From NCBI GenBank assembly GCA_007692425.1, contig RECG01000021.1, positions 1-45,049 on the forward strand: a DNA stretch of 45,049 nt, given 5' to 3'. Position 1 is the stretch's first letter, and each line of letters starts with the position of its first letter. Below, in pieces: positions 1-45,049 of this stretch. Both the position numbers and the translations under genes were made by a program. Under the pieces are notes generated by a model. It searched no databases and was not told where the DNA came from. It worked only from the letters and a program-made list of their open reading frames with translations. The stretch is from Acholeplasmataceae bacterium. Lineage in GTDB: Bacteria; Bacillota_I; Bacilli_A; Acholeplasmatales; Acholeplasmataceae.

Positions 1-432
1 AGCAACGGCGTGATCCACGTGATCGACGGCGTGCTCCTGCCACCGGCTGAAGAACTCGGCACGATCGTCGACATCGCCGTCGCAAGCGATGACTTCACCA
101 CGCTGGTCGCCGCCTTGACGGAAGCCGAACTGGTCGCAGCCCTGCAAGGTGAAGGCCCGTTCACCGTCTTCGCACCGACTGATGACGCGTTCGCAGCGCT
201 CTTGGCTGAACTAGACATCACCGCTTCGGACCTGCTCGCGTTTGAAAACCTTTCTGAAATTCTGCTCTACCATGTCGTGGTTGGCTCATTCACCGCCGCT
301 GACGTGATCGCCCTGACCGCAGACGGTCCGGTCGAAGTCGAAACCCTGAGTGGTGCGATGATCACGATTTCCGTCGTTGACGGCAACGTCTTCATCAACG
401 ACGCCCAGGTCATCCTGCCCGACGTCATGGCC
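1..432 (+). repeat. 432-bp tandem repeat, copy 1 (one FAS1 unit)
   Basis: First complete copy of a 432-bp (144-codon) direct repeat inside the fasciclin gene. By eye it is identical base for base to 433-864, and the two translations are identical. Confidence 0.95.
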
Positions 433-933
433 AGCAACGGCGTGATCCACGTGATCGACGGCGTGCTCCTGCCACCGGCTGAAGAACTCGGCACGATCGT
501 CGACATCGCCGTCGCAAGCGATGACTTCACCACGCTGGTCGCCGCCTTGACGGAAGCCGAACTGGTCGCAGCCCTGCAAGGTGAAGGCCCGTTCACCGTC
601 TTCGCACCGACTGATGACGCGTTCGCAGCGCTCTTGGCTGAACTAGACATCACCGCTTCGGACCTGCTCGCGTTTGAAAACCTTTCTGAAATTCTGCTCT
701 ACCATGTCGTGGTTGGCTCATTCACCGCCGCTGACGTGATCGCCCTGACCGCAGACGGTCCGGTCGAAGTCGAAACCCTGAGTGGTGCGATGATCACGAT
801 TTCCGTCGTTGACGGCAACGTCTTCATCAACGACGCCCAGGTCATCCTGCCCGACGTCATGGCCAGCAACGGCGTGATCCACGTGATCGACGGCGTGCTC
901 CTGCCACCGGCTGAAGAAACACCAGAAGAGTAA
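1..933 (+). CDS. Fasciclin (FAS1) repeat protein, 5' end outside the window
   Basis: The frame is open from the first base, so only the C-terminal 310 codons are present; the GTG at 10 is not a credible start. Each 144-residue unit is a FAS1 domain: the motif FTVFAPTDDAFAAL is FAS1 box H1, and LLYHVVVGSFTAADV matches box H2. FAS1 domains are extracellular adhesion modules in many bacteria, so a secreted or surface role is likely, but the signal peptide and any anchor would lie upstream. Two whole units and the start of a third are visible; the protein ends in a short acidic tail, ETPEE. The visible protein has no Lys, Arg, Cys or Trp and about 23 Asp/Glu per unit. Codons are GC-rich compared with the genes downstream. 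A hairpin terminator follows at 991. Confidence 0.9.
   Translation, partial: SNGVIHVIDGVLLPPAEELGTIVDIAVASDDFTTLVAALTEAELVAALQGEGPFTVFAPTDDAFAALLAELDITASDLLAFENLSEILLYHVVVGSFTAADVIALTADGPVEVETLSGAMITISVVDGNVFINDAQVILPDVMASNGVIHVIDGVLLPPAEELGTIVDIAVASDDFTTLVAALTEAELVAALQGEGPFTVFAPTDDAFAALLAELDITASDLLAFENLSEILLYHVVVGSFTAADVIALTADGPVEVETLSGAMITISVVDGNVFINDAQVILPDVMASNGVIHVIDGVLLPPAEETPEE
433..864 (+). repeat. 432-bp tandem repeat, copy 2
   Basis: Second complete copy, with no difference from copy 1 that I can find. Synonymous positions are also unchanged, so the duplication is recent or kept uniform by recombination. Confidence 0.95.
865..918 (+). repeat. 432-bp tandem repeat, truncated third copy
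   Basis: The first 54 bases of the unit recur here and then diverge into the C-terminal tail (ETPEE, stop). The unit boundary therefore falls inside a FAS1 domain rather than between domains. Confidence 0.9.
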
Positions 934-990
934 GCACTGATATTGAATCATTATTCATCACGGCAACAATGTGTAATCAAGAAGATATAA

Positions 991-1024
991 AGACGGATTC
1001 CAACCGGATTCCGTCTTTTTTTTT
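991..1024 (+). terminator. Intrinsic terminator after the fasciclin gene
   Basis: AGACGGATTCC (991-1001) pairs with GGATTCCGTCT (1006-1016), with one T-T mismatch and an AACC loop, followed by an unbroken T-run. Confidence 0.85.
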
Positions 1025-1042
1025 CGTTTGCGACCGACCATC

Positions 1043-1071
1043 TTGTCAAAACATCTCTTTCATGCTACAAT
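1043..1071 (+). promoter_or_regulatory. Promoter of the serine cassette
   Basis: TTGTCA (1043-1048), a 17-bp spacer and TACAAT (1066-1071) give a good sigma-A promoter about 170 bp before the DUF1015 gene. Transcription would start near 1078. Confidence 0.7.
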
Positions 1072-1077
1072 GTCTTT

Positions 1078-1237
1078 GGTTGAATCGATTCGTTTTTTTC
1101 TTTTGTAAAAAGAAAGCATACTTCATAGAGAGGAATGATCACACCCACATGCACATGATGAGATTTCATGCAGATGTTAACGGCGTCATCCCTAGTGACC
1201 GCGCATCTTTTTTTCGTTTGTTCAAGGGCATGCCATC
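1078..1237 (+). promoter_or_regulatory. About 160-nt structured leader before the DUF1015 gene
   Basis: The leader contains an AT-rich hairpin (TTTCTTTT with AAAAGAAA, about 1097-1116), a second imperfect hairpin around 1150-1172, and an imperfect stem between about 1173 and 1207 (GATG with CATC, GTCA with TGAC) ending in TTTTTTT at 1208-1214. That layout resembles an attenuator. I cannot assign it to a known riboswitch class. This fills the gap of about 300 bp between the fasciclin and DUF1015 genes, with the terminator and promoter listed separately. Confidence 0.35.
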
Positions 1238-2500
1238 ATGAACCGGACAACATTGAAAGGACGCTTGATTGCCCCCGATTTGTTTTTACCAAAACAAGGT
1301 GTCGACCTAGAAAAATGGTCTGTTATCGCCTGTGACCAATATACAAGCAATCCCGAATATTGGCATAAACTTGACGATTTGGTCGGTGATTCACCTTCGA
1401 CGCTGCGCTTGATCTTGCCTGAAGCATTCCTTGATCAAGCAACGACACATGTGTCCCAAATCAACATCAACATGCGTCAATATCTCGAACAAGGCATTTT
1501 GCGACCGATCGGACAGGGATTCATCCTGGTCGATCGCATGACCGCCCACGGCAATCATAGACTCGGTCTGATGATGGCCGTCGATCTTGAAGATTATGAT
1601 TATCATGAAGGGGCCCAGACATTGGTGCGGTCGACCGAACAGACGATTGAATCACGCATTCCACCACGTGCCATCATCCGTCGCCAGGCACCCATCGAAC
1701 TTTCGCATGTCATGCTTTTGGTCAACGATGACACCATCGGCATGCTTGAACAATGGTTCAAACGCAAAGCAGAGTTGCCGTTACTTTATGATTTCAAGTT
1801 GAATATGGAAGGTGGCCACATCCGCGGTTATCACATCAAAGATGTTGATGCTGTCATCAACCAGTTCGAGATGCTCATTCAAAATCAAGAAGAACCCTTG
1901 CTGTTCATCGCCGGAGATGGCAACCACAGTCTGGCAACTGCCAAAGCGCACTGGGAAGCCATCAAGTTACACACAACCGAGATTGAACAACGTGACCATC
2001 CAGCCCGTCATGCCTTGGTCGAAGTGGTCAATCTATATGACCCAGGCCTACAATTCGAAGGGATTCACCGTGTCATTTTTGACGCCCCGCCCGGATTTGA
2101 ATCAGAACTGCTTTCACAACTCGAAGGCAACCAAACCACCTGGATGTATCGTGCTTCATCAGGGAAGACCGAGATTGCCATCCCTGACAACGCACCCCTC
2201 GCCTATGAAATCGTCCAAGCTTACATCGACCGTCATCTTGAAGAAAATCCGGCATGCGAAGTGGATTATATTCATGGCGACCAGGCTTTGATTGACATAT
2301 GCAACCAGCATCCAAAAAGTCTGGGCATCCGCATGCCCGCCCTGACCAAAGCCGATCTGTTTCCGTACATCCAAGCCGGCAAGGTGCTGCCCATCAAATC
2401 CTTTTCCATGGGTGCAGCGACCGAAAAACGTTATTATCTTGAAGCCAAGGCCATCACCAGGATGGCAACCGATATCATCAAAAAGGAGAATGAATCATGA
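1238..2500 (+). CDS. DUF1015 family protein in the serine cassette
   Basis: A 420-residue protein that I recognise as DUF1015 family from its N-terminus (IAPDLFLP, SVIACDQYTSNPEYW) and from the block IAGDGNHSLATAKAHWE, with D227, N229 and H230. It is cytoplasmic, with no signal peptide or membrane segment. The family has no agreed biochemical function, but it often sits beside serC and serA. The GDGNHS block resembles the DGHHR-type motif of ParB-fold free-serine kinases (SerK, SbnI), which suggests work on serine or phosphoserine; that is inference. The stop overlaps the serC start by 4 bp (ATGA), so translation is coupled. The ATG at 1238 is weakly served by an AAGGGC-like site. Confidence 0.85.
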   Translation: MNRTTLKGRLIAPDLFLPKQGVDLEKWSVIACDQYTSNPEYWHKLDDLVGDSPSTLRLILPEAFLDQATTHVSQININMRQYLEQGILRPIGQGFILVDRMTAHGNHRLGLMMAVDLEDYDYHEGAQTLVRSTEQTIESRIPPRAIIRRQAPIELSHVMLLVNDDTIGMLEQWFKRKAELPLLYDFKLNMEGGHIRGYHIKDVDAVINQFEMLIQNQEEPLLFIAGDGNHSLATAKAHWEAIKLHTTEIEQRDHPARHALVEVVNLYDPGLQFEGIHRVIFDAPPGFESELLSQLEGNQTTWMYRASSGKTEIAIPDNAPLAYEIVQAYIDRHLEENPACEVDYIHGDQALIDICNQHPKSLGIRMPALTKADLFPYIQAGKVLPIKSFSMGAATEKRYYLEAKAITRMATDIIKKENES

Positions 2501-3582
2501 AACGTGTTTACAATTTTTCCGCAGGACCTGCCGTCCTGCCCGAGGATGTGCTCAAGGAAGCCGCCGCCGAAATGCTTAACTACCGCGATAGCGGTATGTC
2601 TGTCATGGAAATGAGCCATCGTTCAAAGGTCTATGAGAACATCATCGTCCAGGCCGAGGCCGATCTTCGGACTTTGCTTTCGATTCCTGATCACTACAAA
2701 GTCTTGTTTTTACAAGGTGGCGCCTCATTGCAATTTGCGATGGTGCCAATCAATCTGATGAAAAACAAAGTTGCGGATTTCATCGTGACCGGGCAATGGG
2801 CCAAAAAAGCTTATCAAGAAGCGGGCAGATATGTGAAGGCCAACAAGATCGCCTCATCGGAAGACACCACGTTCTCCTATATCCCCGATCTTGAAGATGT
2901 AACGGTCAGTCCGGATGCTGACTATGTCCATATTTGTGAAAACAATACCATCTATGGGACCCGTTTCACCAAACATCCCGATACCAAGGGTAAAATCCTG
3001 GTCTCGGACATGTCATCCTGCATCTTGTCAGAACCGATTGATGTGACGACATACGGTCTGATTTATGCTGGCGCCCAAAAAAACATCGGTCCCGCAGGCA
3101 CGACGATTGTCATCATCCGCGAAGACCTGATTCCTGATGAGCTGCCCGAGTGGGTTCCGACCATGATGCAATACAAAACCCACGCTGAAAACGGATCCAT
3201 GTACAACACGCCGCCCACTTATGGCATTTATCTTTGCGGCAAGGTCTTCCAGTGGTTGCTTCAGCAAGGCGGTCTTGAAGCCATTCAAAAAATTAACATC
3301 GCCAAAGCCGCGCTCCTTTATGATTATCTGGATCAAAGCAAACTGTTCAAGGGGACCGTTGCCAAGCAGGATCGTTCCTTGATGAATGTCTGCTTCAAAA
3401 CCGATCATGACGAGATTGACAGCCGTTTTTTGAAAGAAGCCAAACTGGCAGGTTTTGAAAACCTGAAAGGGCATCGTTCGGTCGGTGGCATGCGTGCTAG
3501 TATTTACAATGCCATGCCGGTGGAAGGTGTCCAGGCCCTGGTCAGCTTCATGCGTGAATTTGAAAACAATATCAAGAGCTGA
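2497..3582 (+). CDS. serC: Phosphoserine aminotransferase
   Basis: Converts 3-phosphohydroxypyruvate and glutamate to O-phosphoserine and 2-oxoglutarate, the second step of serine synthesis; PLP-dependent and cytoplasmic. The 361-residue length is normal for SerC. The N-terminus (YNFSAGPAVLP) and MSVMEMSHRSK are family signatures, and the PLP lysine is K195 in GAQKNIGPAG. The start overlaps the stop of the DUF1015 gene (ATGA) and has AAAAGGAG upstream. serA follows 5 to 8 bp later, so the three genes form one operon. Confidence 0.96.
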   Translation: MKRVYNFSAGPAVLPEDVLKEAAAEMLNYRDSGMSVMEMSHRSKVYENIIVQAEADLRTLLSIPDHYKVLFLQGGASLQFAMVPINLMKNKVADFIVTGQWAKKAYQEAGRYVKANKIASSEDTTFSYIPDLEDVTVSPDADYVHICENNTIYGTRFTKHPDTKGKILVSDMSSCILSEPIDVTTYGLIYAGAQKNIGPAGTTIVIIREDLIPDELPEWVPTMMQYKTHAENGSMYNTPPTYGIYLCGKVFQWLLQQGGLEAIQKINIAKAALLYDYLDQSKLFKGTVAKQDRSLMNVCFKTDHDEIDSRFLKEAKLAGFENLKGHRSVGGMRASIYNAMPVEGVQALVSFMREFENNIKS

Positions 3583-3590
3583 GGTGTATG

Positions 3591-4751
3591 ATGCGACACA
3601 TTCATTGTTTAAACAAAATTTCTAAAAGCGGACTTGCCGTTTTACCCGATACCTATCAACTGACCGACCAAATCGATCAGGCGGATGCGATTCTGGTCAG
3701 AAGCGCGGTCATGCATGACATGACATTACCGTCATCCGTCCTGGCGGTCGCCCGGGCAGGTGCTGGTGTCAACAATATTCCGCTCGACACCTATGCCCAA
3801 AAGGGCGTGGTGGTGTTCAACACACCGGGTGCCAACGCCAACGCTGTCAAGGAACTGACTTTGGCTGGCATGTTGCTGGCGGTTCGTGATATCCACGGTG
3901 GCATGAACTGGCTTGCGGAAAACCGTCAGGATCCTGATGTCCAGAAGACAATCGAAAAGGTCAAGTCGCGTTTTGGCGGCACGGAGATTCTAGGCAAGAC
4001 CATCGGCATCATCGGTCTTGGTGCCATCGGTCGCAAGTTGGCGGAAGCCTGCCTGGCACTAGGGATGAAGGTCATTGGCACGGATCGCAATTTGAAACAG
4101 TTTGAAGACAACAAACTGCCAACGGCCATCACCTTGACAGAAGACAAGGAAAGTCTCTATCAGGCATCTGATTTCATCAGTCTGAACCTGCCGCTCAATG
4201 ATTCAACCAGGCATCTGATCAACAAGGAAACGTTGGCCCATATGAAAGAAGGCGTCATCATATTGAATTTCGCCCGCGATGCCCTGGTCCATGATGATGA
4301 TCTTGAAACAGCCATTCAAAGCGGCAAAGTCCATCGTTATGTCACGGATTTCCCTAATGCGAGAACGGCCAACATGACAGGTGTCATCGCCATCCCGCAT
4401 CTTGGAGCATCGACTGAAGAAGCTGAAGACAACTGTGCTTCCATGGCCGCCAACCAAGTGGTCGATTATATCGAAAACGGCAACCTGACCAACGCGGTGA
4501 CCTATCCTGATGTTCATGTAGGGCCCCGTCAAGGCACATGCAGGATTGCCATCATGTATCAGGAAAGTAATGGTTTGAGCAACACGATCCAGCAAAAACT
4601 GGCTGCCGACCATACCATCAGACAGGCACGTCACCACATGAAATCAGGATATGGATACAGCTTGATTGATTTGGAAGATCAAATCAAGGATGATCACATC
4701 AAGGCGATTGAAGCATTCGAAGGTGTCATCCGCGTCCGTGTCTTGGTTTAA
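3591..4751 (+). CDS. serA: D-3-phosphoglycerate dehydrogenase
   Basis: Oxidises 3-phosphoglycerate to 3-phosphohydroxypyruvate with NAD, the first step of serine synthesis. The NAD fold is clear (GIIGLGAIGRKLAEA), the substrate-binding Arg is R229 (NFARDALV) and the catalytic His is H270 (PHLGASTEEAE). The last 80 or so residues look like a small ACT-type regulatory domain. The usual DVFExEP segment carrying the catalytic Glu is replaced by VTDFPNA, a variant I recall from clostridial SerA proteins. An in-frame ATG at 3588 lies only 3 nt from the GAGG core; 3591 gives better spacing. A strong terminator follows. Confidence 0.92.
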   Translation: MRHIHCLNKISKSGLAVLPDTYQLTDQIDQADAILVRSAVMHDMTLPSSVLAVARAGAGVNNIPLDTYAQKGVVVFNTPGANANAVKELTLAGMLLAVRDIHGGMNWLAENRQDPDVQKTIEKVKSRFGGTEILGKTIGIIGLGAIGRKLAEACLALGMKVIGTDRNLKQFEDNKLPTAITLTEDKESLYQASDFISLNLPLNDSTRHLINKETLAHMKEGVIILNFARDALVHDDDLETAIQSGKVHRYVTDFPNARTANMTGVIAIPHLGASTEEAEDNCASMAANQVVDYIENGNLTNAVTYPDVHVGPRQGTCRIAIMYQESNGLSNTIQQKLAADHTIRQARHHMKSGYGYSLIDLEDQIKDDHIKAIEAFEGVIRVRVLV

Positions 4752-4765
4752 TCTGGTCAAACGTG

Positions 4766-4797
4766 AAAGAAAGCTTGAAAAACAGGCTTTCTTTTTT
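4766..4797 (+). terminator. Terminator after serA
   Basis: AAAGAAAGC (4766-4774) pairs perfectly with GCTTTCTTT (4786-4794), followed by more T residues. It closes the serine cassette. Confidence 0.85.
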
Positions 4798-4939
4798 GTT
4801 TTCAAGCGACAATCGTCTTTCACACGTGTGTCTGTGAAACGTTGTCGATGTCGTCTCATCGTGTTTCTGGGAAGTAGGTGTTGATGATCAATCTTGTCGA
4901 TCCATCGCAGTTTTTGATACGTCATGAATACAATCTAGA

Positions 4940-4948
4940 TGGTATAAT
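4940..4948 (+). promoter_or_regulatory. Extended -10 promoter of the diguanylate cyclase gene
   Basis: TGGTATAAT is a perfect extended -10. No -35 hexamer lies at normal spacing. The region 4800-4939 otherwise shows only a 10-bp palindrome (CACACGTGTG, 4821-4830) inside a TTTCACA/TGTGAAA inverted repeat. Confidence 0.6.
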
Positions 4949-4986
4949 GTAAACAAACATCTCTGACTGGAAAGGAAGCGGATGTC

Positions 4987-6102
4987 ATGATTGACTTTTT
5001 GCGAGATTATGATGCCAATGTGATTGCCATCATGATGTTGATTGTGATCTACGTGATCAGTTGGTTGCGTGCCGAGGTCAACAATTTTGCCAAGCGTCTT
5101 TTAAGAATCATCATCATATCCAACATCATCGTCTTGATTGTCGAACCGCTGACATGGGAAGTCGATGGCATGTCAGGCTCGGCTTTTCATGTGTTGGGAT
5201 ATGTGACCAACAGTCTGATGCATGTGGTGCCATTGGTCTTGTTTTGCCTATGGTTTGCGTATATCGATTATAAGATTCATGACAACATCAAGCGCATCAG
5301 GAGACGCTATTTCTATCTGTTTCCGGCCGTTGTCATTTTCGCTTTGATGCTCATCAACTTGTTTGTGCCGATCATCTTTTCGATTGATTCACTGACCAAC
5401 ATCTATCAACGTGAAACCTTGTGGTTCATTTCTTTTATCATCATCTATGCGATGTATGCCGGGCTGATTGCCATGGTGATCAAAAAACGCAGACAGACCA
5501 ACACACTTGTGATTGTGTCCGTCCTTATCTTTTTCATCCTGCCTTTTTCATCTTCGCTTCTCCAAATGATATATGACCGTTTCTTCTATACATATACGAC
5601 CGTTTCGATTGCCATATTGATCAGTTTCATCTTTTTGGAAACCATCAGTGGTGGCCGGGACTACCTGACCGGTCTTTATAGCCGGCAAAGCTTTGATGCA
5701 TACATGCATCATCTCATTGAAGAAGGACGCACATTCATGTTGTTGTTGATTGATCTTGACAATTTCAAGTCGGTCAATGACAAATACGGCCATGTCTATG
5801 GTGATGAACTGTTAGTCGACTTTTCCACAATGTTATCCGAGGTCTTCGATTTTGCCGACATGATTGTCAGAATGGGTGGCGATGAGTTCATGGTGGTGCT
5901 CAAGGAAGAAACACCTGAAGTCATTGCCAGTCATATCGCGGTACTGCATGACAAGTTGGCAAACATGCCACAACTTGATCATGACCTGTCATTCAGCCAC
6001 GGTTATGCCCTTTATGAGGAAGGGTTGACCTTCAATGAGATCTACCGGCGGGTCGACCAGAAGATGTATCTTGAAAAACATGATAAAAAGACAAGCATGT
6101 GA
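4987..6102 (+). CDS. Membrane-bound diguanylate cyclase (GGDEF)
   Basis: Predicted to make the second messenger c-di-GMP from two GTP. Residues 1 to about 215 form roughly seven hydrophobic segments, a membrane sensor module I cannot name; residues 218 to about 367 are a GGDEF domain that begins with DYLTGLYSRQSFD. The active-site motif is intact (MGGDEF, G297 to F301), so activity is expected. The RxxD product-inhibition site normally just upstream is absent (FDFADMIVR). There is no EAL, HD-GYP or PilZ partner in the window. GGAAAGGAAG precedes the ATG; an earlier ATG at 4981 stops after two codons. The gene is monocistronic, between its own promoter and a terminator. Confidence 0.92.
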   Translation: MIDFLRDYDANVIAIMMLIVIYVISWLRAEVNNFAKRLLRIIIISNIIVLIVEPLTWEVDGMSGSAFHVLGYVTNSLMHVVPLVLFCLWFAYIDYKIHDNIKRIRRRYFYLFPAVVIFALMLINLFVPIIFSIDSLTNIYQRETLWFISFIIIYAMYAGLIAMVIKKRRQTNTLVIVSVLIFFILPFSSSLLQMIYDRFFYTYTTVSIAILISFIFLETISGGRDYLTGLYSRQSFDAYMHHLIEEGRTFMLLLIDLDNFKSVNDKYGHVYGDELLVDFSTMLSEVFDFADMIVRMGGDEFMVVLKEETPEVIASHIAVLHDKLANMPQLDHDLSFSHGYALYEEGLTFNEIYRRVDQKMYLEKHDKKTSM

Positions 6103-6118
6103 ACAATGTCATCGTGAT

Positions 6119-6141
6119 TAAGACATCATCGATGTCTTTTT
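6119..6141 (+). terminator. Terminator after the GGDEF gene
   Basis: AAGACATC pairs with GATGTCTT across an ATC loop and runs into TTTTT. Confidence 0.75.
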
Positions 6142-6162
6142 ATTATCGTCTTGCAATCCTGA

Positions 6163-6171
6163 TGTTATAAT
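6163..6171 (+). promoter_or_regulatory. Extended -10 promoter of the AlkA-like gene
   Basis: TGTTATAAT is an extended -10 (TGnTATAAT). A weak TTATCG lies 17 bp upstream. The gene starts 24 bp downstream, so the 5' leader is short. Confidence 0.55.
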
Positions 6172-6194
6172 ATGAATGAAAAGTGAGGTTTTTC

Positions 6195-6830
6195 ATGTCA
6201 TCCATTATCTATCACCGGCAATCCGAAGAAGTCATCGCATTATCTGCTCAAGATCCGCAGCTGGTGGTGCTGTTTGACCGTGTTCAGACCATCGAGGTCA
6301 AACTCGAAGACAATCCCTTTCTGGCGTTGGTCAAAACGATGATCGCGCAACAACTTTCAAGCAAGGTTGCCAATGTGATCACGCAACGCCTGATGGATCA
6401 TTTCCAGCAACATCTCACACCCGAGGGGTTGTTGCTGGCCTCGGATGAACAGTTGCGTCAGCTCGGTATGTCAAGATCGAAAGTCACGTATTTGAAAGCC
6501 TTGGCGGAAGCGATACTCAAAGGTGATCTGACATACCATGCCTTGTCATTGCTGACGGATGAGGAAGTCATTCGACAACTGACCATGATCAAAGGCATCG
6601 GCCGATGGACGGCTGAGATGTTCCTGATGTTCACGCTCGGTCGTGAAGATGTCTTCTCCGTACTTGATCTTGGCCTTCGCAATGCTGTCAAAGTGCTTTA
6701 TCAAGATGATCGTTTGACACCTCGAGACATTCTTGACATTAGTCAACGATGGCGTCCTTATCGTTCGGTTGCCAGCCATTATTTGTGGCATCTATGGGAT
6801 TTTCCGGATGACCAACAAGACATCCGATGA
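6195..6830 (+). CDS. AlkA-type DNA-3-methyladenine glycosylase II (HhH-GPD)
   Basis: Base-excision repair enzyme expected to remove alkylated purines from DNA. The 211-residue protein has the helix-hairpin-helix segment LTMIKGIGRWTAEMF and the downstream catalytic Asp (D158, in SVLDLGLRNAV), the HhH-GPD arrangement. Four-Cys iron-sulfur ligands are absent, which argues against an endonuclease III type. The start is the ATG at 6195, because GTGAGG at 6183-6188 is its ribosome binding site; a GTG at 6183 is in frame but coincides with that site. It stands alone, with its own promoter. Confidence 0.88.
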   Translation: MSSIIYHRQSEEVIALSAQDPQLVVLFDRVQTIEVKLEDNPFLALVKTMIAQQLSSKVANVITQRLMDHFQQHLTPEGLLLASDEQLRQLGMSRSKVTYLKALAEAILKGDLTYHALSLLTDEEVIRQLTMIKGIGRWTAEMFLMFTLGREDVFSVLDLGLRNAVKVLYQDDRLTPRDILDISQRWRPYRSVASHYLWHLWDFPDDQQDIR

Positions 6831-6883
6831 TCGAGATTCGCCATCATATATGAACATTCAATAATCTTATAGGAGGAAACACC

Positions 6884-7786
6884 ATGAACATCCGACTTAT
6901 CGGTTTGGGCCGCATGGGTTCGAACTTCGCGCTCAATTGTCGCGATCATCATCATCAGGTCATTGGCTATGACGCCAACGAGGAGGCCCGAAACCGTCTC
7001 AAAGCCCAAGGCTTCCAGGTGGTCAGGAGCCTGTCAGAACTCACCCGTCGTGAACCCGATGAACGACTGGTCATCTGGCTGCTGGTCCCCAATCAGCTGG
7101 TCGATGCCGTTTTGGAACAATTGGTACCTTTGCTTGCCAAACATGACATCGTGATTGATGGTGGTAACTCCAATTTCAACTTATCCATCAAACATTACCA
7201 ATATCTTAAAAGCAAGGGCATCGATTACATCGATCTCGGTACCAGCGGCGGCATCCACGGCGCGCGCCATGGCGCGTGTCTGATGGCGGGTGGTGAACGT
7301 GATGTCGTCGCGTATGTCGAACCTGTCTTTCGCGATGTCGCCATCGAAAATGGTTACGCCTATGTTGGCAGGCCGGGTTCGGGCCACTTTGTCAAAATGG
7401 TGCACAACGGCATCGAATATGGCATGATGCAGGCGATTGCCGAAGGCTTTGACCTTTTACAAGCCTCACCATTTGAACTTGATCACAAGGCCATTTCCAA
7501 GATGTGGAACCATGGATCGATCATCGAATCCGCATTGCTTGGTTTCACGCATGATGCGTTTGCCAAAGATGCGACACTCTCTTCGATCGCAGGTCGGATT
7601 GACGACTCGGGCGAAGGCATGTGGATGATTGAGGAAGCACTCAAGTACAAAGTCTCCGTGCCGGTCATCACCCAGGCGTTGTTCGCCCGTTACAAGTCAC
7701 GTGACGATGAACGTTTCGGTGAAAAAGTGGTGGCGGCCATGCGTGCTGAGTTCGGCGGCCATGCCGTCTACAAGAAAAAAACATGA
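6884..7786 (+). CDS. gnd: 6-phosphogluconate dehydrogenase, short (YqeC-like) form
   Basis: Decarboxylating oxidation of 6-phosphogluconate to ribulose 5-phosphate. The Rossmann motif is LIGLGRMGSNFA at the N-terminus, then VIDGGNSNF, GTSGGIHGARHG and the active-site KMVHNGIEYGMM segment, all diagnostic. At 300 residues it is the short bacterial form, lacking the extra C-terminal helices of the 470-residue enzyme. Short forms are often NAD-linked, but the cofactor cannot be settled by eye. A good TAGGAGG site lies before the ATG. The stop overlaps zwf by 4 bp, so the two oxidative pentose-phosphate dehydrogenases are translationally coupled. Confidence 0.93.
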   Translation: MNIRLIGLGRMGSNFALNCRDHHHQVIGYDANEEARNRLKAQGFQVVRSLSELTRREPDERLVIWLLVPNQLVDAVLEQLVPLLAKHDIVIDGGNSNFNLSIKHYQYLKSKGIDYIDLGTSGGIHGARHGACLMAGGERDVVAYVEPVFRDVAIENGYAYVGRPGSGHFVKMVHNGIEYGMMQAIAEGFDLLQASPFELDHKAISKMWNHGSIIESALLGFTHDAFAKDATLSSIAGRIDDSGEGMWMIEEALKYKVSVPVITQALFARYKSRDDERFGEKVVAAMRAEFGGHAVYKKKT

Positions 7787-9144
7787 ACCCGTTGGTGATC
7801 ATCATCTTCGGATCGACCGGTGATCTTGCCACCCGCAAGCTTTTACCGGCGGTCGCGAAGCTTCATGCGCAACATCAGATTCCTGATGACGTCTGCATCG
7901 TCGCCCTGGGACGTCGCGATTTTGATACGGCGGCTTATTGGCGACATGTCATCAGCCATACCCAACAGCCTGGTGACATCGAATCGATCAAATCACATGT
8001 TGTCTATCGTCAAATCGATCTTGAAACCTGCAATGACTATGATGCACTTGGCGCTTGGCTCGACGACCATGTTGACAAGCATGCGACACGTCTCTTTTAT
8101 CTCGCGCTTGATCCAGGTCTTTTTCCTGTGGTCGCCCGCCATCTTAATGCTTCAAGACTGGTTGAACAAGGCAATGTGTCACATGCCGTTGTCTTTGAAA
8201 AACCGTTTGGCCATGACCTGGCCTCGGCCAGGTCGGTCAACCAATTGCTTTGGACCTTTTTTGACGAACAACAAATCTATCGTATTGACCACTATCTTGG
8301 CAAGGAAATGATTCAAAACATCATGATGGTCCGTTTCGCCAACCGTATTTTCGAAGAAATCTGGCATAACCGTGGCATCAAAAGCGTCAAAATTATCGCG
8401 AAAGAGACCGAAGGTGTGCTTGGCCGCGGTGGTTATTATGATGCTTCAGGGGCCTTGCGTGACATGGTCCAGAGCCATTTATTGCAAATGCTGTCATTGA
8501 TTGCGATGGACGTCCCGTTGTCCTATCGAAGCGAAGATGTCAAGAACGAGAAGGTCAAGGTGCTTGAAAAACTGTCATTTGACAAACATGCGTTGTTGGT
8601 CGGCCAATATGAAGGATATACATCTGAAGCCAATATCCCGGACACATCCCGGACAGAAACTTTTGTCTTCTTGAAAACTTTTGTCAACACGCCCCGTTTC
8701 AAAGGGGTGCCTTTCTATCTCATGACCGGCAAAAAGCTCGATGAAAAAGCGTCCTTGATCACCATCGAGTTCGAAGAGACCAACGAACAACGCAAATGGA
8801 ACCTGCCCTTGTCGACCAACAAGCTTCACATCAAGATCGCGCCCGAGGACGGTGTCGGGCTCGTGCTCAACAGCAAGGTGCCCGGCCTGCGTGATAATGT
8901 CGAGCAGGTCGAACTCGAATATTGCATTGCCTGCCATGCCGTCGGCAACATGTCCGAGGCGTATGAAAAACTGCTTTTGGACATTTATGAAGGACACAAG
9001 ACCTTGTTCACAAGGTGGGATGAAATCGAGACCGCCTGGTCGTTCATCGACAAGGTCGGACAACACCAAGACAAACCAATGGTTTATCGCACGTACGACG
9101 AACTGAGACAAGCCATCATGGCTTTGACGGATGAGGAGATGTGA
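7783..9144 (+). CDS. zwf: Glucose-6-phosphate 1-dehydrogenase
   Basis: Oxidises glucose 6-phosphate to 6-phosphogluconolactone, normally yielding NADPH. The nucleotide-binding motif is IIFGSTGDLATRKLLPA at the N-terminus, and the active-site signature is RIDHYLGKE (residues 167-175). At 453 residues it is slightly shorter than the usual 480-500. It starts inside the end of gnd (ATGA overlap). No lactonase gene is adjacent. NADPH from this step could feed the fatty-acid operon downstream, which is inference. Confidence 0.95.
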   Translation: MNPLVIIIFGSTGDLATRKLLPAVAKLHAQHQIPDDVCIVALGRRDFDTAAYWRHVISHTQQPGDIESIKSHVVYRQIDLETCNDYDALGAWLDDHVDKHATRLFYLALDPGLFPVVARHLNASRLVEQGNVSHAVVFEKPFGHDLASARSVNQLLWTFFDEQQIYRIDHYLGKEMIQNIMMVRFANRIFEEIWHNRGIKSVKIIAKETEGVLGRGGYYDASGALRDMVQSHLLQMLSLIAMDVPLSYRSEDVKNEKVKVLEKLSFDKHALLVGQYEGYTSEANIPDTSRTETFVFLKTFVNTPRFKGVPFYLMTGKKLDEKASLITIEFEETNEQRKWNLPLSTNKLHIKIAPEDGVGLVLNSKVPGLRDNVEQVELEYCIACHAVGNMSEAYEKLLLDIYEGHKTLFTRWDEIETAWSFIDKVGQHQDKPMVYRTYDELRQAIMALTDEEM

Positions 9145-9147
9145 AAC

Positions 9148-9774
9148 ATGACACGATATGATGTTTCAATGGTCATCACACCAGACATGCAGGTCTACAA
9201 GAACAAGCCTGGAAAAAAACCGGTGTTGACGGTCGACAGCGATTTTGACCAGGGAACCACGTATGAGACCCGTCTGACGATGAATCTGCATACCGGCACC
9301 CACATGGATTTTTCCAAACACATGTCACAAGAAGGTGCTGTCTCGGACGGCTTTGATCCGTTTACGCTGATCCGCGCGGTCAGGGTGTTTGATCTGACCG
9401 GTCTACAGGAAGCCATTTCAGCCGATGATCTCATGCCGTTGGCCATCCAATCCGGTGATTTTGTCTTATTCAAGACACGGAACAGCCTGACGGAGCAATT
9501 TGATTTCCGTTTTGTCCATGTTGACGCGTCGGCTGCCCGCCTTTTGGCTGATCTCAAAGTTGACGGTGTCGGTGTCGATGCACTTGGCATCGAACGGGAC
9601 CAACCCGGTTATCCAACCCACAAGACGCTGTTTGATGCAGACATCATCATCATCGAAGGTTTGCGGCTCAAAGCGGTGCCGGCCGGTCGTTACCAGATGA
9701 TTGCGCTCCCCTTGAACATCGATGGTGTCGAGGCGTTGCCTTTGCGGGTTGTCTTGATTGACAACCATGAATAA
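9148..9774 (+). CDS. Cyclase/arylformamidase family metal hydrolase
   Basis: Member of the cyclase family (PF04199, KynB-like), shown by the metal-binding motif HTGTHMDFSKH (H48, H52, D54, H58) and by length (208 residues). The family includes kynurenine formamidase and isatin hydrolase. No other kynurenine gene is present, so the substrate is unknown. It follows zwf after 3 bp with GATGAGGAG as ribosome binding site, and overlaps the next gene, so it is part of the gnd-zwf operon. Confidence 0.85.
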   Translation: MTRYDVSMVITPDMQVYKNKPGKKPVLTVDSDFDQGTTYETRLTMNLHTGTHMDFSKHMSQEGAVSDGFDPFTLIRAVRVFDLTGLQEAISADDLMPLAIQSGDFVLFKTRNSLTEQFDFRFVHVDASAARLLADLKVDGVGVDALGIERDQPGYPTHKTLFDADIIIIEGLRLKAVPAGRYQMIALPLNIDGVEALPLRVVLIDNHE

Positions 9775-10303
9775 GGATCTCATTGTCAAGGCTGTCATGG
9801 CTGACCTTGATGACATTATGGCGCTCAAGGAAGCGACCAGCAAACTGTTGAGACAACGTGGCATCGACCAGTGGCAGCACGAAAACCCGAGCCTTGCCCA
9901 CTTTGTTGAAGACATCGAGAAAGGTGAGTTGTTCCTGATGAGCATCGAAGGAAGATTGGCCGCCATGGCCGCCATCAAGTCAGGCAACGAACCGACTTAT
10001 GACATCATCTACGGCGGACCGTGGGGCGGCAAGCCACCTTATGTCACCATTCATCGTCTGGCGGTCGAGGCATCATATCTGGGCCTGGGCCTGGCCGAGG
10101 CGATGTTACGTTATGCCGAAGCGCTTGCAAGACAGCAAGATGTCCGTTTCATCCGGATTGACACCCATCGGGACAATCAACCGGCCCAAAGGCTTTTTGA
10201 ACGCATGGGATATGTCAAACGGGGATGGATCTATCTGGGTCCTCAACCAGACGACAGACACAGATTGGCATATGATAAATACATTGAAGGGAGCGCATCA
10301 TGA
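9767..10303 (+). CDS. GNAT family N-acetyltransferase
   Basis: A 178-residue acetyl-CoA-dependent acetyltransferase; acceptor unknown. The acetyl-CoA binding region is the segment HRLAVEASYLGLGLAEAML, followed by the strand and helix IRIDTHRDNQPAQRLFERMGY, typical of motifs A and B of the GNAT fold. The ATG at 9767 overlaps the end of the cyclase gene by 8 bp; an in-frame TTG at 9758 is the alternative. The next gene overlaps by 4 bp, continuing the operon. Confidence 0.88.
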   Translation: MNKDLIVKAVMADLDDIMALKEATSKLLRQRGIDQWQHENPSLAHFVEDIEKGELFLMSIEGRLAAMAAIKSGNEPTYDIIYGGPWGGKPPYVTIHRLAVEASYLGLGLAEAMLRYAEALARQQDVRFIRIDTHRDNQPAQRLFERMGYVKRGWIYLGPQPDDRHRLAYDKYIEGSAS

Positions 10304-11223
10304 TCATTCATGTCGATCAAAGATCGATGACTTCAGAGAGTATCGATAAACTTGCCAAACGTTTTCCTGACATCAACTTCGTGTTGGATGCAGACGCCAG
10401 TCATGAAGCCGAAGCGATTTTCGCCATGCCGTATTTTTTCAAAGAAAAAAGGTTGAAAGATTATCCGCATCTTAAATGGATCCAGAATCTCGCCGCCGGT
10501 TATGACAAGGTCGAAATGGAGTATATCCGCAAGCGCGGCATCATTTTTTGTAATGCCCGTGATGTCTACAGCACACAAATCGCTGAGGATGTCTTCGCCA
10601 AGATTCTTGACTTCAACCGGCATCTATATACCTATCATCAGCAAATGCCCAAAGGTGACTGGCGCCGTCATCAGGTCCATCATGAAATCGCCCGTGCGAC
10701 TGTCGGCATCATCGGTACCGGGTCGATCGCATCTGCGGTCGCCAAAAGGATGCAGGCCTTTGAAGCCACCTTATTGGGCTATCGCCGAAGAAACGAACCG
10801 GTTCCTTATTTTGATGACATCTACACGGGCCGGCAAGGTCTCTTGGCGATGTTGTCACGAAGCGATTATGTCATCGTGACCGCCGCGCTCAATGATGACA
10901 CGCGTCATGTGTTGGATGATGAGGCTTTCGATCATATGAAAGCAAATGCGTTCGTGGTCAATATCGCAAGGGGTGAACTGATCGACCAGGACGCCTTGGT
11001 CCGCGCACTCGCCTCCAAGAAGATTGCCGGTGCCGGACTGGATGTGACCACACCGGAGCCTTTGCCGCCGGATCATCCGCTCTGGCAGTTTGAACAAGTA
11101 CTCATCACACCACATGCCTCCAGTGAAAGTCCTTATGTCCATGAAAGACTAGATGACCTGGTGCATGAGAACTTGAGCCGCTACCTTCATGACGAACGAC
11201 TGCTCAACATCATTGATGAGTGA
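10300..11223 (+). CDS. D-isomer-specific 2-hydroxyacid dehydrogenase
   Basis: NAD(P)-dependent reduction of a 2-oxoacid or the reverse. The 307-residue protein has the Rossmann motif VGIIGTGSIASAVA and the full catalytic triad: R224 (NIARGELID), E253 (TTPEPLPPDHPLW) and H272 (TPHASSES). It resembles the glyoxylate/hydroxypyruvate reductase branch with a short N-terminal domain, but the substrate is not fixed by sequence. It is last in the operon and is followed by a terminator. Confidence 0.9.
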   Translation: MIIHVDQRSMTSESIDKLAKRFPDINFVLDADASHEAEAIFAMPYFFKEKRLKDYPHLKWIQNLAAGYDKVEMEYIRKRGIIFCNARDVYSTQIAEDVFAKILDFNRHLYTYHQQMPKGDWRRHQVHHEIARATVGIIGTGSIASAVAKRMQAFEATLLGYRRRNEPVPYFDDIYTGRQGLLAMLSRSDYVIVTAALNDDTRHVLDDEAFDHMKANAFVVNIARGELIDQDALVRALASKKIAGAGLDVTTPEPLPPDHPLWQFEQVLITPHASSESPYVHERLDDLVHENLSRYLHDERLLNIIDE

Positions 11224-11230
11224 AGAGGAA

Positions 11231-11259
11231 AGTGATGATCTATGATCATTGCTTTTTTT
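11231..11259 (+). terminator. Terminator after the 2-hydroxyacid dehydrogenase gene
   Basis: AGTGATGATC (11231-11240) pairs with GATCATTGCT (11244-11253) over ten positions, two of them G-T, then a T-run. Confidence 0.75.
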
Positions 11260-11273
11260 AATTGTCAAAAAAG

Positions 11274-11288
11274 TGTAAATCGTTTACA
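11274..11288 (+). promoter_or_regulatory. Inverted repeat upstream of the fatty-acid promoter
   Basis: TGTAAA-TCG-TTTACA is a perfect 6-3-6 inverted repeat 13 bp upstream of the -35 hexamer, a possible protein-binding site. Confidence 0.4.
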
Positions 11289-11298
11289 TCGCACATCG

Positions 11299-11314
11299 TG
11301 TTGACAAATCAACA
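11299..11314 (+). promoter_or_regulatory. Inverted repeat over the -35 of the fatty-acid promoter
   Basis: TGTTGA-CAAA-TCAACA is a perfect 6-4-6 inverted repeat that contains the -35 hexamer. A protein bound here would block RNA polymerase. Confidence 0.4.
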
Positions 11315-11328
11315 AAATATGATAGAAT
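11301..11328 (+). promoter_or_regulatory. Promoter of the fatty-acid synthesis operon
   Basis: Consensus TTGACA (11301-11306), 16-bp spacer, TAGAAT (11323-11328). This is the strongest -35 in the window and is suited to the twelve-gene operon that follows. Transcription should start near 11335. Confidence 0.8.
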
Positions 11329-11342
11329 GATAGCAGTTATTA

Positions 11343-11357
11343 TTTTGAATATCAAAA
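11343..11357 (+). promoter_or_regulatory. FabT-like operator in the fatty-acid operon leader
   Basis: TTTTGA-ATA-TCAAAA is a perfect 6-3-6 inverted repeat just downstream of the predicted start site. It resembles the FabT site of lactic acid bacteria (TTTGA followed by about three bases and TCAAA). No fabT or fapR gene lies in the window. Confidence 0.5.
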
Positions 11358-11394
11358 CAATGTTTTTTAGACACGTCAAGAAAGGGGGACCATC

Positions 11395-11625
11395 ATGATC
11401 TTTAAGAAAGTTGTTGAAGTCATCAGTGACGAACTCATCATCCGCCAAAATGAGATTTCGGCAACGACCAGGCTAAGGGAAGATCTCAATGTCGACAGTC
11501 TCGATGTCGTTGAGCTCATCACCGACCTTGAACACATTTTCAAGGTCACCATCAGTGACGAAGAAGCGGCAGCGCTTAGAACCGTTGGCGACATTGTCAA
11601 CCTTTTGGAATCATATCAGCGGTAA
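11395..11625 (+). CDS. acpP: Acyl carrier protein
   Basis: A 76-residue acidic protein that carries the growing acyl chain on 4'-phosphopantetheine. The attachment serine is S35 in VDSLDVVELI, the canonical DSL motif. It has the expected four-helix size and charge. AAAGGGGG upstream is a strong ribosome binding site. First gene of the operon, with accB after 31 bp. Placing acpP ahead of the acc genes differs from the common clostridial fabH-acpP-fabK order. Confidence 0.95.
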   Translation: MIFKKVVEVISDELIIRQNEISATTRLREDLNVDSLDVVELITDLEHIFKVTISDEEAAALRTVGDIVNLLESYQR

Positions 11626-11656
11626 CCGAACACTTCAAACATAGGGAAACCAGCGT

Positions 11657-12109
11657 ATGAAAATCAAAGAAATCCAGAGCATCATCAAGGATTTTGAGTC
11701 TTCCAATCTGATGTCGCTTGAAATCGAAACCGATGCTTTTAAACTAAAACTATCCAAAAATAAAAACGACCAAGTCGTTGTTGAAAACGAAAACGAAATC
11801 AAGACAGAAGAAATCAACCAACCCGTCATCCAAGAACAAACTGTGGAAGTGAATACCCATGCGGATCTGACACCGATCAAATCACCCCTTGTCGGCACTT
11901 TTTATGCTGCAGCGACGCCCAAAGGCAAGCCTTTCGTCGCCATTGGCCAGGAAATCAAAAAAGGGCAGGTCGTCTGCATCATCGAAGCGATGAAAATCAT
12001 GAATGAGATTACCGCTCCGACCAACGGACTCGTCAAGGAAATCGTGGTCAACAACGGTGATGTCGTCGGATACGACCAGGTGCTGATGCGTGTCGGTGAG
12101 CCGGGATGA
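11657..12109 (+). CDS. accB: Biotin carboxyl carrier protein of acetyl-CoA carboxylase
   Basis: Carries biotin between the carboxylase and transferase halves of acetyl-CoA carboxylase. The biotinylated lysine is K113 in EAMKIMNEI. Domains: an N-terminal helical segment, a flexible Glu/Asn/Val-rich linker (about residues 36-72) and the C-terminal biotinyl domain starting at SPLVGTFY. The 150-residue length is normal. The stop overlaps accC by 4 bp. BirA at the operon's end is the likely biotinylating enzyme. Confidence 0.95.
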   Translation: MKIKEIQSIIKDFESSNLMSLEIETDAFKLKLSKNKNDQVVVENENEIKTEEINQPVIQEQTVEVNTHADLTPIKSPLVGTFYAAATPKGKPFVAIGQEIKKGQVVCIIEAMKIMNEITAPTNGLVKEIVVNNGDVVGYDQVLMRVGEPG

Positions 12110-13467
12110 AAAGTAAAATCCTGATTGCCAACCGCGGCGAGATCGCCGTCCGCATCATCCGGGCCTGTAAAGAACTCGGCATTCCGTGTGTGGCGGTCTA
12201 CTCGACCGCCGACAAGGACAGTCTGCATGTCAAACTGGCTGATGAAGCCGTCTGTATTGGCGGCAACAGCAGCAAGGAAAGCTATTTGAATGTCCATCAT
12301 GTCTTAAGCGCAGCCATTGCCACCGGATGCAACGCCATCCATCCCGGCTATGGCTTTTTGGCTGAAAATGCCGCATTCGTCGATATGGTCGATGAATGCG
12401 GCATCACCTTTATCGGTCCCTCGGCATCATCCATCAAGCTGATTGGCGACAAGGCTTCAGCCCGGCAAATCGCCATCAAAAGCGGCGTCCCCGTGGTCGA
12501 AGGCAGTGATGGTGTGATTCAAGATGTCAAAGAAGGACTCAAAGTCGCTAAAAAAATTGGCTATCCAGTCATGATCAAAGCCTCTAGCGGAGGCGGCGGC
12601 AGGGGCATCACCATCGTCAGGTCGGATGATGAGTTCGCGCTTGCTTTTGAACGGACGCAGCTCGAAGCGGCGTCCAGTTTCGGTGATGATTCGCTTTATG
12701 TCGAAAAGTTCATCGACGCGCCACGCCATATTGAAATTCAAATCATGGCAGACACGCTTGGCAACATCGTTCATCTTTATGAACGTGACTGTTCCATCCA
12801 GAGAAGGAACCAGAAAATCATCGAAGAAGCGCCTTCCGTGGCGGTCAACGATATGCTCAGGCGACGGATCGGTGCGGCTGCGGTCAAACTGGCAAAAGCG
12901 ATTCAGTATGTCAATGCCGGCACGGTTGAGTTCCTGGTTGACCCCAAGGGTAATTTTTATTTCATTGAAATGAACACCCGCATCCAGGTCGAACATCCCG
13001 TGACAGAGATGATCACCGGCATCGATATTGTCAAAGAACAGATCAAAATCGCTTTTGGCAAGGAGTTGTCCTTCAAACAACGCGATGTCCGCATCAACGG
13101 TCATGCCATCGAATGTCGGATCAATGCTGAAGATCCGCTCAGGAACTTCGCACCGTCACCGGGTAAGATCCACAACATCCTATTCCCTGGCGGGTTGGGT
13201 GTCCGGATCGACACGCATATTTACAACGGTTATGAAGTCCCACCTTTTTATGATTCATTGCTGGCTAAACTGATTGTTCATGCACCGACGCGTAAAGAAG
13301 CAATCCGCAAGATGCGGGTCGCCCTTGAACAGTTCGCCATCGAAGGCATCACCAGCAATGTCGAATATCAGTATGTCATCATGCACAGTCCCGATTTCAT
13401 CAAAGGCAACATTGACACGGGCTTCATCGCCCGTCTCAATGTCCAATTGGAAGGTGCAATCAAATGA
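12106..13467 (+). CDS. accC: Biotin carboxylase subunit of acetyl-CoA carboxylase
   Basis: ATP-dependent carboxylation of the biotin on AccB. The 453-residue protein begins with KILIANRGEIAVRIIRA, has the ATP-grasp glycine loop KASSGGGGRGI, and the catalytic region FYFIEMNTRIQVEHPVTE, all diagnostic of biotin carboxylase. It overlaps accB and accD by 4 bp each, consistent with stoichiometric synthesis of the complex. Confidence 0.97.
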   Translation: MKSKILIANRGEIAVRIIRACKELGIPCVAVYSTADKDSLHVKLADEAVCIGGNSSKESYLNVHHVLSAAIATGCNAIHPGYGFLAENAAFVDMVDECGITFIGPSASSIKLIGDKASARQIAIKSGVPVVEGSDGVIQDVKEGLKVAKKIGYPVMIKASSGGGGRGITIVRSDDEFALAFERTQLEAASSFGDDSLYVEKFIDAPRHIEIQIMADTLGNIVHLYERDCSIQRRNQKIIEEAPSVAVNDMLRRRIGAAAVKLAKAIQYVNAGTVEFLVDPKGNFYFIEMNTRIQVEHPVTEMITGIDIVKEQIKIAFGKELSFKQRDVRINGHAIECRINAEDPLRNFAPSPGKIHNILFPGGLGVRIDTHIYNGYEVPPFYDSLLAKLIVHAPTRKEAIRKMRVALEQFAIEGITSNVEYQYVIMHSPDFIKGNIDTGFIARLNVQLEGAIK

Positions 13468-14348
13468 ACCATTTTTTGGATGAACGTAAACGTAAAATGG
13501 AAGCATTGCAACAAGCGATTCGTAAAAAGGAGACCGTCCATCATATCCGTGAGGTCCCGGATGGCCTTTTCATCAAATGCGATCATTGCGGTGCCGCTTT
13601 GTATGAAAAAATCATCGAAGCCAACTTCAGCATTTGTCCACAGTGTGATTTTCATTTCCGCATCCATGCCAAGAAACGTCTTGATCTGACTGTTGACCAA
13701 GGCAGTTTCACAGCCATTGACGACCACCTCGTCTCACAAAATCCACTTGGCATGCCAGGGTATGAAGACAAGATCAAGGTCGGTCAAAAACTGACAGGCA
13801 TGAAAGAAGCATTTTTGAGCGGCACCGCGACCATTGTCGGCATGCCTTGTGCCATCGGTATTCTTGATAGTGGCTTCATGATGGGCAGCATGGGCAGTGT
13901 CGTCGGCGAAAAGGTCACCCGTCTGATCGAACTCGCCATCAAGAAAAGATTACCACTGATCATCTTTTCCGCCTCTGGCGGTGCGCGCATGCAGGAGGGT
14001 ATCCTGTCATTGATGCAGATGGTCAAGACCAGTGGTGCACTCTATCGCTTGGACCGTGAAGGCTTGCTTTTCATCAGTGTGATGACCAATCCGACCACCG
14101 GTGGTGTGGCAGCCAGTTTTGCCTCTTTGGGTGACATCAACATCGCTGAGAAATCATCGTTGATCGGCTTTGCCGGTGCCCGTGTGATCAAGCAGACCAT
14201 CCGTCAGGATCTACCAGAAGGTTTTCAGACGGATGAGTTTCAAAAAGCACATGGCCAGGTCGACCTGGTCATCCATCGCAAGGCGATGCGCAAGACGCTC
14301 CATCACCTGCTCGTCCTTCATCAACCGAAGGAGGTGCGTCATGGCTAA
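13464..14348 (+). CDS. accD: Acetyl-CoA carboxylase carboxyltransferase, beta subunit
   Basis: Transfers the carboxyl group from biotin to acetyl-CoA together with AccA. The N-terminal zinc ribbon is present (CDHC and CPQC pairs, about residues 36-58), followed by the crotonase-like carboxyltransferase core (SASGGARMQEG, MTNPTTGGVAASFA). At 294 residues it is of normal length. It starts in the end of accC and overlaps accA by 8 bp. Confidence 0.96.
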   Translation: MNHFLDERKRKMEALQQAIRKKETVHHIREVPDGLFIKCDHCGAALYEKIIEANFSICPQCDFHFRIHAKKRLDLTVDQGSFTAIDDHLVSQNPLGMPGYEDKIKVGQKLTGMKEAFLSGTATIVGMPCAIGILDSGFMMGSMGSVVGEKVTRLIELAIKKRLPLIIFSASGGARMQEGILSLMQMVKTSGALYRLDREGLLFISVMTNPTTGGVAASFASLGDINIAEKSSLIGFAGARVIKQTIRQDLPEGFQTDEFQKAHGQVDLVIHRKAMRKTLHHLLVLHQPKEVRHG

Positions 14349-15168
14349 ACATCCGGCCTGGGAGAAGGTCAAATTGGCCCGTCACCCCCAACGACCGACC
14401 GGTAAAAAGCTGGTTCAAGCGTTGTTTCCTGATTTCATCGAACTTTCCGGTGACCGTCTTTTTCGCGATGACAGTGCTATTGTGGCCGGCATCGCCACCT
14501 TTCATGGCATGCCTGTCACTGTCATCGCCGAGGAAAAGGGAATCGGCACGGAAGACAAGATCCAACGCAATTTCGGCATGCCGCATCCTGAAGGTTACCG
14601 GAAAGCGCGTCGCCTCATGATGCAGGCGGAGAAATTCAATCGTCCGATCATCACGATCATCGATACGCCAGGTGCATATCCCGGCATCGGGGCTGAAGAA
14701 CGTGGACAAGCCCAGGCGATTGCCGAGAATCTGAAGACGATGATGGCGCTTAGAACGCCGATCATTGTCATCGTCTTGAGTGAAGGCGGTTCCGGTGGCG
14801 CATTGGCCATCGGCGTCGGTGATGAACTGCTGATGTTTGAAAATGCTGTTTACTCGATCATTTCACCAGAGGGGTTTGCCTCGATTGTTTATAAAGACAG
14901 CACACGGGCTGATGAAGCGGCCGAACTCATGAAGCTGACCGCCGCCGATCTCAAAAAGCTGAAGGTCATCGATCATGTCATCAAGGAAGGCCCCGGTCTG
15001 CATGTCGATCCCGATATCGGCTTTGAACATGTGCGTGAGCGCCTGCTGGACAGTTTGCATAAACTTGATCAGGTCAATCCTGATAAAATGCTTGAAAAAC
15101 GTTATCAAAAGTTTCGACGGATGGGCGTTTTTGAAGAAGAAGGAGACATCCATGAGACCCAGGATTAA
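14341..15168 (+). CDS. accA: Acetyl-CoA carboxylase carboxyltransferase, alpha subunit
   Basis: Partner of AccD in forming malonyl-CoA. Signatures include ELSGDRLFRDD, TPGAYPGIGAEERGQ and SEGGSGGALAIGVGD. The ATG at 14341 has a perfect GAAGGAGGTG site upstream; the open frame continues further upstream, but that part lies within accD and lacks AccA sequence. The protein is 275 residues, shorter than the 315-residue E. coli subunit at the N-terminus, as in many Firmicutes. It overlaps fabH by 17 bp. Confidence 0.95.
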   Translation: MAKHPAWEKVKLARHPQRPTGKKLVQALFPDFIELSGDRLFRDDSAIVAGIATFHGMPVTVIAEEKGIGTEDKIQRNFGMPHPEGYRKARRLMMQAEKFNRPIITIIDTPGAYPGIGAEERGQAQAIAENLKTMMALRTPIIVIVLSEGGSGGALAIGVGDELLMFENAVYSIISPEGFASIVYKDSTRADEAAELMKLTAADLKKLKVIDHVIKEGPGLHVDPDIGFEHVRERLLDSLHKLDQVNPDKMLEKRYQKFRRMGVFEEEGDIHETQD

Positions 15169-16081
15169 AGTTATCTCAACCGGCAAATATGTGCCGCCCC
15201 ATATCATCACCAACGCTGAGTTGGAAACACTGGTCGAGACATCGAGCGAATGGATTGTCTCAAGAACCGGAATTTTACGCCGTCGTAAAGCCATCAATGA
15301 AGATGCGAGTGATATGGCATGCAAGGCTGCCATGGCAGCCATTGACAAAAGCGGTTATGACAAAAAGAAGATTGATCTGATCGTGGTGGCCACCATCACG
15401 GGTGACCAGATGACGCCTTCAACCGCCAATTTCGTACAAGGCAAGCTCGGACTGGACCATGAGGTCATGAGTTTTGATGTGAATGCCGCCTGCAGCGGAT
15501 TCATGTATGCCCTTGAGGTGGCCTCGTCGCTTTTGGAAAGCGGCAAGTTCAAGGCCGCCTTGGTGATCGGCACCGAACGTCTGACCAAGATTGTCGACTA
15601 TACCGACCGCAACACCTGCGTCTTGTTTGGTGATGGCGCCGGTGCGATGATCATCGAACCTTCCACGGCTGCATCTGATGAAACATATTTCTATAATGCC
15701 GCACGGAGCGATCAAAACGACACATTAACTGTCAAACGCTACATCGAAATGGATGGACGCAAGGTCTATCTGTTTGCCGTTGATATCATGGAAAAAAGCA
15801 TCAGAAAGATTTTGGCTGAAGCTGAATTGTCACTTGACGACATCGACATCATCATCCCTCATCAAGCCAACGAGCGGATCATCACGGCGGTTGCCAAAGC
15901 CATGAAACTGCCTATCGACAAGTTCATGCTTAATTTAAGCGAATATGGCAACACATCGGCTGCCAGCATTCCCATTTCCATCGCCGAATATCTTGACCAG
16001 GCCAAACAGGGTGCCAAACGGATCCTTTTGGTCGGTTTCGGTGGCGGTTACACATGGGGAAGCGCCATCTTGAAGGTGTGA
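15152..16081 (+). CDS. fabH: 3-oxoacyl-ACP synthase III
   Basis: Starts each fatty acid by condensing a CoA primer with malonyl-ACP; its primer preference largely sets straight versus branched chains. The catalytic triad is C114 (NAACSGF), H237 (PHQANERI) and N267 (GNTSAASIP). The protein is 309 residues from the ATG at 15152, which has GAAGGAGA upstream; longer open frame before this is accA sequence. Primer choice cannot be read from the sequence here. Confidence 0.96.
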   Translation: MRPRIKVISTGKYVPPHIITNAELETLVETSSEWIVSRTGILRRRKAINEDASDMACKAAMAAIDKSGYDKKKIDLIVVATITGDQMTPSTANFVQGKLGLDHEVMSFDVNAACSGFMYALEVASSLLESGKFKAALVIGTERLTKIVDYTDRNTCVLFGDGAGAMIIEPSTAASDETYFYNAARSDQNDTLTVKRYIEMDGRKVYLFAVDIMEKSIRKILAEAELSLDDIDIIIPHQANERIITAVAKAMKLPIDKFMLNLSEYGNTSAASIPISIAEYLDQAKQGAKRILLVGFGGGYTWGSAILKV

Positions 16082-16085
16082 AGGC

Positions 16086-17018
16086 ATGACCAATATCACT
16101 GCATTGCTAAAGATCCGGTATCCCTTGATTCAAGGTGGCATGGCCAATGTCGCTGACGGCACATTCGCTGCTGTGGTGTCCAACGCCGGCGGTCTCGGTC
16201 TGATCGGATCCGGTGCCCATGACGGGACATGGGTCCGTCAGGAAATCAAGACCTGCCGAGGACTGACCGACAATCCTTTTGGTGTCAACATCATGTTGAT
16301 GAGCCCACATGCGTCCGAGATTGCCCGTATCGTCATTGAAGAAGGCGTCAAGGTCGTGACCACCGGGGCGGGGAGTCCCGGCATCTACATGCAGGCTTGG
16401 AAAGAAGTCGGCATCATTGTCATCCCGGTCGTGGCATCAGCCGCCCTGGCCATCCGCATGGAACGGATGGGTGCGGATGCAGTCATCGTGGAAGGCACGG
16501 AAGCCGGGGGGCATGTCGGTGAACTGACGACGATGACAATCGTGCCCCAGGTGGCTGATGCCATCAACATCCCGGTCATCGCCGCCGGTGGCATCGCCGA
16601 TGTCCGCGGTGTGCTCGCCACCTTTGCACTCGGTGCGAAAGGCATTCAGGTCGGCACTTTGCTTCTGGCAACAAAAGAGTGTCCCATCCATGATCATTAC
16701 AAACAGAAGATCATCAAGGCCCGTGACACGGATACCGTCGTCACCGGCCGTGGCAGCGGCGCGCCCGTCAGGGTCTTGAAAAACCGCATGTCCACCGAAT
16801 ATCTATCCATGAGCATGCAAGGCACGACGCTCGAACAACTTGAAAAATTGACTTTGGGATCGCATCGCAAAGCTGTTTTTGAAGGTGATCTCGACAAAGG
16901 CTCGTTCATGGCGGGACAAGTCGCCGGCATGATCAAGGAAATCAAGACAGTCGAACAGGCCATCAAGGACCTGTTTGATGACATCATGACTTACAAAGAC
17001 CGATTGGAGATCCTATGA
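16086..17018 (+). CDS. fabK: Enoyl-ACP reductase II (FMN-dependent)
   Basis: Last reductive step of each elongation cycle. The protein belongs to the FabK/nitronate-monooxygenase TIM-barrel family: YPLIQGGMANVADG at the N-terminus, VEGTEAGGHVGE and AAGGIADVRGVLATFALGAKGIQVGT for FMN and phosphate binding. Its place between fabH and fabD argues for FabK rather than nitronate monooxygenase. No fabI or fabV is in the window. FabK enzymes are intrinsically triclosan-resistant (established for the family). Its stop overlaps fabD by 4 bp. Confidence 0.93.
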   Translation: MTNITALLKIRYPLIQGGMANVADGTFAAVVSNAGGLGLIGSGAHDGTWVRQEIKTCRGLTDNPFGVNIMLMSPHASEIARIVIEEGVKVVTTGAGSPGIYMQAWKEVGIIVIPVVASAALAIRMERMGADAVIVEGTEAGGHVGELTTMTIVPQVADAINIPVIAAGGIADVRGVLATFALGAKGIQVGTLLLATKECPIHDHYKQKIIKARDTDTVVTGRGSGAPVRVLKNRMSTEYLSMSMQGTTLEQLEKLTLGSHRKAVFEGDLDKGSFMAGQVAGMIKEIKTVEQAIKDLFDDIMTYKDRLEIL

Positions 17019-17962
17019 AACCGAAACTCGCCGTCGTCTTCGCCGGACAAGGCAGTCAGCATCCTGGCATGGGATTGCCGTTTGCCGCACTTGATCCAGG
17101 CCTGGAGGCACGACTCGACCAAGCCTCACGACAACTCGGCTATGATGTCCGTCAGGCCTTGCTGGATGAACAGAAGATCCATCAAACCATTTATACGCAA
17201 CCACTATTACTGCTCAGTGCTTATCTCGCTTATCAGGCTGCTTGCCAACATGGACTCAACCCAGCCGGTTTTGCCGGGTTCAGTCTTGGTGAATACACGG
17301 CTTTACTGGCAGCTGGCGTGTTTGATTTCACGACCATGATCGACTTGATCCAAAAACGCGCCATCTGGATGAATGCCTGTGCGACCGAACAACCGGGTGG
17401 CATGGCTGCCATCATCGGACTACATCATGAAGCGGTCGAGCAGGCCTGCAAGGACGCATCGACCGATACATCCATCGTGGTGCCTGCTAACCATAACACC
17501 CCTGTCCAGCTGGTGATTAGCGGACATATGGAAGCCTTGGTGAAAGCCATGGAGATTTGTCAGGTCAAAGGGGCTAGAAGAACCATGATGCTCAAGGTCA
17601 GTGGCGCGTTTCATTCACCGCTCATGAAAAAGGCCGGAGACAAGTTGAAAACGTATCTTGAAGAGATTGTGCACCATGCATCTGAATTTCCTGTTTACTT
17701 GAACACGACCGCAAGGCCGATGGTACCTGATACCTTGGTTCAAGAAATGAGCATGCAATGTCAGATGCCTGTCCGCTTTGTTGAGACCATTCAACAAATG
17801 GCAGCAGACGGATTCACCCATTATGTCGAAATCGGACCCGGCAACGTGCTGGCAGGACTGATCCGCAAGATCGATCCCGCCCTCGAGGTCATCACCATCG
17901 ACCAGGTGTCGGATCTCAACATATTGAAAGGATGGTTGGATACACATGGATTTAAAAGGTAA
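17015..17962 (+). CDS. fabD: Malonyl-CoA:ACP transacylase
   Basis: Moves malonyl from CoA to ACP. VVFAGQGSQHPGMG opens the protein, the nucleophile is S90 in GFSLGEYTALLAAG, and the catalytic His is H200 in SGAFHSPLM. The 315-residue length is normal. It starts in the end of fabK with GGAGATCC upstream and overlaps fabG by 17 bp. Confidence 0.95.
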   Translation: MKPKLAVVFAGQGSQHPGMGLPFAALDPGLEARLDQASRQLGYDVRQALLDEQKIHQTIYTQPLLLLSAYLAYQAACQHGLNPAGFAGFSLGEYTALLAAGVFDFTTMIDLIQKRAIWMNACATEQPGGMAAIIGLHHEAVEQACKDASTDTSIVVPANHNTPVQLVISGHMEALVKAMEICQVKGARRTMMLKVSGAFHSPLMKKAGDKLKTYLEEIVHHASEFPVYLNTTARPMVPDTLVQEMSMQCQMPVRFVETIQQMAADGFTHYVEIGPGNVLAGLIRKIDPALEVITIDQVSDLNILKGWLDTHGFKR

Positions 17963-18692
17963 AGTTGCTTTGGTGACAGGTGGGGCCACCGGTATCGGTG
18001 AGGCCATCTCACGTGCACTGGCCCAAAGTGGTGCATCTGTTGTCATCAACTACAATCGAAGTGCGGAAGCGGCCATACAGATGGTTGCTGACATCGAACA
18101 ACAAGGCGGGCAGGCGTATGCCGTGCAAGCTGACATCAGTCGCTATGACGAAGCCGAACGACTGGTCAAGGAGACCATCGAACGCTTCGGTACAATCAAC
18201 ATTGTGGTCAACAACGCCGGCATCACGGATGATGCACTCATCTTGCGGATGCAGGAAAACCAGTTCGACCGGGTCATCGAAACCAATCTCAAAGGTGTCT
18301 GGAATGTGTGTAAACATGCAGTCAAGCCCTTGTTGAAAGCAGGCTATGGCCGGATCATCAACATCACGAGTGTCTCAGGCATGCTCGGCAATGCCGGACA
18401 AACCAATTATAGTGCTGCCAAGGCCGGTGTCATTGGCCTGACAAAGGCGTTGGCCCGGGAAACCGCTTCCCGTGCCGTCACCGTCAACGCGGTTGCCCCC
18501 GGTTTCATCGAAACGGCGATGACTGCCAAACTGCCACCTGAGATCGCCAATGCCTTCAAAGCACAAATCCCGCTTGGTCGTTTCGGTGGGTGCGAGGAAG
18601 TCGCCCAAGCCGTTCTTTATCTGGCAAGTCCACATGCAGCCTATATCACCGGTCAGACCCTCGCGGTCGACGGTGGCATGGCCATGCGATAG
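17946..18692 (+). CDS. fabG: 3-oxoacyl-ACP reductase
   Basis: NADPH-dependent reduction of 3-oxoacyl-ACP. Short-chain dehydrogenase of 248 residues with the cofactor motif VTGGATGIGEAI, the NNAG motif, and the catalytic YSAAK (Y155, K159). It ends in AVDGGMAMR, close to the typical FabG C-terminus. Overlaps fabD by 17 bp; fabF follows after 10 bp. Confidence 0.95.
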   Translation: MDLKGKVALVTGGATGIGEAISRALAQSGASVVINYNRSAEAAIQMVADIEQQGGQAYAVQADISRYDEAERLVKETIERFGTINIVVNNAGITDDALILRMQENQFDRVIETNLKGVWNVCKHAVKPLLKAGYGRIINITSVSGMLGNAGQTNYSAAKAGVIGLTKALARETASRAVTVNAVAPGFIETAMTAKLPPEIANAFKAQIPLGRFGGCEEVAQAVLYLASPHAAYITGQTLAVDGGMAMR

Positions 18693-18702
18693 GAGGATGT
18701 TT

Positions 18703-19941
18703 ATGAAACGTAGAGTCGTCATCACCGGTATGGGTCTTCTCAGTCCCATGGGAAACACCGTCGATGCCTCGTTCGAGGCCATGGTCCAAGGGAAAAACGG
18801 CATCGGACGCATCACCTTGTGCGATGTCGAAGGCTGGAAAGTCCAACTTGCTGGTGAAATTAAAAATCTCAATTTTGAAGATTATCTTGACAAGAGGGAA
18901 ATCAAACGTTCCGACCGGGCGATGATCCTTGGGATGATCGCCGCCATCCAAGCCTATGATCAAGCCGGGCTGGAAGGTGTACCCATCAACCGTCAGCGCT
19001 TCGGCACATTCGTCAGCAGCGGCATCGGTGGTTTGAACACGATTTATGAAGAAGTCAGCAATTGTGTGCTACGCGGACAGGACCGGATTTCGCCTTTTTT
19101 CATCCCGAACTCGATCATTAACCTGATTGGTGGCATGATTGCCATCCGTTTTCAAGCCAAGGGTCCCAATCTGCCGGTGGTCACCGCCTGCTCGGCTGCT
19201 ACCAATTCGATGGGCGAAGCATTTCGCTACATCCGCGACGGTTATCTTGATTTAGCTTTTGCCGGAGGCAGCGAGGCACCCATCAATCCGGTTGGTGTCG
19301 GTGGTTTCGCCAGCCTGCGCGCCCTCAATGTTTCCAATGATCCCGAACGTGCCTCCGTGCCTTTCGATTCAAGAAGAAGCGGATTTGTCATTGCTGAAGG
19401 CGCTGGCGTCATGATTTTCGAAGAATATGAGCATGCCAAAAAACGGGGTGCGAACATCATTGCCGAAATCGTCGGTTATGGCACTTCAAGCGATGCTTTC
19501 CACATGACAGCACCTGATGAGGCGGCCGAAGGCATCGAGTCCTGTATCCGCCTGACCTTGGAAGATGCCGGTGTCATGCCCGAAGATGTGGGCTACATCA
19601 ACGCCCATGGCACCTCGACCCTGCTCAATGACAGGCTCGAGACCCTTGGAATCAAAAAAGCTTTTGGCGAGGCGGCATATCAGGTCAATATCAGTTCGAC
19701 CAAGTCGATGCATGGCCACGCCTTGGGCGCGGCCGGTGCGATTGAATCAATCGCAACCGTCAAAGCGCTTGTCACAAGCATGATCCCGCCCACCATTCAT
19801 TTGGAACAACCTGATCCTGAATGCGACCTCAACTATACACCGAACGTGGCGGTTGAACGCGAGATGGATTATGCGATGAACATCAATATCGGCTTCGGCG
19901 GTCAAAATGCCGCGTTGCTCTTCAAGAAGGTGAAACCATGA
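18703..19941 (+). CDS. fabF: 3-oxoacyl-ACP synthase II
   Basis: Chain-elongating condensing enzyme. The catalytic residues are C163 (TACSAATNSMG), H302 (NAHGTSTLLND) and H339 (TKSMHGHALGAAG). The protein is 412 residues from the ATG at 18703, preceded by a perfect AGGAGG; the open frame upstream of it is fabG sequence. It overlaps fabZ by 4 bp. Confidence 0.96.
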   Translation: MKRRVVITGMGLLSPMGNTVDASFEAMVQGKNGIGRITLCDVEGWKVQLAGEIKNLNFEDYLDKREIKRSDRAMILGMIAAIQAYDQAGLEGVPINRQRFGTFVSSGIGGLNTIYEEVSNCVLRGQDRISPFFIPNSIINLIGGMIAIRFQAKGPNLPVVTACSAATNSMGEAFRYIRDGYLDLAFAGGSEAPINPVGVGGFASLRALNVSNDPERASVPFDSRRSGFVIAEGAGVMIFEEYEHAKKRGANIIAEIVGYGTSSDAFHMTAPDEAAEGIESCIRLTLEDAGVMPEDVGYINAHGTSTLLNDRLETLGIKKAFGEAAYQVNISSTKSMHGHALGAAGAIESIATVKALVTSMIPPTIHLEQPDPECDLNYTPNVAVEREMDYAMNINIGFGGQNAALLFKKVKP

Positions 19942-20363
19942 TGACACAACATGATATCAAAGCCGTCATCCCCCACCGTGAACCTTTCTTGCTGCTGGAT
20001 GAAATCCGTGAACTTGTCGTCTTGAAAAGAGCGGTCGGCATCAAACATGTCCGCCCTGACGAAGCGTTTTTTGAAGGACATTTCCCAGAGAAACCGGTCA
20101 TGCCGGGTGTCCTGATCATTGAATCGTTGGCCCAGGTCGGTGCCGTTATCCTGCTGGCTCATCCCGATTATCAAGGTAAGATTGCCTATTTCACCGGTAT
20201 CCGCAACGCCAAATTCAGAAAGAGTGTCCAACCCGGTGACACGCTTGAACTTGTGTGTGAACTGACACGTCTTCGTGGCGCGTTCGGCATCGGCAAGGCT
20301 GAAGCATATGTTGACGGACAACTGGTCTGTGAAGCTGAAATCTCTTTCGCGGTCGGCGAATGA
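19938..20363 (+). CDS. fabZ: 3-hydroxyacyl-ACP dehydratase
   Basis: Removes water from 3-hydroxyacyl-ACP to form the trans-2-enoyl product. Hot-dog fold protein of 141 residues with the catalytic pair H48 (FEGHFPEKPVMPG) and E62 (LIIESLAQVGA). The start overlaps the fabF stop, and AAGGTG lies upstream. No fabA or fabM isomerase is visible, so a route to unsaturated chains is not evident here. Confidence 0.96.
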   Translation: MMTQHDIKAVIPHREPFLLLDEIRELVVLKRAVGIKHVRPDEAFFEGHFPEKPVMPGVLIIESLAQVGAVILLAHPDYQGKIAYFTGIRNAKFRKSVQPGDTLELVCELTRLRGAFGIGKAEAYVDGQLVCEAEISFAVGE

Positions 20364-20887
20364 CACATACTGTTATGGAATTCGGTCGTCTGGGATCGAC
20401 CAATGATTTGTTGAAGGAATGGCATGGTGCTTTCGGCCATCTGACCTTTGTCAGGACAGATGAACAGACTCAAGGACGAGGACAGTTCGACCGCCATTGG
20501 GAATCAAAGGCAGGCCAGAACATCTTGTGTTCCATCCTGCTCAAGGATGTCGCGGTCGACCGGATCAGACACGTCCGTTCCTGGATCTTTGAAACCTTGA
20601 TGACATGTTTGAACAAATGGCATGTCAACACCACGTTCAAAGCACCCAATGATCTTCTTGTCGGTGATGATAAGATTGCCGGCATCCTGATTGAAACCAA
20701 GACCAGTGGTGAGCGTTTCGATTATGTCGTCACAGGCATCGGTCTGAATGTCAACCAAACCACCTTCAAGACAGACAAGGCGACATCGATGAAAAAGGTG
20801 ACCGGTCACGACATCGATCTCAAGCGGATTTTCAACGAACTGGTTCAAGCCATGCTTGCCGCCTATCCGGCGTATCAAATCACATAA
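20360..20887 (+). CDS. birA: Minimal biotin-protein ligase
   Basis: Predicted to attach biotin to K113 of AccB. The biotinyl-AMP loop is TQGRGQFDRHW (GRGR-type loop), and KAPNDLLVGDDKIAGILIE matches the KWPNDL..KxxGIL motif with Ala in place of Trp. At 175 residues it lacks both the N-terminal DNA-binding domain of repressor-type BirA and the usual C-terminal SH3-like domain. It is the last gene of the operon, overlapping fabZ by 4 bp, which links cofactor loading to carboxylase synthesis. Confidence 0.85.
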   Translation: MTHTVMEFGRLGSTNDLLKEWHGAFGHLTFVRTDEQTQGRGQFDRHWESKAGQNILCSILLKDVAVDRIRHVRSWIFETLMTCLNKWHVNTTFKAPNDLLVGDDKIAGILIETKTSGERFDYVVTGIGLNVNQTTFKTDKATSMKKVTGHDIDLKRIFNELVQAMLAAYPAYQIT

Positions 20888-20889
20888 GA

Positions 20890-20928
20890 GGGAAGAAGGT
20901 CGATGATTTCAAACCTTATCCCTTTTTT
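20890..20928 (+). terminator. Terminator of the fatty-acid operon
   Basis: GGGA-AG-AAGGT (20890-20900) pairs with ACCTT-A-TCCC (20913-20922) with a small internal loop, then a T-run. Confidence 0.6.
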
Positions 20929-20929
20929 G

Positions 20930-20938
20930 TGATATAAT
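20930..20938 (+). promoter_or_regulatory. Extended -10 promoter of the acyltransferase-like gene
   Basis: TGATATAAT is a perfect extended -10; no clear -35 is present. It sits directly behind the fatty-acid operon terminator. Confidence 0.6.
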
Positions 20939-20966
20939 GATTGACAAAAGCAAGACAGGTGGGACG

Positions 20967-21692
20967 ATGGGAAACAAGCGATTCAAGCCTGCCCGGCACA
21001 GACCTTTTTTCAAACTGGTCAGGCAACTGGTCAAATGTTTTAAAAAACGACCGATCATCATCAACAAGAACGGCCATTTTCCGCAACAAGCCATGTTCAT
21101 CTCCAACCACAGCGGTGCCTCGGGCCCGTTTGTCATGGGGTTGTTTTTTCCTGTCTTTTACGTGCCCTGGGGTGCCCACCAGATGACGGAGGGTTATCGG
21201 CAACGCTGGGGCTATCTCTATTATGTCTTTTATCAACAGAAACTGGGGTACAACCGTTTCAAATCGTTCTTGTTGGCCAGCACGTTCGCCTTGTTTTCAA
21301 AAGGCATTTACAAAGGCATGAACCTGATTCCGACTTATGAGGACATCCGTCTGGTGAAAACCTTTCATCAAAGCGAACGACAACTGTTACATGACCGGCC
21401 AATCCTGGTTTATCCGGAAGATTCCAATCAAGGCTATCATGAGGTGCTGGAAAAGTTCAATCCCGGTTTTGCCTCATTTGTCGTGTATTACAACCGCAAA
21501 TACAAGACCGACCTGCCGGTCTATCCGATCTATTATGACAAGAACACGAACATGATGATCATCGATGAACCACATTTTGTCCAAACCTTGGTCGAACAGG
21601 GGATGAACCGGATGCAGATCGCCAGTTATTTCAAGGATGTCACCAATGTGCTGGGACGTGAACTGGCCGGTTATCAAAAATACAAGAGGTGA
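20967..21692 (+). CDS. Lysophospholipid acyltransferase-like protein
   Basis: A 241-residue protein that looks like a divergent 1-acyl-glycerol-3-phosphate acyltransferase. NHSGASGPF corresponds to motif I (NHxxxxD) and VYPEDSNQGYHE to motif III (FPEGTRS). The Asp of motif I is Gly here, so catalysis or chemistry may differ. The ATG at 20967 has AGGTGGG upstream; an ATG at 20937 overlaps the promoter and is rejected. Its position between the fatty-acid operon and a membrane protein supports a lipid role. Confidence 0.65.
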   Translation: MGNKRFKPARHRPFFKLVRQLVKCFKKRPIIINKNGHFPQQAMFISNHSGASGPFVMGLFFPVFYVPWGAHQMTEGYRQRWGYLYYVFYQQKLGYNRFKSFLLASTFALFSKGIYKGMNLIPTYEDIRLVKTFHQSERQLLHDRPILVYPEDSNQGYHEVLEKFNPGFASFVVYYNRKYKTDLPVYPIYYDKNTNMMIIDEPHFVQTLVEQGMNRMQIASYFKDVTNVLGRELAGYQKYKR

Positions 21693-21696
21693 GGAC

Positions 21697-22587
21697 ATGA
21701 AGAAACATATTGGTTCATTCAGTTTGATTGCCGGGGTTTACCTGGTGGCCATCGCTGGTGGCATCATGGTCTTTCATATGACGTCTGGCCTGAGTCTTGT
21801 CATCAGGCTCTTGCTGGCCGATCTTGCAGCCACGGCCATCATCTGGTTGATCAGTCTGCTTGTCGACAATGCCAGCCTCTATGATCCTTATTGGAGCGTC
21901 ATTCCGCCGGTGTTGTTGGTGCTCGTGGCCTTTCATCTGCATGACGCCTTGTCTGATGGCGTGATCGTGTTGTTGCTGGCCCTTGCTTTCTGGGGCATCA
22001 GGCTGACCTATAACTGGGCCAGGAACTGGCATGGGTTCAAACATCAGGACTGGCGTTATGACGAGATGCGGCAAAAAACACCCCGAATCTGGCCGTTGAC
22101 CAGTCTGCTTGGCATCCAGCTCTTTCCGACCTTGATCGTCTTCATCCAACTGATCGCTGCCATCCGTTTGATCGAAGCCAATCCCGGCATGCATCCCGGT
22201 CTTGTCACCGGGTCTGCCATCATCATGGCGGCCACCATCTTGCAATATGTGGCTGACAGACAAATGTTTGCTTTCCGCCAGCAAAACACCGACACCAAAG
22301 CCTGCTTTGCACAAGGCTTGTGGCGTTATTCACGTCATCCCAACTATTTTGGTGAAATCATGGTCTGGTGGGGGTTGTGGCTGGCATATGCACTAACCAT
22401 GAACACAATCGATCTTCTGGTCTTGTCGCCGGTGGCGATGACCCTGTTGTTCGTCTTTGTCAGCATCCCCTGGATGGAAAAGAAGATTCTCGCCACCCGC
22501 CCGGAGTATGCCGATATCCAAGCCTCGGTTTCGATGCTGTTTCCTTTGCCGCCCAAAAGAGAAAAGATGGCCTTTGACGACCGGTGA
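21697..22587 (+). CDS. DUF1295 membrane protein (steroid 5-alpha-reductase/ICMT-like fold)
   Basis: A 296-residue integral membrane protein with about seven hydrophobic segments. The C-terminal signature YSRHPNYFGEIMVWWGLWL is typical of DUF1295 and the related NAD(P)H-dependent reductases and methyltransferases. Activity is unassigned. It follows the acyltransferase-like gene after 4 bp with GAGGTGAGG as ribosome binding site, so the two are co-transcribed; a role in modifying membrane lipids is inference. Confidence 0.85.
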   Translation: MKKHIGSFSLIAGVYLVAIAGGIMVFHMTSGLSLVIRLLLADLAATAIIWLISLLVDNASLYDPYWSVIPPVLLVLVAFHLHDALSDGVIVLLLALAFWGIRLTYNWARNWHGFKHQDWRYDEMRQKTPRIWPLTSLLGIQLFPTLIVFIQLIAAIRLIEANPGMHPGLVTGSAIIMAATILQYVADRQMFAFRQQNTDTKACFAQGLWRYSRHPNYFGEIMVWWGLWLAYALTMNTIDLLVLSPVAMTLLFVFVSIPWMEKKILATRPEYADIQASVSMLFPLPPKREKMAFDDR

Positions 22588-22727
22588 TTTAACATGAGAA
22601 CAATGTTCGGTTTCGTCAATAAACCGTAAAAAACGAAGATCCTATGACCCTACCACTTCAAAAGGTGTCGCAAAAGGCGTACAATAGAGACAGAAAGATT
22701 GATTTTTGTAGATTTTCTGATGAAAAG

Positions 22728-22736
22728 TGTTAAAAT
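22728..22736 (+). promoter_or_regulatory. Extended -10 promoter of the trk operon
   Basis: TGTTAAAAT matches an extended -10 with one change. The same GTGTTAAAATRGAT string recurs at 39037-39050. The region 22588-22727 shows no other gene. Confidence 0.45.
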
Positions 22737-22809
22737 AGATGATGTGTTTGCAACAGCACCTTTTTATTAAACATAAAAACCGTTTCACCCTGCCAAGGAG
22801 TGACCATCC

Positions 22810-23229
22810 ATGAAACGAAACAAATTCATCGTCATCGGTTCGGGCCGTCTGGGGTCGAGCATCGCCACCAAAATGTCTGAAATGGGTGAAGATGTCCTGA
22901 TCATTGATGCCAATGATGACGCTTTCCGTAAACTGCAAGAGTCATTTAGCGGTTATGAGGTCATCGGTGATGCCACTGATCTTGGCACCCTCGAACGGGC
23001 CAACATCAAACATGCCCGTACGGTGGTCGTGACCACCGATTCGGACAACATCAACCTCTTCATCGCCCATGTCTGTTTTTACATCTACAATGTCCCCCGC
23101 ATCTATGTCAGGCTTAATGATACCGACAAAGGGCAATTGCTGGAAGGGACCGATATTCAACCGATTTTTCCGTTCAATCTTTCCATCAATGCCTTTTTAA
23201 GCATGTATAACGGAGGTGACAACGCATGA
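22810..23229 (+). CDS. TrkA-type potassium channel regulator, RCK-N domain only
   Basis: A 139-residue cytoplasmic RCK-N protein with an intact nucleotide site (FIVIGSGRLGSSIA, then the acidic strand end IIDAND). It lacks the RCK-C (TrkA_C) ligand domain. RCK proteins form a ring that gates TrkH-type channels in response to nucleotides. A CAAGGAG site precedes the ATG, and the stop overlaps the next RCK gene by 4 bp. Confidence 0.88.
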   Translation: MKRNKFIVIGSGRLGSSIATKMSEMGEDVLIIDANDDAFRKLQESFSGYEVIGDATDLGTLERANIKHARTVVVTTDSDNINLFIAHVCFYIYNVPRIYVRLNDTDKGQLLEGTDIQPIFPFNLSINAFLSMYNGGDNA

Positions 23230-23888
23230 AAATCGTCATCGCCGGTGGTAAGCATGAAGCTGACTTCATCGTCAACATGTTCAAAGAAGACCACCATGAG
23301 TTGATTGTCATCAATCCGGATCATGATTTCGCCGAATACATCAGCACCAACAACGATGTGCCGGTGTTTTCCGGTGATCCGACCAAGGCCTATTGCTTGT
23401 CGGATGCGGAAATTCAAGACGCTGATGTCTTGATCGCGCTCAACATGCTCGATACCGATAATTATGTCACATGCATGATCGCCAAAAGGATTTTCAATGT
23501 CACCAAGACGGTCTGCATTGTCAGAAACCCCAAAAATGTCGACATTTTCAAAACACTTGGCGTCGATGCCGTCATCAGTTCGACCTACATGCTTGGTCAG
23601 ATGATCAAGAATGAAACCTCGCTCGAAAGCATCATCAAGACCCTTTCCTTCGAAGATGAGAAGATTGTCGTCATTGAAATCGGTATCGAGGAAGATTACG
23701 AGCTTGTCAATAAAACCTTGCAAGAGATTGAGTTTCCTTCAAACATCAACATCAGCTGCATTTATCGCGATCCCCATGTCATCATTCCCAAAGGCAGCAC
23801 TGTCATCAAGCCTTTTGACCGTTTGATTGTCATCTCAACGCCTCAGGAGCAAGCAGCGGTCATCAAGTTCCTGCAAAAGAGAAAATAA
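23226..23888 (+). CDS. TrkA-type regulator, RCK-N plus RCK-C
   Basis: A 220-residue protein with an N-terminal RCK-N fold (1 to about 130) and a C-terminal TrkA_C domain (about 140-218, ending GSTVIKPFDRLIVIS). The glycine-rich loop is degenerate (IAGGKHEADF instead of GxGxxG), so it may not bind nucleotide. With its neighbour it supplies the halves of a classical TrkA, which has two RCK units, and it likely forms a mixed ring on TrkH. Confidence 0.88.
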   Translation: MKIVIAGGKHEADFIVNMFKEDHHELIVINPDHDFAEYISTNNDVPVFSGDPTKAYCLSDAEIQDADVLIALNMLDTDNYVTCMIAKRIFNVTKTVCIVRNPKNVDIFKTLGVDAVISSTYMLGQMIKNETSLESIIKTLSFEDEKIVVIEIGIEEDYELVNKTLQEIEFPSNINISCIYRDPHVIIPKGSTVIKPFDRLIVISTPQEQAAVIKFLQKRK

Positions 23889-23891
23889 AGC

Positions 23892-25364
23892 ATGGATAAA
23901 AAAGTCCTATCGGGTTATTTGCTCATCTTGAATTATCTGGGCGTCTTTGCGATGCTCGTGGGCATCATCAATCTGACACCGCTCATGTTGGTGGTTTTTT
24001 GGCCTCATGAAGCAGAATATGCGCGTTTCTTCCTATGGCCCGGCTTGAGTAGCATCCTGATCGGTGGTCTGATTGTCCTGCTATTCAAGGGTTATGAAAA
24101 GGGCCGGCTCGAACGTCATCAGGATGCCGTCCTGGTCGTCTTTATATGGTTGCTGGCGATGTTCATCTCGGCCTGGCCGTTTGTCTTGAGCGGACAGTAT
24201 TCGTTCACGCAAGGCATGTTTGAGTCGACCAGTGGCTACACCACGACCGGCATGACGGTGACCGATGTCGAAAACGCACCGCATATCTTTCTGCTTTTCC
24301 GTAGTCTCATGCAGTTTTTCGGCGGTGTGGGACTCGTACTTGTCTTGACGTCAATCATTTCCGATCGATATGGCATGCGTCTTTATAGCGCAGAAGGACA
24401 TGGCGACAAACTGATGCCGAACCTGATCCGTTCAGCCCGTACGATCCTGTCCATTTATGTCGGTTACATCATCTTGGGGACATTGGCATACGTCATCTTC
24501 AAGATGCCGGTCTTTGATGCTGTGAACCATGCCATCAGTTCGGTAGCGACCGGTGGCTTCTCGACCAAAGCTGCCAGTATCGGTCATTTCAACAGCGTCC
24601 CGATTGAAATCATCACAATCGTCCTGATGATTCTCGGCGGCACCAACTTTTTTGTCCATCTCATGTTGATCAAAGGCCGATTAAAGCCGGTCATCAGTCA
24701 TATTGAAGTCAAATTTTTAGGCATTCTGGCGTTGATTGTCCTGCCCTTGTTTGTCATCAGTTTGATGCAGGTCAACGCTGAGACGTTCGGTCAGGCACTG
24801 CGGATCGGTTTGTTCCAATTCGTCTCGACCATCACCACCACAGGTCTGCAAATCGTCCCTTCAGTCAATCTCTATCCGACTTCCATGATGTTTTTGACGA
24901 TTTTCCTGATGATGATCGGTGCCAGCATCGGTTCAACCGCAGGCGGAATGAAACTTTATCGGGTCGCACTGGCGTTCAAAAGCGTCTTTTGGAATGTGCG
25001 TGACATGTTGGGACACCGCAAGACGGTCAGAACACGCTTTGTCAACAAGGTCGGTGTCAGATCAGTCATTGAAAAAGAAGACATCACGACCAATTACGCA
25101 TTCTTGATGATTTATGTCATCATCCAAGTCATCGGCATCTTCATTTTCACGACCCAAGGATACAGTTTCCTGGATTCAATCTTCGAGTTCACGTCAATCC
25201 TCGGTACGATCGGCCTTTCAGTCGGCATCATCTCGCCTGCAGCACCCTCGTTGATTTTATGGACCGGCATGGTGGGCATGCTGATTGCCAGACTGGAAAG
25301 CATTGTCATCTTGATCGCGATTTCGAAAATATATCTGGATATTGTCCACCGTAAACTCATTTAA
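23892..25364 (+). CDS. trkH: TrkH/KtrB-type potassium transporter
   Basis: Integral membrane potassium uptake protein of 490 residues with four pore-loop repeats around selectivity glycines: STSGYTTTGMT, ATGGFSTK, TTTGLQIVP and a last loop near TSILGTIGLSVG. The STAGGMKLYR segment is a family hallmark near the intramembrane gate. It is last in the operon, 3 bp after the second RCK gene, and is followed by a terminator. Confidence 0.94.
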   Translation: MDKKVLSGYLLILNYLGVFAMLVGIINLTPLMLVVFWPHEAEYARFFLWPGLSSILIGGLIVLLFKGYEKGRLERHQDAVLVVFIWLLAMFISAWPFVLSGQYSFTQGMFESTSGYTTTGMTVTDVENAPHIFLLFRSLMQFFGGVGLVLVLTSIISDRYGMRLYSAEGHGDKLMPNLIRSARTILSIYVGYIILGTLAYVIFKMPVFDAVNHAISSVATGGFSTKAASIGHFNSVPIEIITIVLMILGGTNFFVHLMLIKGRLKPVISHIEVKFLGILALIVLPLFVISLMQVNAETFGQALRIGLFQFVSTITTTGLQIVPSVNLYPTSMMFLTIFLMMIGASIGSTAGGMKLYRVALAFKSVFWNVRDMLGHRKTVRTRFVNKVGVRSVIEKEDITTNYAFLMIYVIIQVIGIFIFTTQGYSFLDSIFEFTSILGTIGLSVGIISPAAPSLILWTGMVGMLIARLESIVILIAISKIYLDIVHRKLI

Positions 25365-25384
25365 AGGCCATGTGTGGCCTTTTT
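25363..25384 (+). terminator. Terminator of the trk operon
   Basis: AAAGGCCA-TGTG-TGGCCTTT perfect hairpin followed by T residues. It overlaps the end of trkH. Confidence 0.85.
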
Positions 25385-25410
25385 GATATCATTCAATTGT
25401 GTCAGCCAAC

Positions 25411-25436
25411 AAAAAAACGCTGTCTGACCAGCGTTT
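25411..25436 (-). terminator. Terminator of the two-component operon
   Basis: On the minus strand AAACGCTG-GTCAGA-CAGCGTTT forms a perfect 8-bp stem followed by a T-run, 23 bp after the kinase stop. Confidence 0.85.
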
Positions 25437-25458
25437 CATGATGTTGTCATGCCGAGAC

Positions 25459-26844
25459 TCAAAGGGGCAGTGAAAACGTGAATCGAACACCCTTGTCCAG
25501 GTTTTCAACCTGGTAGGTGCCATGATGGAGATGCATGATTTGCCTGACAATGGCGAGACCCAGTCCGGTCCCGTTTTTTTGTTTTTCGCCCTTGTAGAAA
25601 CTTTCAAAGATATGATTGATATCCTTGGCACTGATCGGCGGACCTTCGTTGGTGACGGCGGTATGTAATTGACCGGCCTCACACCAGGCCTTGAGGGTGA
25701 TGGTGCTTCCGGCAGGGGCATGCTGCCAGGCGTTTTGGAGCAGATTGTCAAGCACTTGTCCGATCCGTGTCTCATCCGCGTCAACCATCTTGACATCGGC
25801 ATCGATGTCAAGGACGAGTTCGGGTGTACCTTCCGCGCGCATATGTCTGAATCTGGCGCTCAGTTGCTCGAGCAGGTCAGGATAGTCAAACGGGTTTTTT
25901 GAGACATTGAAACTGCCTGACTCAAGCTGGCTCAAATCAAGCATGTCCTGCGCCAGTCCGCTCATTTTATGGGTTTCGGTCCTGAGCATGTCAAGATAAT
26001 GTTTTTGTTCTTCCGGCGTGGTGGCGAGTTGATCCTCGATGGCCTCGGTGATGCCCAGGATGACCGCCAGGGGTGTCTGCAGTTCATGGGAGACATTCGA
26101 GACAAATGATTGGCGCAGACGTTCGAGTTCCTTGGTACGCGCCAATTCGCGTTCAAGTTGCGTAAAAGCGTTGCCAAGTTCCGTGGTGAGTGTGTTCAAG
26201 GTTTCGCCAAGCTGTCCGATCTCATCGGCACGTTCATCGGACCAGCGGATGTCGAAGTCGAGTTTGGACATCTGTCTGGCGATGTTGTTCAAACGAACCA
26301 GTGGTCGTGAAATCTGCCTTGAAAACAACACGGCGAGCAACAACGCAAGTAACAGGGCGATGATGACGACATAGCCATAGAGCGCATTGATGATGGTCAC
26401 GACTTCGCTTAAGTTTTGGAAAGGGATTTCAAAGCGGTAGATATAGGTCTCGTAAGGTTGGTAGATTTGCAGATAGGCCATCGCGCCGTCATAAGTGAAG
26501 CGTTCAATGGCACCGCCGGATAACAAGGACAGGTCAGCCGGACGCATGTTTTCAGCATCGTGAAGATCATAAAGCATCTGGCCGTTTTGGGCATAGATGG
26601 TGATGCGGGAGGTGGTTCTGGCTTGGAATTCATTGACGAGGTTGATGGTCGTCTGATTGAAATCAAGATCACCCACAAGCATGTCGAGCTCATGGATTTC
26701 GTCATTGATGCGTCTGACTTGCCGGTTGTAATAAAAGGAAGGCATGATTTGTGATTGGAGCAACCACAGGAAAAACACCAACAAGGCGGCAAAAATGATG
26801 AAATAGATGAAGAAACGGTAGGAAATCCTCAAGTGTCGCATCAT
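25459..26844 (-). CDS. Sensor histidine kinase
   Basis: A 461-residue membrane kinase with two transmembrane segments (about 9-30 and 153-175) flanking an extracellular sensor of some 120 residues, then HAMP, HisKA with H253 (NVSHELQTPLAV) and an ATPase domain (N box LQNAWQHA, F and G boxes FESFYKGEKQKNGTGLGLAI). All key motifs are intact. The signal is unknown. Its ATG overlaps the regulator's stop by 4 bp. Confidence 0.94.
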   Translation of the reverse strand: MMRHLRISYRFFIYFIIFAALLVFFLWLLQSQIMPSFYYNRQVRRINDEIHELDMLVGDLDFNQTTINLVNEFQARTTSRITIYAQNGQMLYDLHDAENMRPADLSLLSGGAIERFTYDGAMAYLQIYQPYETYIYRFEIPFQNLSEVVTIINALYGYVVIIALLLALLLAVLFSRQISRPLVRLNNIARQMSKLDFDIRWSDERADEIGQLGETLNTLTTELGNAFTQLERELARTKELERLRQSFVSNVSHELQTPLAVILGITEAIEDQLATTPEEQKHYLDMLRTETHKMSGLAQDMLDLSQLESGSFNVSKNPFDYPDLLEQLSARFRHMRAEGTPELVLDIDADVKMVDADETRIGQVLDNLLQNAWQHAPAGSTITLKAWCEAGQLHTAVTNEGPPISAKDINHIFESFYKGEKQKNGTGLGLAIVRQIMHLHHGTYQVENLDKGVRFTFSLPL

Positions 26845-27512
26845 GTCACCTCGAAACGATAACCGACGCCAAAGACGGTTTCGATATAACCGGGATGACC
26901 CAGTTTTTGACGCAACCGCTTGACATGCGTGTCGACGGTGCGTAAATCACCGAAATACTCATAGCCCCAGACATGGACCAGCAACTGTTCGCGTGACAAG
27001 GCAATACCGGCATGGTTGACAAAATGAAGCAGAAGATCGTATTCCTTTGGTGTCAGGACGACATCCTGATCATCTATGAAGACCTTGTGGGCACGTCTGT
27101 CGATGGTTAGTCTGCCTATGGCCACCAATGCGTCATCCTGGTTGAACCCGGCCCTTTTGACCAAGGCACGGCTTCGGGCCATCAGTTCCTTGAGACTGAA
27201 CGGTTTGGTCATGTAATCATCGGCACCGAGTTCGAAACCAAAAAGTTTGTCCGATTCCTGGTTGCGGGCCGTCAACATCAAAATCGGCACCCGGCTGGTC
27301 TTGCGGATGTCACGACAGACGGTCCAACCGTCGGATTGTTCGAGCATGATGTCGAGCACGACCAGGTCGACTTTGTTCTTTTCAAAAAGGTCGAGCGCGT
27401 GAAAACCGTCCCTGGCTTCAAGGACCGTGTAACCTTCTTTGATGTAATAGGACCGCATCAGATCCATCAAGGATGATTCATCTTCGACCAACAATACCAC
27501 ATGTCCAGCCAT
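26841..27512 (-). CDS. OmpR-family response regulator
   Basis: Receiver domain with phospho-acceptor D54 (LVVLDIML), acidic pair ED near residue 12 and K in MTKPFSLKE, then a winged-helix DNA-binding domain ending in HVKRLRQKLG. The ATG at 27512 is chosen because GGAGGG lies 5 nt upstream; the in-frame GTG at 27518 directly abuts that site. Targets are unknown; the divergent lipoprotein gene is a reasonable candidate. Confidence 0.93.
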   Translation of the reverse strand: MAGHVVLLVEDESSLMDLMRSYYIKEGYTVLEARDGFHALDLFEKNKVDLVVLDIMLEQSDGWTVCRDIRKTSRVPILMLTARNQESDKLFGFELGADDYMTKPFSLKELMARSRALVKRAGFNQDDALVAIGRLTIDRRAHKVFIDDQDVVLTPKEYDLLLHFVNHAGIALSREQLLVHVWGYEYFGDLRTVDTHVKRLRQKLGHPGYIETVFGVGYRFEVT

Positions 27513-27539
27513 GTGCACCCTCCGGGTTTTTCTGCCTAT

Positions 27540-27548
27540 ATTTTATCA
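27540..27548 (-). promoter_or_regulatory. Extended -10 promoter of the two-component operon
   Basis: Minus strand TGATAAAAT, 28 bp before the regulator start. The divergent promoter for the lipoprotein gene must lie in 27549-27660, where TTGTCA (27593) and TATCAT (27621) are present but 22 bp apart. Confidence 0.45.
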
Positions 27549-27664
27549 TGTCGAAGCGTGAAACTGCATGACGGTACAGTTTTTTCATGTTTTTGTCACA
27601 ACTCGGACACATCTTTACGGTATCATGAAAGCATCTGAAATGACAACACCACGTGGAATATCAA

Positions 27665-27678
27665 TAAGGAGGTTATCC
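27665..27678 (+). promoter_or_regulatory. Unusually complete Shine-Dalgarno sequence
   Basis: TAAGGAGGTTATCC matches the full complement of the 16S rRNA 3' end (AAAGGAGGTGATCC) at 12 of 14 positions, with AAGGAGG 8 nt from the ATG at 27681. Confidence 0.75.
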
Positions 27679-27680
27679 AT

Positions 27681-29609
27681 ATGAAACGCATGATCATGTT
27701 GTTAAGCGTCATCTTCATGGTTTTTTTGCTTGTGGGTTGCAACCGGGCAAAACCGTTGATCGGTGACGACGATTATGGTTTGGCGCAGTTGCGCGATTTG
27801 GAAGAACTTAGAACGCTTTATCAGGCGAGCAACAAAAGTGGCTCGACTGGTTTCACCGGCTTTTTCAGAAGCGCGGATGCCACTGCCGTGCCTGAAATGG
27901 ATCTGGATGATGCAGCAGGCGAAGAAGGGGCCACATCTTATTCACGGACCAATGTCCAGGTCGAAGGTGTCGATGAAGGTGACATCATCAAGACCGATGG
28001 CAACCGCATCTACCGCATCAAATACAACTTGCTTCAAGTGGTCGACCTGCTTGGTGACGGCGAGATGGAGGTCGTGTTGTCCACTAACATGCAAACCGTC
28101 AGCGACACCGCCAGTCATACTTATTTTTCCGATTTATACCTGACCAGCCGTTATCTGGTCGTCATCGGCCAACGCTACCATTATTTCACGATGCGCATCG
28201 ATGGCGATGTCGTCCAGACCGATGAGGCTGTCGATATCATGCCTGGCTGGTTCTGGTATGGCACCCCGCAGACATTGGTTCTGGTTTATGACCTTCAAAA
28301 CCTGGAACTGGTTGACGAGATCGAAATCAATGGTCATCTGATGACCACCCGTCTGATCGACGATGACTTGTATGTTTTGTCAAGTCAGGATATTTATCTT
28401 CATGACGAGATTGATCCAAGACCTCTTTTCAGACATAATGACGATGTCATCGTGCCTGAATATGGTGACATCAAGTATCATCCGGATGTCATGATCGAGG
28501 CCTTCACCATCATCTCTCAGATCAAGCTTGAGGAAGAAGTGGTGCTTGACTATGACATTTTCATGGGTACCCGTGTTTCCTGGGGACAGGTCTATGTCAG
28601 CAAAGAAGCCATCTATATGGCTTCGACGACTTACTCATTCAATGCCTGGACCAACGTCTATACCTTGAAAGGGCATTTGATTTCTTACGTGTTCAACGAT
28701 GACGGGTCCGTCTCTTACGGCGGAACCGGAACGTTCAGAGGTTATCCGATCAACCAGTTCGCGATGGATGAGCATGACGGTTATTTCCGCATGGTCACCA
28801 CCGAAGGATGGGGTGATTCGGTCAAGAACCGTCTTTATGTGTTTGAACGTCAGGAAAGTGCCGGGAAACGCACGCTTGAGACCATCGGTCTTCTCGATGA
28901 AGGTCTGGGCAAACCGCGTGAAACCGTCCGTTCGGTCCGATTCCAGGGCGACCTGGTCACGGTGGTCACCTTTGAGCAGATCGATCCCTTCTACACCATC
29001 GACCTTTCCGATCCGGCCAACCCGGTCATTTTGGGAGAACTCGAAATTCCTGGTTTTTCGACCTATCAGCACCCATGGGGCGATGACTATATCATCGGCA
29101 TCGGTTTTGAAACGGATGCCAACGGCATTCCAATCGGACTCAAATTGTCGCTTTATGACATCTCGGATGTGCTCAATCCGGTCGAAGTCGGTGAACCGCT
29201 TGTCCTGTTGAATGGTGATGGCGGCTGGAATTACAGCGAAGCGCTTCATAACCACAAGGCGATCTTGATCGCCGAGGCGCTCGGATTCATCGGTTTCGCG
29301 ATGTCACGCCACCACTGGACGCCTACGCAATATCACTTCACCAGCGACTATTTGATTTTTGAGATTGATCCCGAATCCGCCACACCGGTCACGATTGCTG
29401 CCTCGATCAGTCATCTCGATCTCTATCTGGATGAGGTGTCATGGTATGACAGCTATTATCGTTACGCCTATGATTTCAGTATCGAACGGGCCGTCTACGT
29501 TGGTGATTATCTGTATGTCGTCTCCGGCGAAGCTGTGACCTCCCATGACATGAACGATGGCTTTACAAGAGTCCGCGCCTTGCGCTTTTTGAGACCAGAA
29601 ACTAGCTGA
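27681..29609 (+). CDS. Secreted beta-propeller lipoprotein (PF09826-like)
   Basis: A 642-residue lipoprotein: a hydrophobic signal ends in the lipobox LVGC with C20 as lipid anchor. The segment TNVQVEGVDEGDIIKTDG followed by repeated beta strands is the hallmark of the beta-propeller family PF09826, whose function is unknown. It should face outward from the membrane. Expression may be high, given the near-perfect ribosome binding site. It is divergent from an OmpR-type two-component system and has its own terminator. Confidence 0.9.
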   Translation: MKRMIMLLSVIFMVFLLVGCNRAKPLIGDDDYGLAQLRDLEELRTLYQASNKSGSTGFTGFFRSADATAVPEMDLDDAAGEEGATSYSRTNVQVEGVDEGDIIKTDGNRIYRIKYNLLQVVDLLGDGEMEVVLSTNMQTVSDTASHTYFSDLYLTSRYLVVIGQRYHYFTMRIDGDVVQTDEAVDIMPGWFWYGTPQTLVLVYDLQNLELVDEIEINGHLMTTRLIDDDLYVLSSQDIYLHDEIDPRPLFRHNDDVIVPEYGDIKYHPDVMIEAFTIISQIKLEEEVVLDYDIFMGTRVSWGQVYVSKEAIYMASTTYSFNAWTNVYTLKGHLISYVFNDDGSVSYGGTGTFRGYPINQFAMDEHDGYFRMVTTEGWGDSVKNRLYVFERQESAGKRTLETIGLLDEGLGKPRETVRSVRFQGDLVTVVTFEQIDPFYTIDLSDPANPVILGELEIPGFSTYQHPWGDDYIIGIGFETDANGIPIGLKLSLYDISDVLNPVEVGEPLVLLNGDGGWNYSEALHNHKAILIAEALGFIGFAMSRHHWTPTQYHFTSDYLIFEIDPESATPVTIAASISHLDLYLDEVSWYDSYYRYAYDFSIERAVYVGDYLYVVSGEAVTSHDMNDGFTRVRALRFLRPETS

Positions 29610-29663
29610 TGATGTGACATTCATCGAGGACGATCGCCCATACCCCTCGGTCGTCCATGTCGG

Positions 29664-29690
29664 AAAAAGCCGTATCCATTACGGCTTTTT
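29664..29690 (+). terminator. Terminator after the beta-propeller gene
   Basis: AAAAAGCCGTA (29664-29674) and TACGGCTTTTT (29680-29690) form a perfect 11-bp stem with a T-rich end. Confidence 0.9.
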
Positions 29691-29711
29691 CTATGAAAAA
29701 TCACAGTTTTG

Positions 29712-29720
29712 TGGTTTAAT
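29712..29720 (+). promoter_or_regulatory. Extended -10 promoter of the SRPBCC-cotH pair
   Basis: TGGTTTAAT, an extended -10 with one mismatch, 18 bp before the start codon. Confidence 0.4.
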
Positions 29721-29737
29721 GATGTTAGGTGATCTTC

Positions 29738-30163
29738 ATGAAATATAGTGTCAAGGTTCCAATCAACCGTGACAAGAAACTTGTCACCAGCCTGTTTATC
29801 GACAAAGCCCGCATGGGCCAATGGGAAAAAGGGTTGGAACGCATCGAGTCCATCGAAGGTGATTTGTTTGAAACAGGCAGCTCCGGCTACCTGGTCTTTC
29901 GGCTTGGCGATAGCGAACTGCATTTGAAGGTGACCGTTGAAAAAAACAACCTGCCCGGGTCCATCATCCAGATTTATGAGATGGGTGGTGCCATCAACCG
30001 TTGTATCAACACCTTTCGCAAACAAGGTGATCAGACCATCTGGACGATGGATGTGTCCTTTGAGTTTGACATCGCACCACAGTTGCCACAAGCCCGCTTC
30101 GAAGAAAAAACCAGGATGGGCATGATCATGTTCAAAGCCTTCGTGGAAGGATTTGAAGCATGA
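29738..30163 (+). CDS. Small SRPBCC-like (START/polyketide-cyclase fold) protein
   Basis: A 141-residue cytoplasmic protein that reads like an SRPBCC ligand-binding fold: an N-terminal strand followed by a helix and W-x-K pattern (MGQWEKGLERIESIEG), a run of beta strands, and a long C-terminal helix (RMGMIMFKAFVEGFE). There are no catalytic motifs and the assignment is tentative. AGGTGA serves the ATG at 29738; a GTG at 29729 is in frame but overlaps that site. Its stop overlaps the CotH gene by 4 bp, so the two products are probably used together. Confidence 0.65.
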   Translation: MKYSVKVPINRDKKLVTSLFIDKARMGQWEKGLERIESIEGDLFETGSSGYLVFRLGDSELHLKVTVEKNNLPGSIIQIYEMGGAINRCINTFRKQGDQTIWTMDVSFEFDIAPQLPQARFEEKTRMGMIMFKAFVEGFEA

Positions 30164-31665
30164 TGGGTTTCAAGCGCATCCGCCAATCGAATCTTCAAGC
30201 GTATCGGACATTTGCCGGCATGACCCTGGTCATGCTTTTTAGCATGTTGGTCTCGGCCTGCAACCTGGTCATCATCCCTTTGCCAGGACTGCCTGAAGGC
30301 ACCGGAGAAATCCGTTCGATGGAGACGTTTGATCGTTTGTTCAACGATGATGTGCGAAAAGATCTCATCATCAAGGTTTCGATTTTTGATTGGAACCGCC
30401 TTGATCAGACCATGATTGATTATGCCAACCGCTACGACGGTGACTTACGGGCGGATGTCTATGTGCCTGCCGATGTGCTGTTTGTCGACCCTGAGGGCGA
30501 GGTTTTGATCGAATATGTGGGATTGCGCACCCGGGGCAATCTCTCACGTGTCCGCATCCAGGATGATAGGGGCATGCTCAACATGAGCCATTTCAAGCTT
30601 TCATTCAAGGAAACTTTCGATCTCAGCCCGAGCCATGCCGACCATGACGCACTACGGAACCGCCGGGTTTTCGAACTCGAAGAAATCGATCTCAAACACA
30701 ACCGTAATCAGGATCCGACCTATCTCAACGAGAAGTTCTCGCTTGATCTTTTCAATCGCTATGATGTCCTTGCCCAGCGTACGACACTGGTCAATCTCTA
30801 TGTCGAAATCGGCGATACACGCCATTTTTATGGCGTCTACACGGCTTTTGAACCTTATGATATCGAGTTTCTGCAACGGCGTTTCAGCGGCGTAGAAGCC
30901 CAAGGCGACCTGTATAAATGCCTTTGGCAGCAGTTCGGTCCGGCTTCGCTTTCGACGGGGTTCGAGCCTGCAGCGGTCGGCATCCGTGATATCCCTGCCA
31001 ATTATCGTCCGGCCTATGACCTGAAAACCAATAAAAATACCAGCAACCATGCTGATTTCATGGCGTTTGTCCATGCCATCAACACACTTGAAGGTGCCGC
31101 TTTCAAGCAATATATCGATGACCATTTTGAGATTGACATGTTTCTCAGATTATTGGCAGTCGGTGTCCTGCTCGGTAATCCCGATGATTACCGGGGTAAC
31201 GCCAACAATTATTATCTTTATCACAACCCGGCCATCAATAAATGGATGATGTTTCCTTATGACTATGACCACAGTCTCGGTCAAGGCTGGGAAGGCGCAC
31301 CCGCGTTTTCCAACTATTCGATTGGCGCGGACATTTACGACTGGGGACGCTGGACGACTCATGCGCTTGGTGTCGACCAATATGCACATCCGCTGGTCGA
31401 CAAGATCTTGGCTGTCCCCGCTTATCAGGTCATTTACGAACAACACCTTGAAACATTGATTGACGAAGATGGCGGACTGTTCACTTATCCGGCCTTCCTA
31501 TCTGTCTATCTGCAACAACAAGCCTTGTATGACGAAGGGCTCGACGATGCGCTGATGCCGCTCCGTTTCGGTCTTCGCGACATTGAAGACTACATCGAAG
31601 GCAAACGGGCCGATATCGCGACGCAGTTGGCCTTTTACCGTGCCAATCCCCATTTGCGCGGTTGA
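30160..31665 (+). CDS. CotH-kinase family lipoprotein
   Basis: A 501-residue protein with a signal peptide ending in VSAC (C34 lipid anchor), then a CotH kinase domain: GLRTRGN, LKHNRNQDPTYLNEKFSLDLF, VGVLLGNPDDYRGNANNYYLY and the metal-binding segment MMFPYDYDHSLG. CotH proteins are atypical secreted kinases known from spore coats, but the family is also common in non-sporulating bacteria. With a lipobox it would act outside the cytoplasm. No spore gene is nearby. Its start is coupled to the SRPBCC-like gene. Confidence 0.9.
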   Translation: MMGFKRIRQSNLQAYRTFAGMTLVMLFSMLVSACNLVIIPLPGLPEGTGEIRSMETFDRLFNDDVRKDLIIKVSIFDWNRLDQTMIDYANRYDGDLRADVYVPADVLFVDPEGEVLIEYVGLRTRGNLSRVRIQDDRGMLNMSHFKLSFKETFDLSPSHADHDALRNRRVFELEEIDLKHNRNQDPTYLNEKFSLDLFNRYDVLAQRTTLVNLYVEIGDTRHFYGVYTAFEPYDIEFLQRRFSGVEAQGDLYKCLWQQFGPASLSTGFEPAAVGIRDIPANYRPAYDLKTNKNTSNHADFMAFVHAINTLEGAAFKQYIDDHFEIDMFLRLLAVGVLLGNPDDYRGNANNYYLYHNPAINKWMMFPYDYDHSLGQGWEGAPAFSNYSIGADIYDWGRWTTHALGVDQYAHPLVDKILAVPAYQVIYEQHLETLIDEDGGLFTYPAFLSVYLQQQALYDEGLDDALMPLRFGLRDIEDYIEGKRADIATQLAFYRANPHLRG

Positions 31666-31692
31666 CCATCGATCATCACCCTGACACAAGAG

Positions 31693-31718
31693 AGCCTGGT
31701 CCTGACCAGGCTTTTTTT
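31693..31718 (+). terminator. Terminator after the CotH gene
   Basis: AGCCTGGT-CCTG-ACCAGGCT perfect 8-bp stem followed by TTTTTT. Confidence 0.88.
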
Positions 31719-31741
31719 ACATCTTTTTTACATCAGTTCGG

Positions 31742-31770
31742 TTGATGAGGAAAGATGTTTGTGATACAAT
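31742..31770 (+). promoter_or_regulatory. Promoter of the ars operon
   Basis: TTGATG (31742-31747), 17-bp spacer and TACAAT (31765-31770), with the extended -10 TGA just before it. Confidence 0.75.
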
Positions 31771-31792
31771 CATATTGAAGTTTATCGATATG
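31771..31792 (+). promoter_or_regulatory. Candidate ArsR operator
   Basis: CATATTGAAG-TT-TATCGATATG is an imperfect 10-2-10 inverted repeat (7 of 10 positions) lying directly on the predicted start site, the usual place and shape for ArsR/SmtB binding. Confidence 0.55.
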
Positions 31793-31802
31793 AGGTGATT
31801 GT

Positions 31803-32096
31803 ATGGAAAACCAACAACTGGCCGGACGTTTCAAGGCCTTGGCGGATGAAACCCGCCTCAAAGTGGTGCAAATCCTGACGACTGAAAAAAGATGTGCCTG
31901 TCAGATCCTGGAAGTCTTCAAGATCAGCCAATCGACATTGTCGCATCATATGAAACGCCTGGTCGAAAGTGGATTGGTCATCGCCGAAAAAGAAGGCAAA
32001 TGGGTCTATTACCGTTTGAATGAAGACAATGTCAACGATCTGAAAGTATTCTTCGATACGATCGGGACCCGGACTGATCCGGTCAGGTCATGTTGA
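31803..32096 (+). CDS. arsR: ArsR-family arsenite-responsive repressor
   Basis: A 97-residue winged-helix repressor. The start of the recognition-helix region holds the CxC pair C31/C33 (KRCACQILEVF), the classic As(III)/Sb(III) site, followed by ISQSTLSHHMKRL, the DNA-reading helix. The operon content (acr3, arsC) confirms an arsenic role. TGAGGTGA lies upstream. It is expected to repress its own operon through 31771-31792 and release DNA on binding arsenite. Confidence 0.93.
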   Translation: MENQQLAGRFKALADETRLKVVQILTTEKRCACQILEVFKISQSTLSHHMKRLVESGLVIAEKEGKWVYYRLNEDNVNDLKVFFDTIGTRTDPVRSC

Positions 32097-32156
32097 CCAT
32101 CATGCCAACAATCAAAAGAAGCATCATGAACATCAACAAATATGCGAGGTGAACAT

Positions 32157-33209
32157 ATGAAACCTGATATCGGCTTTTTCGAAAAGTATCTTACCGGTTT
32201 TGTCTTGATCTGCATGATCATCGGGGTCAGCATCGGTGTCTTCCTGCCTGTCATTCCTGAAACCTTGTCTCGTTTTGAAGTCGCTTCGGTCAACATCCCA
32301 ATCGGCATCCTCATCTGGGTGATGATCTACCCGATGATGTTGAAAGTCGATTTCTTTTCCGTCAAACAGGTCGGCCGTGAACCAAAAGGGCTCTATCTGA
32401 CCTGGGTGGTCAACTGGCTCATCAAGCCGTTTACGATGTTCGGTATCGCCTATTTGTTTTTTTATGTCATTTTCAGCGCGATCATTCCACCCGGCCTGCA
32501 ACAGGATTATCTGGCAGGTGCCGTCCTTTTAGGTGCCGCACCATGTACAGCCATGGTCTTTGTCTGGAGCAGCCTGACACGTGGGAACCCCGCTTACACG
32601 CTGCTGCAAGTCGCCACCAACGATCTTATCGTACTGGTTTTGTTTGCACCGATTGTCGGATTGTTACTTGGCATCTCAGGGATCAGCGTCCCATGGTTGA
32701 CCTTGTTCTTATCCGTGTTTCTCTTTGTCGTCATTCCTTTGGTTGCAGCTTCGCTGACCCGGTACTTCCTTGTTTCAAAACGAGGCATTGATTATTATAA
32801 CAAACAGTTCATTCCCAAATTCCAGGCGGTCACCATCATGGGACTGTTGTTGACCTTGGTGTTGATTTTCTCTTTGCAAAGCGATCTGATCATCAATAAC
32901 CCTTTGCATATCTTCTTGATTGCCATCCCTTTGATCATCCAGACGTTTTTGATTTTCTTCATTGCATACCGTGCTGCAAAGATACTCAAACTGCCACATG
33001 ATGTCGCCGCACCGGCCGGTATGATCGGCGCCAGCAACTTCTTTGAACTCGCGGTCGCGGTTGCCATCGCCTTGTTTCCGTTGAATCCCGCTGTCGCCTT
33101 GGCCACCATTGTCGGTGTGCTGGTCGAAGTGCCGGTGATGTTGATGCTTGTCAAAATCGCCAATCGAACCAAACATTGGTTTCCAACCAAGAAAGAGGTG
33201 AAAGCATGA
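32157..33209 (+). CDS. acr3: Acr3-type arsenite efflux permease
   Basis: A 350-residue membrane carrier with ten predicted segments. The conserved cysteine C130 in GAAPCTAMVFVWS identifies Acr3 (BASS superfamily) rather than the unrelated ArsB. It pumps As(III) out using the proton gradient. The ATG at 32157 has GCGAGGTGA upstream; an in-frame ATG at 32142 would place that site inside the gene. Overlaps arsC by 4 bp. Confidence 0.94.
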   Translation: MKPDIGFFEKYLTGFVLICMIIGVSIGVFLPVIPETLSRFEVASVNIPIGILIWVMIYPMMLKVDFFSVKQVGREPKGLYLTWVVNWLIKPFTMFGIAYLFFYVIFSAIIPPGLQQDYLAGAVLLGAAPCTAMVFVWSSLTRGNPAYTLLQVATNDLIVLVLFAPIVGLLLGISGISVPWLTLFLSVFLFVVIPLVAASLTRYFLVSKRGIDYYNKQFIPKFQAVTIMGLLLTLVLIFSLQSDLIINNPLHIFLIAIPLIIQTFLIFFIAYRAAKILKLPHDVAAPAGMIGASNFFELAVAVAIALFPLNPAVALATIVGVLVEVPVMLMLVKIANRTKHWFPTKKEVKA

Positions 33210-33622
33210 AACGTATCAAAGTCGCCTATGTCTGCGTCCATAACAGTTGTCGCAGCCAGATGGCCGAAGCCCTGACCAAATTGTATGTCGCAGATTTTTT
33301 CGACGCTTATAGCGGTGGCACCGAAACCAAACCGCAAATCAACCAGGATGCCGTCCGCATCATCAAAACGTTGCACGGCGTCGACATGAACCAGACACAG
33401 CGTTCCAAACTGGTGGATGAACTGCCTGAAATCGATGTGCTGATCACGATGGGATGCAACGTTGAATGTCCATTCATCCCCTGCCAGTTCAGGGAAGACT
33501 GGGGTCTAGATGATCCGACCGGACATCCGGACGAGGTCTTTATCGATACGCAAGCTGTCATACTTGAAAAAATCCGTTCACTTAAAGACCGGATTTTGTC
33601 AAAAGAGATCGAAATCGTATAA
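33206..33622 (+). CDS. arsC: Arsenate reductase, thioredoxin-coupled
   Basis: Reduces As(V) to As(III) for export. The 138-residue protein has the low-molecular-weight phosphatase loop CVHNSCRS (nucleophile C10, with C15) and downstream cysteines C84, C88 and C93 (MGCNVECPFIPC), which supply the disulfide relay of the thioredoxin-linked ArsC class. GAAAGAGGTG precedes the ATG; start and acr3 stop overlap. Confidence 0.94.
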   Translation: MKRIKVAYVCVHNSCRSQMAEALTKLYVADFFDAYSGGTETKPQINQDAVRIIKTLHGVDMNQTQRSKLVDELPEIDVLITMGCNVECPFIPCQFREDWGLDDPTGHPDEVFIDTQAVILEKIRSLKDRILSKEIEIV

Positions 33623-33690
33623 TTGCATCTGGTGTTTCAACCGATAAAATGAAAATGCGGAATCATTCCTCTTTTCTTTTTGTTTTTTAG

Positions 33691-33699
33691 TGCTATAAT
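33691..33699 (+). promoter_or_regulatory. Extended -10 promoter of the UPF0316-like gene
   Basis: TGCTATAAT is a perfect extended -10, 18 bp before the start codon; the -35 region is poor. Confidence 0.6.
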
Positions 33700-33716
33700 A
33701 GTGAAGGTGATTTGTC

Positions 33717-34280
33717 ATGTTAGATATGATTTGGTCGTTTTTGACCGCGGTCCCCTTATGGGAACTGCTCCTGATTTTGTTTTCCAAGTCCATCGAGGTC
33801 TCAATCGGCACCACGCGTGTCATTTTGATTGGCAAAGGCTATCGCAAGCAAGGCGCAATCCTTTCTTTTTTCGAAGTGCTCCTTTGGGTGATCATCGCAT
33901 CCTATGTCATCAGCGGCATCATGGAGGCACCAATCAAAGCGATTGTTTATAGCCTTGGTTTCGCCATCGGCGTCTATCTTGGCGGTCTGATTGAAAGCCT
34001 GCTCGCCTTTGGCAAGGTGCTCATTCATGTCATTTGTGAAAAAGAAGAAGGACGTGCCATGGAAAAAACCATCCGTGAAGCAGGTTATGGCGTGACCAAC
34101 CTTCATGCCCACGGCCGCGATTCCGACAAATCAGTCTTGATGATTTTCGCCAACCGCAAAGGCAAGGATGACCTTGTCGACATCATCAACAAAGCCAATC
34201 CGAAGGCGATGATTGTCACCAACGAAGTGTCTGTCTTGAAAGGTGGACACATTACCTCTTGGCGCCGGATTGCAAAATGA
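33717..34280 (+). CDS. UPF0316/DUF2179-type membrane protein
   Basis: A 187-residue protein with three N-terminal hydrophobic segments (about 10-100) and a C-terminal soluble DUF2179-like domain (about 105-185). KSIEVSIGTTRVILIGKGYR and YSLGFAIGVYLGGLIE match the UPF0316 family. Function unknown. AAGGTGA lies upstream; the gene has its own promoter, with the tRNA gene following. Confidence 0.82.
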   Translation: MLDMIWSFLTAVPLWELLLILFSKSIEVSIGTTRVILIGKGYRKQGAILSFFEVLLWVIIASYVISGIMEAPIKAIVYSLGFAIGVYLGGLIESLLAFGKVLIHVICEKEEGRAMEKTIREAGYGVTNLHAHGRDSDKSVLMIFANRKGKDDLVDIINKANPKAMIVTNEVSVLKGGHITSWRRIAK

Positions 34281-34288
34281 CTTTTCGG

Positions 34289-34316
34289 TTGTAATCTTTC
34301 CAAAAGTATGTATAAT
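34289..34316 (+). promoter_or_regulatory. tRNA-Val promoter
   Basis: TTGTAA (34289-34294), 16-bp spacer, TATAAT (34311-34316), 11 bp before the tRNA. Confidence 0.75.
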
Positions 34317-34327
34317 AGTAAGTGGCC

Positions 34328-34402
34328 GGAGTTATAGCTCAGCGGGAGAGCATCTGCTTGACGTGCAGGGGGTCGGGGGTTCGAATCCCTCTAACTCCAC
34401 CA
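34328..34402 (+). tRNA. tRNA-Val (anticodon GAC)
   Basis: A 75-nt cloverleaf. The acceptor stem GGAGTTA pairs with TAACTCC, the D arm is GCTC/GAGC, and the anticodon stem TCTGC/GCAGG holds loop TTGACGT, giving anticodon GAC. The T arm has the GGTTCGAATCC core, and the 3' CCA is encoded. It reads GUC and GUU. A single tRNA with its own promoter and terminator. Confidence 0.95.
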
Positions 34403-34412
34403 TCAGACAGAC

Positions 34413-34433
34413 ACGGCTTTCGAGCCGTTTTTA
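34413..34433 (+). terminator. Terminator after tRNA-Val
   Basis: ACGGCT-TTCG-AGCCGT perfect stem capped by a stable UUCG tetraloop, followed by TTTTTA. Confidence 0.88.
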
Positions 34434-34493
34434 TTTGTTTGACTTGGTTGATCAACATACTAAGGACCAACAATCCATCACGCAGATAAACCA

Positions 34494-34502
34494 TGATATA
34501 AT
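34494..34502 (+). promoter_or_regulatory. Extended -10 promoter of the E1-like/ubiquitin-like pair
   Basis: TGATATAAT perfect extended -10, 65 bp before the start codon. Confidence 0.55.
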
Positions 34503-34567
34503 GAAAGAAGCGAAACATTTCATGCCATCATTCATCATGACGGGCATCAAATTTTGGAGAAAAACCG

Positions 34568-35284
34568 ATGAACAAGCCATTTGAAAAGAATTTCGGCATC
34601 ATCACCCAACATGATTTTCTAAAACTTCGGAACATCCGTGTTTTGATTGTCGGTCTGGGTGGGCTGGGTGGACATATTGCCAACAACTTGGTCAGGCTGG
34701 GTGTCATGAGCATCGACATGTGCGACCATGATGCCTTTGAGATCACCAATCTCAACAGACAGCTTTTTTCTTCGCACGCGACCATCGGACAATACAAGGT
34801 TGACGTGGTGAAGGCATCCTTGTTGGCCATCAATCCGGATATCAACGTCAATATTGACGCTGTCCGTGTCCAAGAACTGGATGATCATGTGTTTGACAAC
34901 ATCGATCTAATGATTGATGCCGTTGATGATATCGCCACGAAGCTTTATCTTGAACATGTTGCCTGCAAACACGGCAAGCCATTGCTTCATGGAGCCGTTG
35001 CAGGCTGGTATGGCCAGATAGGTCTTGTCATGCCGGAATCGTATTTGTTACAGGAACTCTATCAAGGTAAACATCAGGGATTGGAACGGATACTTGGAAG
35101 TCCGACATTCACGCCAGCAGTGGTCGCCAGCATGATGACATGTGAGTTCGTCAAATACATCATGGGTCATGAACAAGCGCTGATCAACAAAATCATGATG
35201 ATTGACCTCTTGAACCATGACTATCGTGTTTTGCTCGAGCATCAGCCTGAAAAATCAGTTCGAAAGGAGAAACGTTCATGGTGA
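34568..35284 (+). CDS. ThiF/MoeB/HesA-family E1-like adenylyltransferase
   Basis: A 238-residue protein of the E1 superfamily, which adenylates the C-terminal glycine of a small sulfur carrier. The ATP site is VLIVGLGGLGGHIANNLVRLGV, then DHDAFEITNLNRQLF with the conserved Arg, K near YKVDVVKA, and IDAVDDIATK with the metal-binding Asp. The two CxxC zinc pairs of classical MoeB and ThiF are absent. The partner is almost certainly the overlapping ubiquitin-like gene. No thiazole, molybdopterin or cysteine-pathway gene is nearby, so the pathway is open. Confidence 0.88.
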   Translation: MNKPFEKNFGIITQHDFLKLRNIRVLIVGLGGLGGHIANNLVRLGVMSIDMCDHDAFEITNLNRQLFSSHATIGQYKVDVVKASLLAINPDINVNIDAVRVQELDDHVFDNIDLMIDAVDDIATKLYLEHVACKHGKPLLHGAVAGWYGQIGLVMPESYLLQELYQGKHQGLERILGSPTFTPAVVASMMTCEFVKYIMGHEQALINKIMMIDLLNHDYRVLLEHQPEKSVRKEKRSW

Positions 35285-35526
35285 CAGTTCGTTTTCTCAA
35301 TCTTCTAAGAAGCACATACAAGGTGGAACAAATCGAAGTTGAATCAGGAAGCGTCCGTTCCATCATTGCGCAAATCATCAGCAAGGTGCCAGACATGCGT
35401 GAAGAGGATTTTGAACAAGCGGTGTTATTCGTCAATCAAGTGAAAGTCATGCACGTCAGCCGTTATGATGACATGATTAACGATGGTGATGTCGTCGTAT
35501 TCACCCATTTTATCGGTGGTGGTTAG
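35278..35526 (+). CDS. MoaD/ThiS-like ubiquitin-fold sulfur carrier
   Basis: An 82-residue protein with a beta-grasp pattern and a C-terminus that ends exactly in FIGGG, so a di-glycine is exposed without processing, as in MoaD and ThiS. It overlaps the E1-like gene by 7 bp and has a GAAAGGAGA ribosome binding site. Length and the SRYDDMINDGDVVVFTHFIGGG-like tail favour MoaD over ThiS, but the acceptor is unknown. Confidence 0.88.
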   Translation: MVTVRFLNLLRSTYKVEQIEVESGSVRSIIAQIISKVPDMREEDFEQAVLFVNQVKVMHVSRYDDMINDGDVVVFTHFIGGG

Positions 35527-35557
35527 GCAGATGAACTTTGATGGTCGTCATCAATAA

Positions 35558-35588
35558 AAAAAGCATCTGGGTTTGCCAGATGCTTTTT
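35558..35588. terminator. Bidirectional terminator between moaD-like and pgsA-like genes
   Basis: AAAAAGCATCTGG (35558-35570) and CCAGATGCTTTTT (35576-35588) form a perfect 13-bp stem with A- and T-runs, usable from both sides. Confidence 0.9.
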
Positions 35589-35593
35589 AATGA

Positions 35594-36235
35594 TTAAATC
35601 TTGCTGTCGGATTTGACATGCTCCATGGCGGCTTGTCGGGCTTTTTCAAGCAATGCTTCGAATTCAGCCCTTCTTTTTTTAGCAATTAGATGAAAAATGG
35701 ATTTGGTGTCGACATCGACATGGCCGAACCGGATGAAAATCCAAATTGTTTCCAAGAGACCGAAGATGAAGACAATCAAGACTGCAGAGACGAAGAGCGT
35801 TGTGTTGAAGAGAAAGGACATGATGACCAGAAAGTAGACCAAGACGGCGTTGAATCGCAAGAGGGATGTATGCAACATCATCGGTTTGCCACAACGCAGG
35901 AAAGAGACGAGAAATGATGTCAGATACACAATGAAGAAACCGATTAAAAGCAATAAGTTAGGTTCGAGGTATTGTGGAAACAAACGGTAGAAGAACCAGG
36001 CGATCGACAAATAAAAAAACATGTCGGCAACAGTATCCAAAATTTTGCCCAAGGTGGTCACCTGATTGAGCAGTCTTGCAAAATAGCCGTCAAGTGCATC
36101 CGTCAATCCGATGATGATAAAGCCGATCAAAAAAGCCATGAGCCAATCTTGCAAGATAAAAATATACAACAATGGTGTTGTTAACAAGCGTAACATGCTC
36201 AGTATGTTTGGAACATTAAGCCAATCTTTTTTCAT
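35594..36235 (-). CDS. CDP-alcohol phosphatidyltransferase
   Basis: A 213-residue membrane enzyme that transfers a phosphatidyl group from CDP-diacylglycerol to an alcohol. The full active-site signature is present: D46, D49, G50, A53, R54, G63, D67, D71 (in TDALDGYFAR and LGKILDTVAD). It resembles PgsA, but the acceptor cannot be fixed by eye. The ATG at 36235 is chosen for the AAGGAG site 7 nt upstream; 22 further in-frame codons upstream look non-coding. A charged C-terminal tail (about 185-213) follows the last membrane segment. Confidence 0.9.
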   Translation of the reverse strand: MKKDWLNVPNILSMLRLLTTPLLYIFILQDWLMAFLIGFIIIGLTDALDGYFARLLNQVTTLGKILDTVADMFFYLSIAWFFYRLFPQYLEPNLLLLIGFFIVYLTSFLVSFLRCGKPMMLHTSLLRFNAVLVYFLVIMSFLFNTTLFVSAVLIVFIFGLLETIWIFIRFGHVDVDTKSIFHLIAKKRRAEFEALLEKARQAAMEHVKSDSKI

Positions 36236-36353
36236 TAGCAGACTCCTTGGCTGTGTCTGATGTCGATACGTCGGCACGATTACACAAGATGACAACATCA
36301 ATCAATAATCTATCTTAACACAAAATACGTTAGTTTGCGAATGAAACGTTTAC

Positions 36354-36390
36354 AATCATGATCATGAAGGCATGATAAATCATGATCATC
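36354..36390 (+). repeat. Paired CATGATCATG palindromes
   Basis: A CATGATCATG-type palindrome occurs twice (about 36357 and 36381) in the 200-bp divergent region between the pgsA-like and mrpE genes, with further ATGAT repeats near 36372 and 36392. Possible protein-binding sites; no family can be named. Confidence 0.3.
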
Positions 36391-36434
36391 AATGATAAAA
36401 TCATTGAAAAAGAAAGAACAAATGATCGGTGTTG

Positions 36435-36443
36435 TGTTATACT
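36435..36443 (+). promoter_or_regulatory. Extended -10 promoter of mrpEF
   Basis: TGTTATACT, an extended -10; no -35 at normal spacing. Confidence 0.5.
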
Positions 36444-36503
36444 ATGGTTGGTTGATTCGATTCTCAGAAACAATTTAACATAAGAGAGGTATCAAAAGTC
36501 ATC

Positions 36504-37001
36504 ATGTCAAAAAAACATGGTGCAGCGCTTATGTTTGTCTCGCTGCTCATCTTTTGGTTGATTTTGGCCGCACGGTTTGATTGGACGACGATCATCGCCG
36601 GTTTTTTTGTGTCACTATTGATTGTTTTTTATAACCTTGACTTGATATTCAACAACCAAGAAGCGACCACCTTGACTGTTAGAGCCTTGAAAGCTTTGAT
36701 CGTGCTGGTTTTCGTCTTGGTTTTTAATGTCATCAAGGCCAATTTCCAGGTAGCAAAAATTGTGTTGAGTCCAAAGATGCCGATTCATCCGGGCTTCAAA
36801 ACCATCCGTCAACCGCTTAAAAAGGAACTCAATCAGGCGTTGTTTGGCAATGCGATCACCTTGACGCCCGGGACATTGACTGTCGACATGAACCAGGATG
36901 AAATCATCATCCATGGTTTGCGGGTTGAACATATTCAAGATGTGCAAGGCAGTCGGATGGAACAAGCATTCATCCGCCTTGAAGGGGAGGAAAAACCATG
37001 A
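36504..37001 (+). CDS. mrpE: MrpE/MnhE-like cation antiporter subunit
   Basis: A 165-residue protein with two or three N-terminal membrane segments and a C-terminal cytoplasmic domain containing NAITLTPGTLTVD, the hallmark of MrpE. In complete Mrp systems it belongs to a seven-subunit Na+/H+ antiporter; here only E and F are present. AGAGAGG lies upstream, and the stop overlaps mrpF by 4 bp. Confidence 0.9.
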   Translation: MSKKHGAALMFVSLLIFWLILAARFDWTTIIAGFFVSLLIVFYNLDLIFNNQEATTLTVRALKALIVLVFVLVFNVIKANFQVAKIVLSPKMPIHPGFKTIRQPLKKELNQALFGNAITLTPGTLTVDMNQDEIIIHGLRVEHIQDVQGSRMEQAFIRLEGEEKP

Positions 37002-37255
37002 TTGTCAATGCTTTGGTGGTTGCCGCTATCATCATGGTCTTGTTGACCTTTGTCGGTTTGTATCGCGCCTTCAAGGGACCGACCGCTGCTGACCGCGTGG
37101 TGGTGATCAACATGATCACGACCAAGGTGACCGTCATCACCATCGGCATGTTCAACCGTCGTTATGAGTCGAGCATCATTAAAAGTGATGCGTTGATCTA
37201 TACGACTTTCATCACGTTGATTCTCTTGTTTATGTTCATCTTCGGTGTCATCTGA
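36998..37255 (+). CDS. mrpF: MrpF/MnhF-like subunit
   Basis: An 85-residue protein with three membrane helices. RAFKGPTAADRVVVINMITTK matches the GPTxxDRxxxxN signature of MrpF. The usual next gene, mrpG, is absent, and a terminator follows directly. MrpF homologues have been linked to bile-acid efflux in some bacteria, an alternative role. Confidence 0.9.
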   Translation: MIVNALVVAAIIMVLLTFVGLYRAFKGPTAADRVVVINMITTKVTVITIGMFNRRYESSIIKSDALIYTTFITLILLFMFIFGVI

Positions 37256-37288
37256 AAAAAAAAGTAAAGCAGCCGCTTTACTTTTTTA
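37255..37288. terminator. Bidirectional terminator between mrpF and the PfkB-type gene
   Basis: A long A-run plus GTAAAGC-AGCC-GCTTTAC plus a T-run makes a perfect hairpin usable on both strands. Confidence 0.88.
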
Positions 37289-37289
37289 A

Positions 37290-38414
37290 TCAAATGTTGT
37301 CTTCCGCCCAGTCGATGATGAACCTGATCAAGTCCTCAAAGGTGGGACTATGGGCGTGACGGACGTAATAACCACTGGTCGCCATGCCTGTCAAAAGCGC
37401 GTCACCAGGCGAGAGAGCAAGCAGCAAACCGAGCACGAATCCGGCGTTGAAATTATCACCGGCACCGGTGGTCAGCTTTGGTTTACTGACAAAGGGACCC
37501 ATCGCTTCGGTATAAGTGCCATGCATGACAAGTGATGAGCGGTCAACCGGATGAATGACGACGGCATCGATGTTGAGGTGATCATAAAGGGCTGTGTTGA
37601 CAGCTTCTAATGAAATGGTCATGTCAGCCAGTTTCTTGAGGTCGAAAAGACCTAGGACAGCAGAGATGTCATACGCTTCCTTCTTGTTAAGACCGAGCAC
37701 GACAAAGAAGCGCGTCTTGAATTGTTTAAGCAGATCGAGTGCTTCCCTGATTTCCTGATGTTCGCGTTTTTCCGGGTCGGCCAGATCGACAAAGAAGACT
37801 GGTTTTTGTTGTTTTTCGGCAAGCAGCGGCAAGATTTCGTTGATGAGTTGCTGCCACAGGGAAGTCATATGAGGCAACATCGACCAGTTGACATTGGCGA
37901 CCAGGTCGGCCCCTGACAACAAGGCCACCAGACGATCTTTGCCAAGCGTCTCCATCAAACGTGCATAGGTGATGTCTCGAAGTGATGACATTTTGCCAAG
38001 CATGACTTTGCCATCATCAAACTCAAGCGCATCGGTGTGACCCGGTGCGGCAATTGAATAAAGGCTGATGTTGTCAGCCAGCGGCATGAACACATCATCG
38101 ACCGAAGGATGACCGAGCGCACCGATGTAACTGATATCAGCCTTGTGCATGGCCAACGCTTGCGTCATGATCGGTCCGTTACCACCGATTTTCTTTTGTA
38201 CCGAATGAAGTTCGATGTTGGTTGAAAGGCCACTGGCACGTTCGATGCGTGCGGCCAGTTTGATAATTGTATCGATCCGGCTGAAGTGATCCGCATCGAT
38301 TCGTTTGTCGACGACATGGTTGATTTCATCAATGAATCCGTCGAAACCGATGACCATCCGTAAAGAGGAAGGGTCTTTGGTGGTCAATATTTTGGCAAGT
38401 TTGCGTTTGTCCAT
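37290..38414 (-). CDS. PfkB-family carbohydrate kinase
   Basis: ATP-dependent kinase of the ribokinase/PfkB family; 374 residues, longer than most (about 310). The N-terminal GFDGFIDEI and KKIGGNGPIMTQAL segments match the family's first signature and TTGAGDNFNAGF (catalytic D320) the second. The substrate is unknown. The ATG at 38414 is the only usable start because TGA is in frame two codons earlier. Its Shine-Dalgarno lies 22 nt away with a hairpin in between (see that entry). Confidence 0.9.
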   Translation of the reverse strand: MDKRKLAKILTTKDPSSLRMVIGFDGFIDEINHVVDKRIDADHFSRIDTIIKLAARIERASGLSTNIELHSVQKKIGGNGPIMTQALAMHKADISYIGALGHPSVDDVFMPLADNISLYSIAAPGHTDALEFDDGKVMLGKMSSLRDITYARLMETLGKDRLVALLSGADLVANVNWSMLPHMTSLWQQLINEILPLLAEKQQKPVFFVDLADPEKREHQEIREALDLLKQFKTRFFVVLGLNKKEAYDISAVLGLFDLKKLADMTISLEAVNTALYDHLNIDAVVIHPVDRSSLVMHGTYTEAMGPFVSKPKLTTGAGDNFNAGFVLGLLLALSPGDALLTGMATSGYYVRHAHSPTFEDLIRFIIDWAEDNI

Positions 38415-38442
38415 AAGTCAAGCCGGCAAGCCGGCGCTCCTT
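38415..38442 (-). promoter_or_regulatory. Hairpin between Shine-Dalgarno and start codon of the PfkB-type gene
   Basis: Minus strand reads AAGGAG (38442-38437), C, GCCGG-CTTG-CCGGC (38435-38422), TTGACTT, ATG. Linear spacing is 22 nt; folding the 5-bp GC stem reduces it to about 8 nt. Confidence 0.65.
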
Positions 38443-38470
38443 TCATAAGCTGGACATGCGTCCACATATT

Positions 38471-38479
38471 AGTATATCA
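38471..38479 (-). promoter_or_regulatory. Extended -10 promoter of the PfkB-type gene
   Basis: Minus strand TGATATACT, 57 bp before the start codon. Confidence 0.5.
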
Positions 38480-38508
38480 AAAGAAGTCAGATGACGCATA
38501 ACAAAATG

Positions 38509-38535
38509 AAAAAAGGTCTTACGGGAAGACCTTTT
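38509..38535 (-). terminator. Terminator after the DUF2784 gene
   Basis: AAAAGGTCTT and AAGACCTTTT (38511-38520, 38526-38535) form a perfect 10-bp stem, which ends in TTTTTT on the minus strand and touches the stop codon. Confidence 0.85.
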
Positions 38536-38960
38536 CATGTTTTTTGGTTGAGACGCTTGAACCGTGGCGGCACCAGGATGAGTGTCAAAAGGACAACCGA
38601 TGCAAAACCGACATGCAAAACGGTGAAGAACCAAGGCGGGAAGTTGTAAAAAACAAGCATGCGCAACAACCGACCAATAAAGGAAATATCCCATTCGGCC
38701 ACCTGACCGGCCATTTCGCGCAATTGATACTCCCAGATGGTCAATGGGCAGAGCACGCCGAAAATGGCCTGCATGGCCACCACCAGGATGGACAGGAAAT
38801 GGATGACACGAAAAATCGGGTTACGGATGAAGCCCCAGCGAAAAATCCAACCCAGGACAATGACGACCTGGCCGAGGACAACAAACATGACATACATGAA
38901 ATGAAATCCGACGATGATATCCGCCAACAAGGCATAGGCATTCAAATTAAGCAAAGTCAT
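38535..38960 (-). CDS. DUF2784 family membrane protein
   Basis: A 141-residue protein with four hydrophobic segments. NPIFRVIHFLSILVVAMQAIFG followed by CPLTIWEYQLR is the DUF2784 signature. Function unknown. The ATG at 38960 has GGTGGAGGTG upstream; a GTG five codons earlier overlaps that site. It has its own promoter and terminator. Confidence 0.88.
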   Translation of the reverse strand: MTLLNLNAYALLADIIVGFHFMYVMFVVLGQVVIVLGWIFRWGFIRNPIFRVIHFLSILVVAMQAIFGVLCPLTIWEYQLREMAGQVAEWDISFIGRLLRMLVFYNFPPWFFTVLHVGFASVVLLTLILVPPRFKRLNQKT

Positions 38961-38979
38961 GTTGAACACCTCCACCCTG

Positions 38980-39009
38980 ATTATACCTTATCCACTGAAA
39001 AAGATGCAA
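38980..39009 (-). promoter_or_regulatory. Promoter of the DUF2784 gene
   Basis: Minus strand TTGCAT, 18-bp spacer, TATAAT (38985-38980). Confidence 0.6.
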
Positions 39010-39037
39010 ATTTGATGATGAAAAAACGGGTCAAATG

Positions 39038-39046
39038 TGTTAAAAT
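39038..39046 (+). promoter_or_regulatory. Extended -10 promoter of the small membrane protein and MFS genes
   Basis: TGTTAAAAT, the same element as before the trk operon. A TATAAT nearby at 39050-39055 is an alternative. Confidence 0.4.
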
Positions 39047-39133
39047 GGATATAATCCATCATATGTTGATTTCAGACAATCATCCACTTTTATCATGATG
39101 ACACCATCATGTCATGATTATGGAGGAGCGACG

Positions 39134-39370
39134 ATGAAACAGACTGGACATGAAGAGAAGAAAGAGAAGATAAACGGTCAGGACAGTGCGGACCGTGAAT
39201 CAATGCGTGAACGCATCGAGAACAGGCAAGGCACGGAATTGTCCGACAAGGTCTGGCTGAGCCGGTCAAGGGCCAACAAGCCACGCCGGTTCATCATCGA
39301 AGTCTTGTTGCTTCTGGTGTCGTTGACCATCGTTTTTTTGCTAATCATTTTTCTCTTGTCATCACGTTGA
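39134..39370 (+). CDS. Small single-pass membrane protein
   Basis: A 78-residue protein that I do not recognise. Residues 1 to about 50 are very hydrophilic and charged (many K, E, R), and residues 54-75 are one hydrophobic helix (FIIEVLLLLVSLTIVFLLII), so it is tail-anchored with the N-terminus probably inside. GGAGGAGCG precedes the ATG at 39134. It lies 37 bp before an MFS exporter and probably shares its transcript. Confidence 0.7.
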   Translation: MKQTGHEEKKEKINGQDSADRESMRERIENRQGTELSDKVWLSRSRANKPRRFIIEVLLLLVSLTIVFLLIIFLLSSR

Positions 39371-39407
39371 CCACGTGATGTTTATTAATCCCAATCAGGA
39401 GTAAGAC

Positions 39408-40733
39408 ATGGCACAATCTTCAACCACCAAGATCAACGTCTTCAGAAACAAGAATTTCAGCCTGCTTTTTGCAGGTGTTTTGGTATCTAACATCGCCCAT
39501 ATCCTGTTCAGTTTCGCAATCAGTCTTTATATCCTTTCCATCGCCAGTCAGGTCTACGGCATCGAGCGGGCTGCACTGATTCAAGCGCTCTATCTCGCTG
39601 CCAACGGCGTGTTTTTAGTGTTGTTGATGCCGTTTGGCGGCGTGTTTGCCGACAAACTCAACAAGGTCACCATCATGGTCTGGACCGATCTGGTCAGAGC
39701 TGTGATCATTCTTGGCATCGCCTATTACCTTTTCACGTCACCTGGCGTCGTTTCCATCATCATCGTCCTGTTTGTCATGAATGTGCTTTTGGCCATCAAC
39801 TCGGCGTTTTTCAATCCGGCAAGCAGTTCATTGTTACGATTCATTGTCAAGGACGAGGAACTTCAACAAGCCGCCTCTTACTTGCAGGGATCACACAACC
39901 TGCAAGCGTTGATCGGCCTGATCCTGGGCGGCATCATGTATGCCACCATGGGCATCGTCTGGATTTTTGTCGTCAATGGTCTTGGCTATCTGGTCTCGGC
40001 TTTTTCGGAGTTGTTCATCCGTTATGATCATAAAGAACATGCCGGCAGTGATCTCACCGTCAAGGGCATGCTTGCTGATATCCGGCATGGTTTGGGATAC
40101 CTATATGGTGAAAAAGCCATTTTCACCATTTTGATGATGGCACTCGCCCTCAATTTCTTCCTGACACCGATCTTTTCAAACGGCATGCCGTTTTTCATTG
40201 AATTCGGCCTTGGCCGGGAACCGGCTTATCTCTTTGATGGTTTCATGAGACCGGCCAACTGGTATTCGGTCATCATGATCGGCTTTTCGCTTTCGGCGAT
40301 ATTCATGTCTTTGTTCATGTCCAGGCAAAAAACCAAAGAACGTTACAGTCCGATGCTCAAAAAAGCACTTGCTTCAATGGTCGGCATGATCGCCTTGTTA
40401 TCTGTTTTAATGATCTTTTATTACTTGGGAGTCGTGCCAATCAATGCCATGCTTGTCTCTTTGGCCATCATCATGTTCGCTGTCGGTGTCTCGCAAATCG
40501 CCTTCAATGTGCCGGTCCAGCTCATCTTCCAACGCAAGGTCGACAAGACACAGCTTGGGAAAGTCAACTCGGTTTCGGCTGTCTTGTCTCAGGCACTGGT
40601 CCCGCTCGCCTCATTGGTCGCCGGTTTGCTGATTTCGCAAATCTCAATCATCGCCTTTTATCTGTTTTGTCTCATCGGCATGGTCGTGGTCCTGCTTTTG
40701 TATATGACCAATCCGAATGCCAATCTGCTTTAA
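39408..40733 (+). CDS. MFS transporter (MFS_3/enterobactin-exporter type)
   Basis: A 441-residue carrier with about twelve helices. The N-terminus (NVFRNKNFSLLFAGVLVSNIAHILF) and the loop GGVFADKLNKVTIMVWTDLVRA match the MFS_3 branch, which includes macrolide and siderophore exporters. Export is therefore more likely than uptake; the substrate is unknown. AGGAGT lies upstream. Confidence 0.88.
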   Translation: MAQSSTTKINVFRNKNFSLLFAGVLVSNIAHILFSFAISLYILSIASQVYGIERAALIQALYLAANGVFLVLLMPFGGVFADKLNKVTIMVWTDLVRAVIILGIAYYLFTSPGVVSIIIVLFVMNVLLAINSAFFNPASSSLLRFIVKDEELQQAASYLQGSHNLQALIGLILGGIMYATMGIVWIFVVNGLGYLVSAFSELFIRYDHKEHAGSDLTVKGMLADIRHGLGYLYGEKAIFTILMMALALNFFLTPIFSNGMPFFIEFGLGREPAYLFDGFMRPANWYSVIMIGFSLSAIFMSLFMSRQKTKERYSPMLKKALASMVGMIALLSVLMIFYYLGVVPINAMLVSLAIIMFAVGVSQIAFNVPVQLIFQRKVDKTQLGKVNSVSAVLSQALVPLASLVAGLLISQISIIAFYLFCLIGMVVVLLLYMTNPNANLL

Positions 40734-40742
40734 AACAACAAC

Positions 40743-40775
40743 AAAAAAAGGACGTTTTCGAGCGTCTCTTTTTTT
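40743..40775. terminator. Bidirectional terminator between the MFS and YfcC-type genes
   Basis: AAAAAAAGGACG pairs with GCGTCTCTTTTTTT with a one-base bulge; A- and T-runs on both sides. Confidence 0.75.
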
Positions 40776-42207
40776 AATAACCGATCAAGATGCCTAGCAT
40801 CAGCAAGACCGCCGTCAACAACAAGGTGAACACCTGCAGCTTGAAGGTGAAGCGAAACCATTTGCCGTAGCTGACGGAAGCGATTGACAAGCCGATCAAC
40901 AAGACGCCATTGGTCGGAAAAATGACATTGGTGTAACCGTCACCGAAGACAAATGCCAGGATGGCCAACTCTTTGGAGATGCCGACCAGGGCGACCAGGG
41001 GGATGAGCAAAGGCATGATCAAAAAGGCCTTGGCCGATGCGGAACCGACAAAAAACTGGATGAACAGGACAAGTCCGTAGATGAACAGGATACCGATGTA
41101 AGGGGATTGGCCTGATAACGCGTTTGCAAGATTGAAAAGGATCGTGTCCATGATACCGCCTTCGGTGATGATGTGTTTGACCGAGACGGCCAGCACGATC
41201 AGGATAAAAGCCGGTGCCACACTGAGCATGCCGCTGGCAAACGTCTTGAAGGTGAAGCGGATGTCACGGGAGACGACATAACCGGCTGTGAGGCCGCCGA
41301 TCAGGAAGATGACGGCCATCAAGGGGATGGCGGGGATGGAGGATCCGAAAACGAGTTCGGCCAGTCCGGCCCCGAGAATGCCGCCGAACAGGACCACGAA
41401 AAGGATGACATACGCCCGGAAAATCAAGGCTTCATTGTCATAAGGAAGTGCCTGGTCGGGATTGAAATCACGGACTTTCTCGCGATCACTATCATAAGTC
41501 AGTGACGTTTCCGGGTGCGCTTCGACCTTTTTGGCGTAGCGGACCAGGAAAAATTGCAGAACGCCATACATGATGATGAAGATGATGATTCGATACCAGG
41601 CACCGCTGAGGATACTGATGCCGGCGAGGTTGGAGGCGATGCCGACCGAAAAGGGATTGGTCACGGCGGTGGCGAAGCCAAACCCGGCCGCGAGCAGACA
41701 CATGCCCAGACCGGTCATCGTGTCCCATCCCAGCGAAAGCGACAACAAGATCAGAATAGGCAAAAGGGCGATTGATTCTTCGAATATGCCAAAAAAGGCG
41801 CCGAAAGCCATGAAAAACAGGATGACGACCCTTAACAGCATGTATTTATTATGTTTAAACCGTTTGATCAACCGTTTGATCAAAACGTGGATGCCGCCGG
41901 TCTTGTCCATCAAGGTGAACGTCCCGCCCAAAATAATCAAAAAAAGACCGATGACGATGACATTGACCGCATCCGCACTCCATAACACCTCGACAGGCGC
42001 GGTCAGCCAGCGCCAGACGGGATGACCGCCATCCGGCAAGACCTGATAGGTGCCGTCGATGACCATGCCATCGGCATCACGCACGTAGGTGCCGGCCGGG
42101 ATGATGTGGGTCAGGATGCCGGCCACGACCATCAGGCCAAGCAAAATCAACACGACGCTGATAAAGGCTTTTTTGCTGATGTGGAGCAGATTGGCTTGGT
42201 TTTCCAT
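40774..42207 (-). CDS. YfcC/DcuC-family carboxylate or amino-acid carrier
   Basis: A 477-residue membrane protein with twelve or so helices. ILTHIIPAGTY at the N-terminus, FAFGAFFGIFEES-type and TAVTNPFSVGIASNLAGI segments, and a C-terminal FGDGYTNVIFPTNGVLL match the YfcC/ArcD/DcuC group (PF03606). These carry C4-dicarboxylates, arginine/ornithine or short fatty acids; the substrate is not decidable. The ATG at 42207 is chosen for AAAGGTGG upstream. Confidence 0.88.
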   Translation of the reverse strand: MENQANLLHISKKAFISVVLILLGLMVVAGILTHIIPAGTYVRDADGMVIDGTYQVLPDGGHPVWRWLTAPVEVLWSADAVNVIVIGLFLIILGGTFTLMDKTGGIHVLIKRLIKRFKHNKYMLLRVVILFFMAFGAFFGIFEESIALLPILILLSLSLGWDTMTGLGMCLLAAGFGFATAVTNPFSVGIASNLAGISILSGAWYRIIIFIIMYGVLQFFLVRYAKKVEAHPETSLTYDSDREKVRDFNPDQALPYDNEALIFRAYVILFVVLFGGILGAGLAELVFGSSIPAIPLMAVIFLIGGLTAGYVVSRDIRFTFKTFASGMLSVAPAFILIVLAVSVKHIITEGGIMDTILFNLANALSGQSPYIGILFIYGLVLFIQFFVGSASAKAFLIMPLLIPLVALVGISKELAILAFVFGDGYTNVIFPTNGVLLIGLSIASVSYGKWFRFTFKLQVFTLLLTAVLLMLGILIGY

Positions 42208-42236
42208 GGTTGATCGCCACCTTTGGTTTTGCACTT

Positions 42237-42266
42237 AGTATAATCGAAAACAAGACCATTTGGCAA
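42237..42266 (-). promoter_or_regulatory. Promoter of the YfcC-type gene
   Basis: Minus strand TTGCCA, 18-bp spacer, TATACT. Confidence 0.6.
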
Positions 42267-42303
42267 TGTATCGTCAGAAAAAACACAAAATCGGACAAAA
42301 CAC

Positions 42304-42331
42304 TTGCAATCAACCGCGATATGCGTATAAT
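42304..42331 (+). promoter_or_regulatory. Promoter of the T-box and trpB transcript
   Basis: TTGCAA (42304-42309), 16-bp spacer, TATAAT (42326-42331). Transcription would start near 42338. Confidence 0.75.
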
Positions 42332-42337
42332 AAGGTT

Positions 42338-42601
42338 AAATTCGGTGATTGAGAGAAGTAGCCCGCTGACAACCAGCAAGCGAATCCGTGGCAGTGGAAG
42401 ACGGATGTGGGATCCTGGCGGTGTGAATGGCCTCATGAGAAGCAGGGCGAAATGAAGTAGCCTGAGCCGCCAGCCTGCGTTATCGGGCAAAAATATGAAA
42501 GTCTTCAATGACGGAGTATTTTGTCAAAGGAAGGTCATCAGACCTTTGAAATTGGGTGGCACCACGAGTCATTCGTCCCATGTCGACGGAGGGCTTTTTT
42601 T
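42338..42601 (+). ncRNA. T-box leader, probably tRNA-Trp-responsive
   Basis: A riboswitch that senses uncharged tRNA. The T-box GGGTGGCACCACG (42554-42566) is the antiterminator bulge that contacts the tRNA 3' end. Stem I starts with GAGAAGTAG (AGTA box) and has a distal hairpin ATCCGT/ACGGAT. On its 3' side GGTG-TGAA-TGG places TGG (42428-42430) in the specifier position, which would select tRNA-Trp; that choice agrees with trpB downstream but is inferred. When charged tRNA-Trp is plentiful the terminator forms and trpB is off. Confidence 0.88.
42568..42601 (+). terminator. Regulated terminator of the T-box leader
   Basis: GTCATTCGTC (42568-42577) pairs with GACGGAGGGC (42585-42594), with one mismatch and two G-T pairs, followed by TTTTTTT. 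It begins just 3' of the T-box sequence, as expected for the competing structure. Confidence 0.8.
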
Positions 42602-42654
42602 GTTCCAATGCCCAGCTTGGCAAATGATTTGTCAAAGACGGAAAGGAAAAAGGA

Positions 42655-43830
42655 ATGGAATTTGGAAAGTTTGGGGGACAGTTTGTCCCAGGACCGATTT
42701 TAAAAGCGGTCAAGGAAGTCGAGGATGCTTTTGACAAGTATCGGCATGATCCCGCCTTTTTGGCGGAGTTTCAGTTTTATCTGCGCGAATATGCGAACAG
42801 ACCTTCACTGTTGTATCGCGCAGACAACCTGACAAAAGCGCTGGGTGGTGCGCAGATTTATCTCAAGCGCGAGGATTTGAATCATACCGGTGCGCACAAG
42901 ATCAACAATGTCCTGGGTCAGGCACTTTTGGCCAAACGGATGGGCAAGACCAAGCTGATTGCGGAAACCGGCGCTGGACAGCACGGGGTGGCGACCGCCA
43001 CCGCGGCTGCTTTGTTTGGCATGGACTGCGAAATCCACATGGGTGCGGTCGATGTGGTCAAACAAAGTCTGAATGTCTATCGCATGGAGTTGCTGGGGGC
43101 CAAGGTGGTCGCGGTCGAAGCCGGACTGAAAACCCTTAAAGAAGCTGTTGACAGCGCGTTGATGACATGGAGCGGCGAACTGGATAGCACCTTTTATCTG
43201 ATCGGTTCAGCCGTCGGACCGCATCCCTATCCAACGATGGTCAGGGAATTTCAAAAAGTCATCGGTGAAGAAATCAAGACCCAGATGCTGGATCTTGCCA
43301 AACGTCTGCCAGACGTCATCATCGCCTGTGCCGGTGGCGGCAGCAACGCCATCGGTGCCTTCTATGACTTTTTAGATGAGCCTTCAGTCAGACTGATTGG
43401 CGCTGAAGCCGGCGGGAAAGGACTCGGAGGCAGACAGCACGCCGCGACCATGACACTTGGTGTCGAAGGCGTGATCCACGGCATGAACACGTTGGTGCTA
43501 CAGGATGAAGACGGCAACATCGCGCCTGTCGACTCCATCTCTTCCGGACTGGATTATCCGGGCATTGGTCCTGAACATGCCCATCTGAAAGACATCGGAC
43601 GGGTTGAATATGTCGCCATCTCCGATGAGGAAGCGGTGCAGGCGTTTGAACTACTGTCAAAGACAGAAGGCATCACGCCCGCCATTGAATCCGCGCATGC
43701 CGTCGCTGAAGCGATCAAACTGGCACCTACTCTTGACAAGGACAAGATCATCGTCATCAATCTTTCCGGACGAGGCGATAAGGATGTCAAGCACATCGCC
43801 CGCTACCGCGGTATGGAACTCCATGACTGA
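42655..43830 (+). CDS. trpB: Tryptophan synthase beta chain
   Basis: Condenses indole with serine to tryptophan, PLP-dependent. The 391-residue protein has the PLP lysine K82 (TGAHKINNVLGQ), the catalytic E104 (ETGAGQHGVATA), the phosphate loop AGGGSNAIG and NLSGRGDKD near the C-terminus. It is of the canonical TrpB1 type. No trpA or any other trp gene lies in the window, so it may use free indole or an unlinked TrpA. Start set by GAAAGG 8 nt upstream. Regulated by the T-box leader. Serine, its co-substrate, is made by the cassette at 1238-4751. Confidence 0.96.
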   Translation: MEFGKFGGQFVPGPILKAVKEVEDAFDKYRHDPAFLAEFQFYLREYANRPSLLYRADNLTKALGGAQIYLKREDLNHTGAHKINNVLGQALLAKRMGKTKLIAETGAGQHGVATATAAALFGMDCEIHMGAVDVVKQSLNVYRMELLGAKVVAVEAGLKTLKEAVDSALMTWSGELDSTFYLIGSAVGPHPYPTMVREFQKVIGEEIKTQMLDLAKRLPDVIIACAGGGSNAIGAFYDFLDEPSVRLIGAEAGGKGLGGRQHAATMTLGVEGVIHGMNTLVLQDEDGNIAPVDSISSGLDYPGIGPEHAHLKDIGRVEYVAISDEEAVQAFELLSKTEGITPAIESAHAVAEAIKLAPTLDKDKIIVINLSGRGDKDVKHIARYRGMELHD

Positions 43831-43832
43831 GT

Positions 43833-43861
43833 TTGTCAACTGATGGTCCTCATGGTAAGAT
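43833..43861 (+). promoter_or_regulatory. Promoter of the phosphatase-superfamily gene
   Basis: TTGTCA (43833-43838), 17-bp spacer, TAAGAT (43856-43861) with an extended TGG. The gene can be expressed apart from trpB, only 2 bp after whose stop it begins. Confidence 0.65.
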
Positions 43862-43893
43862 AAAGACAATCTTGATGAAACGAGGTGAACCGG

Positions 43894-44991
43894 ATGCGAA
43901 AACCGGATTATCGTCGCTCGATCATGAATGTGTCACGATCCATCCTCAAGCATTATGGCGCTTATGAAGGGGATGACACCATCCCGGTTTTGGACCAGGC
44001 CCTGAAACAAGGGTTCAACCATGTCATCTTCATGCTTTTGGACGGGCTCGGCACCAATGTGCTCAAAATCCATTTGCCCAAAACCGCTTTTTTAAGACAA
44101 CATTATCGACAGACGATCACCTCGGTGTTCCCTTCGACGACCGTGGCCGCCACGAATGCGGTCCTGGCCGCCGAACCGCCTGTCACCACCGGTTATCTCG
44201 GCTGGGTCCAGTATTTCAAAGAAGAAGACAAACAGATCGTCGTCTTTCTCAATGAGGATTATTACACAGGTGAGAAGGCCACAGTGCCTTTCAGGCAGAC
44301 CTACCATGCCTATCCAAGTCTGGCCGCACGTATCCGTAGACAACAACACGATGTCGTCGCCAATGAAATCTTTCATGGATCGATCGAAGGCGGATCGAAG
44401 ACTTTTGATGAACATCTCGCGCGCCTGGACGCACGGATGAAGGCGCATGAGAAAACCATGACCTATGTCTATTGGACCGATCCGGACATGACCGAGCATA
44501 CCCACGGCATTCATCATGAACAGACCGGAAACGTCATCCGTGAATTGGATCGCAAAACGGCCCTTTTTGCCGAAAACATGCCTGATGATGCACTCTTGAT
44601 TGTCATCGCCGACCATGGTTTGATCGATGTCATCGCCGAACCGCTATATGAGAATCAGGCGTTGCTGGATTGTCTCATCCGTCCACCTTCCATTGAAGCA
44701 AGGGCCACCACCTTTTTTGTCAAATCGGATTGCCATGAACCATTTCAAAGACTATTCAACAAGCGTTACAAGCATCATTTCAAACTGTTGACCAAGGGTG
44801 AACTGTATCAGCTTGGCCTGCTGGGTGATGGCAAGATGCATCCACGCCTGGATGAATACCTGGGTGAATACATCGCCATCGCCACCAAAAACCGGATGTT
44901 CATGCTTCAACCAGGGAAACCTTTCCTGGCCCATCATGCCGGTCTCACCAAAGGTGAGTTGCAGGTGCCCTTGATCATTTATCATCGCTAA
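43894..44991 (+). CDS. Alkaline-phosphatase-superfamily phosphodiesterase
   Basis: A 365-residue hydrolase of the type I phosphodiesterase/nucleotide pyrophosphatase group. Metal ligands and nucleophile are visible: D50 (MLLDGLGTNV), T82 (VFPSTTVAATNA), the DPDMTEHTHG segment, ADHGLID and a final H in LAHHAGLT. There is no signal peptide, so it appears cytoplasmic. The substrate is unknown. The ATG at 43894 has CGAGGTG upstream; a GTG three codons earlier is part of that site. Confidence 0.88.
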   Translation: MRKPDYRRSIMNVSRSILKHYGAYEGDDTIPVLDQALKQGFNHVIFMLLDGLGTNVLKIHLPKTAFLRQHYRQTITSVFPSTTVAATNAVLAAEPPVTTGYLGWVQYFKEEDKQIVVFLNEDYYTGEKATVPFRQTYHAYPSLAARIRRQQHDVVANEIFHGSIEGGSKTFDEHLARLDARMKAHEKTMTYVYWTDPDMTEHTHGIHHEQTGNVIRELDRKTALFAENMPDDALLIVIADHGLIDVIAEPLYENQALLDCLIRPPSIEARATTFFVKSDCHEPFQRLFNKRYKHHFKLLTKGELYQLGLLGDGKMHPRLDEYLGEYIAIATKNRMFMLQPGKPFLAHHAGLTKGELQVPLIIYHR

Positions 44992-45005
44992 ACCAAGGCA
45001 CATCA

Positions 45006-45031
45006 AAAAAAGAACCGCATGGTTCTTTTTT
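45006..45031. terminator. Bidirectional terminator at the window end
   Basis: AAAAAGAACC-GCAT-GGTTCTTTTT, a near-perfect stem with A- and T-runs. The last 18 bases of the window show nothing further. Confidence 0.85.
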
Positions 45032-45049
45032 ATGTTGAATCCTGCCCGG

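Follow-up and report, generated by a model that had tools for sequence, protein, structure and literature searches.

An E1-like enzyme and ubiquitin-like sulfur-carrier pair detached from tungsten cofactor operons in Acholeplasmataceae and related bacteria

Pairs of an E1-like adenylyltransferase and a ubiquitin-like (Ubl) sulfur carrier are already known. The described systems closest to the locus reported here are the MoaD/MoeB clusters linked to aldehyde:ferredoxin oxidoreductase (AOR), which were described in 2006 (Iyer et al., PMC1779556). In these tungsten-AOR operons, as in our locus, an E1 without zinc cysteines adjoins a MoaD-fold Ubl, and the E1s belong to the same family, ours having roughly 34–50% identity to the AOR-linked members. 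In contrast, our pair has no AOR, radical SAM, MoaA, or tungstate-transport neighbors, AOR and MoaA are absent genome-wide, and its Ubl belongs to a group (type B, below) that forms a distinct clade, is longer, and ends in FTHFVGGG instead of FPPVAGG. Classical MoeB/MoaD resembles the pair in the predicted folds of both proteins, ThiF/ThiS of thiamine synthesis shares the E1 superfamily, the GG tail, and the adjacency of the genes, and TcdA, the tRNA ct6A synthase, has to our knowledge no Ubl partner. The pair nevertheless lies far below the MoeB/MoaD cut-offs, without a zinc site and without MoaE, MoaC, or MoaA in its genome; its E1 has none of the CxxC pairs of Escherichia coli ThiF, and ThiG and ThiC were not detected in the genome; and the E1 scores below the TcdA equivalog level. 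A further point of comparison comes from organisms that have molybdoproteins but no Moco pathway: a survey (PMC6147048) lists such organisms, proposes unrecognized Moco components, and reports no molybdenum use in Tenericutes/Mollicutes.

We analyzed a 45,049-nucleotide stretch of Acholeplasmataceae DNA (hereafter the window), which is contig 27 of a 29-contig, 1.45 Mb draft genome (G000) that is 97.8% complete. The forward strand encodes a 238-residue E1-like adenylyltransferase of the ThiF/MoeB superfamily and AOR-operon clade (34568–35284), followed by an 82-residue MoaD-fold Ubl sulfur carrier with the tail FTHFIGGG (35278–35526); both assignments draw on Pfam, alignments (A1 and A2, respectively), trees, and structural models. 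A GGAG-type ribosome site precedes each gene, and the 7 bp overlap of the reading frames and the terminal glycines agree with a sequence-only reading of this DNA, which had described a MoaD-like protein overlapping the E1 and ending in GGG. The three glycine codons (35515–35523, forward strand) are the predicted adenylation/thiocarboxylation site, and the GGG is invariant in all 13 aligned Ubls (alignment A2). The matches of the E1 to Pfam ThiF (E = 8.5e-49) and of the Ubl to Pfam ThiS (E = 1.7e-5, above the gathering score) are far beyond chance, and every NCBIfam model that matches the pair (MoeB, ThiF, TcdA, UbaA, and others) does so far below its own cut-off: the E1 scores 90.3 bits against moeB (equivalog cut-off 376.55), 113.5 against ThiF (cut-off 275), and 63.2 against TcdA (cut-off 304), and the Ubl scores 28 bits against moaD_arch (cut-off 49.5).

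The predicted structure of the E1 (pLDDT 89.5) has MoeB (1jw9) and ThiF (1zud) as top fold matches, and that of the Ubl (pLDDT 86.4) has MoaD (1fm0), with further matches to SAMP1 and Urm1. Residues invariant among the E1s (alignment A1) are the loop GxGGxG, D53, D55, N61, R64, Q65, K77, and D120, which we take to be the MoeB/ThiF adenylation site. The window E1 contains no zinc CxxC pair, and no cysteine is conserved anywhere in the E1 family alignment. Since none of the 92 AOR-type E1s compared has two CxxC pairs, their absence, already remarked on in the sequence-only reading, is a trait of the family and not a quirk of the window gene.

The pair is apparently transcribed on its own, because the tRNA-Val(GAC) gene directly upstream (34328–34402, forward strand) has its own intrinsic terminator (34413–34428, forward strand) between it and the pair. 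A strong bidirectional intrinsic-terminator hairpin (35558–35588, z = −5.8) is common to the pair and to a convergent CDP-alcohol phosphatidyltransferase gene. Ahead of the pair lies a weak extended −10 promoter-like element on the forward strand, TGATATAAT (34494–34502), with no scored −35; no −35 box for the pair passed our two-hexamer promoter scan, which missed the extended −10 as well. Of the promoter and terminator first proposed for the pair, the terminator thus holds and the promoter does so in part. The proposed absence of thiamine, molybdopterin, and cysteine genes nearby is also confirmed, with no thi, moa, or cys gene adjoining the pair. Synteny of the DUF2179-tRNA-Val block extends to eight further members of the family that we examined, but only in the window does the pair follow it, so the pair was either gained in the window genome or lost elsewhere. 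Just upstream of this block we observe an arsenic-resistance-like cluster (31803–33622) encoding an ArsR-like protein, an ACR3-like transporter, and a protein of ArsC-like low-molecular-weight phosphatase fold, the last being the one covered by the family-model scan; elsewhere in the window (10–933), an ORF with two near-identical repeats appears fasciclin-like by eye.

We read the gene content of G000 through family searches and targeted stretches, and the window E1 is the only ThiF-family protein detected there. Across the 88 genomes of the window family we find no AOR and no significant relative of the Ubl (best E = 0.017). Another family member, G040, carries two partial genes for a similar E1 (L093:2-331 and L094:7926-8255), each at the end of a contig. 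Both are N-terminal fragments that break off at one and the same residue, which suggests two E1 copies broken by assembly. The plasmid and phage collections hold no near relative of the pair, the plasmid matches being E1s at 30–40% identity.

A search of the class identified about two dozen E1s that are clearly nearer to the window E1 than are background ThiF proteins, and their neighborhoods sort into two kinds. Type A loci combine the E1 with a MoaD ending, for example, in PPVAGG or PPMAGG and with a radical SAM protein, AOR, tungstate transport, MoeA, and MogA. Type B loci, including that of the window, contain the E1 and Ubl only, the Ubl tail being FT(H/N/Q)F(V/I)GGG with few exceptions. 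Named genomes contributed 80 loci when scanned; AOR operons of Clostridia, Geobacter relatives, and Thermodesulfobacteria account for many of these, and further type B loci turned up in Mollicutes and Izimaplasma metagenome-assembled genomes. The E1 adjoins the Ubl at all 16 type B loci, and the type B Ubl occurs in at least 16 genomes from several families, always paired; the co-occurrence survey that had been proposed for this pair shows a recurrent family. A search of the neighborhoods for an acceptor gene turned up nothing, besides the E1 and Ubl, that is present at more than 3 of these 16 loci. We also observe a third kind of locus (L074:7704-8643 in G482, and L095:7747-8666), in which an E1 of the same clade accompanies a MoaD ending in PPAAGG and is unlinked to AOR; G482 has this locus as a second copy, its AOR operon sitting elsewhere in the genome. 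At L082:868-1916 (G235), the two genes of a type B pair are divergently oriented and the Ubl, with the tail FMSPVGGG, is unusual; this pair is possibly decaying or changing function.

In the trees, the window E1 falls in a clade (support 100/99) with all type B E1s and the AOR-linked E1s of the same class. The type B E1s are interleaved with those of type A, and as the AU test does not reject a single type B clade (p = 0.17), we make no claim of polyphyly. The type B Ubls form one clade (99/88), apart from the AOR-linked MoaD clade, and evolve under purifying selection, with a dN/dS of 0.09 in the closest pair and values of 0.14 and 0.17 in two pairs that lie further apart; the majority of the remaining comparisons are saturated. 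The trees and gene content show that the pair either arose from the E1/MoaD of tungsten-AOR cofactor operons or has a common origin with it, and that it is uncoupled from that pathway.

We further searched 14 type B genomes for the cofactor pathways; both genes were seen in 13 of them, and in the remaining one, G312, the E1 sits at the end of a contig. MoaA (Mob_synth_C) and AOR are each found in 0/14 type B genomes and in 8/8 type A genomes. MoaC, MoeA, and MogA were not detected with a chimeric query in six type B genomes including G000, and the same query found all three in three type A genomes; it gave no convincing match to ThiG or ThiC in these six type B or three type A genomes, a result for which a positive control is lacking. 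The Pfam MoaE model matches 0/24 genomes, type A included, and 11 control genomes are positive. The six type B genomes do encode MnmA, SufS, a second cysteine desulfurase, and ThiI (chimeric query). The same pathway absences recur in G203, a type B genome assembled as a single contig, where they are consequently not an assembly artifact. The searches of G000 for moaA, moaC, moaE, thiG, and AOR that the sequence-only reading had recommended thus return nothing, and with no standard moa or thi set found elsewhere in this genome, the interpretation as an isolated E1 and sulfur carrier stands. The tungsten option that it had raised is right as ancestry, sister operons carrying AOR, and wrong as present function, since no tested genome with a type B Ubl has either AOR or MoaA. 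As a separate observation, eight genomes (G359, G376, G482, G276, G271, G487, G173, and G200), whose AOR loci fall among L072–L092, have AOR, MoaA, MoaD-like, and MoeB-like genes and no MoaE by the Pfam model, which raises the possibility of a MoaE-independent molybdopterin synthase in the lineage.

All 14 type B genomes contain two copies of the molybdopterin-binding MoCoBD_1 domain, in two intact-looking enzymes of the xanthine dehydrogenase (XDH) family, compared with 72 of the 395 genomes of the class with any copy (Fisher p about 1e-11, a value inflated by shared ancestry). In G000 the XDH cluster (contig 25, 66157–86932; L220–L221), which has a counterpart in G203 (L222–L223), encodes two intact-looking catalytic subunits with the conserved catalytic GE motif, together with XdhC, a MocA-like transferase, and purine-degradation enzymes. 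It also holds a conserved 207-residue membrane protein (L221:1181-1804) that has no relative in Pfam, NCBIfam, or the PDB and is a candidate precursor importer. Because XDH-family molybdenum enzymes are present and the tested Moco synthesis genes are absent, the type B genomes count as orphan molybdoprotein organisms as the survey cited above uses the term (PMC6147048); they differ in keeping an E1-Ubl sulfur-carrier pair, which the portion of that survey drawn on here does not describe. The pair is not near the XDH cluster, and it is not required for XDH everywhere, since XDH occurs without it in about 50 class genomes that carry neither E1 type and in G076 and G077, of the same genus as the window genome.

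On balance, we favor the reading of the pair as a self-contained sulfur-carrier module, a judgment that concerns the mechanism and leaves the acceptor aside. Judging from the fold and the conserved active-site residues, the E1 would bind ATP and adenylate the C-terminal glycine of the Ubl, probably with no E1 thioester intermediate, a step made unlikely by the lack of any conserved cysteine. A cysteine desulfurase encoded in the genome would then supply sulfur to give a Ubl-thiocarboxylate, which would pass it to an acceptor encoded elsewhere in the genome. As the tested cofactor genes are missing while molybdenum enzymes are still encoded, the pair probably serves an unrecognized sulfur-transfer step. 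The leading acceptor, put forward tentatively, is the maturation or salvage of a pterin cofactor for the two XDH-family enzymes; against it, without MoaA, MoaC, and MoaE none of the known substrates of a MoaD-type carrier would be made. A more specific and rather unlikely version is a moa-less Moco route, in which these wall-less bacteria would import a pyranopterin or obtain it in some other way, the E1-Ubl pair would install or restore the dithiolene sulfurs without MoaA, MoaC, or MoaE, and MocA and XdhC would then finish the XDH cofactor.

Other sulfur acceptors (tRNA, an amino acid, or a metabolite) are jointly about as likely as the pterin cofactor. The pair may accordingly be a sulfur donor for tRNA thiolation, for cysteine or methionine synthesis, or for a secondary metabolite, a possibility that we take seriously while holding it well short of probable. 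Standalone E1-Ubl pairs play such a role elsewhere, as with TtuB, CysO, HcyS, and QbsE, and the FTHFVGGG tail presumably resembles that of some ThiS proteins. Thermococcus Ubls, moreover, serve both the tungsten cofactor and tRNA thiolation (PMC11323500). However, ThiI, MnmA, and the two cysteine desulfurases would normally be enough for tRNA thiolation, the chimeric query detected neither ThiG nor ThiC in the six type B genomes, and the 16 type B loci show no linked acceptor gene. Conjugation of the Ubl onto lysines without an E2, as in archaeal SAMP or TtuB, would suit the SAMP1-like and Urm1-like predicted fold and the ability of Ubl sulfur carriers to conjugate (PMC11323500), but appears improbable given an E1 without a conserved catalytic cysteine and 16 loci with no E2 or JAB in common. 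Matches to PADLOC models of a defense E1-E2 system reflect the shared E1 domain only, and we rejected that assignment.

It is also quite improbable that the pair is a disappearing remnant of a tungsten-AOR operon that has been lost. The E1 clade shared with AOR-linked genes, the mutual exclusivity of AOR genomes and type B genomes, and the one type B locus (L082) that may be decaying would all fit such a history; against it, the type B Ubls of at least 16 genomes in several families form their own well-supported clade, the two genes always occur together, and the Ubl is under purifying selection in the closest comparison. Finally, the usual molybdopterin pathway could lie in the missing 2% of the G000 draft, with its 29 contigs, an idea to which we give hardly any credence and which is largely refuted by the same absences in 14 genomes, or in six where the full set was searched, among them the single-contig G203.

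In the literature searched, we find no account of a detached, recurrent pair whose Ubls form a clade of their own, in bacteria that lack moa genes and carry XDH. Among the genomes tested, the orphan sulfur-carrier pair occurs only alongside orphan molybdenum hydroxylases, and it offers a compact, recurrent, and cultivable case for the question of unrecognized Moco components that the survey posed (PMC6147048). One member of the type B set, Xianfuyuplasma coldseepsis zrk13 (genome 1,958,905 bp), is in culture and shows raised expression of xanthine dehydrogenase-related genes with thiosulfate (PMC8397711). Because zrk13 is cultured and expresses its XDH cluster, this organism makes it possible to test what the pair does and where the cofactor comes from.
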